Made by a program: the position numbers and the translations under genes. DNA of 64,000 nt, taken from contig NZ_AP024702.1 in NCBI RefSeq assembly GCF_037076345.1, forward strand, positions 2,976,001 to 3,040,000, given 5' to 3'. Positions 1-64,000 of the stretch are shown in pieces. The stretch's first letter is position 1. Each line of letters begins with the position of its first letter. Source of the stretch: Haloferula helveola. GTDB taxonomy: Bacteria > Verrucomicrobiota > Verrucomicrobiia > Verrucomicrobiales > Akkermansiaceae. Under the pieces are notes generated by a model. That model had not been told where the DNA came from. It did not search any database and worked only from the letters and a program-made list of their open reading frames with translations.

Positions 1-1
1 A

Positions 2-1162
2 GGCAAGACCTACATCAAGCACATCCCCGACGCGCAGGTCGCCGAGGCCAAGGCTGCGGGGACGCTCGATGCGACGACGGATTTCTCACGGGTTGCGGAG
101 TGCGATGCGCTGATCCTTTGCGTGCCGACACCACTGGACGAACACTTCGAGCCGGACCTCAGCTACGTCGTAAGCACCATCGAGTCGATTGTCCCCGGCC
201 TGCGGAAGGGTCAGGTGGTCAGCCTCGAGAGCACGACCTACCCGGGAACCACCGACGAGGAACTGGTCACCCGCATCGAGGCGGCCGGCTTCAAGGTCGG
301 TGAGGACATTCACGTCGTCTATTCACCCGAGCGCGAGGACCCGGGGAATCCCGACTTCGCCGCCACCAATATCCCGAAGGTCGTCGGCGGTATTACCCCG
401 GCGTGTCTCGACGCCGGCGTTGCGCTCTATGGCGCGGTCTTTGATGAGGTGGTGCCGGTGAGCTCGTGCAAGGTCGCGGAGCTGACCAAACTGCTGGAAA
501 ACATCTACCGCGCGGTGAACATCGGTCTGGTCAACGAGCTGAAAGTCGCCGCCGACCGCATGGGGATCGATATCTGGGAGGTCATCCGCGCGGCCTCGAC
601 CAAGCCTTTCGGCTTCAAGCCGTTCTATCCGGGACCGGGTCTCGGAGGTCACTGCATTCCGATCGATCCGTTCTATCTGACGTGGAAAGCGCGCGAGTAC
701 GGCGTCCATACGCGCTTCATCGAACTCGCCGGCGAGATCAACCGTGCGATGCCCGAGTACGTGATCCATCGTACGATGGAGGCCCTCAATAGTCGCGGCA
801 AGCCGGTCAAGGGCAGCCGGGTGCTGCTCATGGGCCTCGCCTACAAGCCGGACGTTGATGACATGCGCGAGTCTCCGACCTTCGAGCTGCTCGACGGCTT
901 CAAGCGTCTTGGTGCGGAGGTTGCCTATTACGACCCGCACGTCCTCGAGGTCGGGCCGACCCGCGAGCACATGGAATGGGCCGGCACCCGTTCGGTCGAT
1001 TGGAACGAGGACGTGATCCGCTCCTTCGACTGCGCCGTCATCGCCACCCACCACAAGGCCTTCGATCTTGGCAGCCTCTCTGCTTGGTCCGACCTGATCG
1101 TCGACACCCGCAACGCCATGGCGGTGGTGGAGACCCCCGACGGGCAGGTCGTTAAAGCGTAG
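2..1162 (+). CDS. UDP-sugar 6-dehydrogenase (UDP-GlcNAc/UDP-ManNAc dehydrogenase type), 5'-truncated by window edge
   Basis: Oxidises the C6 hydroxyl of a UDP-sugar to a uronic acid with NAD+, a cytoplasmic precursor step for polysaccharide synthesis. The frame is open from base 2, so the N-terminal Rossmann domain is cut off by the window edge; 386 residues remain. The catalytic cysteine lies in [12 protein letters not shown] near visible residue 218, and the C-terminal UDP-binding domain follows ([15 protein letters not shown]). The wording around the cysteine resembles WbpA/WecC-type enzymes more than UDP-glucose dehydrogenase, but the substrate cannot be fixed from sequence alone. Stop is TAG at 1160-1162, overlapping the first base of a repeat element. 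Confidence 0.92.
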
Positions 1163-1253
1163 AGCCAAGAGCGTAGAGCGGGGAGTCAGGCTCCCGACCC
1201 ACTCCTCTCCCGGCTTTTCCAACTCTTGGCTCTCAGCTCCAAGCTCCTTGCTC
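1161..1253. repeat. Degenerate heptamer-periodic inverted repeat element
   Basis: Fills the whole gap between the dehydrogenase and the fucose synthase gene. The left arm (1161-1181) reads as three 7-bp units of form AGAGCNN. The right arm (1219-1253), read on the minus strand, is five 7-bp units of form GAGNNNN. AGAGCCAAGAG (1161-1171) has a perfect 11-bp reverse complement at 1223-1233, and GGGAG/CTCCC forms a small inner hairpin at 1181-1195. There is no T-run, so it is not an obvious terminator. The same design recurs at 5829-5934 and 33349-33426. Confidence 0.75.
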
Positions 1254-1255
1254 AT

Positions 1256-2194
1256 ATGAAGAAAATCTACATCGCCGGTCACCGCGGCATGGTCGGATCC
1301 GCACTTGTCCGTGAGGCGGAGAACCGGGGTGGGTTCGAAGTCCTCGCGGCCGGTCGAGACCGAGTCGATCTCTGCGACCAGTCCGACACCTTCGCGTTCC
1401 TCGCCGAGGAGAAGCCGGACATCGTGATCATTGCGGCGGCCAAGGTCGGAGGCATCCATGCCAACTCGACCTACCCGGCCGACTTCATCTACGAGAACCT
1501 CGCGATCGCCGCCAATCTCGTGGAGGGCAGCCGCCAGGCCGGGGCGGGGCGGGTTCTGTTCCTCGGGTCGTCATGCATCTATCCCAAGATGGCGCCGCAG
1601 CCGATGCCCGAGGACTGTCTTCTCACGAGTCCTCTCGAGACGACCAACGAGGCCTACGCCATTGCCAAGATCGCCGGTCTCAAGATGTGCCAGCACTACC
1701 GGGCACAGCACGGGCTGATGTATCACTCCGCGATGCCGACCAATCTCTATGGTCCGGGTGACAACTATCACGCCGAGAATTCCCACGTGATCCCCGCGCT
1801 CATCCGGCGCTTCCACGAGGCGAAGGAAGCCGGAGCGGAAAGCGTCGCGATCTGGGGCACGGGCACGCCGCGACGCGAGTTCCTTCACGTCGACGACCTC
1901 GCGGCGGCCTGCTTCCACCTCCTCAAGCTCGAAAATCCTCCGGATTGGGTAAATGTCGGCGTCGGCGATGACGTCACGATCCTCCAACTTGCCACGCTGG
2001 TTGCGAAGACCGTCGGCTTCGAAGGCACGATCGAGACCGATCCGAGCAAGCCGGACGGCACGCCGCGCAAGCTGCTCGACATTTCGAGGATCCGCGAAAC
2101 CGGTTGGACCCCCGCGATCACGTTGGAGACGGGCTTGGCGGGAGCCTATAAGGACTTCCTCACTTCCCTCGAAACCGGAGCCGCCCGGCTCTGA
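1256..2194 (+). CDS. fcl: GDP-L-fucose synthase
   Basis: Converts GDP-4-keto-6-deoxy-D-mannose to GDP-L-fucose (3,5-epimerase plus NADPH 4-reductase), the second step of the de novo GDP-fucose pathway. 312 aa, normal for the extended-SDR family. The nucleotide-binding loop [10 protein letters not shown] sits at residues 7-16, catalytic serine is in GSSCIYP near residue 105, and the Tyr/Lys pair is in YAIAK near residues 134-138. ATG 1256 is chosen because it starts exactly before [11 protein letters not shown]; upstream in-frame codons fall in the heptamer repeat. The partner gmd follows after 15 nt, and a GT11 fucosyltransferase lies at 45235, so the product has a plausible local user. Confidence 0.95.
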
Positions 2195-2209
2195 TTCCCC
2201 TCAAGTTTA

Positions 2210-3325
2210 ATGAAGAAAGCACTGATTACCGGCATCACCGGTCAGGACGGCTCGTATTTGGCCGAATTCCTTCTCGAGAAGGGCTACGAAGTTCACGGCA
2301 TCAAGCGCCGCGCGTCGTTGTTCAACACGGAACGCGTGGATCACATCTACGAGGATCCGCACGTCGAGCACGCCCGCTTCAAGCTCCACTACGGGGACCT
2401 GACCGACACCTCGAACCTGACCCGCATCATCAGCGAGGTGCGTCCGGACGAGGTCTACAATCTCGGCGCCCAGTCGCACGTGGCGGTTTCGTTCGAGTGC
2501 CCGGAGTACACGGCCGACGTCGACGCGATCGGCACGCTCCGTCTGCTTGAGGCGATCCGTTTCCTCGGTCTCGAAAAGACGACCCGTTTCTATCAGGCGT
2601 CCACCTCAGAACTCTACGGCCTGGTGCAGGAGATTCCGCAGAAGGAGACGACTCCATTTTATCCCCGGTCTCCGTATGCGGTTGCCAAGATGTATGCCTA
2701 CTGGATCACGGTGAACTACCGCGAGTCCTACGGGATGTATGCGTGCAACGGCATTCTCTTTAACCACGAGTCACCCCGTCGGGGCGAGACCTTCGTGACG
2801 CGCAAGATTACGCGCGGACTTGCGAATATTGCACAAGGCCTCGAGAAGTGCCTCTATCTCGGCAACATGGACGCGCTCCGCGACTGGGGCCACGCCAAGG
2901 ACTACGTCCGCATGCAGTGGATGATGCTCCAGCAGGAGAGTGCCGACGACTTCGTGATCGCAACCGGCAAGCAGATCTCGGTGCGCGAGTTCGTCCGGAT
3001 GTCGGCCGCGGAGGCGGGTATCGGCTTGGATTTCAGCGGCGAAGGTGTCGACGAAATCGCTACGGCGACCACCGTAGATTCGGAGAAAGCCCCAGGAGTC
3101 AAGGAAGGCGACGTAATCGTCCGCGTCGATCCACGATACTTCCGCCCGGCGGAGGTCGAAACGCTTCTCGGGGATCCCACCAAGGCCAAGGAGAAACTTG
3201 GCTGGGTGCCGGAGATCACGGTCGAGGAGATGTGCGCCGAAATGGTCGAGCACGATCTTGATGTCGCCCGCCGCCACGCCCTCCTCAAGCTTCACGGCCA
3301 CCATGTGTCCGTAGCTCGCGAATAG
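2210..3325 (+). CDS. gmd: GDP-mannose 4,6-dehydratase
   Basis: Makes GDP-4-keto-6-deoxy-D-mannose from GDP-D-mannose, the first committed step to GDP-L-fucose. 371 aa, full length for the family. The NADP-binding [15 protein letters not shown] lies at residues 8-22, the catalytic Tyr/Lys are in YAVAK (about 156-160), and the family-specific [16 protein letters not shown] follows. It sits directly downstream of fcl, which consumes its product. The order fcl-gmd is the reverse of the pathway order. The stop TAG is followed by short hairpins that separate it from the next gene. Confidence 0.96.
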
Positions 3326-3330
3326 GGAGA

Positions 3331-3379
3331 GCGGCTTTCCAAGCCGCCTATGCCCTTGCCGGCAGCCCGCGGGGCTGCC
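3331..3379. repeat. Two short REP-like hairpins
   Basis: GCGGCTT/AAGCCGC (3331-3347, loop TCC) is followed by GGCAGCCC/GGGCTGCC (3361-3379, loop GCG). Short stems with 3-base loops resemble the inner hairpins of the REP elements near the RAYT gene, but the sequence differs. Their position argues that the ATG at 3350, which lies between the two hairpins, is not the true start of the next gene. Confidence 0.55.
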
Positions 3380-3391
3380 GCTCGAATCCTG

Positions 3392-4150
3392 ATGCTCACC
3401 GCATCCGTCATCGGTCTGCCACTCGCCCGCACCGACTACGCCGGCGCGATCGAGTGGATCCTCGAAAGAGCAGCTGTCGAAGCGGTCCATGCGGTAGCGG
3501 CTGCAAATACCCACGTCGCCGCCCTCAGCCGACATGACGGCGAGTTCGGCGCGACCATGCGCTGCTTCGATCTGGTCGTTCCCGACGGGATGCCGCTCGT
3601 TTGGGCGATGAATGCCGGGTTGCCCGAGGCCGAGCGACTTTCCGACCGGGTTTACGGACCCACCCTGATGCTGGAGACCTTCCGGGCCACCGACGGTCGT
3701 CCCGGGTTCCGGCATTTCCTTCTCGGAGGCAAGTCGACCACCCTTGAGAAGCTCACCGGACGCTTTGCCGAGGAGTTTCCCGACGCGTCGATCGCCGGCA
3801 CCTACTCGCCACCATTCGGCGAATGGCCGGATGACGAGGTGGACCGCATCTGCGAGCGAATCCGGGAATCGGGTGCCAACCTGATCTGGGTCGGACTCGG
3901 CTGCCCGAAGCAGGAGCACTGGATTGCCCGCCACAAAGACCGTCTTCCGGACGGAGTCTACTTCGGAATCGGAGCGGCCTTCGCCTTCCATGCGGGGGAG
4001 GTCAGCCAGGCCCCGGAGTTCTTCCAGAAGCGCGGCCTTGAGTGGGCTTACCGCCTCGCCGCCGAACCCCGGCGCCTGTTCAGGCGATACTTGGTGCACA
4101 ACAGCCTTTTCCTGTGGTATGCGTTATTGGATCACGCACGCGACGAGTAA
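3392..4150 (+). CDS. WecG/TagA/CpsF family glycosyltransferase (GT26)
   Basis: Membrane-associated transferase that typically adds ManNAcA, ManNAc or glucose to a polyprenyl-diphosphate-linked acceptor. 252 aa from ATG 3392; an ATG at 3350 would add 14 residues encoded by hairpin DNA and is disfavoured. Family hallmarks are present in order: NTHVAAL, PDGMPLVWA, GLGCPKQEHWI, GIGAAFAFHAG and the C-terminal RKRGLEW-like segment (KRGLEWAYRLAAEPRRLFRR). The co-located UDP-sugar dehydrogenase would fit a uronic-acid donor such as UDP-ManNAcA, but that is inference. Confidence 0.88.
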   Translation: MLTASVIGLPLARTDYAGAIEWILERAAVEAVHAVAAANTHVAALSRHDGEFGATMRCFDLVVPDGMPLVWAMNAGLPEAERLSDRVYGPTLMLETFRATDGRPGFRHFLLGGKSTTLEKLTGRFAEEFPDASIAGTYSPPFGEWPDDEVDRICERIRESGANLIWVGLGCPKQEHWIARHKDRLPDGVYFGIGAAFAFHAGEVSQAPEFFQKRGLEWAYRLAAEPRRLFRRYLVHNSLFLWYALLDHARDE

Positions 4151-4162
4151 CCGATCCATCCG

Positions 4163-4774
4163 ATGACCCCGACAACTCTCTCCATGACCACCCACATCCA
4201 TCCTCACGCCACGCTGCCGCGCCACGCCAAGGAAGTGCTCCTTCAGCAGAAGGGGTGCGTGCTGTGGTTTTGCGGGCTGTCGGGTTCGGGAAAGTCGACC
4301 ATCGCCGGCGCGCTGGAGCAGGTGCTCCACGACAAGGGCCGTTTCGTGGTCCGGCTCGATGGCGACAACCTCCGCACCGGCCTCAACAATAACCTCGGCT
4401 TCAGTGACGAGGATCGTTTGGAGAACGTCCGGCGGACCGCGGAACTCGCCAAGGTCCTCGCTTCCAACGGGGTTATCGTTCTTTGCTCCCTGATCACGCC
4501 ACGAGGCGTCCTGCGGGATCTCGCTCGCGGGATCCTCGGCAGGGATTTCTCCGAAGTCTATGTGAAGGCGAACTACGCGACCTGTGAGGCCCGCGATCCC
4601 AAAGGCCTCTACGCGAAAGCCGCGAACGGCGAAGTGAAGCAGTTCACCGGCCGCGACAGCGCCTTCGAGGAACCTCAGGAACCCGATCTGGTGCTCGATA
4701 CGGAGCAGCTCTCGGTCGAGGACTCGGTATTCGAAGTCCTTGAATACCTGCGGGCCAAGGCCATCGCGCCCTAA
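4163..4774 (+). CDS. cysC: Adenylylsulfate (APS) kinase
   Basis: Phosphorylates APS to PAPS, the universal sulfuryl donor. 203 aa. The P-loop GLSGSGKST lies at about residues 38-46, followed by RLDGDNLRTGLNNNLGFS, the APS-kinase substrate signature, and the GLYAKAANGEVKQFTG segment. An alternative ATG at 4184 would remove seven residues. Stand-alone rather than fused to CysN. It lies inside the EPS locus with cysD and cysN downstream, and no PAPS reductase is seen nearby. Together with two sulfotransferase genes this points to PAPS for sulfation, although assimilation of sulfate remains possible. Confidence 0.95.
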   Translation: MTPTTLSMTTHIHPHATLPRHAKEVLLQQKGCVLWFCGLSGSGKSTIAGALEQVLHDKGRFVVRLDGDNLRTGLNNNLGFSDEDRLENVRRTAELAKVLASNGVIVLCSLITPRGVLRDLARGILGRDFSEVYVKANYATCEARDPKGLYAKAANGEVKQFTGRDSAFEEPQEPDLVLDTEQLSVEDSVFEVLEYLRAKAIAP

Positions 4775-4821
4775 ACATTACTAAGTCACGTAAGTTACTT
4801 CTTTTTGCTTGCGTCGAGCTA

Positions 4822-4897
4822 GCGGAGCCCTTTTTCTCCGCCCGCACCCGATTCTGCATTCCTTCGACGTTCGATATTGAGCGTTCGATGTTCGACG
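4822..4897. repeat. Hairpin plus degenerate heptamer array between cysC and cysD
   Basis: GCGGAG/CTCCGC forms a hairpin at 4822-4841 with an 8-base pyrimidine-rich loop. It is followed by five consecutive 7-bp units with consensus TTCGAYG at 4863-4897, the first and last identical. The rest of the 133-bp gap holds AAGTCAC/GTTACTT near 4786-4803, a weak inverted repeat, and a short T-run, which could attenuate transcription. No gene is seen in the gap. Confidence 0.6.
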
Positions 4898-4907
4898 TCC
4901 CGACCCC

Positions 4908-5813
4908 ATGCCCAGCTACAACCTTTCCCACCTCGACCAGCTCGAAGCCGAGGCGATCTTCATCCTCCGCGAGACTGCGGCGCAGTTCCAGAATCCGGGG
5001 CTGCTGTTCTCCGCCGGAAAGGACTCGATCGTGATGGCCTGGATCGCCCGCAAGGCCTTCCATCCGGCGCGCCTTCCTTTCCCGCTGGTCCACGTCGATA
5101 CCGGCCACAATTTCCCGGAGACGATCGAGTATCGTGATCGCTTCGCGGAGGAAATGGGTGCGCGTCTGGTGGTCGGATCGGTCCAGAAGTCGATCGATGA
5201 GGGACGTGTGACGGAGGAAAAGGGGCCCGACGCCTCGCGCAACCGACTTCAGACGACCACCCTGCTCGACACGATTGAAGAGCATCAGTTCGATGCGGTT
5301 CTCGGCGGTGGCCGTCGCGATGAGGAGAAGGCCCGCGCCAAGGAGCGCTTCTTTTCCCACCGCGATGACTTCGGCCAGTGGGACCCGAAGAACCAGCGCC
5401 CCGAGCTGTGGAACCTCTTCAACGGCCGGATGCACCAGGGAGAGCACTTCCGGATCTTTCCGTTGTCCAACTTCACCGAGATGGACATCTGGATGTACAT
5501 GAAGCGCGAGGGCATCGTCCTGCCGAGCCTCTACTACGCCCACGAGCGCGACACCGTGACCCGCAATGGTACGATCCTCGCCGTAAGTGAGTTCGTCCAA
5601 CCTCGCGAGGGCGAGGAAGTGGTTCACCGCAGGATCCGTTTCCGCACCATGGGCGACGCGACCATCACCGGCGCTGTCGAGTCGGATGCCGACACCATGG
5701 ACAAGATCATCGAGGAAGTGGCTGCCGCCCGCCAGACCGAGCGCGGCAACCGCGCCGATGACAAACGCTCCGAAACCTCAATGGAGGACCGCAAGAAGGA
5801 GGGCTATTTCTAA
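4908..5813 (+). CDS. cysD: Sulfate adenylyltransferase subunit 2 (ATP sulfurylase, PP-loop subunit)
   Basis: Catalytic subunit of the CysDN heterodimer that makes APS from ATP and sulfate. 301 aa, the usual length. The PP-loop SAGKDSIVM starts at about residue 35, and RRDEEKARAKERFFSHRD and the FPLSNFTEMDIWMYMKREGI segment are characteristic of CysD. The C-terminus ends in the typical EDRKKEGYF. Starts at ATG 4908 after a heptamer array. cysN follows after a repeat-filled gap of 145 bp, so the pair is probably co-transcribed. Confidence 0.96.
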   Translation: MPSYNLSHLDQLEAEAIFILRETAAQFQNPGLLFSAGKDSIVMAWIARKAFHPARLPFPLVHVDTGHNFPETIEYRDRFAEEMGARLVVGSVQKSIDEGRVTEEKGPDASRNRLQTTTLLDTIEEHQFDAVLGGGRRDEEKARAKERFFSHRDDFGQWDPKNQRPELWNLFNGRMHQGEHFRIFPLSNFTEMDIWMYMKREGIVLPSLYYAHERDTVTRNGTILAVSEFVQPREGEEVVHRRIRFRTMGDATITGAVESDADTMDKIIEEVAAARQTERGNRADDKRSETSMEDRKKEGYF

Positions 5814-5828
5814 GCCGCCTGCGGCGGG

Positions 5829-5934
5829 AGTGGGAAGTGACGAGTGCGAAGTATGAAAAGTGCTCTGATTCACGCTCACCCCGGCTAACCTCAATCCTCC
5901 TCATCTTTCCACTTTTTACCAGTCACTAGGCACT
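5829..5934. repeat. Heptamer-periodic inverted repeat between cysD and cysN
   Basis: The left arm is four contiguous 7-bp units (5829-5856) of form AGTNNNA. The right arm, on the opposite strand, is four contiguous 7-bp units (5907-5934), mostly of form AGTGNNN. A small CCGCC/GGCGG hairpin precedes it at 5815-5827. The arms are only approximately complementary, but the 7-bp register is exact within each arm. Same architecture as 1161-1253, built on a different core. Confidence 0.7.
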
Positions 5935-5958
5935 CCCCGACATCGTCGGGACTCCACC

Positions 5959-7203
5959 ATGGACCTTCTCCGTTTCACCACCGCCGGATCCGTCGACGAC
6001 GGCAAATCCACTCTCATCGGCCGTCTTCTCTATGACTCGAAGTCGATCTTCGAGGACCAGATGGAAGCCGTTGAGGAGAGCTCGCGCCGCCGTGGCGACG
6101 AGAATGTGAACCTCGCGCTGCTGACCGACGGCCTGAAGGCCGAACGGGAGCAGGGGATCACGATCGACGTCGCCTACCGCTACTTCGCGACGCCCAAGCG
6201 GAAGTTCATCATCGCGGACACCCCCGGACACATCCAGTACACGCGGAACATGGTGACCGGCGCCTCGACCGCCAACCTCGCCATCATTCTCGTCGACGCC
6301 CGCAAGGGAGTGATCGAGCAGACCAAGCGGCACAGCTTCATCGCCAACCTGCTGCGGATCCAGCACGTGGTGGTCGCGATCAACAAGATGGACCTCGTGG
6401 ACTACTCGGAGGAGGTCTACGACACGATCGTGAAGGCTTACCAGGAGTTCGCCTCGCGCCTCGACAACATCGTCGACATCACCCCGATTCCGATTTCCGC
6501 CCTCAATGGCGACAACGTCGTCGATACCTCGGACAAGATGCCGTGGTATCAAGGACCGTCGCTGCTCTATCATCTCGAGAACGTCTACGTCGGAGGCGAG
6601 GAGAACCACGTCGATGCTCGGTTCCCCGTGCAGTGGGTGATCCGCCCGCAGAGCGACGAGTGGCACGACTTCCGGGGCTATGCCGGCCGGGTTGCCGGCG
6701 GCGTCTTCAAGCCGGGCGACGAAGTCACGGTGATGCCCTCCGGTTTCCAGTCGCGGATCAAGGAGATCCACACCGCCGACGGGGCCAAGGAGGAGGCGTT
6801 CGCGCCGCAAAGCGTCACGATCACCCTGCACGACGAGATCGACATTTCGCGTGGCGACATGATCGTTAAGGCAAACAATCCGCCGAAAGCCGAGCAGGAC
6901 ATCGAGGCGATGATCTGCTGGTTCTCGAACAAGCCGATGGGCCACCGCGCCAAGCTGGTGCTCCGCCACACCACGCGCGAGATGCAGGCCTTGGTGAAGG
7001 AGGTGAAGTACCACGTCGATATCAACACGCTTCACAAGATCGAGGGAATCGACGGCTTCGCGATGAACGACATCGGCCGGATCACTCTGCGCACCGCCAG
7101 CCCGGTCATCCACGACAGCTACCGCCGCAACCGCCACACCGGCTCCTTCATCCTGATCGATCCAGGCACCAACGAAACGGTCGCCGCCGGAATGATCATC
7201 TAG
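5959..7203 (+). CDS. cysN: Sulfate adenylyltransferase subunit 1 (GTPase subunit)
   Basis: GTPase that drives APS formation by CysD. 414 aa, translation-factor GTPase fold: P-loop GSVDDGKST at residues 10-18, a switch region with EQGITIDVAYRYF, G3 DTPGH and G4 NKMD, then two beta-barrel domains. Shorter than the enterobacterial enzyme and not fused to an APS kinase, consistent with the separate cysC upstream. The stop TAG is immediately followed by GTAGGGAC, the beginning of a large hairpin cluster. Confidence 0.95.
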   Translation: MDLLRFTTAGSVDDGKSTLIGRLLYDSKSIFEDQMEAVEESSRRRGDENVNLALLTDGLKAEREQGITIDVAYRYFATPKRKFIIADTPGHIQYTRNMVTGASTANLAIILVDARKGVIEQTKRHSFIANLLRIQHVVVAINKMDLVDYSEEVYDTIVKAYQEFASRLDNIVDITPIPISALNGDNVVDTSDKMPWYQGPSLLYHLENVYVGGEENHVDARFPVQWVIRPQSDEWHDFRGYAGRVAGGVFKPGDEVTVMPSGFQSRIKEIHTADGAKEEAFAPQSVTITLHDEIDISRGDMIVKANNPPKAEQDIEAMICWFSNKPMGHRAKLVLRHTTREMQALVKEVKYHVDINTLHKIEGIDGFAMNDIGRITLRTASPVIHDSYRRNRHTGSFILIDPGTNETVAAGMII

Positions 7204-7407
7204 GTAGGGACAAGCGCCCCCGGTTCCCCCGATAAAGTCGGGGCTTGTCCGTCCGGTCCGCGCCCCTGGTCCCCTCGATTGGGTCGGGACCTTGTTTGCG
7301 GGGTCCGGCGCCCCTCCCTCTGCTCCCTGCGCCCTCGGCGAGGGCGCGCCACCTTGAGGGGAGGCTACCTCGAGAATCTTCCCCTTTGCGTCTTGGCGTC
7401 TTTGCGG
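7204..7407. repeat. Intergenic hairpin cluster with a REP-like half and an octamer array
   Basis: The gap between cysN and the next gene holds stacked inverted repeats. GGACAAGC/GCTTGTCC surrounds CCCCGA/TCGGGG, then GGTCCC/GGGACC follows, then a REP-like hairpin with stem GCGCCCTC, loop GGC and stem GAGGGCGC near 7330. The tail GCGCCACCTTGAG is identical to the tail of the REP inside the MBOAT gene. The 3' part (7384-7407) is three 8-bp units of form CTTNGCGN. No open frame or promoter is evident. Confidence 0.65.
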
Positions 7408-7426
7408 TTCACTCTTCCCTAGTCCC

Positions 7427-8401
7427 ATGAAACGCATCCTCCCGATCCTTTTTGCGGCACTGGCCTGTGTCAGCGTGCCGTCGGCCGCCGCGACGCTCGA
7501 GGAGCTTCAGGCTTCCTTCATGTCTCGCTACGACGAGGCGAATGCGAAGCGCGACGACCAGGTCCGAAAGCTCGAAGGGAGCTACATCGGCGCGCTCGAG
7601 CGCCACATGGAAAAGGTCAAGGCGAGCGGCAAGCTGGAGGAGGTGATTCCGGTCCGGGACGAGATCGAGGCGCTGCAGAACGGAACCAATCCGTTGCCCG
7701 AACTCCCGAAGAACGCCGACCCCCAGTTGAAGTCGATGCGGAAGAAGTTCACCACTGCGAAGGAGTCGGTGATGAAGTCCCACGCCGAATCACTCGTCGA
7801 CCTGTTCTCTAAAATGGAAGCCGCCCTGAAGGCTCAGGAAGCGGAACTCACCAAGGCCGGAAAGATCGATGACGCCCTCGCCGCCAAGCGGATGCGCGAG
7901 ACCTTGATGAGCGACAAGGGTGTCGAGGCCGCTCGGGGCTTGGTTGGAGTTGATGTGGATGGTGGTGGTGGCAAACTCGGTGAGTGGCAGCCGCTGATGG
8001 AGCAGCGCTACAAGGTGATCCTCGACAGCAATCCGGCTCTGGAGACTTTGGCCGACTTGCGAAAGCAGGGAGACACGGGCCCGTTTTGGCCTTATCTCCA
8101 AGCAACACCCGTGGAAGGAGATGGATTGATGGGAAATGCGCCTTGGAAAGCCTCGTTCGACTTCCGCTCTCCGATCAAGGAGTTGCAGGGACAAGTCACG
8201 ATCATGACGGGCCACGCTACGGCGACGGTGCGGATCTTTGCCGATGCCGGGATGGTTCTTGAGAAGACGCTTGGACCTCAGAATCGAGTCGAGGAGTTCA
8301 AACTGAGGTTCGACTCCGCAAGGGTCATCAGCCTTGAGGTAATTGACGACGGTAGTAAAGCGGGCGATCTCGTCGCTTGGAGCGATCTCGAAGTCAAATA
8401 A
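7427..8401 (+). CDS. Secreted coiled-coil protein of unknown function
   Basis: 324 aa with a clear Sec signal peptide (MKRILPILFAALACVSVPSAAA, cleavage near residue 21). Residues 22-165 are charged and helical, rich in E, K, A and L heptads, with repeated KLEE and DEIEAL segments suggesting a coiled coil. A Gly-rich linker (DVDGGGGKLGEW, about 175-187) leads to a C-terminal half that looks beta-rich, ending in SARVISLEVIDDGSKAG, reminiscent of a carbohydrate-binding beta-sandwich. No catalytic motif is recognised. It lies between cysN and an EPS membrane protein, separated on both sides by gaps over 100 bp, so it may be a separate unit. Envelope location is inferred. Confidence 0.75.
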   Translation: MKRILPILFAALACVSVPSAAATLEELQASFMSRYDEANAKRDDQVRKLEGSYIGALERHMEKVKASGKLEEVIPVRDEIEALQNGTNPLPELPKNADPQLKSMRKKFTTAKESVMKSHAESLVDLFSKMEAALKAQEAELTKAGKIDDALAAKRMRETLMSDKGVEAARGLVGVDVDGGGGKLGEWQPLMEQRYKVILDSNPALETLADLRKQGDTGPFWPYLQATPVEGDGLMGNAPWKASFDFRSPIKELQGQVTIMTGHATATVRIFADAGMVLEKTLGPQNRVEEFKLRFDSARVISLEVIDDGSKAGDLVAWSDLEVK

Positions 8402-8532
8402 CCGGGATGTGTACGGAGGCCCGGCCGAAACGGGTTGTGTCGTTACATTGTCTCACTCCACGGCAAAAAAGCCGCTGTCTCGGACGGTCGTGAGCTGGAG
8501 CGGGCAGCCACTCGGTATCCGGTGTTCGACGT

Positions 8533-10380
8533 ATGATTGAAACGGGGACATGGTCTTCAAGCTCACCGGGGCAACGGATTCTCGTAATGATCCTCGGAGC
8601 AATCGGACTTCAAATCCTGTGCGCCAAGTCCTTCAGCGCCTGCGGGATTCTGGCTTTGTCGTGGGTCGGCACGCTCGGGATTGTCATCGTCAGTGCGGTC
8701 GCGACGACGTGGATCATCAGGGGGGCTTCGCACGGCGAGATCCAACGGTTCGTTGCTCCGTGGAAGTCCTGCGTGCCTTGGATATTCGTGCTCTTGCTGG
8801 TTCTTCAGCTGAGTCTCTATCCGCCGATGATGAGTGACTCTTTGTCATACCGGCTACCTAGGATTTTTCTCGCGCTTCAAGCAGGGCACACCGGCGAAGT
8901 CGCGTCGCCGGACGTGCGGATGAACACCATGCCTTGGGGCTGGGAGTCCCTCGCGCTGCCGTTTGCGTTGGTCAACTGGATCGGCGGGGCGCGGTTGATC
9001 AATCTCGCCTGTTGGTGCCTCGCTTATCAACTGGTGACTTTTCTCGCCGCGGGAAGAGGTATCTCCAATTCAAAGGCGCGATGGATCGGTTTGGCTTTGT
9101 GCTCGGCACCGTTTCTGTTGCTGCAAGGTTCCTCAACCGCCAACGACCTTTTCGCCTCCGTAATGTTGTTGGCAGGTGGGGCACTGATGTTCTCTTTCCG
9201 CGGACACCTCGGGCCAGTTCCTGTGCTGGGGTCCCTATTGGGACTCTTATTGGCATCAAGTGCCAAGCCCCAATTCCTGACGCTCGGCCTACCATGGTTG
9301 TTTTGGTGGGCTACAGCGCCGGGCCAACCGTGGAAGCAGGTCAGGTGGCAGTGGCTTGCGGCTGCATGCCCGGTTTTCGTAGCGGTTTCGCCATTGCCGC
9401 TGCTCTTCACGCAGCTGTTACAAACCGGGGCTTTGGGAGGTGATGCCGTGGGGGGCGGTGAGTCTTCCGGGTGGGTGACGATGGTCGGGGCCGGATTGCT
9501 GCAATCTACGGTTGCTCAAGCCCAATTGCCGGTTTTTCCCGGCGCAGACTGGTTGAGCGGCCAAATCGGTAGTCTGCCAATCCTTTCGTCGATCAGCCAA
9601 TCACTTCCCAAATTCGAACCTCGGGTGACGACCGTGCCCCTCATCGACGAGGCGAGTTTCGGGGCCATTCACTTTTCAATCCTCGTGGTCTGGCTGTGGA
9701 TGGGAGTGGTTCGCTGCGGACGGTTCGGATGGGTGTGGCTCGCATGCGTCACCGCCGCCTTTCTGTTCGCGTGCTCCCAAGTGTTTGTTGCCACCATGGG
9801 CCGTTCCTTCGCGGGCTACGGCTTCGCGCTCTTTCCGCTGGCGATATTGGGAGCTTCGAGAATGTCCGGTTCACGCTGGTTTCGATCGCTTTGCGGAGTG
9901 GCAATACTAACCGGATTTGCCACTCTCGTTGTCAATCCATCGGCTCCGCTCTGGCCTGCGCGTGATTTCCGGGCGCGCGCGGAATCCGCGGGGAGCGAGG
10001 CTTTGGTGTCCAAGCTCGACAAGTATCTTTCCTACCAGGAAAGGGCGCGAACCGGCCGGGGAATTCTGTCTCCCGTGCCCGGTGGGGAACCGGTAGCGAT
10101 CCTTGTTCGGCCGGTGACTCCAATCCTCGCCCTATGGCAACCCGATTGGAGAAGTCATCAGATTGACTACGTCAACCATCTGCCCGTCGAGGATTTCCTG
10201 AAGAGTGATCGCAACTGGCTGGTCGTGGCGGCGAATGCCGAGCAGTCCCATCCATCGGCTTTTGCCCTGTACTCGAGCTTGCCGGGCTGGAGTGTTGTTT
10301 CCGAGCAAACATACCTTCCCAACATCCGTCAAGGCGGCGAGACGTGGCGGCTCTATCGCCGGTCGAATATCGGAGACTAA
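8533..10380 (+). CDS. Polytopic membrane protein, GT-C-like glycosyltransferase candidate
   Basis: 615 aa with about 10-12 predicted hydrophobic segments and a soluble C-terminal tail. After the third hydrophobic segment there is a loop with YPPMMSDSLSYRLPRIFLAL; acidic residues and YR in this position resemble the first periplasmic loop of lipid-phosphate-sugar-dependent GT-C enzymes. The protein at 17607 shares this loop (FPPTNYDALIYRTARV) and the same overall layout, so the two are paralogues. The likely role is transfer of a sugar from a polyprenyl-phosphate donor outside the membrane, but that is inference. It is preceded by a 131-bp gap with no recognised element, and the next gene begins 5 nt after its stop. 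Confidence 0.7.
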   Translation: MIETGTWSSSSPGQRILVMILGAIGLQILCAKSFSACGILALSWVGTLGIVIVSAVATTWIIRGASHGEIQRFVAPWKSCVPWIFVLLLVLQLSLYPPMMSDSLSYRLPRIFLALQAGHTGEVASPDVRMNTMPWGWESLALPFALVNWIGGARLINLACWCLAYQLVTFLAAGRGISNSKARWIGLALCSAPFLLLQGSSTANDLFASVMLLAGGALMFSFRGHLGPVPVLGSLLGLLLASSAKPQFLTLGLPWLFWWATAPGQPWKQVRWQWLAAACPVFVAVSPLPLLFTQLLQTGALGGDAVGGGESSGWVTMVGAGLLQSTVAQAQLPVFPGADWLSGQIGSLPILSSISQSLPKFEPRVTTVPLIDEASFGAIHFSILVVWLWMGVVRCGRFGWVWLACVTAAFLFACSQVFVATMGRSFAGYGFALFPLAILGASRMSGSRWFRSLCGVAILTGFATLVVNPSAPLWPARDFRARAESAGSEALVSKLDKYLSYQERARTGRGILSPVPGGEPVAILVRPVTPILALWQPDWRSHQIDYVNHLPVEDFLKSDRNWLVVAANAEQSHPSAFALYSSLPGWSVVSEQTYLPNIRQGGETWRLYRRSNIGD

Positions 10381-10384
10381 GGCG

Positions 10385-11740
10385 ATGACGACGGTCCAAT
10401 GCGTCCAACATAAAGTGATCGACGCGGGAATCTGCGTGGGTTGCGGCGCTTGTGTCGCACTTGCCCCGAAGAGCACGGCCAGGATGGTTGTCACAGAGTC
10501 CGGGGTTGAGCCGGACTTCGATCACGGGTGCGCGTTGCCACCGCTCGCTTGGGAGGCATGCCCCGGCAAGGGCATCGACTATCCCGATCTCTACCGGAAG
10601 CACTACGGTTCTTTGCCGACGGACTGGAGGGTCGGGCATGTCGACCGCCTTTGGACCGGGCATGCATCGGACCCAGAAGTCCGCCGGACCGGGGCTTCCG
10701 GCGGGGCGACCAGTGCGGTGCTTATCCACTTGCTGGAAAGCGGCCGAATCGATGGTGCCGTTTCGGTGAAACAGGGGATACCTGAGCCGGATCAGGCCTC
10801 TTGGTTCATTGCCCGGTCGGCCTCCGAGATCCTTGCCTGTGCCCAGTCGGTCTATGTGCCGGTGTCGGTGCTCGACGTCCTGCCGCATCTGGTGGCGGGG
10901 GAGCGTTACGCCATGACCTGTGTGCCGGAGCAGAGTGCTGCCTTGCGGGCCCTCCAGCATGGCGGTGACGAGAGGGCGCAGCAGGTGAAGTTTGTCCTGG
11001 GGCCTTACACCGGGACCGCGCTTGACCGCCGGGCGATTCGTTCCCTGATGCGGGCGAACGGCGTGGTCGAGGACGATGCGGTCACCTCGCTGAAGTGGCG
11101 GGCGGGGGAGTGGCCGGGCTATCTCGAAATCATCACGGAATCGGGAAAGGTCATCCGCTCGAAGAAGGTCTACTACAACGTCCTGATCCCGTTCTTTGTT
11201 ACCCAGACCAGTTTGCAGAGCATGGACTTCGCCAACGAGTTCACCGACCTCTCGGTCGGAGATGCTTGGTCACCCAAGTTCGAGGGGCTCGGCCAGGGGT
11301 TCTCGGTGGTGGCCTCGCGGACTCCTGTGATGACCGAGGTCATCGAGGAGATGATGAAGCTCGGGAAGCTGGAGTTGGAGCGTGCGGACGTGCTTGAAGC
11401 ATCGGCCATGCATGGGCACATGATCGACTTCAAGAAGCGTGGCGGCTACCTGCGCAACCGCTGGCGTGAGGCGACTTTCCGCAAGGCCCCTGACATCGGT
11501 CTCGATCCAGAGCCCCTGGACTTCCCCCGGATCGCTGTGGAACTCGTCATCTCGTCCATCTTCACCGTATGCCGGACGCCCCTTGCCCGTTGGGTCATGG
11601 AACATATTCCGGAGAAGATTCTCGGCCCGTTATTCAACAAGCTCCGCCTGGTTTGGAAAGGCGCGAGCAAGCCAGCCAAGCGAAAAGGCCTGCGCGACCT
11701 CGAGATGCGGGTTCGCGTTCCGGATTGGAAACTCAGGTAG
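10385..11740 (+). CDS. FrhB/FdhB-like iron-sulfur flavoprotein (coenzyme F420 hydrogenase beta family)
   Basis: 451 aa from ATG 10385, 5 nt after the previous stop; a longer frame upstream overlaps that gene and is rejected. N-terminal cluster motif CVGCGACVALAP (about residues 17-28) has three of the four usual ferredoxin cysteines, with alanine where the fourth is expected before proline. The FrhB-like GASGGATSAVLIHLLESG and a C-terminal domain with DLSVGDAWSPKFEGLGQGFS follow. Family members in EPS loci are common but their reaction is mostly unknown; a redox modification of a sugar is a guess. The stop TAG lies within the left end of a REP element. Confidence 0.8.
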   Translation: MTTVQCVQHKVIDAGICVGCGACVALAPKSTARMVVTESGVEPDFDHGCALPPLAWEACPGKGIDYPDLYRKHYGSLPTDWRVGHVDRLWTGHASDPEVRRTGASGGATSAVLIHLLESGRIDGAVSVKQGIPEPDQASWFIARSASEILACAQSVYVPVSVLDVLPHLVAGERYAMTCVPEQSAALRALQHGGDERAQQVKFVLGPYTGTALDRRAIRSLMRANGVVEDDAVTSLKWRAGEWPGYLEIITESGKVIRSKKVYYNVLIPFFVTQTSLQSMDFANEFTDLSVGDAWSPKFEGLGQGFSVVASRTPVMTEVIEEMMKLGKLELERADVLEASAMHGHMIDFKKRGGYLRNRWREATFRKAPDIGLDPEPLDFPRIAVELVISSIFTVCRTPLARWVMEHIPEKILGPLFNKLRLVWKGASKPAKRKGLRDLEMRVRVPDWKLR

Positions 11741-11821
11741 CGCGCTCTCGCTGAGAGCGCATGCGGAACCCCGGCGGCGGACCCACCCCAAAAACTGCCC
11801 TCTCCGCGAGAGGGCGCTACC
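11736..11821. repeat. REP element upstream of RAYT gene
   Basis: Begins GGTAGCGC and ends GCGCTACC. The first hairpin is at 11741-11760 (GCGCTCTC, loop GCT, GAGAGCGC). A shared middle ATGCGGAACCCCGGCGGC follows, then a second hairpin at 11797-11815 (GCCCTCTC, loop CGC, GAGAGGGC). The TAG of the left end is the stop codon of the FrhB-like gene. A copy with the same order and orientation lies on the other side of the transposase gene at 12361-12429. Confidence 0.88.
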
Positions 11822-11830
11822 CCGACCATC

Positions 11831-12280
11831 ATGCCGGACTTCCGAAGAAAACGTCTGGGCCACGATGTCCCCTTCTGGATCGATCCGACCCAGGAGGCCT
11901 TCTTCATCACGATCAATTCGGCGCCTCGCGGACGGAACCAACTCGCGAAACCCGAGATATGGGAAGTGCTGTGTGAGTCGGTCGAGTTTCGCGAGCAACG
12001 GGAAGAGTGGAAGTGGTGCTTGTTCCTGGCCATGCCCGATCATCTTCATGGAATCATCTCCTTTCCGGCTGGCTTTGCACTGCGGGCTTCGGTCGCTGCA
12101 TGGAAACGTTGGCTGGCCCGGAACCATGACATCCGCTGGCAGGACGGCTTCTTCGACCATCGCCTACGCTCGCCGGAGAGTGCCTCCCAGAAGGCCAACT
12201 ACAGTCTCGAGAATCCGATTCGAGCGGGCCTTGCCGCGGAGCGGGACGACTGGCCGTACGTCAGAGATCGCCGAAGATAA
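11831..12280 (+). CDS. REP-associated tyrosine transposase (RAYT, Y1_Tnp/IS200-like)
   Basis: Single-strand HUH endonuclease of the kind that recognises and may mobilise REP hairpins. 149 aa, full length for a compact RAYT. The HUH pair is in MPDHLHGII (about His70 and His72) and the catalytic tyrosine is in NYSLENPIRAGL (about Tyr124), the RAYT version of the usual Y-x3-NPVRAGL. The N-terminus includes FFITINS, the first beta strand of the fold. The gene is flanked on both sides by REP elements and interrupts the EPS series between two co-directional genes. It looks intact, with no frameshift. Confidence 0.93.
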   Translation: MPDFRRKRLGHDVPFWIDPTQEAFFITINSAPRGRNQLAKPEIWEVLCESVEFREQREEWKWCLFLAMPDHLHGIISFPAGFALRASVAAWKRWLARNHDIRWQDGFFDHRLRSPESASQKANYSLENPIRAGLAAERDDWPYVRDRRR

Positions 12281-12360
12281 AGGTGGAGCGGCCTCGCCGA
12301 GGCCGCACGAGTTGCCCTGCAAGACCGCCCGACCCCAGATGCCCTACCTTCAATCAGCCC

Positions 12361-12429
12361 GGTAGCGCATGCGGAACCCCGGCGGCCAACGCAACCTCCA
12401 AAATGCCCTCTCGGCGAGAGGGCGCTACC
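12361..12429. repeat. REP element downstream of RAYT, abutting the next start codon
   Basis: Perfect 8-bp ends GGTAGCGC (12361-12368) and GCGCTACC (12422-12429), with an inner hairpin GCCCTCTC, loop GGC, GAGAGGGC at 12405-12423. It ends 1 nt before the ATG at 12431. GAGAGG (12416-12421) inside the hairpin is the only Shine-Dalgarno-like sequence at suitable distance (9 nt) from that ATG. Confidence 0.88.
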
Positions 12430-12430
12430 T

Positions 12431-14014
12431 ATGCAAAAATCTCTAGAGAATCTCGCTTCCCGGCAGCTGCCGAGGATCTTGACCCAGGTCTGTCGCGATC
12501 CCGGGTCCCCCTTTGCCGGTTCGTGGGACCGGAACTGGTGGCACTACAAGATCCGCGATTTTCCGTCAGTCATTCTCCAGCAGGGAGGCTATGCCTTGCA
12601 TGTTGCCGCCGAGCTGCCCATCGGACTTGAACTGGGGGAGGAGATGCTGCGACGACTCGCTGCCGACACCGCCCGCTTTTGGAATCGCCGGGCGCTTCGT
12701 CATGGAGCGTTCGAGGAGTACTATCCGTTCGAGCAGGGATATCCGCCTCTAGCCTTCGCAGCGCTCGCGATGGCGAAGCTGGGAGTCGAGGGAGCGATCC
12801 CACTTGAGGACATCCGCCCGGGACTTGAAGTCGCGGCTTCCCAGTTGCTTTCCCGTTTTGAGGCACAAGCGGCCAACCAGCAGGTCGCCGGGACCGCTGC
12901 CGCCGCCATGATCCGGAAGCTGGCTCCGGAGTTGGTCGAAGAGGTCACATTTGCCGAACTCCTCGACCGGACCTTGGCGCTCCAGCATGATGAAGGCTGG
13001 TTCCCCGAGTACGATGGTCCGGACCTGGGCTACCTGACGGTCACCATGGACTGCCTATGGGATCTTCACGATGCCACCGGAGATTCGCGCTGTCTCGAAG
13101 CGATCCACAAGGCTCTTGGATTCGTCGCTTGGTTCACCGACCAACCACCGCACCGCGCAGGTATGCACAACTCGCGGAATACCGACTACATGGTCCCCTA
13201 CGCGATTGCGCGCATCATCGCAGAGGGCGGGGAACAAGCACCCTTGGCCGGGAGGGTCTTCCAACAGCTCTTTGCGACCGCCGATCAACCGAATCATTTT
13301 TTCGCCGCGGTGGATGACCGCTATTGGTGTCACTACATCGGTCACTCGGTTCTCCGGGCCTTGAGAGTCCTTTCGGGTGCCGGGATGCCGGATGTTTCCG
13401 GGCAACGACCCCTGTCCGATTCCTTGCAAGGGTCCGGCCATGCCCGCCTTCGGGGAACCACCGCGACGGCCTTGGTCTCGACCCGCAAGGGCGGCATCGT
13501 GACCGTCGCCTGGCCTGCCGGCGGAGAAGCCACCGATTTCGGGTGGCTGGTTCGAACTGCCGGCACCGAGTGGGTGTCCCATTGGTGGTCGGAGGATTGG
13601 TCGATCCACATCGATAACGCCGAAACGCTGACCAAAGGTGTGATGGTCCCCCACAAGGAGCACTCCAGCTCTCCGCTGAAGCACATGATCCTGCGGGTTG
13701 GAAGCTTCGTCGCAGGTCGCCGGATGATCGGCATGCTCAAGAGGCTTCTGATCTTCAAGAAGGGAAGCGCAGGCCCCCATCTCGACCGCGTGGTCCGGTT
13801 TGATGGCGACGGTTTGGTAGTACGGGATCGCATCACCAACTTGCCGGAGTCAGCGGAACTGGTCCGTGCTCCGCGATCCTCCAAGCGTCACGTCGCGAGT
13901 GCGGACAGCTTCCATCACGAGGACTCCCGGCTTCTGGAGGATGTCCAAGTGTCCGAGAAACGGAACCGGGCCGGAGATGCCGTCACGATCATCACCACCT
14001 ATTCGATCAGGTAG
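12431..14014 (+). CDS. Uncharacterised alpha/alpha-toroid-like protein of EPS locus
   Basis: 527 aa, no signal peptide, no membrane segment. Residues about 60-290 are a series of paired helices with GWFPEYDGPDLGYLTVTMD and Trp/Tyr-rich loops, resembling alpha/alpha-barrel enzymes acting on sugars (heparinase II/III-like or epimerase-like folds). The C-terminal 200 residues are beta-rich, with HWWSEDWSIHIDNAE and RVVRFDGDGLVVRDRI, as in the beta-sandwich of polysaccharide lyases. No catalytic residue can be assigned, and lyase, hydrolase or epimerase are all possible. The start is ATG 12431, 1 nt after a REP. The stop TAG at 14012-14014 is inside the next REP. Confidence 0.72.
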   Translation: MQKSLENLASRQLPRILTQVCRDPGSPFAGSWDRNWWHYKIRDFPSVILQQGGYALHVAAELPIGLELGEEMLRRLAADTARFWNRRALRHGAFEEYYPFEQGYPPLAFAALAMAKLGVEGAIPLEDIRPGLEVAASQLLSRFEAQAANQQVAGTAAAAMIRKLAPELVEEVTFAELLDRTLALQHDEGWFPEYDGPDLGYLTVTMDCLWDLHDATGDSRCLEAIHKALGFVAWFTDQPPHRAGMHNSRNTDYMVPYAIARIIAEGGEQAPLAGRVFQQLFATADQPNHFFAAVDDRYWCHYIGHSVLRALRVLSGAGMPDVSGQRPLSDSLQGSGHARLRGTTATALVSTRKGGIVTVAWPAGGEATDFGWLVRTAGTEWVSHWWSEDWSIHIDNAETLTKGVMVPHKEHSSSPLKHMILRVGSFVAGRRMIGMLKRLLIFKKGSAGPHLDRVVRFDGDGLVVRDRITNLPESAELVRAPRSSKRHVASADSFHHEDSRLLEDVQVSEKRNRAGDAVTIITTYSIR

Positions 14015-14063
14015 CGCCTCAAACGTGGTGTCCAAAGGGTCTGCCCCCCGAGGACGCGCTACC
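14010..14063. repeat. REP element supplying a stop codon
   Basis: Ends GGTAGCGC (14010-14017) and GCGCTACC (14056-14063) are a perfect 8-bp inverted repeat, as in the RAYT-flanking copies. The interior is divergent and lacks the strong inner hairpin. The TAG of the left end terminates the preceding gene, whose last codons read ATC AGG TAG. Confidence 0.8.
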
Positions 14064-14081
14064 AAGAGTTCCATACCAGGC

Positions 14082-15044
14082 GTGAAGCTCATCATCCAAA
14101 TCCCCTGTCTCAATGAGGAGGCAACCCTGCCGCTCACCCTGGCCGACCTGCCACGGGAGGTGCCGGGTATCGATGTCGTGGAGTTACTTGTCATTGATGA
14201 CGGTAGCACCGATCGGACCTCGGAGGTGGCGAAAGAGTGCGGGGCGCATCACGTCCTGCGCCTCGGCAGCAACCGCGGACTGGCCACGGCGTTCCGTCGG
14301 GGTGTCGATTACGCCCTCGCCCACGGCGCCGATATTGTCGTCAATACCGATGGCGATAACCAGTACTGCGGGGCCGACATCCCGAAGCTGGTCGAGCCTG
14401 TTCTCCGCGACCGAGCCGACATTGTGGTCGGTTCGCGCCCGATCGTTGACCACCCCGAGTTCGGAGCCGTCAAGAAACTCCTTCAACTCGTCGGTAGCTG
14501 GGTGCTGCGCATGATCTCGAAGACCAGCGTCCGCGACGCACCGTCCGGCTTCCGTGCTTTCTCCCGTGAGGCCTGCATGAGGATCTTCCTCTACACTCGT
14601 TTTTCCTACTGCATGGAAACCCTGATCCAGGCAGGCAACAACGGTTTGCGGGTCGAGTCGGTCGACATTCGGGTGAATCCGAAAACTCGCGATTCTCGAC
14701 TGTTCCGTTCCGTTCCGGAGTATGTGTGTAAAACGGGCAGCGCGATGCTCTCACTGTTCATCCTGTATCGCCCCAGCCGACTGTTCTTCAGCACCGCGGG
14801 GCTGCTCTTTCTCGGAGCGTTGGCCCTTGGAGTCCGATTCATCTACCTAGTCTATTTTTACAACGAGGCGGACCCGACCCGCACCCACCTTCCGTCGATC
14901 GTGCTGTTGGCGATCCTTGCGTTGGCGGGCTGCCTTCTTGTTGCGGTCGGGATTCTCGCTGAACTGGGACGGAGCCAGAGGCGGTTGGCTGAGGAGACGC
15001 TCTACCAAAGCCGGTTGGCCGCTTCCCGGCAGTCCGAGCGATGA
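14082..15044 (+). CDS. GT2 glycosyltransferase with C-terminal membrane segments (polyprenyl-phosphate mannosyltransferase/ArnC-like)
   Basis: 320 aa from GTG 14082. The upstream part of the frame overlaps the previous gene and a REP, so the start MKLIIQIPCLNEE is preferred. GT-A domain with DDGSTDRT and the metal-binding DGDNQY in place of DxD, then GSRPI and the DAPSGFRAFSREA segment typical of DPM1-like enzymes. Two C-terminal transmembrane segments (about 225-250 and 262-290). Such proteins usually load a sugar onto undecaprenyl phosphate for export, often beside a GtrA protein, which is the next gene. Confidence 0.88.
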   Translation: MKLIIQIPCLNEEATLPLTLADLPREVPGIDVVELLVIDDGSTDRTSEVAKECGAHHVLRLGSNRGLATAFRRGVDYALAHGADIVVNTDGDNQYCGADIPKLVEPVLRDRADIVVGSRPIVDHPEFGAVKKLLQLVGSWVLRMISKTSVRDAPSGFRAFSREACMRIFLYTRFSYCMETLIQAGNNGLRVESVDIRVNPKTRDSRLFRSVPEYVCKTGSAMLSLFILYRPSRLFFSTAGLLFLGALALGVRFIYLVYFYNEADPTRTHLPSIVLLAILALAGCLLVAVGILAELGRSQRRLAEETLYQSRLAASRQSER

Positions 15045-15062
15045 GTCGCCGATCTTTCCTCC

Positions 15063-15485
15063 GTGGCAACCGAGCCTAAGCATCATGGTCTGCATCCGCT
15101 GGGCAAGCTGTTCCGATTCCTCCTGGTCGGTATCCCGGCATTCCTGATCGCGATCCCCCTCAACCTCCTCCTCGTCGAGACGCTCGGTTGGCCGAAGCCT
15201 GCTGCCTATGCGCTGGTGCAGGTGGTGCAGGTCGGTATCAACTTCTTCGCCTGCATCCTGTTCGTCTTCAGGCGCGATACCTCGCGAAACCTCTTGTCCC
15301 AGTTTCTCCTCTTCGTCTCGGGCATTCTCGCGGCACGGATTCTTGACTGGGGATTGTATTCGCTCCTCGTGAAGCTCGTGCCGTTCCACTACATCTTGCT
15401 CCAGTTGTTCAATGCAGGCCTGTTCAGCGTGGCCAAGTTCGTGTTTGCCCGACGCGTGCTGGAGGGCGTCGGCAGACAACGCTAG
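15063..15485 (+). CDS. GtrA-like membrane protein
   Basis: 140 aa with four hydrophobic segments. The FRFLLVGIPAFLIAIPLNLL start, the NFFACILFVFR centre and the AKFVFARR C-terminus match the GtrA/DPMS family, thought to translocate or help translocate polyprenyl-phosphate sugars made by an adjacent DPM1-like GT2. GTG start at 15063, 18 nt after the GT2 stop. Pairing with 14082, and perhaps with the GT-C-like proteins at 8533 and 17607 as users of the flipped donor, is inferred. Confidence 0.85.
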   Translation: MATEPKHHGLHPLGKLFRFLLVGIPAFLIAIPLNLLLVETLGWPKPAAYALVQVVQVGINFFACILFVFRRDTSRNLLSQFLLFVSGILAARILDWGLYSLLVKLVPFHYILLQLFNAGLFSVAKFVFARRVLEGVGRQR

Positions 15486-15573
15486 CGAACCGGATGCGCA
15501 AGCAACGGTTCCTCCGAAAAGAATGGACCGGCGGCTGCGCGACCTCCTTCGCCCCTTGCCCGATTGATCCTTC

Positions 15574-16146
15574 ATGAAAGCGATTGAAGATGCCAAAGCG
15601 ATGATCGAGGCATGGGGTGCCGAGTATCCGTGGGTGATATTCCTCGCGCTCGTGATCCTGCCCGGCTTCGGCTTTCCAGCCAGTTTCCTGCTGGTGCTTG
15701 CGGGTGTGGTTTGGGGGCCGACACCCGGCAGTTGCCTGCTCGCCATGCTCGCCGTGACGATGAACATCAGCTGGACCCATTTGGCCGCTTCGGGCGTCGC
15801 CCGGCCGCTGGTCACCCGGATGCTCGGAAACCGCTGGCAGCGGTGGCAGAACCTTCCGAAGCAGGAACTCCGCCGTCTCACGTGGGTGCTGCGCGTGACT
15901 CCGGGCATGCCGCTGTGTGTGCAGAACTATCTGCTCAGCCTACTCGGCGTTCCGTTCTGGTATTCCGTTCTGGTGGCGCTCCCGCTGACCGGACTTTATG
16001 TCGCCGGGTTCATCCTCACCGGTGGCGCCATTTTCGAAGGGAATGTCGGGCTCCTGATCACCGGGATTTCGGTGCTGGTCGTCGCGACCGTCGTGATCAA
16101 GAGCATCCGCGCCCGACAGAACCGCCGGATGGCGAATCCCTCCTGA
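15574..16146 (+). CDS. VTT-domain membrane protein (DedA/TVP38 superfamily)
   Basis: 190 aa, four or five hydrophobic segments. The glycine/proline-rich re-entrant motif LPGFGFPASFLLVLAGVVWG (about 29-48) and the second half RVTPGMPLCVQNYLLSLLGV correspond to the paired re-entrant loops of VTT proteins. Some family members recycle undecaprenyl phosphate, which would suit an EPS locus, but the role here is unproven. The 88 bp upstream shows no recognised element. Confidence 0.8.
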   Translation: MKAIEDAKAMIEAWGAEYPWVIFLALVILPGFGFPASFLLVLAGVVWGPTPGSCLLAMLAVTMNISWTHLAASGVARPLVTRMLGNRWQRWQNLPKQELRRLTWVLRVTPGMPLCVQNYLLSLLGVPFWYSVLVALPLTGLYVAGFILTGGAIFEGNVGLLITGISVLVVATVVIKSIRARQNRRMANPS

Positions 16147-16177
16147 GTCGAACCACCCGCAGGCCCTCTGACCTTCA

Positions 16178-16891
16178 ATGAACCCCGTGCCGATACCCGA
16201 CAGATGCCTCGGCGTCGTGATCCCCGTCTACAACGAGGAGAAGACGCTCCACCTGATCGTCCAGAAAGTGCTTTCACGCCCCGAAGTCGGCGAGTTGGTG
16301 ATGGTCGACGACTGCTCGAAGGACGGAACCTGGCAAACGATGCAGAGGCTCTCGGAAGGAGACGAGCGTATCCGGATCTTCCGTCACGAGGTGAATCGGG
16401 GGAAAGGCGCCGCGCTGCGGACCGGATTTGCCGAGGTGCGTTCCGAACTTCTGATCATCCAGGATGCCGACCTCGAGTATGATCCCGACGAGTATCCGAA
16501 GCTGCTTTTGCCGATCGTTGCCGGGAAAGCGGACGTCGTCTACGGATCGCGCTTCCTCGGTTCCGGAATGCACCGGGTTCTCTATTACTGGCACTGCGTC
16601 GGCAACCGTTTCCTGACCCAGCTCTCGAACATGTTCACCAACCTCAACCTCACCGACATGGAAACCTGCTACAAGGTGTTCCGGCGCGAGGTCATGTCGA
16701 AGATCGAGATCGAGGAAGACCGTTTCGGGTTCGAGCCCGAGATCACGGCAAAGATCTCGAAGATGAAGGTCGCCCTCTACGAGGTGTCCATCTCTTACTA
16801 CGGCCGCACTTACGATGAGGGGAAGAAGATCGGGTGGAAGGATGGCGTTCGGGCGATCTGGTGCATTCTCAAATATAATCTCGTACGATGA
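16178..16891 (+). CDS. GT2 glycosyltransferase (dolichyl/undecaprenyl-phosphate mannosyltransferase type)
   Basis: 237 aa, a single GT-A domain without membrane segments. [12 protein letters not shown] at the start, DDCSKDGTW, the DxD-like [14 protein letters not shown], and [13 protein letters not shown] are typical of DPM1-like enzymes. It probably transfers a hexose from a nucleotide donor to a lipid phosphate at the cytoplasmic face. The stop overlaps the start of the methyltransferase by ATGA (16888-16891), indicating translational coupling. Confidence 0.9.
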
Positions 16892-17604
16892 TGACAACCG
16901 AACACAACGCCACCGCGGAGACCGAGGATTTCGAGTTCGCGGCCCTGTCGGAGGCAGTCAACTACCGGCATGCGATCGTCCGCGAGTTCAAGCCGTTCCT
17001 GAAGGGGCGGGTGCTTGAGGTAGGAGCCGGTATCGGACAGACCAGCAGCGCGATCCTCGGGTTGGACGGGGTGGACGAGCTCGTCGGACTCGAGCCGGAC
17101 GAGCGGTTTCACCAGGGCTTCGAAAGCGCCCTTCCGGAGGTTCGTTTGATCAAGGGCACGACCGCGGATCTCGAAGCTGCCGAGGAGTTTGACGCGGCGG
17201 TGATGGTGAACGTGCTCGAGCACATCGAACACGATAAGGAGGAACTGGTGAGGCTCCGTGGCCTGCTCGCCGCGCGCTCCGGTTTCCTATGCATCCTGGT
17301 TCCAGCCCGGCAGGAGCTTTATTCGCGGCTGGACGCCCACTTCGGGCATTTTCGCAGGTATGGGCGGCGGGAGCTTCGTTCAAAACTGGAGGCTGCGGGG
17401 TTCACGATGAATTCGATCTTCTACTTCAATCTGGCCGGGTATTTCGCGTGGGGTCTGCGTTACAAGCTCCTTCGCGGGATGAGCTTCGATGTCGGTCAGG
17501 TGAGGCTCTTCGACCGGAAGATCTTTCCGCTGGTGAACCGGCTTGAGCGAGGGCTGTGCCGTCCTCCGGTCGGGCAGAGCCTGGTCGCGATCGCGCGCGC
17601 CTGA
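16888..17604 (+). CDS. Class I SAM-dependent methyltransferase
   Basis: 238 aa. Motif [13 protein letters not shown] (about residues 42-53), the acidic residue in LVGLEPD, and the post-[16 protein letters not shown] with [15 protein letters not shown] define a methyltransferase fold. The [22 protein letters not shown] segment is common in methyltransferases paired with DPM1-like GT2 enzymes. Starts at ATG 16888 with a 4-nt overlap with the GT2 gene. The acceptor is unknown. Confidence 0.85.
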
Positions 17605-17606
17605 AC

Positions 17607-19466
17607 ATGGAAAAGAACACACCATGGGTCCTCCGGCTAGCGGCTCTGTGGGTCCTTTACGGGCTCTGGGCCTCGAATGCCGGGTGGCTCCTCTCGGCAC
17701 TCGGCGCGCTTCACCGTGTCGGCTACCTTGTCGCCGCAGTGCCGCTGCTGGTGGCAGTGGCATGGTTTTGGAGATCCACCGGTCCGTCGGGTGCGATTCG
17801 GCCCGGCTTTCGGAGATTACTCCGGCTTCCCGGATTCCTGCCGTGGCTGACCGTCACGACTCTGGTTTTCGTCGGTGGTTGCCTGTTCCCACCAACCAAC
17901 TACGACGCCCTGATCTACCGTACGGCCCGAGTCTGTTTCTGGCTGCAGAACCAGGGTTGGTACTGGTTGGACGACAGCGAGTTCCGGCTGAATATCGCGG
18001 GGACCGGTTTCGAATGGATGAGCGCTCCGTGGATTCTTTTCATGGGCAGCGAGCGCTGGACCTTCCTCCTCAATTTCCTGCCCTTCCTGCTGATTCCGGG
18101 GCTGTTCTTCTTGGGAAGCCGGGCGCTGGGGGTGCAAAGGCGTACCGCTCTTTGGTGGATGTGGATGGCTCCGATGCCCTATGGTTTCGTCCTACAGGCG
18201 GCCAGTGTGGGCAATGACATGGTCGGGGGCGTTTATTTCGTGGCATCGCTGGCCTTCGCCGCTCAAGCCGACCGGGGACGCCCCGTCCTATGGTTGGGGT
18301 TCTCAGCCCTTGCCGCAGTGTTGATGACGGGCTTGAAGGTCACGATGCTTCCGCTGGGGCTGCCACTCTTGTGGGTCTGGATCGTCCAGATCCGCAAACA
18401 CCTGCCCGTCGCGCCGACGATCCGGCTCGCAGGTCTGGTGACCTTGCCGGCGGTTCTCGCGTCATTTCTTCCGATCGCCATTCTTTGCCACCGACATACG
18501 GGGCACTGGACGGGTAATCCCGACAACGTACACGGCATCGAGATCGAAGATCCCGGGGCTGCCACGGCAGCCAATGGCATGGACCTCGGGGCGAGCTTCC
18601 TGACGCTGCCGGCCTTTCCGGGGGCGGAGCGGGTCAATAGCCGGGTCCATACTGCCCTGCTCGGGTACGACTGGTACGCGGGAGTTTGCGAGGAGTATCC
18701 GAAGTGGGCCTTTGCGCCGGCCGTGGAGCTGCCATCCGAAGAGTCGGCCGGGATCGGTATCGGCATGGGAAGCCTGCTTCTGCTATGGCCGTTGCTGACC
18801 TCAGGACGGAAGCTGCGGGGCGGGCGCTTGGTTGCGATGTGTTTCGCGGGCGCGTTAGGCATCGCTACGCTTGCTTTTCTTGCCAAGGCGGGAGGGGCGG
18901 CCGCGACCCGTCTGATGCTCCCGTGGGTGCCCGGCCTGGTTATTGTCGCGATCTCGCTCCGTGGTCCGGTCGGGAAACTGCCCAGGCCGGTCTGGGCGTG
19001 GATTCCCGCCGCCACGGTCATCGTCCCCTTGTGCCTCAACCCCAACCGTCCGTTGGCGTCGACGATGCTGCCGGTCGCGACCGGAATCCTGCCCGAGTCG
19101 GTCGTCGGAAGGGTCGAGGAAGTCTACCGGGTGTACGGCGGCCGCTATGACCTGATCGCCCCGTTGGCTGAGGGGATTCCGAACGGTGCCGCAGTTGGAT
19201 TTGCCGGCGATGGAACTCCGATCGTGCCCTTGTTCCGACCGATCGGCCGGCTGGATGTTCGCGAACTCTCCCCGGGAAATGTAGCCGAGATCGACTGGAT
19301 CGTCGGAACGCCAGCCGAAATTCGCCGCCGGCTTGGCATTTCCGAGACGGGAGCTTTGCCCGATGATTTCGAGGTTCGTGCTCGCAGTGAGTTCACATCT
19401 ATGGTCCGCAGGGGCCCTGAAGACTGGATGCTGCTGCGTCGGATCCCGTCGGCTCCGCGCGACTAA
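17607..19466 (+). CDS. Polytopic membrane protein, GT-C-like, paralogue of 8533
   Basis: 619 aa from ATG 17607, two nt after the methyltransferase stop; the frame extends upstream but overlaps that gene. About 10-12 hydrophobic segments, with the loop FPPTNYDALIYRTARVCFWL after the third and a soluble tail of about 130 residues. It shares this loop, its length and the topology of its tail with the protein at 8533, though identity is low. A lipid-linked-sugar-dependent glycosyltransferase facing the periplasm is the best guess. It may use the product of the neighbouring DPM1-like GT2. Confidence 0.7.
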   Translation: MEKNTPWVLRLAALWVLYGLWASNAGWLLSALGALHRVGYLVAAVPLLVAVAWFWRSTGPSGAIRPGFRRLLRLPGFLPWLTVTTLVFVGGCLFPPTNYDALIYRTARVCFWLQNQGWYWLDDSEFRLNIAGTGFEWMSAPWILFMGSERWTFLLNFLPFLLIPGLFFLGSRALGVQRRTALWWMWMAPMPYGFVLQAASVGNDMVGGVYFVASLAFAAQADRGRPVLWLGFSALAAVLMTGLKVTMLPLGLPLLWVWIVQIRKHLPVAPTIRLAGLVTLPAVLASFLPIAILCHRHTGHWTGNPDNVHGIEIEDPGAATAANGMDLGASFLTLPAFPGAERVNSRVHTALLGYDWYAGVCEEYPKWAFAPAVELPSEESAGIGIGMGSLLLLWPLLTSGRKLRGGRLVAMCFAGALGIATLAFLAKAGGAAATRLMLPWVPGLVIVAISLRGPVGKLPRPVWAWIPAATVIVPLCLNPNRPLASTMLPVATGILPESVVGRVEEVYRVYGGRYDLIAPLAEGIPNGAAVGFAGDGTPIVPLFRPIGRLDVRELSPGNVAEIDWIVGTPAEIRRRLGISETGALPDDFEVRARSEFTSMVRRGPEDWMLLRRIPSAPRD

Positions 19467-19512
19467 TCCCTGCCGCATTACGAGCTCACCCCCCCGTGGA
19501 AAATAATCCGAG

Positions 19513-21039
19513 ATGAACAACTCTTCGCAAAGCATTCGAGGAATCCTGATTGCGATCGTCGCCATCGCGATGTCGATCTGGCTGGGAGTCAGCATCATTA
19601 CCAGTCAGGTCGAGACCTTGGTGCAGGCAGGGGTTGTGGGTGTCGTGCTCATTTGCGTCCTGCTGGGCCGCAGAATCTGGGTGCTGGTGCCAATAGGGGT
19701 GGCTCTTAACATACCCGTGATACGAGGCTTAGGGACGACGGAGATCTCTGAGATGCTATTCATAGGATTCACGAGCCTGATGCTTCTGATGCGCCGAGCT
19801 CCGATGAAATGGAAAATTGGTGAGTTGGACTTCTGGGCTGTTGCGGTGCTGGTGATGGTGGCTCAAGTCTATTTGCGAAACCCGGTGGGCTTGAACATTT
19901 TTGGTGCGGGGACGGTCGGAGCACGTCCCTACTTCATGGTGGCTCTCGCCTTTGTCACGATGGTTTTCCTCGGCATGTATCAGATTCGAGCCAGGGACAT
20001 GAAGTGGGTCTTCTGGCTGAGCGCGCTTGGGACACTACTCAGTGGCCCGCTCAACTATCTTCGCGTTGGTCTAGGGGGCGGCAATCCTGCAGATCTTGCT
20101 GCGGAAGGTCCTTCGGATCCTGGTGCTACGGACCGAAAGGGGTATCTGAACACCATTGCTACCGAGCCTGCACGGATGCTATCGAGCTGGCGGTCACCGT
20201 TGCGGGCCGTATTTCATCCGATCTGGGCGCCATTGGTGTTGCTTACGTTTGCAGCAGCGGCTTACTCCGGCTTCCGAAATACCGTTGCCATGGTCGGATT
20301 GATCTACCTTGCGGGCATTTGCTATCGCGGCGGACTTGCTGCAACGGTAATCTCTGTGTCGATGGGAGCCGTATTGCTTGGGGGGTTAGCGGTCATCAAT
20401 GTGGCTGCCCCACTTCCACCGAATGTTCAGCGTGCATTGTCGCCGTTTCCGGGAACTTGGGAGGAGAGATATGTGACCCAAGCGGAGAATTCCACGGAGT
20501 GGCGGGTTGAGATGTGGAAGTCCGCCTTGTTCACCGACTACTGGATCCAGAACAAGGTGCTCGGCGACGGTCTCGGTATGACCGCTGACGAGCTGCGGCG
20601 AAGTGAGGAAATCAAGGCCCGAGGAATTCTTAGTGGACGGTCCGGGCTGACAAGTCACCAGGAGGCGATCATGGTGAACGGCGATTATCACAGCGGGCCA
20701 GTCCAGACGGTTCGGACGGTGGGTTATGTGGGCTTGGCTGTTCTGCTGTTGGCGCAGATCCGCCTCGCGGTTCACACGCACCGTCTTATCAGGCGTTGTC
20801 ACGGAACTGAGTGGTATCCAGTTGCCCTTTACTTCGGTATTCCGCTGGTGATTTACCCAATCTTCTTCGTGCTCATCTTCGGTACATTCGGCACGGCAGG
20901 CCAAGCGTTGTTCCTCGGGATCGGAATGGTCAAGATGCTTCACGCCAACTTGCCAGTGCCCGAGTTCGCAACGGGTAGACGAAGCAAGCTCTATCAGCCA
21001 TTGCTTACTAGGAATACGGGGGCCGCTTCCTCTCACTGA
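19513..21039 (+). CDS. O-antigen polymerase/ligase-like membrane protein (Wzy candidate)
   Basis: 508 aa with about 10 membrane segments and one large hydrophilic loop (about residues 300-390, containing WEERYVTQAENSTEWR). This topology and the loop placed before the last membrane helices match Wzy/WaaL-family proteins that polymerise or ligate lipid-linked oligosaccharides in the periplasm. The wzx-like gene follows after 61 bp. The DNA is clearly less GC-rich than the flanks from here to about 28 kb, as is common for polymerase/flippase cores of surface-polysaccharide loci. Confidence 0.78.
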   Translation: MNNSSQSIRGILIAIVAIAMSIWLGVSIITSQVETLVQAGVVGVVLICVLLGRRIWVLVPIGVALNIPVIRGLGTTEISEMLFIGFTSLMLLMRRAPMKWKIGELDFWAVAVLVMVAQVYLRNPVGLNIFGAGTVGARPYFMVALAFVTMVFLGMYQIRARDMKWVFWLSALGTLLSGPLNYLRVGLGGGNPADLAAEGPSDPGATDRKGYLNTIATEPARMLSSWRSPLRAVFHPIWAPLVLLTFAAAAYSGFRNTVAMVGLIYLAGICYRGGLAATVISVSMGAVLLGGLAVINVAAPLPPNVQRALSPFPGTWEERYVTQAENSTEWRVEMWKSALFTDYWIQNKVLGDGLGMTADELRRSEEIKARGILSGRSGLTSHQEAIMVNGDYHSGPVQTVRTVGYVGLAVLLLAQIRLAVHTHRLIRRCHGTEWYPVALYFGIPLVIYPIFFVLIFGTFGTAGQALFLGIGMVKMLHANLPVPEFATGRRSKLYQPLLTRNTGAASSH

Positions 21040-21100
21040 CAGAGAGCCAGCGAAGTGCGACGGGATCGGTCCTCACACAAGCATCTGATATCGAGGAGCA

Positions 21101-22612
21101 ATGAGCACACGCACATCTAGGTTCATCGCAGGGCTTCTGTCTGGGTATGCAAATGTTGGGGCGAATATTGTCTTCACGATCATCAGTATTCCGTTGGCGT
21201 TGCACTATCTCTCCACCGAGGAGTTCGGGCTATGGGTCCTCGCCGTTCAGATCAACGGTTATTTGGGTTTGGTCGATCTGGGGATGGGCAGTGCAATCAG
21301 CCGCTTCCTCGCCGATCACAAGGATGATGTCGGAAGCAAGGGGTATGGTTCACATTTCGCAACTGGGGCAGTTGTCTTTGGGGTGCAGGGTCTCATTACT
21401 CTGTTGTTGGGCGGAACCTTTTCCCTTCTTGCACCAGCGTTGTTTGCTGTCCCGTCGACGTTAAGCATGCGGTTTGGGGAATTGGTGGGCTTGTTGGCTA
21501 TGGCTCTTGGGCTCTCAGTGGGAACCCGCTCGCTCGGCTCACCTCTGTGGGCATTTCAACGCTTCGATGTGATCAACGGGCTATCTTGCGGTGTGCTATT
21601 GCTCAGTTTGCCCATGCTGTGGTGGGGGTTCGCCCGAGGGTGGGGAATCTTTGCTTTTGCTCTCACGCAGTTTGCCGGAGTCGTAATAACGGCGGGCATC
21701 TCATTCGCGGTTTGCTGGAAGCAGGGGTACTATCCTAGCGACCGCGGCTCGTTGCGGGCGGACAAGGTGGTCTTTTGGGAGCTGTTCCGCTTTGGGCGCG
21801 ATTCGGTTTTGGTAAATCTGGGAAGCCAACTCCTCAACGCCTCGCAGATCATAATCATAAGCCGGGTGATCGGTTTGAACGCAGCGGCGATCTACGCCGT
21901 AGGAACCAAGTTCTACAATATGGGTCTAAAGCTCGTGGTCGCTCCGATCGGTTCGGCGGCGCCTGGCCTGACGGAGCTATTCGTGCGGGGGGAGAAAAAG
22001 CGATTCAGCCAGCGCTACTGGGATTTGATTCGCGGTTCGCTTCTTGCTGCAATTCTGCTCGCGGTGCCGATTGCCGTCGGCAACAAGTCGGCGATTAGCA
22101 TCTGGACCGGTGGAACAATCGATTGGCCGAAGGGGGCGGATATTGCGATCGGAGTACTCTTGGTGGTGCAAGTGATGAACGGCAGCTTTATCGGGCTGTT
22201 CGGAATCATCAAGAATTGGCAACCGGTCCGGAAGCTTAAGCTCGTCGAGGCCGTCCTATTCCTGCCCCTCGCAATTGTTCTAGCTAAGCCGTTCGGTATC
22301 ATTGGGATTGTCACCGCATCTGTTGTCGTGCAGCTGACCGTCTCGACTGCTTACGCGTGGAGGAGCGCGGTTTGCGTCATCGGCCAACCACGCGAATTTG
22401 CCACTGATCTCGGCTGGGCTGTCTTGAGCTTCGGAGTGGCCGCTACAATGGGCCTCTGTCTCCCAATGTTCATTGAAAATGATTATGCTACTGCGGTTTC
22501 CGGCGCTGTCGCATCGTCCTTGGTGCTCGCTGCCATCTGGATGTTCCGGCTTAGCCCAGATTCAAAGTCTCAGCTCCGTGGAATGATGGCCGGCGTCCTT
22601 GCGCGGCGATGA
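21101..22612 (+). CDS. Wzx-like polysaccharide flippase (MOP superfamily)
   Basis: 503 aa, 12-14 hydrophobic segments. N-terminal FIAGLLSGYANVGANIVFTI and the YLSTEEFGLWVLAVQINGYLGLVDLGMG segment are characteristic of the polysaccharide-transport branch of the MOP superfamily. Expected to flip the undecaprenyl-linked repeat unit across the inner membrane. GAGGAG at 21092-21097, a good Shine-Dalgarno, supports ATG 21101. Directly downstream of the Wzy candidate, so the pair implies a Wzx/Wzy-type route. Confidence 0.88.
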   Translation: MSTRTSRFIAGLLSGYANVGANIVFTIISIPLALHYLSTEEFGLWVLAVQINGYLGLVDLGMGSAISRFLADHKDDVGSKGYGSHFATGAVVFGVQGLITLLLGGTFSLLAPALFAVPSTLSMRFGELVGLLAMALGLSVGTRSLGSPLWAFQRFDVINGLSCGVLLLSLPMLWWGFARGWGIFAFALTQFAGVVITAGISFAVCWKQGYYPSDRGSLRADKVVFWELFRFGRDSVLVNLGSQLLNASQIIIISRVIGLNAAAIYAVGTKFYNMGLKLVVAPIGSAAPGLTELFVRGEKKRFSQRYWDLIRGSLLAAILLAVPIAVGNKSAISIWTGGTIDWPKGADIAIGVLLVVQVMNGSFIGLFGIIKNWQPVRKLKLVEAVLFLPLAIVLAKPFGIIGIVTASVVVQLTVSTAYAWRSAVCVIGQPREFATDLGWAVLSFGVAATMGLCLPMFIENDYATAVSGAVASSLVLAAIWMFRLSPDSKSQLRGMMAGVLARR

Positions 22613-22615
22613 TCC

Positions 22616-23599
22616 GTGATTTCAAGAGATCTTCTTTTATACGTAATGTTAGAAAATTCCTTGCCAGATTGTTTGTTGTGCCAGGGCTCCGCCGTGGCCA
22701 TCTCCGATACACTTACCGGACGGCAGATCCGGGCTCTATGGAACGCATGCAACAACGAAATCCGTGAAGAAGCCTATGGTCTTTTGACGCCCTTGGCGGA
22801 AGTTCATCTTTTCCATTGCCTAGCGTGTGGATTCCGGTTCTTCGATCCGAAGTTCGTTGGTACGGCTGAGTTTTACCAGGAATTGATGAAGAGGAAGTCG
22901 TACCCGGCAATGAGCAGTGAGTTTAAAAGCGCGATCGAGTTCTGCCTGAAGAATAATCTGAGAACCCTGATGGATGTTGGCGGCGGTGAGGGGGCGTTTC
23001 TAGATATGGCCCGCGAAGCCGGATTCGAAACTACAGGTGTGGAGCTGAATCGAGAAGCTGCCGCGGTTGCTGCAGGGAAGGGGCACCGAATGTTCACCAA
23101 GCCTCTTGAGGAAATAGGGCTAGACGAGATTGGAGGGGCTGTGGATTTTCTTTCTCTTTTTCAGGTGATCGAGCACGTGACAGATCCCGTGGGTTTTATG
23201 AAGACTGCCGCATCCTTGGTGCGCCCTGATGGTTATCTCTGCGTTGCTGTCCCAAGCGTTCGAAGGATGATCGGGCTTCTGCATCATGATCCTGCCGACT
23301 GGCCGCCCCACCACATGTCAAGATGGAGGATAGTCGATTTGCAGCGTCTTGGGGATGCCTGCGGATTGAAACTGGTCGCTAGTCGAGCGGATCAGTTAAC
23401 TGGATCGGCTATCCCTTGGGCTTGGGATCTACGCCGTAAGTTGCGTGCCGGATTGGGATTAGCGACAAGCCTCGCTTGGGATCCACTAATCAAGCTGGGT
23501 TCGGATGCCTATAGATACTTCGGCCTGAAATATATGGGTCCGTGCCATGGCCTGTCACTCCATGCGGTATTCTTAAAGCCAGATAATACTGACGCATGA
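22616..23599 (+). CDS. Methyltransferase with N-terminal Cys4 zinc-binding region
   Basis: 327 aa from GTG 22616; ATG 22646 is an equally plausible start. A putative zinc site is formed by CLLC and CLAC about 46 residues apart, followed by a class I methyltransferase core: MDVGGGEGAFLDMA as motif I, a glutamate at the end of strand 2 (TGVELN) and LFQVIEHVTDP. This arrangement resembles sugar C-methyltransferase and related methyltransferase_11-type proteins in EPS loci. DNA around 22620-22670 is markedly AT-rich. Its stop overlaps the next start by ATGA. Confidence 0.8.
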   Translation: MISRDLLLYVMLENSLPDCLLCQGSAVAISDTLTGRQIRALWNACNNEIREEAYGLLTPLAEVHLFHCLACGFRFFDPKFVGTAEFYQELMKRKSYPAMSSEFKSAIEFCLKNNLRTLMDVGGGEGAFLDMAREAGFETTGVELNREAAAVAAGKGHRMFTKPLEEIGLDEIGGAVDFLSLFQVIEHVTDPVGFMKTAASLVRPDGYLCVAVPSVRRMIGLLHHDPADWPPHHMSRWRIVDLQRLGDACGLKLVASRADQLTGSAIPWAWDLRRKLRAGLGLATSLAWDPLIKLGSDAYRYFGLKYMGPCHGLSLHAVFLKPDNTDA

Positions 23600-24345
23600 G
23601 TGGATATTCCTGTGCAACTCCTCCGCGAAATATCAAGGTCTGTATGCGAAATGCCCCGATTGCCAAAGCCGGATTACGAGAACTCTACACCGATCGCGAG
23701 TTCGTGCCGCGGGCGTTTACCGATCGCGCCGATCACGCCTTCATTTCGATCCATCTGATCGAGCGAAGCGTCGCACTTCTCGCAGCTCAGCTAACCGGGG
23801 AGCTTCTTGATGTGGGTTGCGGGCAGCAGCCGTATGCTACGTACTTCGGGCACAGTTCCAAGCACATGGCATGTGATTATGACGCCGCGCGGGGGAATGT
23901 TGATTTTTCCTGTCCGGCTGACGCCATTCCATTGCCCGATGAATCGGTCGACTCAGTTCTATGTACCGAAGTGCTTGAGCATGTCCCTGATCCGATGGCG
24001 GTTTGGAATGAGTTTCACAGGATCCTTCGTCCCGGTGGGAGGGTGTTGCTGACGACGCCCCAGTATTGGCCACCCCACGAACTTCCTTATGACTTTTACC
24101 GCTATCCGGAGCATGGGCTCCGCCGCTTGGCATCCGAATCCGGATTTGCGCTACTTGCCCTCATCCCAAGGGGTGGTCCAATCGCCTTTTGGGGTCAGGT
24201 TACGTTACATGTTTGGCAGCCCTTATTCCGCTTCGCTTGGACGCGCATACTATGGAATCGTTTGATCCTCGCCCTTGACCGTTTTTCGAACACGCCCCGC
24301 ATGACAGTTGGATGGACCGTGCTTGCCGAAAAGGAGAGAAGCTGA
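23596..24345 (+). CDS. Class I SAM-dependent methyltransferase
   Basis: 249 aa. Motif I LLDVGCGQQPYATYF (about 73-87), then YDAARGNVDF and the signature VLCTEVLEHVPDPMAVWNEF with ILRPGGRVLLTTP. This is the methyltransferase_11 pattern, common in lipopolysaccharide and EPS loci. A hydrophobic C-terminal stretch suggests peripheral membrane contact. ATG 23596 overlaps the previous stop by 4 nt; ATG 23644 (MRNAPIAK) would also fit the domain. Substrate unknown. Confidence 0.85.
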   Translation: MSGYSCATPPRNIKVCMRNAPIAKAGLRELYTDREFVPRAFTDRADHAFISIHLIERSVALLAAQLTGELLDVGCGQQPYATYFGHSSKHMACDYDAARGNVDFSCPADAIPLPDESVDSVLCTEVLEHVPDPMAVWNEFHRILRPGGRVLLTTPQYWPPHELPYDFYRYPEHGLRRLASESGFALLALIPRGGPIAFWGQVTLHVWQPLFRFAWTRILWNRLILALDRFSNTPRMTVGWTVLAEKERS

Positions 24346-24363
24346 CCACAAGCGTTCGCGACC

Positions 24364-25554
24364 ATGAACGACGTTCATTCCATTGCAGTAATCTCCGAAA
24401 TCCTTCCGTTGGGAGGCACATCTAGCTTTGTGCTCAATCTCTGCCGGGGGATGGAGCATTCGCCGAATTGGTCCATCAAGGTTGGTGCCCTTCGGAGCGT
24501 AGGTGAGGTCGGTTCCCAGATCATTGGTGCTGGGTATGACCTTGTCGGCCCGGAGTTGGACTCGGTACTTCATGAAGAACGGGTCGAGGACCTGTTTCGC
24601 GGTCTCTCCGTGTGGTCGCCACAAGTCGTGGTCGCTTCCCTAGGCGGAGGGGCGTTCGACTTTCTTCGTTATGTGCCGGAGGGCTGCTTGAGGATCGGTA
24701 TGATTCAAAGTGACGACGAATGCGTCTACCGGCTTGTGGAGAAGCATCTTCCATGGTTGGATATTATTGTTGGGGTTTCCGCCGAGATCTGCCGCAAGAT
24801 GAGGCTGAGACTTGGCGACCTTTCCACGACAATCATCCAGCAACCCTATGGAGTCGGCATGGTAGGCACGGCGGGGTCGAAGCCCAAGCAGTCGGGGTTA
24901 CGGATCCTTTACTTGGGACGGGTCAGCGAGGATCAGAAGCGCGTCAACCGAATGGCGAGGATCATGAAGCGGACCCTTGAGGCCGATCCGGACCTCCGCT
25001 GGACCATCGCAGGCGATGGGTCGGATCTCGGGAGAATGCGGCGCGAATTCGACGGCGTTCCGCGCGTCGCGTTTACCGGGGCCCTGCCCTATGATCGGGT
25101 TGCCGAAGTGGTGACGGAAAACGATGTCTACTTCTTATGCTCCGACTTTGAGGGGTTGCCGCTATCGCTACTCGAATCGATGGGGGCAGGGCTGGTTCCT
25201 GTGGTGAGCAACTTGGCGAGTGGGATTTCCGAGGTGGTGGACGATGGGAATGGAATCCGAGTGGATCCCGGAGACGAGGACGCGTTCGTGGCCGCCATAC
25301 TCGGATTGGCGATTGACCCAGAACGTGTTAGGGAGATGTCGGGGAGGGCCGCCAAACGGGTACGGGAGAATTACAGTGCGGAAGCGATGGCGCGCCGCTG
25401 GGTGACGATGGTGGAAGAGCATGGGTCGGGGGCGGAGATCGTCTGGGCCGCCGAGTGTCGTGCGTCCGCTCCGGTGGAACTCGAAGGACGGTTTGCTTAT
25501 CACCGTTGTCTACGCCCTATCAGGAAAATGTGGAAGCGCCTCCGCCAGAGATGA
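24364..25554 (+). CDS. GT4 family glycosyltransferase
   Basis: 396 aa, GT-B fold. N-terminal acceptor domain begins AVISEILPLGGTSSFVLNL, and the donor domain has LYLGRVSEDQKRVNRMARIM and the E-x7-E motif region DFEGLPLSLLESMGAGLVPV. Retaining enzyme transferring from a nucleotide sugar in the cytoplasm; sugar and linkage unknown. It follows the methyltransferase gene after 18 nt and precedes another GT4 gene after 19 nt, in the AT-richer core. Confidence 0.9.
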   Translation: MNDVHSIAVISEILPLGGTSSFVLNLCRGMEHSPNWSIKVGALRSVGEVGSQIIGAGYDLVGPELDSVLHEERVEDLFRGLSVWSPQVVVASLGGGAFDFLRYVPEGCLRIGMIQSDDECVYRLVEKHLPWLDIIVGVSAEICRKMRLRLGDLSTTIIQQPYGVGMVGTAGSKPKQSGLRILYLGRVSEDQKRVNRMARIMKRTLEADPDLRWTIAGDGSDLGRMRREFDGVPRVAFTGALPYDRVAEVVTENDVYFLCSDFEGLPLSLLESMGAGLVPVVSNLASGISEVVDDGNGIRVDPGDEDAFVAAILGLAIDPERVREMSGRAAKRVRENYSAEAMARRWVTMVEEHGSGAEIVWAAECRASAPVELEGRFAYHRCLRPIRKMWKRLRQR

Positions 25555-25573
25555 AAGCCAATCCTTGTAGCGA

Positions 25574-26752
25574 ATGAGTAGGGCCGGGACGAGTCAGCCC
25601 CGCCTGGGTGTCGCGCTTCGGATGCCGATCTTCGACCAAGGGGGTGTCGAAGTGCTGGCCCGAGAAATGGTCCGGAGACTTTCGACGAAGTGGGCGATTT
25701 ATCTGACATCGGTCGATTCCGGTGAAGCAGTGGCTGCGAGCGATTTGGGGGACTGTGTCGAGGACCATCTGGAACTGCCGAAGCGCCTTCTCAACGGAGA
25801 GGACTCCGAGCGGGTGCTCGCATGGGCGCTTGAGTCGAAGATCGATGTTTTCCATTTTCACTTGGGTGGGACGCTCGATTGGCGAACCAGCCGGTTCGAT
25901 GCATGCCCGTTGACAATGATTTCGGCCGCCGGGATTCCGGTGGTTTCGACCTGCCATTCCTCGCTACCCTTGGTGAATTCCGGCAGCAGCCCGCTCGAGG
26001 CAGTGCGCCAGGTTGCCGCAAGAGTGAGATCGTGGCCCGCGAAGGTGAGAAATCTGAAGGCCATTTGTTGGGAAGCTTATGTCTCGCAAAGCGACTTAAG
26101 TCGCGCTCGTCGAATGTATTTCCCGGCGCGCCGTCAGATGCGCCTCATCTATCACTCGCGACTCGATGATGAGTCGCAGCCCGAATACGGCTGCCGTCAG
26201 GATACGATTCTGTGCGTAGCCACCATCGTCCGTCACAAAGGCCAGCACGTGTTGCTCGACGCATTTTCGAAGATCGCGGAACGAGTCCCAACGTGGAACT
26301 TGGAGTTTGTGGGGAGAATCGCCGACAGAGCATATGGCGACCAACTCCTTACTGCGATAACGGAGCGCGGACTTGTCGCCAGGGTCCGAATTGCGGGTGC
26401 CAAGACCGATCCAAGTAGCGATTTCAGGGCGGCGGCCATCTACGTGCAACCTAGCTTGCGTGAAGGGCTGGGGCTTTCCTTGCAGGAGGCAATGTTTTAT
26501 GGCTGTGCCTGCGTTGGCACGGAGGTAGGCGGGATCCCGGAATTGCTTGATCATCCGTCCGTGGGGCGCGTGTTTCAGGCGGGTGATACTGCGCAGCTGG
26601 CAGAACTGCTCGAATCCCTCTGCATCAACTCCGCAGAGAGGGCCCAATTGGGATCGCGGGCACGTTTATCGGTGGTTGAAAAGGGAATGACCGTACAGCG
26701 GATGATCGGCACCTATGACAGGCTCTACCGCGAGATTCTCGGCGTGCCGTGA
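25574..26752 (+). CDS. GT4 family glycosyltransferase
   Basis: 392 aa, GT-B fold. N-terminal RMPIFDQGGVEVLAREMVRR includes the glycine-rich acceptor loop; the donor domain shows CVATIVRHKGQHVLLDAF and the EGLGLSLQEAMFYGCACVGT motif with the two donor-binding glutamates. Probably one of the sequential chain-extension enzymes. It has moderate resemblance to its neighbour at 24364, but not enough to call a recent duplication. Confidence 0.9.
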   Translation: MSRAGTSQPRLGVALRMPIFDQGGVEVLAREMVRRLSTKWAIYLTSVDSGEAVAASDLGDCVEDHLELPKRLLNGEDSERVLAWALESKIDVFHFHLGGTLDWRTSRFDACPLTMISAAGIPVVSTCHSSLPLVNSGSSPLEAVRQVAARVRSWPAKVRNLKAICWEAYVSQSDLSRARRMYFPARRQMRLIYHSRLDDESQPEYGCRQDTILCVATIVRHKGQHVLLDAFSKIAERVPTWNLEFVGRIADRAYGDQLLTAITERGLVARVRIAGAKTDPSSDFRAAAIYVQPSLREGLGLSLQEAMFYGCACVGTEVGGIPELLDHPSVGRVFQAGDTAQLAELLESLCINSAERAQLGSRARLSVVEKGMTVQRMIGTYDRLYREILGVP

Positions 26753-26804
26753 TTTCGACCCGCGGTATTATTAGAGCAAGAGATCTGTAAAACCGATTAG
26801 GACG

Positions 26805-28013
26805 GTGGACAAGCGATTGCACGAACTTGATGCCTTGCGAGGTCTGGCGGCCTTGTCGGTTCTTTTTAGTCACCTTTTTCTGGTCCTGCCTCTGGTCTGG
26901 GGCACGGCGCACCCCCGAGGGCACCCGTGGTATCTGCAAATGTTCATGTTTAGCCCGTTGCGAATCTTTTGGGCAGGACACGAAGCCGTGATGTTTTTCT
27001 TCGTGCTCAGCGGGTTCGTGCTGGCTTTACCGTTCTTCGGCACGAAGCCGGCCGTTCCCTATCCGCTGTATTTGGCGAAACGCATCTTGAGAATCTACAG
27101 CCCATATATTGTGGCTGCGCTAGTGGCCATGGGATTAAGGGAGGTGCTATACAAGGGGGACGTAGGTGGCGTTTCCGGCTGGTTCAACCAGTCGTGGAAG
27201 GTGTCCGCGACTCCGGAAGCGATCGGCCAGCATCTTCTGATGATCGGTTCGTTCAATAACTCCGAGTTCAATCCGGTGTTATGGTCGCTCGTCCATGAGA
27301 TGCGAATTTCGATCGTGTTTCCACTGATTGCGCTCGGACTTGTTCGGCATCAGAAGATCGTGGTTGCTCTCCCGATCCTGTTCACGACGATTTACTGGCT
27401 GGCAGGTTCGCTGAATTTCCGAGGGATTATGTCGTTCGATCACGACTACTTCGCAACCCTTCACTACAGTGGCTTCTTCATTCTGGGATCGCTTTTGGCC
27501 AAGTATCGCAAGGGCCTAGTTAGGGTCCTGTCGGCAGCTTCCCGCTCCGGCAAGTTGGCACTGCTTTCCGCGGCCGTTCTAGCGTACACGAACCCATTCT
27601 GGTTTCCCTATATCGACGTCCCTGGGCCCGGATGGATCAACGCATTGTTTGCCAAGCGATGGTTCCATGAGTGGATCACCGCCGGCGGTGTGGCAGTTTT
27701 CATGCTCCTTGCCATCATGCCCGGAGTGATTTCCCGAGTCTTGCGAGCGAGGCCGCTGGTATTCCTCGGAGCCATATCATACAGCCTATACTTGTTTCAT
27801 GCGGTGATACTTAAGGCACTCGTAACCCTAGCTGCCGAAGAGTTTCCACTGGGAATCGTTCTTCTGTGCGTGGTGCCGGTGGCCTTGGTGGCCGCAGCGG
27901 CGAGCTGGCGCTGGATCGAAGTGCCGAGCATCCGACTCGGGAAATCCATCAGCGCATGGTGGTACCGCCACTTTCCCGAAACCCGCACCATGCGGTCCGA
28001 TAAGCTCCCCTGA
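26805..28013 (+). CDS. Acyltransferase-3 family membrane O-acyltransferase (OafA/NodX-like)
   Basis: 402 aa, about 10 hydrophobic segments. The N-terminal HELDALRGLAALSVLFSHLF carries the family R-G-L-A-A and H, and VMFFFVLSGFVLALPFF with R-I motif KRILRIYSPYI follows. Family members add acetyl or succinyl groups to polysaccharides using cytoplasmic acyl-CoA. GTG start at 26805. The upstream 52 bp is AT-rich without a clear element. One of three different acylation systems in this locus. Confidence 0.9.
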   Translation: MDKRLHELDALRGLAALSVLFSHLFLVLPLVWGTAHPRGHPWYLQMFMFSPLRIFWAGHEAVMFFFVLSGFVLALPFFGTKPAVPYPLYLAKRILRIYSPYIVAALVAMGLREVLYKGDVGGVSGWFNQSWKVSATPEAIGQHLLMIGSFNNSEFNPVLWSLVHEMRISIVFPLIALGLVRHQKIVVALPILFTTIYWLAGSLNFRGIMSFDHDYFATLHYSGFFILGSLLAKYRKGLVRVLSAASRSGKLALLSAAVLAYTNPFWFPYIDVPGPGWINALFAKRWFHEWITAGGVAVFMLLAIMPGVISRVLRARPLVFLGAISYSLYLFHAVILKALVTLAAEEFPLGIVLLCVVPVALVAAAASWRWIEVPSIRLGKSISAWWYRHFPETRTMRSDKLP

Positions 28014-28097
28014 AACTGTTGCTCCGGATGGGCCTCCGTCGCTCTCTCAGCTTGATTTCCAAGCACGTCGCACAACCCCGTTTTCCGCTTCCTCCAG

Positions 28098-29327
28098 ATG
28101 TCCGTTTTGTCAGCCAGCTCTTCGATCCGCCGACCCTCAGAAAAGTGGGTCATGGGAATGCCGTATCGGACCGATCACTATGGGCACTTCGCGCGTGCGC
28201 TGGAGAGTTCAGACAAGCTCCGGCTTGCCTGTTTGTGGACGAGGCGGGGATATCCCGGAATTCCCTTGGAAAAGACTCGACGGCTTCCGATCCTTGGGGG
28301 AATTGCCTATCTGACAGCCTGCTACGGGAACAAACTCGCGGCCGAGCGGCTCCGGTTTCGGATGTATCCGTTCTTTGACAAGTGGATGAGCTCCCACTTG
28401 AGGGACGGAGACAGTATCTACTCCAGCTACGGATATGCGAATACCAGCTTCCGCCGTACGAAGGAGCTGGGCGGGAACACTTTTGTCGACGGCGGCAACT
28501 CGCATCCCCGTTTGCTTTGGGGCGTCCTGAGTGAGGAGAACGAGAGGTGGGGAGTAGCCGAGGATCCCATCTCCCAATTCCATTACGAGCGATCGCTAGC
28601 GATGATGGAGGACACCGACTTTGTGGTCTCCCCGAGTTCATTCGTCACACGGTCGTTCCTAGATAACGGATTTACGTCGGAGCAGATCCTTCCGTCGTTC
28701 TACCCGGTGAATCTGTCCCTGTTTCACCCTGCCGAGGACGTAAGGCCCGCCAATCGCCCGTTTACCCTCATCAACACCTCGGGACTCTCCTTCCGGAAGG
28801 GTACTCCTTACTTGTTGGAGATGTTTCGGCGGATCCACCGGCAGATTCCTCGTGCTCGATTCCAAGTCACTCGAAGCGACGACCTTCACCCGGAAATCGA
28901 GCGGCTGCTCAAGGAGTATTCGGAGCTTCCGATCGAGTGGATGAACTACATGCGGCATGAGGAAATGGCCCAACGTTTCAGGCAAGCGGACCTACTCGTG
29001 CTTCCGTCGCTGGAAGACGGTTTCGCTCGGGTCGTGACCGAGGCCATGTCCTGCGGCCTGCCTGTGATCGTTTCTGAAAATACGGGGGCCTGCGATCTTG
29101 TCACCCCGGGCGTGACCGGCTCAGTACATCCTATCCGGGACGTCGAGTCCATGGTGGACTCAGCCCTGGGGTGGTGGGAGAGGATCCGGGAAGGCTACCG
29201 CCCGGCGGTGGTCGATCTCCAGTCAAGGTTGTCACCCGATGCATACGCCAAAAGGATACTGGACATGATCAAAGGGCTCGAGTCCCTGCATCGCGTGGAA
29301 TCGGTGAAAGAGGTAATCGCGCCGTGA
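28098..29327 (+). CDS. GT4-like glycosyltransferase
   Basis: 409 aa from ATG 28098; ATG 28152 (MGMPYRTDHY) is a credible shorter start because residues 1-18 look unconserved. C-terminal donor domain includes FTLINTSGLSFRKGTPYLLE and LPSLEDGFARVVTEAMSCGL, the GT4 E-x7-E region. The N-terminal domain is less typical for the family. Ends in TGATG, sharing one base with the next gene's start. GC content returns to the high level of the flanks within this gene. Confidence 0.87.
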   Translation: MSVLSASSSIRRPSEKWVMGMPYRTDHYGHFARALESSDKLRLACLWTRRGYPGIPLEKTRRLPILGGIAYLTACYGNKLAAERLRFRMYPFFDKWMSSHLRDGDSIYSSYGYANTSFRRTKELGGNTFVDGGNSHPRLLWGVLSEENERWGVAEDPISQFHYERSLAMMEDTDFVVSPSSFVTRSFLDNGFTSEQILPSFYPVNLSLFHPAEDVRPANRPFTLINTSGLSFRKGTPYLLEMFRRIHRQIPRARFQVTRSDDLHPEIERLLKEYSELPIEWMNYMRHEEMAQRFRQADLLVLPSLEDGFARVVTEAMSCGLPVIVSENTGACDLVTPGVTGSVHPIRDVESMVDSALGWWERIREGYRPAVVDLQSRLSPDAYAKRILDMIKGLESLHRVESVKEVIAP

Positions 29328-29893
29328 TGAAGCGAGTGGTTTTAGGATTGATCCGGGCTGGATGCCGCACATGGCTGCAGTGCAGGGGATGTGAAGTTGG
29401 AATTGGAGTATTGGGCCAAGGCTTGCCGTACGTACGTCGAAAGGGTTCGGGCCGGGTCATTCTCGGTGACCACGTAACGGTGAACGCGGCTCGCTGGGCC
29501 AACTGGCTGGGGACGCCGGGAGCGATGATTCTGAGTGTCGAGGACGGAGCTGTGCTCCGTATCAGGAGGGGCGCCGGAGTTTCCTCGTCACAGATCATCG
29601 CCAACGTCGAGATCGATATCGGCGAAGACTCGATGCTGGGAGCCGGCTGCCTGCTCTGCGATTCCGACATGCATGAGGTGCCGCTGGGTTCCGGCAAGCC
29701 GGTGTCGGCGGCTCCGATCCGCATTGGCAAGGGGGTCTTCGTCGGGGCGCGGTGCATCATTCTGAAGGGGGTGACGATCGGCGACGGCGCGGTTGTCGGT
29801 GCCGGCTCGGTGGTGGTCCGGAATGTCCCGCCGCACACCACGGTGGCGGGGAACCCGGCGCGTCCGGTGGGCAAATCCGATCCGAATCGGTGA
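29327..29893 (+). CDS. Hexapeptide-repeat O-acetyltransferase (left-handed beta-helix)
   Basis: 188 aa from ATG 29327, overlapping the previous stop by one base; GTG 29324 is the alternative. Imperfect hexapeptide repeats run from about residue 70 to 165, ending with the acetyltransferase signature IRIGKGVFVGARCIILKGVT, IGDGAVVGAGSVV and AGNPARPVG. The catalytic histidine is probably in CDSDMHEVPLG. Acetylates a sugar hydroxyl or amino group with acetyl-CoA. It is WcaF/NodL-like in design. Overlaps the following gene by 4 nt. Confidence 0.9.
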   Translation: MKRVVLGLIRAGCRTWLQCRGCEVGIGVLGQGLPYVRRKGSGRVILGDHVTVNAARWANWLGTPGAMILSVEDGAVLRIRRGAGVSSSQIIANVEIDIGEDSMLGAGCLLCDSDMHEVPLGSGKPVSAAPIRIGKGVFVGARCIILKGVTIGDGAVVGAGSVVVRNVPPHTTVAGNPARPVGKSDPNR

Positions 29894-31047
29894 AAAAGCA
29901 TCGCGTAGCAATCCTCGCGGATTTTCCGCTAAAGGCGCTCGAAGGAGCGAGCGGACGGGGCGGCGGGCAGGCATCGACCTGGCTGCCTCAACTGGCGTCC
30001 GCGTTCGAAGCCCGGCCGGATCTCGACGTCCACTGGCTGGTGCTCGACCGGACCAGCCGCCGCCATCGGTCGGTCGAAGCGCTGGGCCAGCATTTCCACC
30101 GAGTCCCCTCGCTTCCGTTCTCCGCGAATCTGGCGCTTCGCTACCTGCCGGCCCGCTGGTCGTTCAGGCGCGTGCTGGGCAGGATTCGCCCGGATGTCAT
30201 TCATGCGTGGGGTGCCGAACAGATCTACCCGGCCGCGCTTCAGGATTTCAACGGCCCGGGGGTGTTCTCGCTGAATGGCGCGCTGAACCACTACCGGAAG
30301 ATCGGCGGGCTCCCCGACGACTGGCGCTGGCGTACTATGGTTTCCAGCGAGGCGGGGTTCGTGAAAGCCGCGACGGTGGTCACCGCGGAGTCTCCGTGGG
30401 CGCGCGAGCGGATCATGGAGCTTGACCCGGCGGCTGATTGCCGTGTGGTCGAGTACGGCGTGCATCGTAGGTTTTTCGACACCCCGTGGCGTCCGGATCC
30501 CGATGATCCGTACGCGCTGTATGTCGGTGGCGGCGGACATCGGAAGGGGACGGACGTGCTTTACGGCGCGCTCGCCCGCATGGGGCCGAGGAACTGGAGG
30601 ATGTGCTTCGCGGGGGACGAGGCGCTTCGGCTTGAGGTCGAGCGATCCGGTGCGCCGGGTTGCGAGTATCTCGGCATGCTCGCCTGGGACCGTCTGACCG
30701 AAGCGCTGTCGAAGGCGTGGTGCGTCGTCGTTCCGACACGGGCCGACACCGGGCCCACGGTGGTGAAGGAAGCCCGGGTGGTGGGCGTGCCTGTGATCGG
30801 AACGGTCAATGGGGGCCTGAGGGATTATGTGCGGAGCGGGGTCAACGGGCTCACGGTCGACCCCCTCGATGAGGAGCACCTGGTTCGGGCGCTCGATGAT
30901 GTGATGGGCTCCTTCGCGCGGGCCGAGGCTCTCGGGAAAGGGCGGCACGAGGAGGACCGGGCGGATTTCGATCCGGATCTCACCGCGGCCAGGCTGGCGT
31001 CAATCTACCACGAGGTCGCGTCGACCGGAGGAGGTCGCGAATGCTGA
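29890..31047 (+). CDS. GT4 family glycosyltransferase
   Basis: 385 aa from GTG 29890 (overlap GTGA with the acetyltransferase). N-terminal KKHRVAILADFPLK with RGGGQASTWLPQL, a Gly-rich acceptor loop. The donor domain has YVGGGGHRKGTDVLYGAL and PTRADTGPTVVKEARVVGVP, in which the first donor-binding glutamate position appears replaced, so the E-x7-E is imperfect. Overlaps the next gene by 7 nt and is part of a coupled run from 28098 to 32147. Confidence 0.86.
   Translation: MKKHRVAILADFPLKALEGASGRGGGQASTWLPQLASAFEARPDLDVHWLVLDRTSRRHRSVEALGQHFHRVPSLPFSANLALRYLPARWSFRRVLGRIRPDVIHAWGAEQIYPAALQDFNGPGVFSLNGALNHYRKIGGLPDDWRWRTMVSSEAGFVKAATVVTAESPWARERIMELDPAADCRVVEYGVHRRFFDTPWRPDPDDPYALYVGGGGHRKGTDVLYGALARMGPRNWRMCFAGDEALRLEVERSGAPGCEYLGMLAWDRLTEALSKAWCVVVPTRADTGPTVVKEARVVGVPVIGTVNGGLRDYVRSGVNGLTVDPLDEEHLVRALDDVMGSFARAEALGKGRHEEDRADFDPDLTAARLASIYHEVASTGGGREC
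31026..31033 (+). promoter_or_regulatory. Strong Shine-Dalgarno for the GT61 gene
   Basis: GGAGGAGG lies within the end of the preceding GT4 gene, 7 nt before ATG 31041, and supports that start and translational coupling. Most other genes in this window lack such a strong site. Confidence 0.6.
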
Positions 31048-32147
31048 AAACCGCCGGCTTCCGGGGGGTCAAGGCGGTTGACCGGATCTTCGGCCATCTG
31101 CCTTCGCTCAGAGCCTTTCAGCCTTTGAAAGGAAGTTTCTCCGCCATGGAACGCCTTGATGGCGGGCGCTACGACGGTGCGGTCCTCGAACGCTGTCAGC
31201 CAATCGGTCATTGTCCCGAGGGCTCGGTTACCGAGAGATGTGGACTCGGGCAGCACGACTTCCAACCTTGGTCCGCATTCTGGACCCGCTGCGAGGATGC
31301 CCGGCTGGTGGGATCCATGTGGCACTGGCGCGATCCCGACGACCGGATCTGCCGGGAAGGAGTCTTCGGACTGACCGAGCGCCGTCGTCTCGGCGAGGAC
31401 GGAATCGGCGTGCAGTGGTTTCCCGGGAGGCCCATCACGCTTCCGGGTGCGTGGACTTCGATCGCTTCAAACTGGGGGGACGGCAGGAACTACTTCCACT
31501 GGATTTTCGACAGTCTGACGCGTCTTCAGGTGCGGGAATCTTTGCCTGAGGAGACGAAGATCCTGATTCCGGTTTCAACTGCTCCGTATATTTCCGAAAC
31601 CCTCGAAATGCTGGGTCTGTCCGACCTTGCGGCGAGCCCGTCGGTCCGCACGGTTCGTCCGGAGCGATATTACTTCTGCTCCCCGACGGCGATGACCGGG
31701 GTTTGGAATCCTTCGGGCTTCGGATGGTTGAAGGAGCGGTTCTCGACGTTCTTTTCCGGTCCCGGGAGTGGTGGGCGCGTGTTCCTGACGCGGCGCGGGA
31801 CGAACCGGGTTCCGGCCGACCTTGAACGGATCGAGAAATCGTTCGAGGCAGAAGGTTTCAAGGTCGTGGATTGCGGAAAGCTGAGCGTGCGTGAGCAGAT
31901 CCTACTGGCGAGCGGGGCGACCGCGATCGCCGGGATTCACGGTGCGGCGATGAGCAATCTGATCTGGGCGCGGCCCGGGACACCGGTGCTTGAGCTTTTC
32001 CAGTCGTCCTACCTCAACGGGTGCTATGAACAGATCGCGTTCCATGGAGAACTCGACTACGCATTCTCGATTCTCGACCGTCCGTCCGCGATGACGGACC
32101 TGGGCGAGTGGTTCGAGCGGCTGCCTTCGGCCACCCGGCCCGACTGA
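31041..32147 (+). CDS. GT61 family glycosyltransferase (DUF563)
   Basis: 368 aa, no membrane segment. The GT61 core is clear: SNWGDGRNYFHWIFDSLTRL (about residues 142-161), FLTRRGTNRVPADLERI with conserved RR, and the C-terminal GIHGAAMSNLIWARPGTPVL. Members in bacteria act in capsule and LPS synthesis; plant relatives transfer xylose or arabinose. It overlaps the previous GT4 gene by 7 nt. The donor sugar is unknown. Confidence 0.9.
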   Translation: MLKTAGFRGVKAVDRIFGHLPSLRAFQPLKGSFSAMERLDGGRYDGAVLERCQPIGHCPEGSVTERCGLGQHDFQPWSAFWTRCEDARLVGSMWHWRDPDDRICREGVFGLTERRRLGEDGIGVQWFPGRPITLPGAWTSIASNWGDGRNYFHWIFDSLTRLQVRESLPEETKILIPVSTAPYISETLEMLGLSDLAASPSVRTVRPERYYFCSPTAMTGVWNPSGFGWLKERFSTFFSGPGSGGRVFLTRRGTNRVPADLERIEKSFEAEGFKVVDCGKLSVREQILLASGATAIAGIHGAAMSNLIWARPGTPVLELFQSSYLNGCYEQIAFHGELDYAFSILDRPSAMTDLGEWFERLPSATRPD

Positions 32148-32162
32148 TCAGGAATTCCGGCC

Positions 32163-33749
32163 ATGTTTTTCCATTCTTGGGAGTTCCTGATCCTGCTGGT
32201 TGCCACCGCGGTGGCATATTACCTGCCGGTCGTCTGCGGCAGGCGTCGGGTGTGGCAGGTCTCGCTGCTGCTGATCGCGAGCGCCGTTTTCTACGCGTGG
32301 GAAAATCCGAAGCTGCTGCTCCTGCTCGGCGTGTCCTGCGTGATCAACGCGGTGGCCGTCGAACGTATCCTGTTCTGGAAGTCCAAGGTAGCGTCCTCTC
32401 GCCGAGAGGGCACGGAGAAGGAGGCGGACGCGCTGGAGCAAGATGCTCCCTCGGCGAGGGAGCGCCACCTTGAGCACCGGGCCCGTCGGTGGCTGGTGGG
32501 GACCGTTGCCGCGAACTTGGGGCTGCTGGCATTCTTCAAGTACGCCGGTTTCATCGCCGGTTGGTTGCCTGAAGGATGGATGGGCAAGTCGATGCTCGAA
32601 TGGCTGCGCGGCATCCCGTTGCCGGTCGGCATCTCGTTCTACACCTTTCAGGGCATCAGCCTAGTCGTCGACACATGGAGGCGGGACATCAGTCCGCACT
32701 CGATGGCCATGATCAGAAGGCGAGGTCGCGATCGTCCGGCTTCGATCCGGGACCTCTCCTTCTACATCAGCTTTTTCCCCCAACTGGTCGCCGGTCCGAT
32801 CGTCAAGGCTCATGATTTCCTCGACCAGATCGGCGCCAAACGGTGGGGAGACATCGACTGGATCACGGTGCGGCGGGGTCTGGTCACCGGCTACTTCCTG
32901 AAGATCTTCGTCGCGGACAACCTCGCCGAGCAGACCGGGGTGCTGGCTCTCGGTGCGGACAAGGTGGAGGGCATGAGCACCGTGGTGAGCATGTCATTGC
33001 TGTATGGATACTCGTTGCAGATCTTCGCTGACTTCGCCGGCTACTCGCTCATCGCGATCGGGCTCGGGGCGTTGTTCGGCTACAAGCTGCCGCCGAACTT
33101 CAACTTCCCGTATCTCTCGACAAGCATCACGGAGTTCTGGAGGCGCTGGCATCTGTCGCTATCCTCGTGGCTTCGCGACTACCTTTACATTCCGTTGGGC
33201 GGAAATCGCAAAGGCGGCGGTCGAACCTACTTCAACCTGTTCCTGGTCATGTTTCTTGGGGGCCTTTGGCACGGTGCCGCGTGGAAATTCGCCCTTTGGG
33301 GTTCGCTCCATGGCGTTTTTCTGGCGGCCGAGCGATTGGTCCAGCGTGGAGCAAAGAGCGGAGAACAGAGATTGAATCCGAGGAAGAGTTCTCGACTCCG
33401 TTCACTGTTCTCCAAGCTCTTTGCTTGTTCGAAGTGGTTCCTCACCTTCCATCTGGTCACGCTGCTGTGGCTGACTTTCATGATGCCTGACTTGGAGAGC
33501 ATCGGGGCGTTTTTCCATGCGGCCGGTTCGCTGCGCTTCGGTTTCTCGGGCCCGCCGGTTTTTGCGCTGGCCTTCTACGGAACCACGGTCGTCGCCTACC
33601 ACGCGTGGGGCTGGCTGTCGGAGCATCGCGACGTTCTGGCTCGCAAGCTCGCGCGATCGCCGCTGGAACCCTTATGCCACTCGCTGATGGTCTTCCTGGT
33701 AGTCACCAATCCGGGGGCTCCACGGGGCTTCATCTACTTCCAATTCTGA
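32163..33749 (+). CDS. MBOAT-family O-acyltransferase (AlgI-like) carrying two repeat-derived insertions
   Basis: 528 aa, polytopic. It transfers acyl groups across the membrane to a periplasmic partner that modifies the polysaccharide, as AlgI does in alginate acetylation. Hallmarks are FYISFFPQLVAGPI, FADFAGYSLIAIGLG, ITEFWRRWHLSLSSWLRDYL, YIPLGGNRKG and the catalytic-histidine motif FLGGLWHGAAW. Residues about 75-103 are encoded by a REP element and residues about 396-421 by a heptamer-periodic repeat. Both lie in hydrophilic loops and keep the frame. It is longer than typical AlgI (about 470 aa) by roughly these two inserts. The SGNH partner is at 34620. Confidence 0.92.
   Translation: MFFHSWEFLILLVATAVAYYLPVVCGRRRVWQVSLLLIASAVFYAWENPKLLLLLGVSCVINAVAVERILFWKSKVASSRREGTEKEADALEQDAPSARERHLEHRARRWLVGTVAANLGLLAFFKYAGFIAGWLPEGWMGKSMLEWLRGIPLPVGISFYTFQGISLVVDTWRRDISPHSMAMIRRRGRDRPASIRDLSFYISFFPQLVAGPIVKAHDFLDQIGAKRWGDIDWITVRRGLVTGYFLKIFVADNLAEQTGVLALGADKVEGMSTVVSMSLLYGYSLQIFADFAGYSLIAIGLGALFGYKLPPNFNFPYLSTSITEFWRRWHLSLSSWLRDYLYIPLGGNRKGGGRTYFNLFLVMFLGGLWHGAAWKFALWGSLHGVFLAAERLVQRGAKSGEQRLNPRKSSRLRSLFSKLFACSKWFLTFHLVTLLWLTFMMPDLESIGAFFHAAGSLRFGFSGPPVFALAFYGTTVVAYHAWGWLSEHRDVLARKLARSPLEPLCHSLMVFLVVTNPGAPRGFIYFQF
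32385..32471. repeat. REP element inside the MBOAT coding sequence
   Basis: Outer ends AAGGTAGCG and CGCCACCTT are near-inverted. Inner hairpins are CCTCTC/GAGAGG (32395-32409, loop GCC) and GCTCCCTC/GAGGGAGC (32445-32463, loop GGC). These hairpins match the stem and loop design of REPs flanking the RAYT, and the tail GCGCCACCTTGAG is identical to one near 7350. The element is about 87 bp (29 codons), so the reading frame is kept. It encodes a charged linker rich in R, E and S. Confidence 0.85.
33349..33426. repeat. Heptamer-periodic inverted repeat inside the MBOAT coding sequence
   Basis: The left arm is four contiguous 7-bp units starting GAGC or GA (33349-33376). The right arm is six contiguous 7-bp units on the minus strand (33385-33426), beginning at the far end with AAGCAAA then GAGCTTG. 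The total of 78 bp is 26 codons, so the frame is kept. It encodes a basic, serine-rich linker. The arms match the pattern of the intergenic element at 1161-1253. Confidence 0.75.
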
Positions 33750-33753
33750 CCCA

Positions 33754-34623
33754 ATGAGCACCGCCCCGGCCCAATCCGTGCCTCCCGGTTTCGCTTCGCT
33801 CGCGCTCGCCCGCGGCGTGGTCGGCTTTTACAGGCTGTGGCACGGGACTCTCGGACTCCGGGGAGCGGGCCGGCTGATCAACCACCTGTCGCCACGGCTT
33901 TCCGGGCTCCAATGCTACCCGCTGCGGCTTCCGAACGGACATATTGCCGAAGTCGATTTCCGGGAGCTGTCAGCCTTCGGATGGCTCAACACGATGCTGG
34001 GCGATGACAATCAGGAGACACCGTTGATCGAAGCAATCGCTGCCCATCTCTCCGGGGACAGCGTGTTCTGGGATATCGGTGCGAATGCTGGAATCCTGAG
34101 CGCGGAGATCGCTCGCAGGACCGCGATCGGAGAACATCATTATTTCGAGCCGAACCCGCGTATCTACCCGTGGGCCGAGGCGGCTCTCTCGCACCTGCCG
34201 CAGGCCCGCGGGCATCCGGTCGCGGTGTCGAGTTCCGAGGGCACCGCGACCCTGTTCATACCGGTCAACCTGAGCGCGTTCGGCTCGCTGGAGGGCAACT
34301 GCCGCGGCGAAGCGATCAGGGTCGAGGTGGAGACCGTGTCGGGAGACCTTCTCGTATACGAACGTGGCTTGGCTCCGCCGTCGGTAATCAAGATCGACAC
34401 CGAGGGTCACGAGGTCGAGGTCATGGGCGGTATGCGGCGACTGGTCGCCGAATACCGGCCGCTGGTTTTCTTCGAGCACATCGAATTGTCCGACGAACAG
34501 GTCCGGGCGATGACGCCCGAAGGTTATCGCGTCGGCACCCTGTGCGATACTACGGGAGCCATTCTAGATCGGCTCGACCGGAGCGCGGGACACAACTCGG
34601 CGCTTGTGCCGACGGAACGATGA
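33754..34623 (+). CDS. FkbM family methyltransferase
   Basis: 289 aa. SAM-binding motif VFWDIGANAGILSAEIA (about 104-120), YFEPNP, then the FkbM signature VIKIDTEGHEVEVMGGMRR and EYRPLVFFEH. FkbM enzymes O-methylate sugars or polyketides; here the target is presumably a sugar hydroxyl of the EPS. It lies between the MBOAT gene (4 nt upstream) and the SGNH gene (4-nt overlap), splitting the acylation pair. Confidence 0.9.
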   Translation: MSTAPAQSVPPGFASLALARGVVGFYRLWHGTLGLRGAGRLINHLSPRLSGLQCYPLRLPNGHIAEVDFRELSAFGWLNTMLGDDNQETPLIEAIAAHLSGDSVFWDIGANAGILSAEIARRTAIGEHHYFEPNPRIYPWAEAALSHLPQARGHPVAVSSSEGTATLFIPVNLSAFGSLEGNCRGEAIRVEVETVSGDLLVYERGLAPPSVIKIDTEGHEVEVMGGMRRLVAEYRPLVFFEHIELSDEQVRAMTPEGYRVGTLCDTTGAILDRLDRSAGHNSALVPTER

Positions 34624-35489
34624 GATACGCGGTCACATGGGCTCTGGGGCTCGTCCTCTGCTTCACGGTCCAGGGCGTTGCGCTGCGTCTTGTCGGCGGA
34701 CGAACGATCAAGAGCGAGTCGAACTATTTCTCGTCTCTGGGTCGGATCCAGGCGGGAGTCCGTGGCGAACCCCGCGTGATGATGCTGGGGTCGTCGATCA
34801 CCGGTCGGCTGCCCGACCGGGCGCAGGGATTCAACGGGCTCGCGAATTTGGGGTGTGATGGCGGTAGCGCGGCCGACACCTTGAGGGCGATCGACCAGGG
34901 TTTGTTGCCCGCCGCTCCGGTTCTGCTCGTGGAAGCCAATTCGCTTCACCTCGCCATGCCGGGTGGCACGAGCGAGGTCGGCCAGGCCATCCATCGCCCT
35001 TGGTTCCGCGTCGGAGTGGAAGTGCCGGCCGTCAGCTCCTACGCCCGGCCTGCAGCGTTCGCCTACTCCCGTCTTCTGGCGACCCGGACGGGGGGATTCG
35101 GCGACGCCCACCGCGATGATCTGGGCCTCGGGTCCGCCCCGTCCACTCCAGCCTGGAGATGGGACATCTCGGAAATCGACGCTCTCGCGCGGCGCTACTC
35201 CGATGAGCTGGTGGACGTGATCCGGAGGGTCGAGCAGGCCGGCTCGCGAGTCATCGTCGTGCTGCTACCGCCAGCCAGGATGGAGGGTGGGGAACCGCCG
35301 CCATGGTTGCGCCGCACGATCTCGGAGTCGGGTGCCGAGTGGTGGGATCTCGGCACCGACGTGGATCCCGGGCTGGTCCAACTGACGGATGGCGTGCACA
35401 TGGATGGCGGCACCGCAGTGCGGACAGTGAATTCCATCCGCTCGGGTTTGAACTTGCCCGACCCAACCGCCAACGTTCTCCAGAGATGA
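34620..35489 (+). CDS. SGNH-like membrane-anchored acyltransferase partner (AlgJ/AlgX-type)
   Basis: 289 aa from ATG 34620 (ATGA overlap). The N-terminal hydrophobic segment (residues 4-24) is an uncleaved anchor or signal. SGNH blocks are visible: MLGSSIT (block I serine, about residue 58), NLGCDGGSA (block II), LLVEANS (block III-like) and DGVHMDGG (block V Asp and His, about 260). Such proteins receive acyl groups from an MBOAT protein and place them on the polymer in the periplasm. The MBOAT gene at 32163 is the likely partner. Function inferred from motifs and context. Confidence 0.78.
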   Translation: MRYAVTWALGLVLCFTVQGVALRLVGGRTIKSESNYFSSLGRIQAGVRGEPRVMMLGSSITGRLPDRAQGFNGLANLGCDGGSAADTLRAIDQGLLPAAPVLLVEANSLHLAMPGGTSEVGQAIHRPWFRVGVEVPAVSSYARPAAFAYSRLLATRTGGFGDAHRDDLGLGSAPSTPAWRWDISEIDALARRYSDELVDVIRRVEQAGSRVIVVLLPPARMEGGEPPPWLRRTISESGAEWWDLGTDVDPGLVQLTDGVHMDGGTAVRTVNSIRSGLNLPDPTANVLQR

Positions 35490-36178
35490 TGAGGAAAGAC
35501 ACGATCGGGAGACTGGTGAAGAAGATCGTTCGGAGAAACGGATTTGACCTCGTCAGGCACATCGGACTGGGCGAGTTGCTTTCGATCAACAGGGTGGACG
35601 TGGTGGTCGACATAGGCGCGAATGATGGAGGTTACGTGCAGGCGCTCCGTGAAGACGGCTGGGAAGGGTCGGTGGTTTCGTTCGAACCCCAGCCGGCGGC
35701 ATTCTCACGTTTGCAGGAGAGGTTTGCAGGTAATCCGAATTGGAAAGGTCGGGAGTTGGCTCTGGGTGAAGAGAATGGAACCTTCGAGATGAACATTCAC
35801 GAGATGGATGTGCTCAGCTCCTTCCTGACAAAGACAGAGAAAGAGACCTCGGCCGGCAAGACGGTGAGTGTTGAAATGGCGAGGATGGACAGCGTATTCG
35901 ACGCCGTTCTCGGCAGCCACTCGAGGCCTTTCGTCAAGATCGATACCCAAGGGTTCGAGCGTCAGGTGATCAACGGATTTGGCTCCCGAACGTCGGATGT
36001 GGTCGGATGGCAACTCGAGTTGTCTGTAGAGGCGCTCTATGAAGGTCAGCCAAGGATCGAAGAGATACTCGGGCTCATGCGCGAGCTTGGCTTTTCGCTT
36101 TGGAGGATTCTGCCGGGATTGCGCGACCCCCGGACATTGAGGATCTATGAGGTGGACGGGATATTCTTCAGGTTATGA
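35486..36178 (+). CDS. FkbM family methyltransferase
   Basis: 230 aa. Motif I VDVVVDIGANDGGYVQAL (about residues 34-51), SFEPQPAAFSRLQ, and the FkbM signature FVKIDTQGFERQVINGFG. A second, more compact copy of the FkbM fold in this operon; it differs enough from 33754 that it probably acts on another position. Start ATG 35486 overlaps the SGNH gene by 4 nt, with ATG 35489 as alternative. The stop overlaps the next gene by 4 nt. Confidence 0.9.
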   Translation: MMRKDTIGRLVKKIVRRNGFDLVRHIGLGELLSINRVDVVVDIGANDGGYVQALREDGWEGSVVSFEPQPAAFSRLQERFAGNPNWKGRELALGEENGTFEMNIHEMDVLSSFLTKTEKETSAGKTVSVEMARMDSVFDAVLGSHSRPFVKIDTQGFERQVINGFGSRTSDVVGWQLELSVEALYEGQPRIEEILGLMRELGFSLWRILPGLRDPRTLRIYEVDGIFFRL

Positions 36179-37113
36179 ATGGGCCTACCCTCCCAGCGAA
36201 CATTGTGAATGGCAGAGGCCAGCCATTCGACAGCGAACGTGAGGGCCTGTTCTTCTCGCGGCTTTTCGCGGCGCTGGAGCGCCGGATGGGCGAGGCGTTC
36301 GCCCGCACGACGTTTGTCATCCATCGGCGGGCCTTCGGGGAATTCAAGGGCAAGCCGATCCCGCTGGGGCAGGGAGACGATGACAAGGTGCTGATCGTGA
36401 TCTCGGACGAGCGCGAAGTGTTTCCGGTCGACGACTACCTTTCCTACCGCGCGGTATTCCGGGCCTACGGCTTCCACGACCTGCTCGCACCGAATGTCCA
36501 CAGCTTTCCCGTAAGCTACTTCAATGCCGCCGGTGAGGCCGAACCGGTGCCTTTCGGCGAGCGCGAGACATCGGTGTTCTTCTCCGGCTACATGAACCGG
36601 AACCGCGTCGACCTGTTCAAGCAGTTCTGTCAGATCGGATGGCTCCCGCGGAGAAATCTCAAGGGCAAGTATCCGAAGGAGGCGATCAGGCGCATGGTTT
36701 CCAAGTTCTACCGCCAACGTTCCTTCAATGATGTGTGGGCGGACGCGAAAATCGGTTTCACCGAGTGGTTCGCCAAGGGTCTGCCACCCGAGGAGTATGC
36801 CCGCGTTCTTGCCAACTCGAAGATCGCCCTCTGCCCGCCCGGTTTCGAAAGTCATGAAACGATCCGCCACTGGGAAGCGATGCGTCTGGGCTGCGTGATC
36901 ATTTCAGGACCGCTGCCGAACAACCGCTTTTATCGTGGCAGCCCGATCATCCAGATCCGCGACTGGTCCGCACTCCTGCCGCTGGTGGCCGATCTGCTTG
37001 CGCAGCCGGACGCCCTTGAAGCGATCCACCGGGCGACCACGCGCTGGTGGGACGAGGTTTGCTCCGAGGAAGCCGTCGCCAGCTACATGGCGGAAATTTT
37101 GGCTGGGCGCTGA
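36175..37113 (+). CDS. Exostosin-like glycosyltransferase (GT47-like)
   Basis: 312 aa, no membrane segment. The C-terminal domain has KIALCPPGFESHETIRHWEA followed by MRLGCVIISGPLP and IIQIRDW, the pattern of exostosin/GT47-like donor domains, with the glutamate in WEAM as likely donor ligand. The N-terminal half is poorly conserved. It probably adds one sugar to the growing unit. Overlaps the FkbM gene by 4 nt. Confidence 0.75.
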   Translation: MNGPTLPANIVNGRGQPFDSEREGLFFSRLFAALERRMGEAFARTTFVIHRRAFGEFKGKPIPLGQGDDDKVLIVISDEREVFPVDDYLSYRAVFRAYGFHDLLAPNVHSFPVSYFNAAGEAEPVPFGERETSVFFSGYMNRNRVDLFKQFCQIGWLPRRNLKGKYPKEAIRRMVSKFYRQRSFNDVWADAKIGFTEWFAKGLPPEEYARVLANSKIALCPPGFESHETIRHWEAMRLGCVIISGPLPNNRFYRGSPIIQIRDWSALLPLVADLLAQPDALEAIHRATTRWWDEVCSEEAVASYMAEILAGR

Positions 37114-37149
37114 CGGCGTCGGTCACCCCGTCACCCTGGGTTCAACACA

Positions 37150-38394
37150 ATGAAAGTCCTTGTCGTCGGTTACGCGTGCAGTCCGTGCGGAGGCTCCGAG
37201 CCCGGTGTCGGGTGGGCAGCGGTCTGCAGAATCGCGCGCACCCATGACGTATGGGTGCTGACCGACATTCATAACAAGGAAGGCTGGGAACAGGGACGCG
37301 AGGAAGGACAGGTCCCGGACAATATCCGGGTTCGCTTCCTGCGCGACCGGAGCGCCTGTTCGAAGAACCGTTTCGTCGCCCATTTGCAGAGCTGGCTCAA
37401 CTATCGCTCGTTCAACACGCAGGTCCTTGCGGCGGCGAACGAGTGGCATCGGGAGGTCGGGTTCGATCTCTGCCATCAGGTCACCATCGCAGCCTGGCGG
37501 ATGCCGTCTCCGCTGTGGCGACTGCCGATCCCCTTCGTCTGGGGACCGATCGGCGGCGCCGGCTACATCCCGCCCGTCTTCCGTCCGATGTTGAGTCCGG
37601 CATCCCGGCAGTTCGAGCGGGTGCGCGATTGGCAATCCGCGTTGGCCCTGCGTTCCAGAGCATTCAGGGCATGCATCCGGGAGACGGCGGTGGTTTTCGC
37701 CGCGAACGAGGAGACCGAAGTCCTGCTGAAACCTTACCGGGAGGACCGGCCGATGTTCCGTCTGCCGATCGCCTCGGTGTCGGAAGAGAAGGCGGAACGG
37801 TTTCGCCGCCGGGAACCTGCGACAGTTGAGGATGGACCGCTCAGGCTTTTCGCCGGAGGCAACATGGAAGGAAGAAAAGGCCTCAGTCTCGCCCTCAAGG
37901 CCCTGGCGAAGGTGGCGGAAAGGGGAGTGGACTTCCGCTACACGATCGCCGGTGGCGGTCCCGAGATTCCAGCGATGAAGGCACTTGCTGAGACGCTTGA
38001 ACTGGGTGAGCGCGTCGAGTTTCACGAAGGCTACCGGGGCGACGCCTACATCGGTGCTCTCCATCGCAGCGATGTCTATTTTCTACCGAGCTTCCGGGAA
38101 AGCACTCCTGTTACCCTGCTGGAGGCGGTTCTTTCGGGGTGCTACCCCGTCGTGGCCGACACCAGTGCACAGGGCGAGATCGTCCGTCTGGTCGGAGGTT
38201 CGGCGGTGCCCGTCGAGTCGGTGCAGCAATTGATCCAAGGTTTGGCGGACGCGGTCGTCTGGTGTGCCGAGCACCGTGGAGAACTGCTTGAGCTTGCCAA
38301 TGAAGCCGGTGCCAAAGTTGCGGACCAGTTCTCATCGACGTCCTACGACCGGACGGTTGAGGAAGCCTATCGAATCGCTTCGGCATCGCGTTGA
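37150..38394 (+). CDS. GT4 family glycosyltransferase
   Basis: 414 aa, GT-B fold. N-terminal VLVVGYACSPCGGSEPGVGW is the typical acceptor-domain loop of WcaL/ExpE-like GT4 enzymes; PFVWGPIGGAGYIPP is a second family landmark. The donor domain has LFAGGNMEGRKGLSLALKAL and LPSFRESTPVTLLEAVLSGC. Cytoplasmic, donor unknown. It starts 36 nt after the GT47-like gene and shares one base with the next gene (TGATG). Confidence 0.92.
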   Translation: MKVLVVGYACSPCGGSEPGVGWAAVCRIARTHDVWVLTDIHNKEGWEQGREEGQVPDNIRVRFLRDRSACSKNRFVAHLQSWLNYRSFNTQVLAAANEWHREVGFDLCHQVTIAAWRMPSPLWRLPIPFVWGPIGGAGYIPPVFRPMLSPASRQFERVRDWQSALALRSRAFRACIRETAVVFAANEETEVLLKPYREDRPMFRLPIASVSEEKAERFRRREPATVEDGPLRLFAGGNMEGRKGLSLALKALAKVAERGVDFRYTIAGGGPEIPAMKALAETLELGERVEFHEGYRGDAYIGALHRSDVYFLPSFRESTPVTLLEAVLSGCYPVVADTSAQGEIVRLVGGSAVPVESVQQLIQGLADAVVWCAEHRGELLELANEAGAKVADQFSSTSYDRTVEEAYRIASASR

Positions 38395-39287
38395 TGAAGT
38401 CGTCTGCCATTACCCTGGTTCACAAAGCGGCGATGGAGATCGCGGTCCCCGCGGTCCATTCTTTCGCGCGCCATTTTGCCGACCGCTACCGCTTGGATAT
38501 CCATACGGACGGCTCGCCGGACGAGTCGGACGAGCTCCGGCTCTTGACCGCTGCGGAAGGGATGGAGGCGCGCATTGTCCGACCGGTGGATCGGGAAGCC
38601 ATTCTCGAGGAGAGGCTGCGCGACTACCCCCGGACCCGTGCGTTGCTTGACGGGGTCGGTTACAACGCGAAGCTCGAGTTGCCGATGGTGGTCGAGCCGC
38701 CCTACTTCTACTTCGACTCCGACATTGTGTGGTTGCGTCCGGTTTCGAATCTCGAGCCGGAGGATGCGCCCAACGCGTTCTCCACCGAGTCGTGGACGTG
38801 GTACAACGGAGTCGCTCACGACGGGGAATGGATCCGGGAGCGGGTGCCTCGGCGGGTCAACTCCGGTTTCCATTTTCTGGGTGAGCCGTTCCCCTTCGAG
38901 CGCATGGAAGACATGCTTGAGAGAGGCCTCTTCGACCCGACCCGCCGCTACAACACGGATCAGGAGATCATGGCCTTCCTCTATCCGAAGATGGTGCTCT
39001 ACCACCCCGAGGACCTGAAGCGTAGCCGTAGATCGGTCCGCTACGACATCGCGAACGACGCGGCCGCGGCGTTGCATTTCCCAGGGGGAATGTGGCGTGA
39101 CCACCTTGACCAGATGTCGGAGTTGGCATCGCAGGCCGGACGTGGGCCGGTGGAAGTCCGTTGGGAGAAACCAGTGCCATTGTCGCGCGCCGAGCTGTGG
39201 CGGATGCGGTTGCAGGTCAAGGTTTCCGACTCGCCCTTGCTGGGCCGGGTCATCCACTTCTTGCGGAAGTTGTTGCGCGACGGATGA
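38394..39287 (+). CDS. Putative GT-A-fold glycosyltransferase with DSD motif
   Basis: 297 aa from ATG 38394 (one-base overlap). Residues about 98-112 read PPYFYFDSDIVWLRP, a DxD-type metal and nucleotide-sugar site preceded by hydrophobic strand, as in GT8-like or DUF6492-like proteins. NSGFHFLGE and YNTDQEIMAFL, found at the acceptor side of such folds, follow. There is no signal or membrane segment. Family assignment beyond a GT-A fold is uncertain. Confidence 0.72.
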   Translation: MKSSAITLVHKAAMEIAVPAVHSFARHFADRYRLDIHTDGSPDESDELRLLTAAEGMEARIVRPVDREAILEERLRDYPRTRALLDGVGYNAKLELPMVVEPPYFYFDSDIVWLRPVSNLEPEDAPNAFSTESWTWYNGVAHDGEWIRERVPRRVNSGFHFLGEPFPFERMEDMLERGLFDPTRRYNTDQEIMAFLYPKMVLYHPEDLKRSRRSVRYDIANDAAAALHFPGGMWRDHLDQMSELASQAGRGPVEVRWEKPVPLSRAELWRMRLQVKVSDSPLLGRVIHFLRKLLRDG

Positions 39288-39308
39288 TCCTTCGATGACC
39301 GGGTATCC

Positions 39309-40166
39309 ATGAAGCTTGCCTACATTCTTTCCCTGCCTCGAAGCGGTAGTACCGTGTTGAGCGCGATGCTCGACAAGCAACGTGGCGTGGTTTCGCCTCC
39401 GGAATCCTCATTTCCCCAGGTGCTTGGAGTTGCGACGCCCGAGGAACGGGCCGATCCCCGGCGGTTGGCGGCACTTTATCTCGGCGCGACGTTCCCTCCC
39501 ACTCCGCTCTCTCTCGATGATGCGGAGGCATGCATGGAGGGCAGTGATGAGGAGATTCTGGTCGCACTGGGCAAGGCGGTCGCGGTGAAGCTCGGGCGCA
39601 ACCCTGACGAAGTGAAGGCAATCGTGTGGAAGACGCCCCGCACCGTCGGGATGCACACGGCACCTCTTGCGACATCGGGGAAGTTCATCGTGCTGCGCCG
39701 GCATCCCCAGAACGTATTCGAATCCCAGTTCCGGGTGGAGTTCGGCGAGAATAATCGCAATCCGTTCCGCTTCGCGGTATTCCGCGAGAGCTATGAGCAT
39801 GCCTTCGCCAGATTGCCGCGTGAGCGGGTTTTCGAACTCGGGTATGATGATCTTCCGGGTGTGATCCCCCGCGTTCTCGAGTTCATCGGCGTCGAGAATG
39901 CCGGGCTGTGGGATGGGCACAGGTCGAGCCTCGAGATGGCCTCCGAGGCCTGCTCGTGGATGTCGGAGGTCACGCGTGAATTCGAGAACCGTGATCCGGA
40001 AAAGCGGGCGCGCCTGGATCCGAAGCAGGTATCGAGGCTCGAGCTTGCCATGAAGCTCGCGCGCCCGATGCGCCCGTTCCTTGGCCCGGTGCGCGCGCAT
40101 TTCGACCAGGCATCGATGGGGCCGATCCGCGAACGGGCCGCACGTCGATTCGCCGAGGGCCAATGA
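39309..40166 (+). CDS. PAPS-dependent sulfotransferase family protein
   Basis: 285 aa. The 5'-phosphosulfate loop LPRSGSTVL lies at residues 9-17 and the 3'-phosphate site VLRRHPQNVFES near residue 130, with R and S in the expected places. The rest is typical of the sulfotransferase_3/1-like superfamily. It would transfer sulfate from PAPS to a sugar hydroxyl. PAPS can be made by cysC, cysD and cysN in the same locus. The last codons overlap the following GT2 gene by 4 nt, tying it to chain synthesis. Confidence 0.88.
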   Translation: MKLAYILSLPRSGSTVLSAMLDKQRGVVSPPESSFPQVLGVATPEERADPRRLAALYLGATFPPTPLSLDDAEACMEGSDEEILVALGKAVAVKLGRNPDEVKAIVWKTPRTVGMHTAPLATSGKFIVLRRHPQNVFESQFRVEFGENNRNPFRFAVFRESYEHAFARLPRERVFELGYDDLPGVIPRVLEFIGVENAGLWDGHRSSLEMASEACSWMSEVTREFENRDPEKRARLDPKQVSRLELAMKLARPMRPFLGPVRAHFDQASMGPIRERAARRFAEGQ

Positions 40167-40945
40167 AGTTTTCCATCATCACCCCGAGCCTCAACCAGGG
40201 ACGCTTTCTGCCGGAGTGTGTGGAAAGCGTCCTTGCGCAGAAGGGCGTCGAGTTCGAGCACATCGTGACCGATGCCGGTTCGACGGACGACACGCTCGAG
40301 GTGCTGCGTCGCTATCCGCATCTGACGTGGAAGAGCGAGCCCGACAAGGGCATGAGCGACGGGATCAACAAGGGGTTCCTGCAAGCCACGGGCGACTGGA
40401 TGATGTGGCTCAACTGCGATGACCGGTTGCTCCCCGATGCCCTCGCGAAGGTCGCCGCCCACGCCGCGGTTCACCCGGACGCCGACGTGATTCACGGTGA
40501 CTGCCGGTTTGTCGATGCGGACGGTGACCCGATGCGCCGCAAATATGACACCCCGGTGGACGAGTGGGATTTTCTTTTTGTCGGATGCTGCAATCCTTCA
40601 ACCTCCACGTTTTACAATCGCCGAATCATCCAGTCCGGGGAGTTGTTGGATGTCGGCTATCGAAACTGCATGGACTGGGAGTATTACCTTCGCCTGATCC
40701 GTTCGGGGTATGAGTTTTCCTATCTTCCGGAACTGCTTGCGGACTTCCGCTGGCACGAGGAAAGCACAACCCAGCGCCATTGGGCTCGGATGGTTTCGGA
40801 GGGTCTCCGGGCCCAGCGGGATCACATCGCGAACCGGGGACTGCCGCGATGGTTTGGCTCGAAGTTCGCGCTTCGCGCCGGCAGACGGATCTTCCAGGCT
40901 CGCAGGATTCTCAAGCGTCTGTTGGTGCATCACCGAATTCGATGA
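40163..40945 (+). CDS. GT2 family glycosyltransferase
   Basis: 260 aa, GT-A domain of the WcaA/SpsA type. FSIITPSLNQGRFLPECVES at the N-terminus, TDAGSTDDTLEVL, then the DxD-like WLNCDDRLLP, and the acceptor-side EYYLRLIRSGYEFSYLPEL with FRWHEES. It is a clear paralogue of the GT2 at 47312 (same N-terminal wording and WLNxDDRL). The 4-nt overlaps with the genes on both sides suggest translational coupling. Confidence 0.93.
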   Translation: MKFSIITPSLNQGRFLPECVESVLAQKGVEFEHIVTDAGSTDDTLEVLRRYPHLTWKSEPDKGMSDGINKGFLQATGDWMMWLNCDDRLLPDALAKVAAHAAVHPDADVIHGDCRFVDADGDPMRRKYDTPVDEWDFLFVGCCNPSTSTFYNRRIIQSGELLDVGYRNCMDWEYYLRLIRSGYEFSYLPELLADFRWHEESTTQRHWARMVSEGLRAQRDHIANRGLPRWFGSKFALRAGRRIFQARRILKRLLVHHRIR

Positions 40946-43308
40946 AGTCGCGCCCTGTTGTCATTTTCGCGCAGGTGCCGCCACCCGAGCACGGGCAGAG
41001 CCGCATGGTGGCGGCGATGATCGAGGCGCTGGAGGCGGACCCGGACGCGCCCTGCTTCACGCACATCGATGCCCGCTTTTCGAAGTCGCTCACCGAAATC
41101 GGAGAAGGATCGGTCGTCAAGGTGATGCTGTGCTTCCGCTACCTCTGGGAGGCGCTCCGGGTGAGGTTCCGACTTGAAGATCCGGTGCTTTATTACGTTC
41201 CGGGACCCGTTAAGTGGAGCGCGGTCGGGCGGGACTGGCTGCTTCTTGTGGTCCTGCGGTTCGCATTCAGCAGGATTGTTTTTCACTGGCATGCGATCGG
41301 CCAAGGAGAGTGGGCTCACGGGTCGGATCGACAGCGTCTGCCGGGTCCGCGTTGGCTTGAGTCTTTGGGGAGACGCATCAGCCGGTTGCTGCTCGCGAAG
41401 CCCGATCTCTCAATCGTGGTCTCCGAGAATTCGCGAATGGATGCCGATGTGATCGGGTCACGCGAGGTCAAGGTTGTATGGAACGGGATTCAGGATCCTG
41501 CCGACGGTCCGGAGGACCGGAAGCGCGAACGCCACACGGGTCCGATCCGTCTCCTGTTTCTTTCCCATGGCACTGCTGCGAAGGGTTTGCCCGACCTCCT
41601 TGAGGCCCTGGTCCTGCTCGGGCAGGACACCTCCCTGCCACGGGAAACCGGCATGGAACTGACACTCGCCGGTGGAGTCGCACCCGAGATTCGCGATGAG
41701 GTGGACGTGTGGATTCGGCAAGTCGAGGAGTCCTGGAGTGGCCGCTTGCAAGTGGCGGAAACGGGCTTCATCGATGGAGAGGCGAAGCGGGCTGCCTTTC
41801 TTGACGCTGACCTGTTCCTTGCGCCCAGCCGCTGGGAAAGTTTCGGTCTGACTGTCGCCGAGTCGATGGCATTCGGCGTGCCCGTTGTGGCAACTGCGTC
41901 TGACGGGGTCAGCGGGGTTTTGCCGGAAGGATATCCGTATCTGTCCGAGATCGCCGACCCGGAGGGGTTGGCGGAGCGTCTTTCCGCTGCAGCCCGAGCG
42001 GTGCTGGACGGAAGCATTCGTCCGCTATCCGAGGAACTCCGGGCAAGGTTTGAAGAGTGTTTCCGTTTCGAGCGCTTCGGTAGCTCCATCGTGGCCAGCC
42101 TCTCGTTTGTGGCGGAGGATCGGCAGCAGGGTAAGCGGGGTCACGACGAGATTGCGATCTACGCCTATCTTGCCGATCAGAATCCCAAGCTCGGACGAAG
42201 TCTCGGAATCTCCCGCATGACCGAGGTGGTGCTGGGCACCATCGCGAAACAACCCGACGTCGCGTTGACGGGGGTCGTATCCCGGTCGTCAGTCAGGGCG
42301 CCGGATGCGTCGGCCGGCATGGTCACTCTGCCGTGGAGCACCCGACCGAAGCCGCTTCGCATCCTGACCGATCATCTGCACCCCGTTGTGATGCTGCCGC
42401 GGCGGAGGGCGGACGTCTGGTACTTCCCCAAGGGCTTCATGCCCCGTTTCCATCTGGCCTGCCAGCCGGCGGTGGCAACAATCCACGACACGATCATCCA
42501 GTACTACCAGGACCACTACCCGAAGTGGAGGCTTGAACTCGAATACAGCTACTGGGCGGGAATGCTTCGGAATACGCTCAGGAATGCCTCTGCAGTGATG
42601 ACGGTCTCCGAGAACGCGAAGCGTCAGATCGAGGAGTTTGTCCGCCGGCACAAGCTGCCCGAGAAGAAGATCTACGTCACCTACGAACCCTGCCTCTACG
42701 AGTCGATCCCCCAACCCGAAGATCCCGCCAAGGCCGACTACGTGCTTCATCTCGGGTCGAAGGAACCCCACAAGCGGACCGCATGGCTGGTCCGGCAGTG
42801 GCTGAAGGGTGAGAGGGAGCGAGTGGGATCCGATCCTTCACTCCCGAAGCTACACGTCGTCGGGGCCCTGCCGGATGAGGTGACTGAATCGGTCAGGTCC
42901 AGCGCGTCGATCGTCTATCTGCCGTTTCTGGAGGATCAGGCGCTTGTTTCCCAGTTCACTGCCGCGAAGGCCTTGGTGTTTCCTTCTGAAGTGGAGGGCT
43001 TCGGGTTGCCGGCGATCGAAGCCTATTACCTCGGCACGCCGGTTTGTTACCACCGGGGAACCTCGGTCGAGGAGGTGTTGGGGGTCGCGACAGACAAGGG
43101 GGGGTTCTCCTTGGACGATGCTTCGAGCCTGTGGCCGGTACTCGAGGAAGTCATGGCATTGCCTCCCGACGAAGTGCGCCGGACCGGCCTGGCGCTACGG
43201 GACGCATACAGTTCGAAGCGGGTCGTCGAACGGATGATGGAGGTTTTCGGCGAAGTGGCGGGAGGCGGGGGAGGGGCTCACTCGGATCGTCCGGCGTCCG
43301 GCAGGTAG
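40942..43308 (+). CDS. Tandem GT4-GT4 fusion glycosyltransferase
   Basis: 788 aa from ATG 40942 (ATGA overlap with the GT2 gene). Two complete GT-B units are joined. The first, about residues 1-385, has IRLLFLSHGTAAKGLPDLLE and APSRWESFGLTVAESMAFGV. The second, about 400-770, has IHDTIIQYYQDHYP, LHLGSKEPHKRT and FPSEVEGFGLPAIEAYYLGT. Both keep the donor-site glutamates, so it is probably bifunctional and adds two sugars. No frameshift or stop separates the halves. The 3' end overlaps the convergent sulfotransferase gene by 31 bp. Confidence 0.9.
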   Translation: MKSRPVVIFAQVPPPEHGQSRMVAAMIEALEADPDAPCFTHIDARFSKSLTEIGEGSVVKVMLCFRYLWEALRVRFRLEDPVLYYVPGPVKWSAVGRDWLLLVVLRFAFSRIVFHWHAIGQGEWAHGSDRQRLPGPRWLESLGRRISRLLLAKPDLSIVVSENSRMDADVIGSREVKVVWNGIQDPADGPEDRKRERHTGPIRLLFLSHGTAAKGLPDLLEALVLLGQDTSLPRETGMELTLAGGVAPEIRDEVDVWIRQVEESWSGRLQVAETGFIDGEAKRAAFLDADLFLAPSRWESFGLTVAESMAFGVPVVATASDGVSGVLPEGYPYLSEIADPEGLAERLSAAARAVLDGSIRPLSEELRARFEECFRFERFGSSIVASLSFVAEDRQQGKRGHDEIAIYAYLADQNPKLGRSLGISRMTEVVLGTIAKQPDVALTGVVSRSSVRAPDASAGMVTLPWSTRPKPLRILTDHLHPVVMLPRRRADVWYFPKGFMPRFHLACQPAVATIHDTIIQYYQDHYPKWRLELEYSYWAGMLRNTLRNASAVMTVSENAKRQIEEFVRRHKLPEKKIYVTYEPCLYESIPQPEDPAKADYVLHLGSKEPHKRTAWLVRQWLKGERERVGSDPSLPKLHVVGALPDEVTESVRSSASIVYLPFLEDQALVSQFTAAKALVFPSEVEGFGLPAIEAYYLGTPVCYHRGTSVEEVLGVATDKGGFSLDDASSLWPVLEEVMALPPDEVRRTGLALRDAYSSKRVVERMMEVFGEVAGGGGGAHSDRPASGR

Positions 43309-43949
43309 TCGAACGCGGCCATGAACGAAGCGAATCGCTCGCGGATGCGGATAGCGGAATCCCGATCCAGCACTTCCGAGTGGTAGCCGGGTCTGCCGGA
43401 GTATCGCGAGATGTGCCGGCCGTGAATGTGGTCGCCGGGATCAAAGTTACCGAAGTCACCAAGATTTTCGGCTCTCTTCCGAACCGACTCGACATGGAAT
43501 TCCTCATTGAAGCGGTTCCGTTCCTCATCACCGATCTCGACCTTCAGAAACCGGGTCAGTTCGTCGAAGAGGTAGTCGAAGTTGCCGTAGAAGTCTTCGT
43601 AGCGAAGAAACAAAGTGCCCGGCCGCTGCCGGATCGAAAGCACGTTTCCGAGACCGTGGTGCTCCAACTCGAGAATCTTCCCGGTGACGGCTTCGGGGGT
43701 CGGTTCGAGTTCGGACACGCCGAGCATCGACACGATGATGTCGAGCGGGTTGCGGACCGTGCAGACGATCCTCGACCGGCAAAACGGGCTGAGATGGAGA
43801 AAGCTGAGGTCATGCCGCTTCGGGATGTCCTGGCCGGGCAGTATCGCGCGCAGTGCGTTCCAGACGACCGTGCTGCCCGTGCGCGGCGGGCCGAACTGAA
43901 TCACCGGCGAGCGCAAGTGTTCATGAAGGATCCGAAGTGGGTTTCGCAT
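43278..43949 (-). CDS. PAPS-dependent sulfotransferase family protein, opposite strand
   Basis: 223 aa, compact. The 5'-phosphosulfate loop FGPPRTGSTVVW lies at residues 19-30, and the 3'-phosphate site CTVRNPLDIIVSM near 63-75 carries Arg66 and Ser74. FLRYEDFYGNFDYLFDEL is typical of the sulfotransferase_1-like fold. It is encoded against the direction of every neighbour and its end overlaps the fused GT4 gene tail-to-tail by 31 bp. The 89-bp gap to the divergent GT4 gene at 44039 must hold its promoter. A second sulfotransferase with low similarity to 39309. Confidence 0.87.
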   Translation of the reverse strand: MRNPLRILHEHLRSPVIQFGPPRTGSTVVWNALRAILPGQDIPKRHDLSFLHLSPFCRSRIVCTVRNPLDIIVSMLGVSELEPTPEAVTGKILELEHHGLGNVLSIRQRPGTLFLRYEDFYGNFDYLFDELTRFLKVEIGDEERNRFNEEFHVESVRKRAENLGDFGNFDPGDHIHGRHISRYSGRPGYHSEVLDRDSAIRIRERFASFMAAFDYLPDAGRSE

Positions 43950-44038
43950 GGCTCGGCGGGCGGAGTGTCATCCCTGTAGTCCCCGAGTTCAAGGTCCCGG
44001 CGCGGTTAGTCCGTCTTGGCGCGTCGGGTCATAGCAGG

Positions 44039-45238
44039 ATGAGTCGATGGTTCACATGCACCCCCGTCGAGTTTGGAGGGGGACCCGATTTCTTCGCCAG
44101 GGACAGCGGGCTGCTTTCGCGCGGCTTCCGGAGCCTCGGCGTCGAAAGCCGGGCGGTGATGCCTGGACCGGTCCGGGACGACGATGAGCCGGATCTGATT
44201 CGCACGGATTTCGGAAATCTGGAATCCGCGGATTGGTGGGCAAGCCGGAAGATCGACGGACTCGTCCTTTACGCGTGGGGCCGACCGAAGTTCCGCAAGG
44301 TGGCGGAGGCGGTTCGTAGTGCCGGAATCCGCCTGGTGCTGAATCAGGACAGCGGTGGGTTGGTGAGTCCGCGGGCCGGGTTTGTGGATTGGTGGAAGGA
44401 GCAGTGCATCGTGTCGGGAATCGGACGGGTGGCTGGCGGCACCCCGCGGTTGGTGAAGCAGCTCACTAAAGAGTTCACGGTTGGTTTCTTTGTCAGCGAC
44501 CGGTTGCGCGCCACCCATCTCGCCCAAGGCGACTGGATCGCAGCGGTCTCACCGCTGGCGGCGGAGAGGTATCGGGCCTACTGCGGGCGATTTGGCAACG
44601 GACTTGAGGAGCGGGTGGTGTTCGTCCCGCATCCGGTGGACCCGCGGTTTACGGATGACGATAGCGGAAAGCAGGAGCGGATCGTTGCGATCGGGAGGTG
44701 GGACGACGAGAGGCAGAAGCGGACGTCGATGCTCATTGAGGTAATGGATCGGCTGCTGGTTCAGGATCTGGAAGTGGAGATCGACCTTGTCGGTTCGCGA
44801 GGACCGGCTCTCACCGAATGGCATCGGGGGCTGGGTGCCTCCCTGAAGGAGCGGGTGGTTCTGCACGGCCGGAAAACTTCCGATGAAATCGCGGCGTTGC
44901 TGCGCCCGGCCCGGATTTCCTACTGCCCTTCGGCTTTCGAGTCGTTCCACATTGCAAGTGCCGAGGCGCTTTGTTGTGGCTGCACCGTGGTTGCCGGACG
45001 TTCGGTTTCGTTGGCCAGCTTCGAGTGGTTCGTCTCCGATGGCGACGGACGCCAGGCCGAGACGAACGATGCGGCCGGCCATCTGGCCGCGCTGAAGGCA
45101 GAGCTCGTTGACTGGCGGGTAGGGCGGCGCCAGCCGGCCGATATCTCGTCCCGTTGGTCGGCACGTCTCCACGCTCCCAATGTGGCGCGGCGGATTTTGG
45201 ACCTGTTCGGAGAACCCCACGCCGGCCTTGCGCAATGA
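44039..45238 (+). CDS. GT4 family glycosyltransferase
   Basis: 399 aa from ATG 44039; the open frame continues upstream but overlaps the divergent sulfotransferase gene. N-terminal FTCTPVEFGGGPDFFARDSG shows the acceptor loop; donor domain IVAIGRWDDERQKRTSMLIE and CPSAFESFHIASAEALCCGC with donor-site glutamates. Its first position after a strand switch suggests an internal promoter in 43950-44038, though no clear -35/-10 pair was identified. Overlaps the fucosyltransferase gene by 4 nt. Confidence 0.9.
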   Translation: MSRWFTCTPVEFGGGPDFFARDSGLLSRGFRSLGVESRAVMPGPVRDDDEPDLIRTDFGNLESADWWASRKIDGLVLYAWGRPKFRKVAEAVRSAGIRLVLNQDSGGLVSPRAGFVDWWKEQCIVSGIGRVAGGTPRLVKQLTKEFTVGFFVSDRLRATHLAQGDWIAAVSPLAAERYRAYCGRFGNGLEERVVFVPHPVDPRFTDDDSGKQERIVAIGRWDDERQKRTSMLIEVMDRLLVQDLEVEIDLVGSRGPALTEWHRGLGASLKERVVLHGRKTSDEIAALLRPARISYCPSAFESFHIASAEALCCGCTVVAGRSVSLASFEWFVSDGDGRQAETNDAAGHLAALKAELVDWRVGRRQPADISSRWSARLHAPNVARRILDLFGEPHAGLAQ

Positions 45239-46101
45239 TTCGGGTGGTCATGCTCGGGCGAACCGGGAACAGCCTGTTCCAGTATGCCCTCGGAAGGGTC
45301 CTCGCGAAGCGGCACCGTGTCCCGCTGGTGATGGACGGGTCATGGTTCAATCGCGCGGGGTGGCGGAATGTCTCGTGTCTGAAACGTCTGCCCCTTAAGG
45401 TGACGCTGCGGAGAAGATTTTCTGTGACAAGCCGCGCGCTGAACCGGTGGACCGGAAAGCATCCTTGGGAGTGGGATGAGGTGCCGGTCCTCAAGGAACC
45501 CGTTGGGGTCAGCCGTTTTGATCAAGCTTTCCTCGATGCTCCATCGTCGTGCGTGCTGATGGGCTACTTCCAATCACCGAAGTATTTCGAAGGACTTGAA
45601 ACCGAGCTACGGGAGGACTTGGAGATGTCAGATCTCGAATGGTCGGACGCAACCCGTTTGCTCGCCGACAGGATGTCATGCGGGAACTCGGTGGCGGTTC
45701 ACGTGCGACGGACGGATTTCGTCGGCCGGCGCGAGTTCGATGTTTGCGGAGCGAGCTACTATCGTCGCGCGATGAACCGGCTCAGGGCGGCAAGCGAGGG
45801 TCTTCGTTTCCATCTTTTCTCCGATGATCCGGCGTGGTGTGCGGGGAATCTCGCCGGAGGCGATGTCGAGATTGCCCATATTCCGGGGACCGGGAGCGAC
45901 CCGTTGCACGACCTCTACCTGATGAGTCTCGCGAGGCACCATGTCATCTCGAACAGCAGCTACTCGTGGTGGGGCGCATGGCTCGGAAAGAAGGCGGGGC
46001 AACAGGTTCTTTGCCCGGACCGATGGTTCGGCGGCGATATCGAAGCCCCGATCGAGGACAAGCTTTGTTCCGGTTGGCAAACGGTTCCAACCGACGGCTA
46101 G
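45235..46101 (+). CDS. Alpha-1,2-fucosyltransferase (GT11)
   Basis: 288 aa. Transfers L-fucose from GDP-L-fucose. The three GT11 motifs are present: N-terminal GRTGNSLFQYALG, VAVHVRRTDF (HxRRxD, GDP-binding) and HHVISNSSYSWWGAWLG. ATG 45235 is chosen because it starts directly at MIRVVMLGRTGN and overlaps the GT4 stop by 4 nt. The donor can be made by fcl and gmd at the other end of the locus, strong circumstantial support for fucose in the product. The 3' end overlaps the convergent VanZ-like gene by 4 nt. Confidence 0.93.
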   Translation: MIRVVMLGRTGNSLFQYALGRVLAKRHRVPLVMDGSWFNRAGWRNVSCLKRLPLKVTLRRRFSVTSRALNRWTGKHPWEWDEVPVLKEPVGVSRFDQAFLDAPSSCVLMGYFQSPKYFEGLETELREDLEMSDLEWSDATRLLADRMSCGNSVAVHVRRTDFVGRREFDVCGASYYRRAMNRLRAASEGLRFHLFSDDPAWCAGNLAGGDVEIAHIPGTGSDPLHDLYLMSLARHHVISNSSYSWWGAWLGKKAGQQVLCPDRWFGGDIEAPIEDKLCSGWQTVPTDG

Positions 46102-47240
46102 CCCTCCGAGGGCCGCGACCTGAAACGTTTGAAAACCCGGAGCCGGGCCAATCCGATGCCGATGCCGATGCCGACGGCATCAACCAGCAGGTCGCCCAGG
46201 TCCTCGAAGTCGAATCCGAATCCGAAGAGCATCTGGACCGCCTCGCCAAAGACCGCGACTGCCGCCATCAGTGCCAGTGCGCGGCGATCGTCGGTTAGCA
46301 GCGCGAAGAGCCAACTCGGCCCCAGGAACAGGAGCATGTGAAGCAGAGGCCGGAGTTTTTGGAGCGACAGCTTCGCACGCAGGATCAGCCCGCCGTAGTT
46401 TTCCTGTTCCCCGACTTTTGTCGAAGTCAGGTCGATTCGGTCAAAAGACTCGGCGATCTGAGGGGATACAGCGGGTGGGGTGGAGCCCGCCGGGTCGGTG
46501 ACCGGAGACCCGAGTCGAAACGGTTCCCCAAGCGGCCGGTCATTTGGCCATGGACCGGGAAGCACGACCCGGATCAAAAGCACCACCCATGCAATGCCGA
46601 CCAACCATGGCCTCCATGAACGAAACCGAAGGCCTCCTGCGACTCCCCCGGCCCATGCCAGCCAAGAGACGACAAGGACGTATTTGCCGCAAGCCCAGCT
46701 CCAGCTCTCCCGAACGACACTGACCCTGAGGTCGGAAAGTTCCAGCTGACCGGAAATGCCGAGGTGCTCGACCCGCAGCGCGGGAATGGCCGGAGAACCG
46801 TCGCGGCTCGATACGAGGGATGGGACCCGGTTGTGGAGGTTTTGCAAGACCGAGGCGAGATAGGTGGCTTCGATTGAATTGCTGCCATCAGGCCGCAACC
46901 AGACCAGCGTCAGCCGTCCGTCTTCCCGCGGCTCTTTGCCCGCCGCGAGTTCTTTGGCGGCGAGTTGGAAGGACATATGAAGCGATCGAGCCCTGTCGAT
47001 GCCTGGAAGCAACAGTTGCTCAACGACCGGGCTGCCTTCCGGACCCTTGGCCAAGACCAGTTTCCCCATCGATGCATCCCATCGCGTTCCGGCACTCAAA
47101 GTATCCGGTTGGGCAGCGATGAGGTCTTCCAGCCCAAGGTCCTGATAAGTTGGATCTCGCTCAAAGCGATGCTGCCATAAAAACCAAGTCGTCGTGGCCA
47201 GCAGCAGCGCGGTAAGGAGCGAAAAGAGTGTCGATCGCAC
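46098..47240 (-). CDS. VanZ-like membrane protein with large N-terminal extracytoplasmic domain
   Basis: 380 aa from GTG 47240. One N-terminal membrane segment (about 5-21) is followed by about 145 soluble residues, probably a beta-sandwich exported to the periplasm. Then two or three membrane segments, and a C-terminal VanZ-type region (LLHMLLFLGPSWLFALL, then FGEAVQMLFGFGFDFEDLGDLLVDAVG). The conserved E, Q and D of VanZ domains are present. Gly-Ile repeats near the end come from GATGCC-type hexamers at 46154-46180. Function unknown; VanZ-like proteins are frequent beside exosortase and EPS genes. Confidence 0.8.
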   Translation of the reverse strand: MRSTLFSLLTALLLATTTWFLWQHRFERDPTYQDLGLEDLIAAQPDTLSAGTRWDASMGKLVLAKGPEGSPVVEQLLLPGIDRARSLHMSFQLAAKELAAGKEPREDGRLTLVWLRPDGSNSIEATYLASVLQNLHNRVPSLVSSRDGSPAIPALRVEHLGISGQLELSDLRVSVVRESWSWACGKYVLVVSWLAWAGGVAGGLRFRSWRPWLVGIAWVVLLIRVVLPGPWPNDRPLGEPFRLGSPVTDPAGSTPPAVSPQIAESFDRIDLTSTKVGEQENYGGLILRAKLSLQKLRPLLHMLLFLGPSWLFALLTDDRRALALMAAVAVFGEAVQMLFGFGFDFEDLGDLLVDAVGIGIGIGLARLRVFKRFRSRPSEG

Positions 47241-47311
47241 GGCGTGAAAAAATCAGGATTGGCGGGGCGAATCGACCGCAATCGGTTCGGGCACCAAAAC
47301 GAAGCACAGCG

Positions 47312-48118
47312 ATGCACTTCACAATCATTACTCCCAGCCTGAACTACGGCGGGTTCCTGGGCGATTGCCTTGAGAGTGTCGCCGCGCAGACAGGAGTCGA
47401 TCTAGAGCATCTGGTCATGGATGGCGGATCGACCGACGGCAGTGCCGAGTTGGTTGCGGAGTATCCCCAAGCGATGTGGCATCAGGAGCCGGATACCGGT
47501 ATGTCACAGGCCATCAATCGCGGATTCGAGCGCGCGAAGGGTGACTGGGTGATGTGGCTGAATGCCGACGATCGATTGAAACCGGGTGTTCTTGAGGAGA
47601 TGCTGAGAACCCTGGCGGCTTGCGACGAGGACGTCGTTTACGGAGACTTTGATTTCGTCAAGCGGGACGGTTCCCTGATCCGGACGGTACGCCTTCCACG
47701 GTGGTCCCCCTTTGTCCACGTGCACCACCATTGCTACATCGGTTCGACCGCCGCCTTCTATCGTCGCAAGAGCGTGATCGATGGCGGCTTCAGGCTGCGG
47801 GAGGATTTCCGCTACGTGATGGATGGCGAGTTCTACATCCGTCTGCATGAAGCCGGTCTGAAGTTCAGGCATGTGCGGGGAGCCCTGGCGGAATTCCGGC
47901 TGCATGAGGGAAATGCCTCGATGCGGCATCTCGGTCGTTCGAAGGAGATGGATGAGGTGCTTGAAGCGGAGCGCCAGCACGTCGAATCGCGCGCGATCCG
48001 GCGCGTCTACGGGGTGACCCTGTTTGATGATCCGTACCTGAACGGGCTCTTCGATGGCGTGTTGTGGGTGGTGGCGAGGCTGTGGAAGGGAGTGCTTAAA
48101 GTGACTAGTGAGCAGTGA
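47312..48118 (+). CDS. GT2 family glycosyltransferase
   Basis: 268 aa from ATG 47312; an upstream in-frame start overlaps the divergent vanZ-like gene. FTIITPSLNYGGFLGDCLES, MDGGSTDGSAELV, WLNADDRLKPG and FRLHEGNAS match the GT2 at 40163, so the two are paralogues. The 3' end runs into an AGTGAGC tandem array that encodes the last residues (VTSEQ) and the stop TGA. The 71-bp divergent gap from vanZ holds an imperfect CGAATCGA/TCGGTTCG inverted repeat near 47270-47291 that could be an operator. Confidence 0.9.
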   Translation: MHFTIITPSLNYGGFLGDCLESVAAQTGVDLEHLVMDGGSTDGSAELVAEYPQAMWHQEPDTGMSQAINRGFERAKGDWVMWLNADDRLKPGVLEEMLRTLAACDEDVVYGDFDFVKRDGSLIRTVRLPRWSPFVHVHHHCYIGSTAAFYRRKSVIDGGFRLREDFRYVMDGEFYIRLHEAGLKFRHVRGALAEFRLHEGNASMRHLGRSKEMDEVLEAERQHVESRAIRRVYGVTLFDDPYLNGLFDGVLWVVARLWKGVLKVTSEQ

Positions 48119-48162
48119 GCAGTGAGCAGTGAGCAGTGAGCAGTGAGCAGTGAGCAGTGAGC
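48100..48162 (+). repeat. Heptanucleotide tandem array AGTGAGC bridging two genes
   Basis: Eight perfect copies of AGTGAGC (48107-48162) preceded by one variant AGTGACT (48100-48106). The array encodes the C-terminus and stop of the upstream GT2 gene and contains the GTG start (48157) of the downstream GT2 gene. TGA stops recur in the array, so copy-number change should alter spacing and not the reading frame of either gene. Confidence 0.95.
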
Positions 48163-49080
48163 GACGACGCGAAAGTTGAGACGAAGGTCGCGGTCGTTTT
48201 TGCGAGCTTCAATCGCAAGGAGGTCGCGTTGGAGTGCATCGCCCGGTTGCGCGCCCAGACGCGCCAGCCCGATCGTGTGGTGGTGGCTGACAACGCCTCG
48301 GAAGATGGCAGTGCCGAGGCCATGCGCGAGCTGGCGTGGGAGTGCTTGGAGGTGATCGACACCGGAGGCAATCTCGGCAACGCCGGGGCGGTGCGGATGG
48401 CTATGGAACATTCCTTTGAAGAGGGCTGCGATGCCGTGTGGATACTCGATGACGATTCGTGGCCGCGGCGCGACGCGTTGGAAGGGATGCTGGCGGACGA
48501 TTGGGATCCCGAGGTGTTGCGCCATCCCTTGCAGGAGGACCCCGCGACCGGCCGATTCACATGGCCGCTGCAATTGGTTCATGATGACGGAACCGTGACG
48601 ATGGCCAGTTCGGTGGACGAACTACCGCCGGGGAAGCGTCTGAGAAGTCGCGGTGTTTGGACAGGAGCCCTGATCTCGCGCCGGATCCGTGAAGTGGCCG
48701 GTCCGGTGAATGCCGAGCTCTTCATCCGTGGTGAGGACGAGGAGTATCCGTGGAGAATCGAGCAGGCGGGGTTCCGCTCAGAGGCGGTTCGGGCCGCAGT
48801 TCTCGACCATCCGGGTCCGAAGGATCTGGTTCGGCTTGGTTTTCTCGGGCGCAGCCTGTTTCTCGAACGCGGACTCTCGAACTGGAAGCTTTATTACAAG
48901 GTGCGCAACATGGTCTGGCTGAAGCGTGCCCAGTCCGGGCTCTCCGGAGCACTCGCGATGTCCGTGGCCTACGGTCTCGCCCTAATGCGATTCGGTGAGT
49001 TTCGCCTGATATCCGCTTGGTTTGCCGGTGTCCGGGACGGTCTGGCGGGAAGGCTGGGTCGCAAGGACTTCGGCCCCTGA
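48157..49080 (+). CDS. GT2 family glycosyltransferase (galactofuranosyltransferase GlfT2-like)
   Basis: 307 aa from GTG 48157 in the last heptamer; no other start codon lies before the domain (VAVVFASFNRKEV). DNASEDGSAE, then the DDD motif WILDDDSWPRRDAL and FIRGEDEEYPWRIEQAGF, the catalytic-base region, resemble GlfT2/rhamnosyltransferase-like GT2 enzymes. A C-terminal amphipathic region (about 255-300) may contact the membrane. Sugar specificity is not determined; no UDP-galactopyranose mutase gene was seen in the window, so galactofuranose is uncertain. Confidence 0.87.
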   Translation: MSDDAKVETKVAVVFASFNRKEVALECIARLRAQTRQPDRVVVADNASEDGSAEAMRELAWECLEVIDTGGNLGNAGAVRMAMEHSFEEGCDAVWILDDDSWPRRDALEGMLADDWDPEVLRHPLQEDPATGRFTWPLQLVHDDGTVTMASSVDELPPGKRLRSRGVWTGALISRRIREVAGPVNAELFIRGEDEEYPWRIEQAGFRSEAVRAAVLDHPGPKDLVRLGFLGRSLFLERGLSNWKLYYKVRNMVWLKRAQSGLSGALAMSVAYGLALMRFGEFRLISAWFAGVRDGLAGRLGRKDFGP

Positions 49081-49173
49081 CGCTCTTACGTAGAAACCCA
49101 AGCTGCTAAATCGACGTTTGCCTAGGTCAAGGCAGTCACCTAAGCCTCTCGGCGACTCACGATCTCCCCACCT

Positions 49174-50577
49174 ATGCCTGTCGGAAGACGAGAAGCTTTT
49201 TCGATCCAGTTGCTCCAGCTTGTGGATGCGGCTCTGGTATGGGCATCATTCTATCTGGCTGACTTTGTCCGTAATCCCCTACGGGAGTTGATCGGTCAGC
49301 AGCCTGTGGAGACCGGGAACCTGGCCGAGATGACGTGGGTCCTCTATGTTGCGGTACCGTTCACTCCGCTGGTGCTCGAGTTTCTCGGGTTTTACCGCCG
49401 TTTGCGAAGCAAGACATTCGGCTCTTCCTTTTCCCAACTCATCCGCGGTCTTTTGATCATGGCGCTTATGCTCGGGATGCTGGCGGTGTTCGCCCGGCTC
49501 CCCGACACCAGCCGCCTGATTCTCGGTCTCGGCGGGTTTTTCGTCCTGCTCTTGCTACTCGCCCGGGACAGGATGGTGACGGCTCACCTCAAGCACCGCG
49601 GCATCCGGCAGGATCTGAAGGAGCGGGTGCTGATCGCCGCATCCGCCGATGACGTCGACGCGTTTCTGGACGAGCTGGATCCAGAGGCGGTCGAGGCGAT
49701 GAACATCGTCGGAGAGTTCGATCTCGACACGCAATCGGTGGGAGATCTCTACGACATCCTCAAGGAGAGCTCGGTTGAGCGGGTGATCATTTCGGCGGGC
49801 GATATCGGTTTCGCCAAGGTTGCGGAATGCGTGGAGGCGTGTGAGTTGCAGGGAGTCGAGACGTGGGTGGCCGCCTCCTTCATGCGTACTCAGGTGGCGC
49901 GGCCGACTTTTGATGTGATTGGGGACAAGCCGATGCTTGTTCTGCGTTCAACGCCCGACCTGTCGTGGGAACTGGCGGTCAAGTCGGTGTTCGACCGTGT
50001 CGGTGCGTTCGTTCTGATCTTGCTCACCTTTCCTTTGTGGGTGTTCGCGTGGGTGGGCATCCGAATCGCGAGTCCGGGGCCTGCCTTCTTTTTCCAGAAG
50101 AGGGCGGGGAAGTACGGCAAGCCGTTCCGGATGTGGAAATTCCGGACCATGGTGCCGAATGCAGAGGAGATGCTGAAGCAGATCAAGGAGGATCACGGAA
50201 ACCAGATGGAGGGACCGGTCTTCAAGCTTGAGAACGATCCGCGCATCTTCAAGTTCGGCGCGATTCTCCGGAAGCTGAGCATCGATGAGTTCCCCCAACT
50301 GATCAACGTGCTGATGGGGGACATGAGTCTCGTCGGACCGCGTCCGTTGCCGCTGTATGAAGTCGAGGCATTCCAGAAGTCGGAGCACCGGCGCCGCCTC
50401 AGTGTGAAGCCAGGGATCACCTGCGAGTGGCAGGCGGGCGGGCGCAACACGATCACCAGCTTCGAGCAGTGGGTGGAGATGGACCTGCGCTACATCGATA
50501 ACTGGTCGCTCTGGCTCGACATCAAGTTGCTGCTGAAAACCATCCCGGCAGTGCTGTTCGGGAAGGGCGCCAAATAG
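49174..50577 (+). CDS. Polyprenyl-phosphate sugar phosphotransferase (WbaP/WcaJ-type initiating enzyme)
   Basis: 467 aa. Starts the repeat unit by transferring sugar-1-phosphate from a UDP-sugar to undecaprenyl phosphate. Four N-terminal membrane segments (within 1-130), a cytoplasmic Rossmann-like domain (about 145-250), a fifth hydrophobic re-entrant segment (FDRVGAFVLILLTFPLWVFA) and the catalytic PGT domain: FFFQKRAGKYGKPFRMWKFR, LRKLSIDEFPQLINVL with the key D-E, GPRPLP and ITCEWQAGGRN. The 93-bp upstream gap holds TGCCT/AGGCA at about 49118-49133, a possible operator. Sugar probably glucose or galactose; unproven. Confidence 0.93.
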   Translation: MPVGRREAFSIQLLQLVDAALVWASFYLADFVRNPLRELIGQQPVETGNLAEMTWVLYVAVPFTPLVLEFLGFYRRLRSKTFGSSFSQLIRGLLIMALMLGMLAVFARLPDTSRLILGLGGFFVLLLLLARDRMVTAHLKHRGIRQDLKERVLIAASADDVDAFLDELDPEAVEAMNIVGEFDLDTQSVGDLYDILKESSVERVIISAGDIGFAKVAECVEACELQGVETWVAASFMRTQVARPTFDVIGDKPMLVLRSTPDLSWELAVKSVFDRVGAFVLILLTFPLWVFAWVGIRIASPGPAFFFQKRAGKYGKPFRMWKFRTMVPNAEEMLKQIKEDHGNQMEGPVFKLENDPRIFKFGAILRKLSIDEFPQLINVLMGDMSLVGPRPLPLYEVEAFQKSEHRRRLSVKPGITCEWQAGGRNTITSFEQWVEMDLRYIDNWSLWLDIKLLLKTIPAVLFGKGAK

Positions 50578-50632
50578 GCTCGGACAATCCCGGTCTTGTT
50601 CGGGGAGCGGTTATTTCTTTTCTGGCATTCGA

Positions 50633-52573
50633 ATGAAGATGCTCTCCGCAGGCTTTCTGGTGCTCGCGTTCCTGATGGCGCTGGTCTATGGACCCCAGAC
50701 CGCCGAATGGAGCTGGGGGCCGGCGTTCATTGCCTTGGGCCTCGCGGTGGGAGCGGGCTGCTTCGGTCCGTCCGGATCACGGTATGGAATTGCGGTGCGG
50801 ATCGCGATGCTTCCGGCAATCGGTTGGATCCTGCTCCGTTGCTTCCAGTCGCCGGTGATGGATCCGGCAAGGGGTGATGCGATGCTGGTTCTCGCGGTGT
50901 TTGGCACGTCAGTGGTGGTGGCGGGTCTGGTGGAAGATCGGCGAGCCCTTTGGATTCTGTTCGGAGGACTGTCGGTTCTTTCGCTTCTGAACTTGGGGAT
51001 CGCCCTGATCCAGATCGAAACTCCGGATTTCATGTGGCCATACGCCAACCGCCCGGTGAAGGGGCCGACCGGATTTTTCGGGCACTACAACTATTTCGCG
51101 AACTTCACCCTCGGAGTCGCGCTGCTGCTGGCGTCGCGTGGTTTGTTCAGCAAGGATCATCCCCTGCTCAAAGTGCTTTATGGGGTCACCTTCGCGGGCT
51201 CATTGGCCATGGTCGCGGTCGTAGGGTCCCGGGGAGGCACGGTTGCCTTGGGCTTTGGCGTACTGTTGCTGCTTGGCGCGCTTGGGGCCGTCGCTTGGCG
51301 CCGGAATGTTTGGTGGTCGAAAGTTGTTCTGGTGTTGTTTCCGATCCTGCTGATCGGCGGAGCAGTGGCGGGTTGGTCTGTACTGAAGAAGGTCCAGCAG
51401 CAGCGTGGGAAGCAGAGCATGCTACAGATGCTGGACAACACGTCGCGCCTCGAGTGGATGAATCTCGCCCTGGAGGTGGCTTCCGAGCATCCGGTTGCCG
51501 GTGGCGGGAGCCGGTCGTATTCATGGGAAAGGAATCGCCACTGGGACGTGAAAGAGTTCGGGCGAGGGTCGGAGAACGAACGTTTCGTCCACAACGAACT
51601 TTTGCAGACGATCACGGACTATGGTTTGGTCGGCGCGGTACTGGTGCTCGTGCCAATCGGAGTATTGGGATGGTTGGCCGTCTCGAACCTGTTCCTCGGA
51701 AGCTCGAGGGATCCCGCGGAGGCGGATGCGGTGGCGGCGGGGGTGCTGTCGGCGGGTGGCGCGATGCTTGCCCAAGCGAACGTCAGTTTCGTGTTCCACC
51801 TGCTGCCGTCGGCGCTGCTGCTGGGATTGCTTTTCGGTCTGGGTTCGATGCTCCAGAGTTCGAAAGAAGTCCGGTCTTCCGCTCACTGGGCGAGAATCGG
51901 AATCGGGGCGGTTCTGATGATCCCACTGCTTTGGCTGGGTTTCCGGGGAACATCGACCTTGAGGGCGGTCTGGCCGGTTCTCTACATGAACCCTCCGCAG
52001 ATCCTGAACTCGCCCGCGGTCGCCATGGCGAATCTCGATTCCGCCATCGAATCGTGGCCGGGTGACCGACTGCTTGAGGTGAAGGCCAGCAACGCCCGTA
52101 TCGCGGCTTCTGCTCCGGGAATCGAGCCTGCCGAGAGAAGTCGTTGGAATCGCATCGCGGCGGAGTCGTATCGCGCCGCGGCCGACTACCATCCCTATCA
52201 CCCGGGGCTGGTCATCAATCTGGCGAACACCCTCTCGGATCTCGGCAGAAATGCGGAAGCGGAGGTGGCATACTTGAAGGCCATCGAGTTGCAGGGTGGC
52301 CTTGAGGACGGTTTCGGATCGCGGTTCCACTATGCCAAGCACCTGTATGCGCTGTGGTACGGCCGCTGGGTCGATCCGGATCAGCGCCGAGCCGGCGAAG
52401 CTCTTTGGCAATTTCGCAAAGCCCTGAAGCTCTTGGACGACGCGAAGGAGCAGCAAGGCGGCTATGCGGACGGGGTCAAGCAGCTGCGCGTCCGGCTTGA
52501 GGAGGCGATCGCGTTCCTCGAGGGAGCCAGGGTCGAGGCGGTCGAGCCTCCACCGGAAGAGCTCAACGACTGA
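50633..52573 (+). CDS. O-antigen ligase/polymerase-like membrane protein with TPR-like tail
   Basis: 646 aa. About 10-11 membrane segments, then a large periplasmic loop with the ligase-type signature (GPTGFFGHYNYFANFTLGVA, GSRGG and EHPVAGGGSRSY). Residues about 490-630 form helical repeats resembling TPRs (AESYRAAADYHPYHPGLVIN, then AEAEVAYLKAIELQGG). This layout is that of Wzy_C/WaaL proteins with TPR tails, frequent next to exosortase genes. A second such protein besides 19513. The last 11 bp overlap the convergent EpsI gene. Confidence 0.85.
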   Translation: MKMLSAGFLVLAFLMALVYGPQTAEWSWGPAFIALGLAVGAGCFGPSGSRYGIAVRIAMLPAIGWILLRCFQSPVMDPARGDAMLVLAVFGTSVVVAGLVEDRRALWILFGGLSVLSLLNLGIALIQIETPDFMWPYANRPVKGPTGFFGHYNYFANFTLGVALLLASRGLFSKDHPLLKVLYGVTFAGSLAMVAVVGSRGGTVALGFGVLLLLGALGAVAWRRNVWWSKVVLVLFPILLIGGAVAGWSVLKKVQQQRGKQSMLQMLDNTSRLEWMNLALEVASEHPVAGGGSRSYSWERNRHWDVKEFGRGSENERFVHNELLQTITDYGLVGAVLVLVPIGVLGWLAVSNLFLGSSRDPAEADAVAAGVLSAGGAMLAQANVSFVFHLLPSALLLGLLFGLGSMLQSSKEVRSSAHWARIGIGAVLMIPLLWLGFRGTSTLRAVWPVLYMNPPQILNSPAVAMANLDSAIESWPGDRLLEVKASNARIAASAPGIEPAERSRWNRIAAESYRAAADYHPYHPGLVINLANTLSDLGRNAEAEVAYLKAIELQGGLEDGFGSRFHYAKHLYALWYGRWVDPDQRRAGEALWQFRKALKLLDDAKEQQGGYADGVKQLRVRLEEAIAFLEGARVEAVEPPPEELND

Positions 52574-53342
52574 TCCGGCTCCAGTCGATGTTCTCCTCCG
52601 CCAGTTCCGTCAGGAGCTGGCGGATTTTTGTGTCCGCGATTTCGAGGTCTGGGGGGTCGCCAATCTCGCGATCCTCACCCGGCAGATAAACCATCGTGCA
52701 CATGACGAAAGACCAACGCTGGGCCTCTCCCTTCAGGACACGATCCTTGATGTCGATCAGCGTGCGTTCGGTATGGTCCGCCGTGATGCGGTCCTTGCCG
52801 ACGAAGAAGTAGTAGGTGACGCAGTGCTGGTCGATGAACTTCCGGTCGTCCTTGTCACCGTAGCCCAGTTCCCGCCTGGATAGGATCCGCGTGACAGGGA
52901 CCGTGACCCCGCTCTCGGGATTCAGTTCGGAAGAGTCAACCGACTCGACCGTGTGACCCGCCGGCACCTGGATGGCCGATGCGTTGACGACCAGTCCCCG
53001 GTGGCCTTGGGCGACCAGGCAGCGTTCGGGGCGGTGGATGGAGTTCGCCAGGTCATGCCCCGAAAGGATGATCGAGAGCTGGGCGAAGTCCGTCGGGGCT
53101 GTTCCCCAGATGTAGGACATTTCCTCGACCCTCTTCAGCGAGCAAAGGGCGTGGCTGAAATCGGTGTCGGTGGCGAGAACCCTGCGCACCGGTTCCGGAG
53201 TCGGCTGGACGTCCAGCTGCCATGCGCCGAGGTGGTTCTCCAGTTCGAGGCGTAACGCGCTATCGACCTCCTTGAAGGGGGGCAACGCGTAGATCGCCGA
53301 CATGACGGCCGCGATAAGCAAGGCGGGAACGAACGCTCTCAT
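52563..53342 (-). CDS. EpsI-family exosortase-associated protein
   Basis: 259 aa from ATG 53342; the longer frame upstream overlaps the exosortase gene. N-terminal hydrophobic segment MRAFVPALLIAAVMSAIYAL (signal or anchor), then a periplasmic domain with HRPERCLVAQGH near 104-115, the histidine/cysteine motif typical of EpsI (DUF3485) proteins. EpsI is fused to or adjacent to exosortases in PEP-CTERM systems tied to EPS export; its biochemical role is not settled. It starts 2 nt after the exosortase stop, so the two are one operon. Confidence 0.88.
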   Translation of the reverse strand: MRAFVPALLIAAVMSAIYALPPFKEVDSALRLELENHLGAWQLDVQPTPEPVRRVLATDTDFSHALCSLKRVEEMSYIWGTAPTDFAQLSIILSGHDLANSIHRPERCLVAQGHRGLVVNASAIQVPAGHTVESVDSSELNPESGVTVPVTRILSRRELGYGDKDDRKFIDQHCVTYYFFVGKDRITADHTERTLIDIKDRVLKGEAQRWSFVMCTMVYLPGEDREIGDPPDLEIADTKIRQLLTELAEENIDWSRISR

Positions 53343-53344
53343 GA

Positions 53345-54304
53345 TCAGCCTTTTGCTTCGAGTTGGGCGGTGCCGACCTCGCGGCGGGTCATGCGCGGCC
53401 GCTTGAGCGATTTGAACCCGCCCTCCAGCAGCGAGTGAACGAACAGCAGCAGAGCAAGGGAGATCGGATAGAAGATGATCAGGCCTGACCAGTCGTGCCA
53501 TGTCCCGGCGGCGAACTTCGGGTCACCGTATTCGCCGATCACGAAAATGGACGTCAGGCGGAACATGTTTCCGATGATCGCCAGGGGTACGGCGGAAACG
53601 CAGAGAACCGCCTTTTTCCACAGGCTCATCTTGGCGATGTAAGCCCACACCGAAGCGATCAGCACGAGTGCCATCAACGAGCGGATGCCGCCGCAGTATT
53701 CGTTGATCTCGAGCGGATCCCAGCTGTCATTCAGAGAGTAAATGTAGGCACCCCGGCTCTCGACGGCGACACCGAACCAACCGCAGCCGATCGCGGCGAG
53801 CTTGGTCGAAAGTACCTGCAGGATCGAGGTCGCCTGCTGGAACTGCGGCACGGGAATCGCCAGCCAGAAGACGAACAGGGGGAAGAAGGTCAGCTTGGCG
53901 ACCTGCCAGCCCCACAGGAACCACGCCGAGCCCCAGAGGATCATCGGCAGTCCACCGACGGCGAGCCGCGCCTGTCCGGTGCGATGGGCGAGCACGAAGA
54001 ATCCGGCGCCGACGATGGCCACGGCCAGACCGAGCCAACTCCCCTGATGCGCCGCCTGTTTGAGCCGGGGCCACTGCCAGATGATCAGGCCGATGCTGAT
54101 CAGCGGCACGAGGAACCCGTGCTCGAAATCGGTCTCGTGGTTCCACGTACTCTTGAGCCACGCCAGAGGGCTCATCACGTGGTCGGGTCCGAACCCCGTG
54201 ACAAAGAGATAGAAGAACGCCACGACCGCGCCGACCGCAATCGCCCCCGGTAGAGTAGACGACAGCAGGGCCTTGGAAATCTGGGTTTCGGAGGGTCTTT
54301 CCAT
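53345..54304 (-). CDS. xrt: Exosortase (exosortase/archaeosortase family)
   Basis: Membrane cysteine transpeptidase that cleaves PEP-CTERM-type sorting signals. 319 aa from ATG 54304, eight or so membrane segments. The catalytic triad is visible: Cys in INEYCGGIRSLMAL (near residue 203), Arg in NMFRLTSIFVIGEYG (near 247) and His in WHDWSGLIIF (near 269). These match the conserved C, R and H of the family. Co-oriented with the EpsI gene and divergent from prs. A TTGACA on the minus strand (54343-54348) may be its -35, with no good -10. No PEP-CTERM substrate gene was found in the window. Confidence 0.93.
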   Translation of the reverse strand: MERPSETQISKALLSSTLPGAIAVGAVVAFFYLFVTGFGPDHVMSPLAWLKSTWNHETDFEHGFLVPLISIGLIIWQWPRLKQAAHQGSWLGLAVAIVGAGFFVLAHRTGQARLAVGGLPMILWGSAWFLWGWQVAKLTFFPLFVFWLAIPVPQFQQATSILQVLSTKLAAIGCGWFGVAVESRGAYIYSLNDSWDPLEINEYCGGIRSLMALVLIASVWAYIAKMSLWKKAVLCVSAVPLAIIGNMFRLTSIFVIGEYGDPKFAAGTWHDWSGLIIFYPISLALLLFVHSLLEGGFKSLKRPRMTRREVGTAQLEAKG

Positions 54305-54374
54305 CGGTCCGGCACCTGTAGGGTTGCCGATCCCTCTGGGGCTGTCAACAATCGGCCCGCCGCCGCCGTTGCCC

Positions 54375-55301
54375 ATGAAAATCATCAGTGGAACCGCCCA
54401 CCGCGCCCTCGCCGAACGTATCGTTGCCGAACTCGGAACCAAGCTCGCCGATGTGCGGGTGACGGCATTCCCCGACGGTGAGACCTTCGTCAAAATCAAT
54501 GAGAACATCCGTGGTGGCGATGTTTTCATCATCCAGCCGACCTGCCCGCCGACCAATCACAACATCATGGAGTTGCTGATCATGGTCGATGCCGCGCGCC
54601 GCGCTTCGGCCGAGCGGATCACGGCCGTGGTTCCGTTCTTCGGATACGCCCGGCAGGACCGGAAGGACCAGCCGCGGGTTCCGATCACCGCCAAGCTCGT
54701 CGCCAATCTGATGACCTCCGCCGGAGTCGACCGGGTGCTGACGATGGATCTCCACGCTCCCCAGATTCAGGGATTCTTCGATATTCCGGTCGACCATCTT
54801 TACGCCAAGCCGGCGCTGATCGGCTACATCCGCGAGAAGATCAAGGACCCGGGCGAACTGACCGTGGTTTCACCGGATGTCGGGGGCGTCAAGATGGCCC
54901 GGGCTTATGCGGACGCGATTGGCTCGGATCTCGCGATCGTCGCCAAGCACCGGGTCAGCGCGACCAAGGTCGAGGCGATGAACGTCATCGGCGACGTGAA
55001 GGGCAAGGATGTGATGCTGGTCGACGACATGACCGAAACCGCCGGGACCCTCTGCGCCGCGGCGGAAATCCTCCACAAACACGGAGCCAAGCGGATTTTC
55101 GCGGGGGTCTCGCACGCCGTGCTCGGCGACATGGGCCGCGAGCGGATCCGGAACTCGGCGATCGAGGAGGTCATCACGACCGATTCGGTGCCCCAGGCCT
55201 CGGGCGACAAGGTCCACGTCTGCGGGATCGCGTCGCTGATGGGCGAGGCGATCCGGCGGATTGCCGGCGGTCAGTCGGTCACCTCGCTGTTCGAGGTCTG
55301 A
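54375..55301 (+). CDS. prs: Ribose-phosphate pyrophosphokinase
   Basis: Makes PRPP from ribose 5-phosphate and ATP for nucleotide, His and Trp synthesis. 308 aa from ATG 54375; in-frame upstream codons overlap the divergent exosortase gene and are rejected. Family motifs: FPDGETFVKINENIRGGDVF, FFGYARQDRKDQPR (catalytic flexible-loop region), and the PRPP-binding loop DVMLVDDMTETAGT. Housekeeping gene followed by its own spacing to rplY, whose promoter lies in the gap. Confidence 0.97.
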   Translation: MKIISGTAHRALAERIVAELGTKLADVRVTAFPDGETFVKINENIRGGDVFIIQPTCPPTNHNIMELLIMVDAARRASAERITAVVPFFGYARQDRKDQPRVPITAKLVANLMTSAGVDRVLTMDLHAPQIQGFFDIPVDHLYAKPALIGYIREKIKDPGELTVVSPDVGGVKMARAYADAIGSDLAIVAKHRVSATKVEAMNVIGDVKGKDVMLVDDMTETAGTLCAAAEILHKHGAKRIFAGVSHAVLGDMGRERIRNSAIEEVITTDSVPQASGDKVHVCGIASLMGEAIRRIAGGQSVTSLFEV

Positions 55302-55332
55302 AAACCGCCCGATCCGCCCCTCGAACAATTTT

Positions 55333-55361
55333 TTGACATTCCGCGCGCGCACCGGTATAGC
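55333..55361 (+). promoter_or_regulatory. Sigma-70-type promoter for rplY
   Basis: TTGACA at 55333-55338 and TATAGC at 55356-55361 are separated by 17 bp, the optimal spacing. This is the best -35/-10 pair seen in the window. A small hairpin CTGTC/GACAG (55372-55384) lies in the predicted leader before ATG 55412. Confidence 0.8.
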
Positions 55362-55411
55362 CCGCGCCCCGCTGTCGGTGACAGCGGTTCTCCAATCCAC
55401 CGATTTCCGCC

Positions 55412-56074
55412 ATGGCCAAGAAGCACTCCGTTAAAGCCGAAACCCGCGCCCGCACCGGGTCCGGTCTCCTCAAGCAAATGCGCCGCGAAGGTTGGCTGCC
55501 GTCCGTCCTCTACGGGAAGAACGCCGACAACAAGAACCTCAAGGTCGACGCCAAGGCGTTCCGCGAGATGCTCGGCGAGAGCGAGTCGGAGAACATTCTG
55601 ATCAACCTTGAGATCGAAGGTGAAGGATCGAGCCTCGCCTTCCTGCAGGCCATCCAGCACGACCCGCTTACCGGCGAGGCGCTGCACGCCGATTTCCTGG
55701 CGGTCAATGAGAAGACCGAACTCCAGGCTTCGGTGCCGGTCCACCTTCTGGGCACGGCCGCAGGCGTCAAGTCAGGTGGTGTCCTCGAGCAGGGCCTCCA
55801 CACCCTCGACGTCACCTGCTCGGCGACGAATCTCCCGGAAATTCTCGAGTTCGATGTTTCCGAACTGGCCTTGGGTGACTCGCTGCACATCGGCGACGTG
55901 ACTTTCCCGAAGGGTGTGACCCCGCGTTACGATGCCGAGGTGGTGATCGCCCACATCGGTGCGCCGCGCGTCGAGGAAACGGCTGACGAAGCTGCCGCAG
56001 AGGCCGCTCCGGCTGCCGCTGCAGAAGCTGCCGAAGAGGCTCCGGCCGAAGAGGAAGCTCCCGCCGAAGCCTGA
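55412..56074 (+). CDS. rplY: Large ribosomal subunit protein bL25 (CTC form)
   Basis: Binds 5S rRNA in the 50S subunit. 220 aa, the long CTC form: N-terminal L25 domain (KKHSVKAETRARTGSGLLKQ, then GWLPSVLYGKN), a C-terminal TL5-like beta domain (VPVHLLGTAAGVKSGGVLEQ), and an Ala/Glu-rich tail of about 35 residues. It has its own promoter and a strong terminator, so it looks monocistronic. Confidence 0.96.
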   Translation: MAKKHSVKAETRARTGSGLLKQMRREGWLPSVLYGKNADNKNLKVDAKAFREMLGESESENILINLEIEGEGSSLAFLQAIQHDPLTGEALHADFLAVNEKTELQASVPVHLLGTAAGVKSGGVLEQGLHTLDVTCSATNLPEILEFDVSELALGDSLHIGDVTFPKGVTPRYDAEVVIAHIGAPRVEETADEAAAEAAPAAAAEAAEEAPAEEEAPAEA

Positions 56075-56092
56075 TCGCTTCCGATCTTTCCC

Positions 56093-56127
56093 AACCCCGG
56101 CCCGCTTCGCGCGGGCCGGGGTTTTTT
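56093..56127 (+). terminator. Rho-independent terminator after rplY
   Basis: A 13-bp perfect stem (56093-56105 with 56111-56123), loop TTCGC, followed by a run of Ts to 56127. It lies 19 bp after the rplY stop. Confidence 0.95.
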
Positions 56128-56180
56128 GTTTCCGCGTTTCGTCATTGTGACCGCGCGGGGGGCTCCCGCATGCTCCGGCC

Positions 56181-56816
56181 GTGCCCGAATTTCCACTGGT
56201 CGTCGGCCTCGGCAATCCCGGCCGGCAGTATGAAGGAACCCGTCACAATGTCGGGTTCATGGTGCTCGACCGGCTGGCGCTGGCGGCGGGCGTCGCTTTC
56301 GAGTCGCGTCCGCGATGGCAGGGCCATGTCGCCAAGCTCCCCGATGGCACCCTGCTGCTCAAGCCGCAGACCTTCATGAACCTCAGCGGACGTTGTGTCC
56401 GGCAGGTCGCCGCATTCCACAAGTGGGAGCCGGCATCGGTGCTGGTGGTCTACGACGATGTCGCGCTGCCGCTCGGCCGTCTCCGTTTCCGGGAGAAGGG
56501 AAGTGCCGGCGGGCACAACGGGATCAAGTCGCTGATCGAGCATCTCCACACCGATGCCTTTCCGCGACTCAAGTTCGGGATCGGGAATTCGGCGCCGGGG
56601 AACATGACCGGACACGTGCTCGGCGGGTTCCGTGAGGACGAGCGCGAGGCGCTGGAAAACGCGCTTGCCACTGCGGTGGCAGCGGTTCAGCTTGCGCTCT
56701 TTGACGGATTCGGCGCCGCTGCCAACCGCTACAATTCACTTACTCCAGCCACTCAGAATACCGACCATGAGCAGGAATTACGAAGGCCTGATCGTCCTCA
56801 ACACGAAGGGAGCTGA
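56181..56816 (+). CDS. pth: Peptidyl-tRNA hydrolase
   Basis: Cleaves peptidyl-tRNA released from stalled ribosomes. 211 aa from GTG 56181, preceded by a G-run. LVVGLGNPGRQYEGTRHNVG includes catalytic His near residue 23; KPQTFMNLSG, VVYDDVALPLGRLRFREKGS and GGHNGIKSLIEHL complete the family set. The family usually ends near 190 residues; the last 17 here are encoded by DNA shared with the start of rpsF in another frame (overlap 50 nt). Confidence 0.96.
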   Translation: MPEFPLVVGLGNPGRQYEGTRHNVGFMVLDRLALAAGVAFESRPRWQGHVAKLPDGTLLLKPQTFMNLSGRCVRQVAAFHKWEPASVLVVYDDVALPLGRLRFREKGSAGGHNGIKSLIEHLHTDAFPRLKFGIGNSAPGNMTGHVLGGFREDEREALENALATAVAAVQLALFDGFGAAANRYNSLTPATQNTDHEQELRRPDRPQHEGS

Positions 56817-57051
56817 AGGCTCCGTCGACGATCTGATCTCCTCGATCGGCAAGGAAATCGAAGCCGAGGGCGGAAAGCTCGAAGAGGTTCGCCAACTCGG
56901 TCGCCGCCAGTTCGCCTACCCCGCGAAGGACATCGAGAGCGGCAACTATGTGAATTTCCTCTTCTCCGCGGATCCGGCGTCGCTGGCCAAGGTGCAGACC
57001 CGCCTCAAGATGAATGATGCGGTGCACCTTCAGCACTACCAGACCCGATGA
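56767..57051 (+). CDS. rpsF: Small ribosomal subunit protein bS6
   Basis: Binds bS18 in the 30S platform. 94 aa from ATG 56767 (MSRNYEGLIVLNTKG); the frame is open further upstream but inside pth. QLGRRQFAYPAKDIESGNYV and the C-terminal MNDAVHLQHYQTR are typical. Overlaps pth by 50 nt, so expression is probably coupled to it. rpsR and rplI, often after ssb, are not here. Confidence 0.95.
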   Translation: MSRNYEGLIVLNTKGAEGSVDDLISSIGKEIEAEGGKLEEVRQLGRRQFAYPAKDIESGNYVNFLFSADPASLAKVQTRLKMNDAVHLQHYQTR

Positions 57052-57055
57052 TCCG

Positions 57056-57084
57056 AAGCTGTTCTCGCGAACAGCTTTTCTCTT
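57056..57084 (+). terminator. Probable rho-independent terminator after rpsF
   Basis: Perfect 9-bp stem AAGCTGTTC/GAACAGCTT with loop TCGC (57056-57077), followed by TTCTCTT. It lies between rpsF and ssb and may reduce read-through. A TTGACC at 57083-57088 could be a -35 for ssb, with only a weak -10 (GAGACT, 57107-57112). Confidence 0.75.
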
Positions 57085-57122
57085 GACCTCCCCTGCGCGC
57101 AGTCGCGAGACTGACCTTTGCC

Positions 57123-57587
57123 ATGGCCAACCTGAACAAAGTCCTCCTGATCGGGAACCTGACCCGGGATCCCGAGTTGCGCTACACTCCCAAAGGGACC
57201 GCGGTCGCTGACCTCGGCCTCGCCGTCAATCGCCGGGTTTCCGACGGTAATGGCAACTGGAGTGACGAGACGACTTTCGTCGATGTCACCGTCTGGGGCA
57301 GCACGGCCGAGAACTCACAGAAGTTCCTCACCAAGGGACGCGGCGTGTTCATCGAAGGACGGCTGCAACTCGACACGTGGGAGGACAAGCAGAGCGGCCA
57401 GAAGCGCAGCAAGCTCAAGGTCGTCGGAGAGAACGTCCAGTTCCTTCCCGACGGCAAGGGCGGAGGCAGTGGCGGATCCGGTGGCGGCAGTCGCTCATCC
57501 GCGCCGGCTTCGTCCAGTCCGCCCCAAGGTGGCTCGGCCGCCGATGAGGGGGACTACGACGACGAGGGTGACGATATCCCGTTTTGA
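57123..57587 (+). CDS. ssb: Single-stranded DNA-binding protein
   Basis: 154 aa. N-terminal OB fold (residues 1-110: NKVLLIGNLTRDPELRYTP, then DVTVWGSTAENSQKFLTKG), a Gly/Ser/Pro-rich linker, and the acidic tail ending DDIPF that recruits partner proteins. Full-length and canonical. Placed after rpsF as in many bacteria, but separated by a terminator-like hairpin. Confidence 0.97.
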   Translation: MANLNKVLLIGNLTRDPELRYTPKGTAVADLGLAVNRRVSDGNGNWSDETTFVDVTVWGSTAENSQKFLTKGRGVFIEGRLQLDTWEDKQSGQKRSKLKVVGENVQFLPDGKGGGSGGSGGGSRSSAPASSSPPQGGSAADEGDYDDEGDDIPF

Positions 57588-57629
57588 GCGAGCAAACGGA
57601 ATGGCTCCTTGCAGGTGCCATTGGATGGG

Positions 57630-57655
57630 AAGGCGGCCTACGGGCCGCCTTTTTT
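57630..57655 (+). terminator. Rho-independent terminator after ssb
   Basis: Perfect 9-bp stem AAGGCGGCC/GGCCGCCTT with loop TACG (57630-57651) followed by a T-run, 42 bp after the ssb stop. Confidence 0.93.
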
Positions 57656-57657
57656 AT

Positions 57658-57741
57658 GGTAGGGACGACCGCCTCGGTCGTCCGCGAGTGAAAAGAGATG
57701 CCCGCCATCCCGACGGTCAACCGAGGGCGTCGGACCCTACC
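57658..57741. repeat. REP-like inverted repeat at the purK 3' end
   Basis: Outer ends GGTAGGG (57658-57664) and CCCTACC (57735-57741) are perfectly inverted. The left inner hairpin is GACGACC, loop GCCTC, GGTCGTC (57664-57682). The outer end on the minus strand supplies the TAG stop of purK. The end sequence GGTAGGG differs from the GGTAGCGC of the RAYT-flanking copies, so it may be a sub-family. Confidence 0.7.
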
Positions 57742-58873
57742 TTTCGAGCCAAGCCGCCTTGAGCTTCTCGGCGCGCAGCAGGCAGTCCTCGAGATCGTCG
57801 CCCAAAAGGTTCGCGTGGCCCATCTTGCGGCGCCCGACCGCCCGCTTCTTGCCATACAGATGCAAGGTGGTCGCTCCATCCTCGAACAAAGGCGTCCAGT
57901 CGGGCTGCTTCTCCTCCTCAGGCCACATGTCGCCGAGGAGGTTCAGCATCACGACCGGTGAGAGCAGTTTGGCGGAGCCGAGGGGCAATCCGCAGACGGC
58001 CCGGAGCTGCTGCTCGAACTGCGACGTCGCACAGGCATCCAGAGTGTGGTGCCCGCTGTTGTGAGGGCGCGGGGCCATCTCGTTGACCAGCAACTCGCCA
58101 TCGGGGAGCACGAAAAACTCAACGCCCATGATGCCGCGGTAGCCGAGGGCTTCGGCTACGCGACGCGCGACCTGCACCGCTTCGTTCGCGGTGTCCTCGC
58201 TGATCCTCGCGGGCACAATCGAGACATCGAGGATGTGATGCCGATGCCGGTTCTCGGCCGGGTCGTAGACACTGTATCCTTCCTCACCATTGCTGGCGAT
58301 CATCACAGAAATCTCGCGCTCGAAGGGCACGAACGCCTCCAGCACCGCGCGAGCTCCGTCGAACTCCTCCCACACCTCGGCCGGATCCTCGCCGCCCTCC
58401 AGCTTGCGCTGACCTTTGCCGTCGTAACCGAAAGCCGCCGTTTTGAGGACCGATGGCGTGCCGATCCTGGAGATCGCACTCTTGAGCTCGTCGGCCGAAG
58501 CGACGACTTCGAAGTCGGCGCAGGGGATGCCGTTGTTGCGCAGGAAAGTCTTCTCCCGCTCGCGGTTCTGGCAGATGGCGAGGGCCTCGGGCGACGGGTG
58601 AAGCGGACGCTCGGAGGCCACCGCTTCAAGGGTTTCGCGGGGGATGTTCTCGAACTCGACCGTGGCCACATCGATTCGACCGGCGAAGTCCGCGAGTGCG
58701 TCGCGGGAGTCGAAGGGCAAGTCGATCGACTCGTCGGCGACGACCGCGGCGGGGGCCTCCAGTCCGCCGGTCCAGACCACGGTCCGGTATCCCATGCGGC
58801 GGGCGGCCATGCAGAACATTCGGCCGAGCTGGCCACCGCCGATGATGCCGATCGTGCTTCCGGGGAGGATCAT
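57737..58873 (-). CDS. purK: N5-carboxyaminoimidazole ribonucleotide synthase
   Basis: ATP-grasp enzyme that carboxylates AIR to N5-CAIR in purine synthesis. 378 aa. N-terminal [20 protein letters not shown], central [14 protein letters not shown] (ATP-grasp loop) and C-terminal [17 protein letters not shown] match the family. Start ATG 58873 overlaps the purE stop by 4 nt, so purE and purK are translated together. The last sense codon is followed by a TAG inside a REP-like end. Confidence 0.96.
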
Positions 58874-59364
58874 GAAAGCGGCGGAAGTTCGGCGGCCTTG
58901 ACCGTGTCGGTCTGGTTCTTGCGGAATGCCTGAAGCCGCTCCAGCAGGGCTGGATCCTCACCCCCAAGCATCGCGGCGGCGAACAGGGCGGCATTGATCG
59001 CGCCGGCTTTGCCGATGGCGAAGGTGGCGGTCGGGATGCCTCCGGGCATCTGGACGATCGACAGCAGGGAATCCATACCCTTGAGAGCCTTCGACTCGAC
59101 CGGCACGCCAAGCACCGGCAGGTCGGTGATTGCGGCGGTCATGCCGGGGAGGTGGGCCGCCCCACCGGCTCCGGCGATCACGCATTTCAGGCCGCGCCCG
59201 CGGGCGGACTCCGCGTAGGAGTAAAGCTTGTCGGGCGTGCGGTGCGCGCTGACCACCTCGGCTTCCCACGGCACCTCCAGGCTCTCCAAGGTTTTCGCCG
59301 CATGCTCCATGGTGGGCCAATCCGAGGTGCTGCCCATGATGATCCCGACCAGTGGCTGTGCCAT
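58870..59364 (-). CDS. purE: N5-carboxyaminoimidazole ribonucleotide mutase
   Basis: Converts N5-CAIR to CAIR, the next step after PurK. 164 aa from ATG 59364; the frame remains open upstream but extends into the divergent oxidase gene. GSTSDWPTM at 11-19 and SAHRTPD at 39-45 are the substrate-binding motifs with the catalytic His41; GGAAHLPGM and [10 protein letters not shown] follow. Typical class I PurE. Confidence 0.96.
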
Positions 59365-59429
59365 GCCGGAGGGTGGCGGCGTGAGCTTGGCGGATTCAAG
59401 TTTCAAAAGTCGCGGTGCTATCGTCTTGT

Positions 59430-59451
59430 CACCCCGCCGTCTTTCGGGGTG
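59430..59451. other. Hairpin in the purE/oxidase divergent region
   Basis: CACCCCG/CGGGGTG with an 8-base loop lies just upstream of AGGAG (59455-59459) and the ATG at 59462. It could act on the oxidase mRNA leader or simply be a protein site. The 97-bp divergent gap shows no convincing -35/-10 pair on either strand. Confidence 0.4.
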
Positions 59452-59461
59452 GTTAGGAGCA

Positions 59462-60847
59462 ATGGGTTCAATCTGGTCGCGTCGTCGCTTTCTCGCCTCG
59501 TCCCTCGCGCTGACCGGCATGGCGCGGGCGGCGGGGGGAGCCGGTGCGTTTCTCACCCCTGGAGCGCCGGGATACGACGAGGCACGCCAGCCTTTCAACT
59601 CGGTCATCCAACTCCGGCCGGGACTGATCGCTCCCTGCCGGACTGAGGCCGATGTGGTCGCGGCGGTCCGGCACGCGGTGTCGGAGAATCTTCCGATCGC
59701 GGTCAAGAGCGGGGGGCATGCTTTCCACGGGTTTTCCCTCAATGACGGGGGATTGGTCGTCGAGCTGTCGGGTCTGCGAAACCGATTGCTGGAGGCCGGG
59801 TCCCACCGGTTCACCGCCGGTCCCGGCCTCAAGCTCCGGGATTGCTATGCGTGGCTGACCGAACGAGGTCGGTTCCTGCCGGCGGGCTCTTGCGGAGGAG
59901 TGGGGCTCGCGGGTTTGACTCTCGGTGGTGGCTACGGCCTGTTTTCCCGGGAATTCGGACTTACCTGCGATCACTTGGAGCAGGTGAGGTTGGTCGACGG
60001 CAATGGCGAGGTCCGTGATTCGCGCGACGAGCCGGAGCTTTTGTGGGCCTGCCGCGGAGGCGGCAACGGGAACTTCGGCGTCGTCACTTCGATGTCCTTC
60101 AGCACGCGCCCCGCTCCCGCGCGGCTCGCTTCGTGGAAGTTCCGGTCCCGCGACAACGATGCGGCCTCTTTTGTGCGTCGCATGGAGTCATGGTTCGAGA
60201 TCATGGCGGACCTGCCCGGTCCGATCTTTGCCGCGCTCGTGCTCAATGGCACCCAGGCGACCGTGCTGCTCACTTCCACCAAGTCCGCCGGTGGTCCGGT
60301 ATTCCAGCGCACCGGTCGCGCTCTGAAAGCGGCCGGGTTCACCACGAAGGGTTCGCTGGAGCGGCCGTTCGCGACAGCATTGAAAAGCTACGAAGGCCAG
60401 ACCGGCCCATTGCCCTTCGACAATGTCTCCGCGGGCTACTATCGCGGCTTCGAGGACATCGCATCGGTTGCCGGGGCGATTGCCGAGGCGGTGGTCCGCA
60501 CTCCCGGCCTGATCTTCCAGGTCAATACTCTCGGAGGAGCCATCATCGACGGCCCCGAAAGCGCCTACCCGCATCGGGAGTTTCCGTTTCTGGGCGAACT
60601 GCAGGCCTACTGGGACAAGGGAGAGATTCCCGACCGGTTGGCGGCAGGGCATGCGAAGGTTCGGGAGCTGCTTCGTGAGGCCGGAGTCACGCGGCATTAC
60701 CGCAACTACCCGGATCCGCGACTCGCGAACTGGCAGGATTCCTACTTCGGCGATCGCTACGCGCGCCTCCAGAAGATCAAGCGGGACCTCGATCCCCACG
60801 ACCGGTTCCGCCATCCGCAAAGCGTGCGGTTGCCCGAGGCTCAGTAG
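59462..60847 (+). CDS. Tat-exported FAD-linked oxidase (berberine-bridge/oligosaccharide-oxidase type)
   Basis: 461 aa from ATG 59462; upstream in-frame codons overlap purE. Twin-arginine signal [14 protein letters not shown] at 6-19. PCMH-type FAD domain: His86 in [11 protein letters not shown] and Cys144 in [11 protein letters not shown] are in place for bicovalent FAD (8-alpha-histidyl and 6-S-cysteinyl). [20 protein letters not shown] follows, and the C-terminal [18 protein letters not shown] is the BBE-type end. Members oxidise sugars, alcohols or alkaloid-like compounds with O2; an exported sugar oxidase would fit but is not shown. Ends overlap the deaminase gene by 7 nt tail-to-tail. 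Confidence 0.88.
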
Positions 60848-61317
60848 GAAATCCGTCCGGGTAGCTCCACATACTCCGCCAGCAGCCTTCCCGCGTCCTC
60901 GGAAAGCAGGGTGGTGGAAGGGATTCTTCGTTCCGACGGGGCTTTGGAGAATTCTTCGAAGAAGTCGGCATCATGGAATCCCGCCGTGGCCGCGTCTTCG
61001 ATACGAAACCCATAGTAGATGCGCGAGATGCGGGCCCAGTGGATCGCGCCGAGGCACATCGGGCACGGTTGTCCGGTGGTGTGGATTTCGCAGCCTGCGA
61101 GGCTGAAGTCGCCGATCCTGGAGCAGGCGTCGCGGATCGCTCCGATCTCGCCGTGGGCGGTCGGGTCATGGGTCGCGATCACGCGGTTCCATCCCTCGCC
61201 GATGATCTCGCCGTTCCTGACGACGACCGCGCCGAAGGGTCCGCCGTCCCCGGCACGCATTCCCTGCCTCGCCAGTTCGATTGCCCGCCGCATGAAGGCG
61301 GCTCCGTCGTCACTCAT
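60841..61317 (-). CDS. Nucleoside/guanine deaminase (CDA superfamily)
   Basis: 158 aa from ATG 61317; the open frame upstream reaches the channel gene and is not used. Zinc site: His55 and Glu57 in TAHGEIGAI, Cys85 and Cys88 in QPCPMCLGAI. GDGGPFGAVVVRNGE and the C-terminal length match GuaD-like guanine deaminases more closely than TadA, since the TadA-type RNA-binding tail is missing. Probable role in purine salvage; the purK/purE genes nearby are consistent. Convergent with the oxidase gene. Confidence 0.85.
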   Translation of the reverse strand: MSDDGAAFMRRAIELARQGMRAGDGGPFGAVVVRNGEIIGEGWNRVIATHDPTAHGEIGAIRDACSRIGDFSLAGCEIHTTGQPCPMCLGAIHWARISRIYYGFRIEDAATAGFHDADFFEEFSKAPSERRIPSTTLLSEDAGRLLAEYVELPGRISY

Positions 61318-61361
61318 GTCGGCAGCATAGACGGGTCTGGTACCGAGGAAAGCGAAGCCGT

Positions 61362-61802
61362 TCAGACCTTTCCCCGTTCCGTTATTCCGTGACGGGCCCG
61401 GAGCAGGTGCGAGAGTGCGGCGAAAAGCGTGGCGGTGGAGACGCCGAACATCATGACCCCGGTGCATGCTTCGAGCGCCCCGGCGAGTCGCCACGGATGC
61501 TCCATCACCACGTCACCGTAGCCGAGCGACGAGTAATTCACGGTTGAATGGTAGAAAGCCGTCGCGAAGTCGTCGATCGCTCCGACCCCGAGGAAGAGGG
61601 TGGCCCAGACCGCGATCTGGAACAGATGCCCGAAAAACAGAACGGTCACCAGAACTCCCAGAATCCGGATTCCCTCGAGGAGAGTCGGGGAGTCAGCGTG
61701 TTTCAGGGGCATGGAGATCCGGATCCCAAGGGCGATCGCACCGAGCTGGAGAACCAGATTCAGCAGCAGAGCGACCAGGCAAATGAGGATGAGAACCAGC
61801 AT
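61362..61802 (-). CDS. Two-pore-helix-type potassium channel family protein
   Basis: 146 aa. Three hydrophobic stretches (about 1-28, 45-75, 103-135) around a pore helix, with the selectivity filter SLGYGDVV at 92-99 (GYGD at 94-97). This is the ion-channel (Ion_trans_2) type without a regulatory RCK domain. It may be a homotetrameric K+ channel; no sensor domain is visible. Located upstream of the deaminase with the same orientation, 44 bp apart. Confidence 0.86.
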   Translation of the reverse strand: MLVLILICLVALLLNLVLQLGAIALGIRISMPLKHADSPTLLEGIRILGVLVTVLFFGHLFQIAVWATLFLGVGAIDDFATAFYHSTVNYSSLGYGDVVMEHPWRLAGALEACTGVMMFGVSTATLFAALSHLLRARHGITERGKV

Positions 61803-61899
61803 GACAGGGCTTGTCTTTAGCCGATGGAAGGGGCCGGGGTCACGGCCGGACTCTCCGGTTTTGACTGTTCACCGCGGACGGGCGTGCTGAAGTGGCCGC

Positions 61900-62631
61900 A
61901 TGTTGAGAAAACTGGCATGCGTTGTTCTCGGTCCGCTTCTCCTCGCCGCCTGCGGACCATCGGGTGGCGGTGGCGCCACGAGCTGGAAGCCCGACTACTG
62001 GGGCCACCGTCCGGGTCCGAAAGGCTTCACCACCGTGGTCCTGGACGCCGGCCATGGCGGTCATGATTCCGGGGCCGTCTCGCGATCGACCGGGGCCAAG
62101 GAGAAGGATCTCGCACTCGACACCGTGAAACGCGTCCAGCGCAAGCTCGGCGGCAAAGTGAAGGTGAAGCTGATGCGCTCGAACGACCACTTCATCGATC
62201 TCGACGACCGCGTCGACCGCGTGAGCGGCAAGGGCGGAACGATTCTGGTCAGCATCCACTACAATGCCGGTCCCTCGTCCATGCGCGGACCCGAGATGTA
62301 CTGGTGGCGGGTGGACAGCTGGGGGCTCGCGACGCGTCTCCAGCGCGAGTTGGAAAAAACCGTGCCGGGCGAAAGCGGCAACCGCGGCCAGGTCCGCCGC
62401 CGCCTCCGGCTGACCCGCAACCCGGATATTCCGAGTGTCCTCGTCGAATGCGGATACCTTAGCAATCCGTCGGAAGCGCGCCTGTGCAACGACGCCGGCT
62501 ACCGCGACAGGCTGGCCTCCGCCATCGCCCGTGCGATCCTCGACCAGCAGGCGAATGGCGATCCACCCGGCCGACTGCCGCCACCGATCAACAAGCCGCC
62601 GAGCCGCCCGACCGATCCTCCGGGGTCCTGA
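61900..62631 (+). CDS. N-acetylmuramoyl-L-alanine amidase lipoprotein (Amidase_3)
   Basis: Cleaves the amide bond between MurNAc and the stem peptide of peptidoglycan in the envelope. 243 aa. Lipobox LLAAC with lipidated Cys18. Zn ligands His52 (DAGHGGHD), Glu68 (EKDLALD) and His120 (SIHYNAG), catalytic Glu183 (VLVECGYLSN), the complete Amidase_3 set. A proline-rich C-terminal tail follows. Short for AmiC-type enzymes because AMIN domains are absent; the lipid anchor may provide location. The 97-bp divergent gap from the channel gene contains no clear element. Confidence 0.93.
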   Translation: MLRKLACVVLGPLLLAACGPSGGGGATSWKPDYWGHRPGPKGFTTVVLDAGHGGHDSGAVSRSTGAKEKDLALDTVKRVQRKLGGKVKVKLMRSNDHFIDLDDRVDRVSGKGGTILVSIHYNAGPSSMRGPEMYWWRVDSWGLATRLQRELEKTVPGESGNRGQVRRRLRLTRNPDIPSVLVECGYLSNPSEARLCNDAGYRDRLASAIARAILDQQANGDPPGRLPPPINKPPSRPTDPPGS

Positions 62632-62712
62632 ACCGCGGGCAGGGGCATCGGTTTTGTGTCTGAACCTGATCAAACGAAGCTTCGGTTGGCCGCCGCTTAT
62701 CCCGCATCGGCC

Positions 62713-63660
62713 ATGCAGAAAGTTCATTCGTTCCTCCTCGTTCCGGCAGCACTGTTGGGTTTTGCACTAGCTTGGGCCGTCAAACCGAATTCCGAGGTGC
62801 CGGCGTCGGCGGGTGCCACCCCTCCGAAGGTGGAAAGGGACCGTCGGGAGAATTCCGGGTCCGACGCGGAGTCTCCGGCTTCGCCCAAAGTGGAGACGCG
62901 GACGATGGTGATTGGCGGTGACTCGGAGTCAATGACACCGGAAATGCGGGAGGCTCAGGACAGGATGGCCACCGCGATGGAGGAACAGCACCGCAAGAAG
63001 GACGAAAGGCGGATCTCCGAGCTTGTTGCGGCACTCGGGCTCGACGCCGGACAGGAGGCCGAACTGCGAACTTTCTTCGACAAGCGGCGCCGCGCGCTCA
63101 CGGCAATGTGGGCGGGGGGAGATGCCGAGAAGGGCATGGAAGCGATGCGGGAGGACAAGCTGGATGACTTCCTTGCCGATCTCCTTTCTCCCGATCAGCA
63201 CGAGACCTATGACGAACTCAAGGCGACGGAGAGAAGTCGGGAAGTCGAGGCAGCGGCCCTCAAGGATCTCGCCGGCATCACCCGCTCCGTCGACTTGCGG
63301 CCCGACCAGCGTGACGCGGTATACGACATCCTGCACAAGGAGGCTGCCGAACGGATCGAACGGCGTGCCGAAAGTGGCCAGGGTTCGATGATGACGATGT
63401 TCGGGAACGAGATCGGATTCGGTTCCGAAACCGATTTTATGGACTTCAGTGGTGTGTTTGAGGGGATGGATGAGGGCAATGGCGAAGTGCCTGACCAGCA
63501 GGCCATCGTCCAACGGATTCGGGAGGCCCAGCAGAAGAAGATCGACGAACAAGTCGGTCGTTTCGAGGGCGTGCTCGATGAGGGTCAGCTCACGAAGTAC
63601 CGGGAAACGCTCGAGTCGAAGGCATCGATGTTCGGGGCGATGCTTGAGGCCGGCGAATGA
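62713..63660 (+). CDS. Exported helical protein of unknown function
   Basis: 315 aa from ATG 62713, chosen because it begins a signal-like segment (MQKVHSFLLVPAALLGFALA); a GTG at 62656 is possible. A disordered linker (about 28-65) rich in P, S and E leads to charged helices (about 75-310) with LSPDQHETYDELKATER and LDEGQLTKYRETLESK, recalling Spy/CpxP-like periplasmic helical proteins that contain LT-x-Q-x2-Y motifs. No enzyme motif is seen. Periplasmic chaperone or sensor is a guess. Its end is 10 bp from the convergent threonine synthase. Confidence 0.75.
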   Translation: MQKVHSFLLVPAALLGFALAWAVKPNSEVPASAGATPPKVERDRRENSGSDAESPASPKVETRTMVIGGDSESMTPEMREAQDRMATAMEEQHRKKDERRISELVAALGLDAGQEAELRTFFDKRRRALTAMWAGGDAEKGMEAMREDKLDDFLADLLSPDQHETYDELKATERSREVEAAALKDLAGITRSVDLRPDQRDAVYDILHKEAAERIERRAESGQGSMMTMFGNEIGFGSETDFMDFSGVFEGMDEGNGEVPDQQAIVQRIREAQQKKIDEQVGRFEGVLDEGQLTKYRETLESKASMFGAMLEAGE

Positions 63661-63670
63661 TCCTCGCAAG

Positions 63671-64000
63671 TCACTGGCCGTTCAGCCAGTCCTTGAACTC
63701 CGCTTCGTCAGCTGACATCGACGTCGCGACTTTCTCGCGGTCGGCGAGCACGGCGAGGCGCTCGGGGATCTCGACCGAACCCTTGCCGAGTTCCTCTTCC
63801 ATCACGTCGAGGAACTTTGACGGGTGGGCGGTCTCGAGGGTGATGGTCGGCGTGTCGGGGTGGGCGGTCCGCCATGCCTTGGCGGCCAGCCAGCCGACCG
63901 CGCCGTGCGGATCGATCGTGTAGCCGAGCGTCTCCTTCACCTCGCGGATGGCGGCGCGGGTCTCCTCGTCGCTGAAGGCGAGGCCGTCGATCGTGTCGCA
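63671..64000 (-). CDS. thrC: Threonine synthase, C-terminal part (5' part beyond window)
   Basis: PLP enzyme converting O-phosphohomoserine to threonine. 109 codons are visible; the frame is open to the window edge, so this is the C-terminal quarter. YTIDPHGAVGWLAAKAWR and the following ITLETAHPSKFLDVMEEELG are the expected end of the PLP fold with the family TAHPxKF motif. Ends DEAEFKDWLNGQ. The catalytic lysine and PLP residues are outside the window. Confidence 0.9.
   Translation of the reverse strand, partial: CDTIDGLAFSDEETRAAIREVKETLGYTIDPHGAVGWLAAKAWRTAHPDTPTITLETAHPSKFLDVMEEELGKGSVEIPERLAVLADREKVATSMSADEAEFKDWLNGQ

Follow-up and report, generated by a model that had tools for sequence, protein, structure and literature searches.

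In-frame repeats of different kinds, a REP dimer and a heptamer-periodic inverted repeat, in two loops of an MBOAT acyltransferase gene of Haloferula helveola

The window analysed here is a stretch of 64,000 nucleotides of the Haloferula helveola genome (NZ_AP024702.1, GCF_037076345.1, positions 2976001-3040000; the genome comprises 5,677,198 bases in a single contig). On its forward strand, at 32163..33749, lies an open reading frame of 528 amino acids coding for an AlgI-like MBOAT acyltransferase, recognized by its Pfam MBOAT match (E 6.4e-26, 91.9 bits against a cut-off of 27) and by its predicted fold, whose top match is DltB (6bug_C, E 1.4e-11, TM 0.73 by target length). DltB (6bug_C, 8jem) is itself an MBOAT acyltransferase and shares this fold at an identity of 19%, with 414 residues compared to 528 in the query. 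The gene is flanked by genes for glycosyltransferases (group 1/4-like and family 61) and FkbM methyltransferases; the protein encoded at 34620-35486 has no Pfam match. This neighbourhood points to an exopolysaccharide cluster, and the enzyme would probably acetylate surface sugars. Among the best 80 named loci the best match by the MBOAT gene is L040, from a Verrucomicrobiaceae MAG (53% over the best segment), in a comparison from which records very near the own genome were possibly left out. As stated in the original prediction, this one gene carries in-frame copies of two repeat families, a REP dimer and a heptamer inverted repeat.

The first repeat (site 1, 32384..32472 on the forward strand, residues 74-104) is a head-to-head REP dimer delimited by its inverted arms and by a REP model built from the copies in the window. 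The left REP (32384..32412, forward strand, 47.1 bits) has a GTAG head pointing outward and the right REP (32444..32472, reverse strand, 48.5 bits) an outward GTGG head. The arms of 29 nt each are 79% complementary and 31 nt apart, and each half of the dimer is an 8-bp hairpin; the two hairpins had been anticipated, with limits at 32385-32471 that are here corrected by one nucleotide on either side. All seven aligned REP copies of the window possess the G-T-A/G-G head and the 8-bp stem, with 56 of 56 stem cells paired. Three of the eight stem pairs are changed on both sides, one on one side, and four are invariant. The resulting covariation score (0.429, shuffled mean 0.155) was equalled in none of 500 shuffles; two other covariation measures were unexceptional (double-change pairs, 55/500; further pair types, 220/500). 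The DNA of site 1 has a fold z of -2.8, with 2 of 200 shuffles equally good. This repeat does not look like chance. No target-site duplication is seen around it. Five of the six frames through the dimer are open, and translation uses the most hydrophilic of these; the encoded residues have a hydropathy of -1.47 and are 48% charged.

The five remaining REP copies occupy three intergenic places that touch ORF ends: a single copy at 7328..7358, a dimer at 11736..11821 and two more copies within 12281..12430, all listed on the forward strand. The window thus contains two dimers with short spacers (11736-11821 and 32384-32472). The ORF at 10205-11740 takes its TAG stop codon from the GTAG head of the left REP (window 11736-11740), a situation described for other REPs (PMC3733652).

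With the best 150 of 2965 own-genome candidates scored, the REP model gave seven matches at E <= 1, all within window positions 7328-32475; among 12 relatives (best 150 candidates per genome) G085 alone gave a match, a weak one (E 0.38). A pattern search with complete counts found six own-genome copies, every one in the window. The pattern was matched in 8 of 384 class genomes, own included, G053 having one exact copy and G174 having 17 copies of a near variant. In 34 sources totalling 527,840 bases, including a 400-kb sample of the own genome, the strong model matches were the seven window copies and one in L221 (G053). Weaker ones occurred in L217 (G174), and the own-sample stretch L239 held a marginal one (16.5 bits, E 0.93); at the orthologous loci of the three nearest relatives there was no match. 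Two other approaches were discarded: BLAST with a 97-nt REP stretch returned 27 matches at E <= 10, 23 of them read as chance and the other 4, all within the window, being REP copies, and a permissive regular-expression search produced, among the matches listed, mainly chance hits.

REP families are usually genome-wide. All seven copies found here are confined to 25 kb of atypical tetranucleotide composition. The 20-kb pieces within 6001-40000 lie at a distance of 0.165-0.182 from the sample mean, versus 0.153 for the most distant of 20 sample pieces, and the REPs may therefore sit in a foreign or fast-changing region.

Intragenic GTAG REPs have been published, the largest number being in Opitutus terrae (PMC3733652). 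The REPs described there have a GTAG/GTGG head, a stem of 6-9 bp and a short loop, form head-to-head dimers 20-100 bp apart, and encode 20-30 amino acids when inserted in ORFs; different REPs are reported at about the same recB site in two Xanthomonas species (PMC3733652). The head, stem, dimer layout and insertion in an ORF are alike here. In contrast, just seven copies were found, all within 25 kb and with no adjacent RAYT, and in relatives heptamer repeats occupy this loop, too. The own genome has 12 Y1_Tnp matches, none of them in the window, the closest being at 2877806 (weak) and 3116531. As to the superfamily as a whole, the GTAG/GTRG head, a stem within 5-13 bp, alternative complementary stem residues and heads-outward dimers are all present, and genome-wide spread and an adjacent RAYT are absent. 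According to PMC3733652, many genome-wide copies are typical of GTAG REPs, with smaller families and one clustered exception on record, and an adjacent cognate RAYT is frequent without being required. Since genome-wide spread is typical rather than defining, the REPs of site 1 are filed as a small local family.

The second repeat (site 2, about 33349..33426 on the forward strand, residues 396-422) is a degenerate heptamer-periodic inverted repeat, also in frame, recognized from nested arms, fold and periodicity. Its outer arms (33350-33359/33416-33425) are 100% complementary and its inner arms (33360-33382/33391-33413) 74%, and none of 200 shuffles folds as well as the native DNA (z -3.9). Over residues 391-423 both the 7-nt periodicity and the inverted-repeat score are unmatched by the compared gene windows of the same size and by any of 100 shuffles. 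This repeat does not look like chance either. Again no target-site duplication is seen. Four of the six frames are open, the one used being the most hydrophilic of these (hydropathy -0.73, net charge +6). The arms and periodicity expected at 33349-33426 are thus in place, with the qualification that the outer heptamers are degenerate (GAGCNNN x3 with 1-2 mismatches) and that TRF finds no tandem array within the gene. These last features bear on the idea that the segment is a phase-variation switch of the O-acyltransferase, working by frame change through 7-nt slippage. A 7-nt unit does shift the frame and the O-acetyltransferase NeuO has been described as phase-variable (PMC13001214). However, the degeneracy of the units, the lack of a TRF array and the absence of internal stops among the matches listed speak against it and, because of the degenerate units, such a switch is set aside as very improbable.

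Heptamers of this type are found elsewhere in the genome. The window contains a GAGCNNN inverted repeat between two sugar-nucleotide genes (1155..1253, forward strand, pattern match). Genome-wide, four successive GAGCNNN units were matched 38 times in 10 arrays, versus 0 for the reversed control. The same pattern was matched in 9 of 16 relatives, with little or no excess in G090 and G076 (2 and 3 matches versus 1 and 4 in the controls). The arrays examined are mostly intergenic or at gene ends. A relaxed pattern (GAGCNNN x3 with 2 mismatches) was rejected, being weakly above chance in the window alone (23 matches, mean 14.3, 3/100 shuffles as high). Lag-7 periodicity is in excess in the own genome: at the strictest threshold, a scan of 464 kb gave six matches at lag 7 and none at lags 4, 5, 8, 10, 11 and 13, while lags 6, 9, 12 and 15, which are codon multiples, gave 4, 2, 3 and 3, and lag 14 gave 4.

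A tandem array at 48100..48169 (forward strand; TRF and pattern match), a perfect (AGTGAGC)8 located where two family-2 glycosyltransferase ORFs meet, could vary in length. In the 464-kb scan, a U32 peptidase gene (L239 16715-19681) has two in-frame stretches of 7-periodicity (residues 595-616 and 686-709), one of them within a DUF3656 match, and two phage-type integrases (L176 3084-4694, L177 1403-2725) have heptamer-encoded tails that are alike in sequence; the MBOAT case is therefore not unique. A GAGCAGT array (L175 2517-2583) and a Y1_Tnp (RAYT-like) gene, G000:C1:2863342-2863686, are about 260 bp apart. In another genome, G120, two contigs (G120:C21, whose start is covered by L155 and L164, and G120:C27) begin inside GAGCAGG arrays, which suggests that such arrays may break assemblies.

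Direct repeats of the heptamer TAACTGA are described as mostly intergenic and occasionally within ORFs, and as spreading by no evident mechanism (PMC4679880). The repeats discussed here resemble them in the 7-nt unit and in being mostly intergenic and occasionally in ORFs, but differ in having many unit types, an inverted arrangement and a position in an internal loop rather than mostly at protein ends. Rickettsia palindromic elements, of about 150 bp and with a conserved peptide, are likewise palindromic repeats inserted in frame, in unrelated genes (PMC10969869); they are set apart here by their description. Open-access papers, for which part of the matches was inspected, yielded nothing on heptamer inverted repeats in coding sequence, and nothing on repeats in MBOAT/AlgI was found among open-access papers.

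At the protein level, an alignment of 48 MBOAT sequences shows a conserved core with W369-H370-G371 invariant. Residues 74-104 and 396-422 include no invariant or nearly invariant column, which agrees with the original view that the conserved MBOAT motifs are intact. The AlphaFold2 model based on these 48 sequences (mean pLDDT 89.7) places helices at 51-87 and 98-134 around site 1 and at 374-401 and 410-435 around site 2, with ten-residue pLDDT means of 76-97 and 77-96 across the two sites. As the alignment is nearly devoid of homologues of the inserts, their modelled structure is weak. The inserts had been proposed to be polar linkers: polar they are, and the model, less surely, draws them as helical extensions and not as loose linkers.

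MBOAT orthologues were matched at E <= 1e-30 in 85 of 145 family genomes and, within the genus (18 genomes), at E <= 1e-100 in 12. Thirty loci from the 85 genomes, the own locus L120 included, were aligned with 8 distant proteins. Length at site 1 is lineage-specific: it is 6-11 residues in 26 of the 30 orthologues and 35, 38, 17 and 33 residues in the clade of L120 (own), L121, L122 and L123. A loop at site 2 is present in all 30, with 17-55 residues (median 22.5; 33 in the own protein). The distant proteins have 5-23 and 16-31 residues at the two sites. Compared to L121, L122 and L123, identity drops from 62-80% in the flanks to 10-16% within site 1 and from 64-90% to 7-15% within site 2. 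Conserved homologous residues at both sites, the mark by which native loops were to be known, were seen neither in the 30 orthologues nor in the 8 distant proteins. The proposed lengthening by repeat insertion is well supported at site 1, by the 26 short versions and by the lack of REP matches in the closest orthologue loci. At site 2 it needs rewording: as all 30 orthologues have a loop there, the repeat overgrew a native hypervariable loop and did not leave a clean gap, and the length of site 2 exceeds that of relatives without an insert by just about 10 residues, yet the repeat amounts to 26 codons. Clean gaps, as expected in orthologues, are not found at site 1 of the three closest relatives, two of which have other long sequences there (38 and 33 residues) and one 17.

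DNA at both sites was read for 12 of the 30 orthologue loci, and the homologous loops contain differing repeats. CAAAATC units are found at both sites of L123 (G090), TTTCAG units at both sites of L121 (G093), TCTGG units (TCTGGNN) at site 2 of L128 (G076) and GAG-rich inverted arms, not strictly GAGCNNN, at site 2 of L131 (G120). In 4 of 30 loci (L120, L123, L128, L131) the site-2 inverted-repeat score is reached neither by a compared gene window nor by any of 100 shuffles, and L142 comes close (0 windows, 0.01 of shuffles). Periodicity of 7 nt at site 2 reaches <=0.02 in both tests in 7 of 30 (L120, L122, L123, L128, L129, L130, L131), L149 being borderline. Site 1 is long enough for the periodicity test in L120-L123 only, where L121 passes both tests, L123 one, and L120 and L122 neither. 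The TTTCAG segment at site 2 of L121 fails both tests, and the closest orthologue, L122, is 7-periodic at site 2 without an inverted repeat. Some of these units also occur elsewhere in their own genomes: TCTGGNN has 17 matches in G076 (2 in this gene, 15 elsewhere), 0-2 in eight other genomes and 0 in the control, and CAAAATC is present in G090, G076 and G117 only, of 17 genomes, occurring in G090 in the MBOAT gene and one other place. TTTCAGN has 8 matches in G093, none of them in the MBOAT gene, 2-4 in G071, G090, G076 and G117, and 0 in the own genome, G085, G120 and G030, with one reversed-control match each in the own genome, G093, G085 and G120.

When the 30 complete genes were scanned blindly for lags at a stricter setting, five lag-7 matches from three genes emerged, all five in the two sites, which make up 7.5% of the sequence. 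Lag 8 gave one match, also in a site, and lags 4, 5, 10, 11 and 13 none; the degenerate array of L120 fell below the threshold. This concentration weighs against the view that both segments are loops native to the protein that evolve fast and have come to look repetitive by chance or through low-complexity drift. The variability of site 2 in all 30 orthologues and the 5-23 residues at site 1 in each of the eight distant MBOATs are what such loops would show. Against this stand the lag-7 matches, the unmatched inverted-repeat scores and a REP stem that covaries with copies outside the MBOAT gene, so that we regard native drift as improbable.

On a tree of 27 rows, L120 and L123 belong to the same four-member clade, L128 lies beside L130, and L131 stands apart; only row positions are used, as the label test leaves 19 rows out of account and weighs the 8 that carry labels. 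Site 2 thus carries inverted repeats in three separate parts of the tree, which makes three separate gains likely, although the number of gains is something we infer. A single ancestral insertion in each loop, with conversion or slippage then altering its sequence lineage by lineage, would fit the clade L120-L123, all of whose members have a long site 2 (32-48) and a longer site 1 (17-38), and the sister pair L128 and L130, both 7-periodic. It fits poorly with repeat types that are wholly different and include a REP beside the heptamers, and with the placement of L131 and L128 away from the L120 clade with short-loop relatives in between. We consider it unlikely as a general account; one old insertion, later rewritten, could nevertheless replace some of the separate gains.

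The reading that we think probable is that two permissive loops have been lengthened by repeats, a REP dimer here and other heptamers in some relatives. Two places between neighbouring predicted helices would tolerate extra residues: site 1 would have received a REP dimer, while at site 2 a heptamer inverted repeat would have entered, or overgrown, the variable loop. The DNA may have been copied from repeats elsewhere, by RAYT-type transposition for the REP and by slippage or template switching for the heptamers. Only in-frame, stop-free and hydrophilic versions would survive, presumably under purifying selection, and the extra residues would probably be a near-neutral decoration. Homologous loops of some relatives would have been lengthened in the same manner by other heptamer repeats. 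Some observations count against this explanation: the loop of L122 is not of the GAGCNNN type though its genome, G085, has GAGCNNN arrays, TTTCAG at site 2 of L121 passes neither test and no TTTCAGN match of G093 falls in this gene, the units of L131 are GAG-rich without being strictly GAGCNNN, one match was at lag 8, and target-site duplications are missing.

Intragenic REPs and heptamers within ORFs have both been published before; the point added is that two loops of a single enzyme have been extended repeatedly, and by repeats that differ. Should the gains indeed be separate, they constitute a natural replicated experiment: several species have extended the same pair of loops with repeat DNA of different kinds, and one can ask by what route repeats enter genes, how much a protein tolerates and whether the residues gained come to be useful. 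The finding also bears on the question of what spreads heptamer repeats. More tentatively, and with considerable doubt, heptamer inverted repeats may be an unrecognised spreading element of this bacterial family, with a genome-specific 7-nt vocabulary, that time and again is copied into the same permissive loops or rewritten there. If this were true, they would recurrently supply proteins with new helical extensions at the surface.
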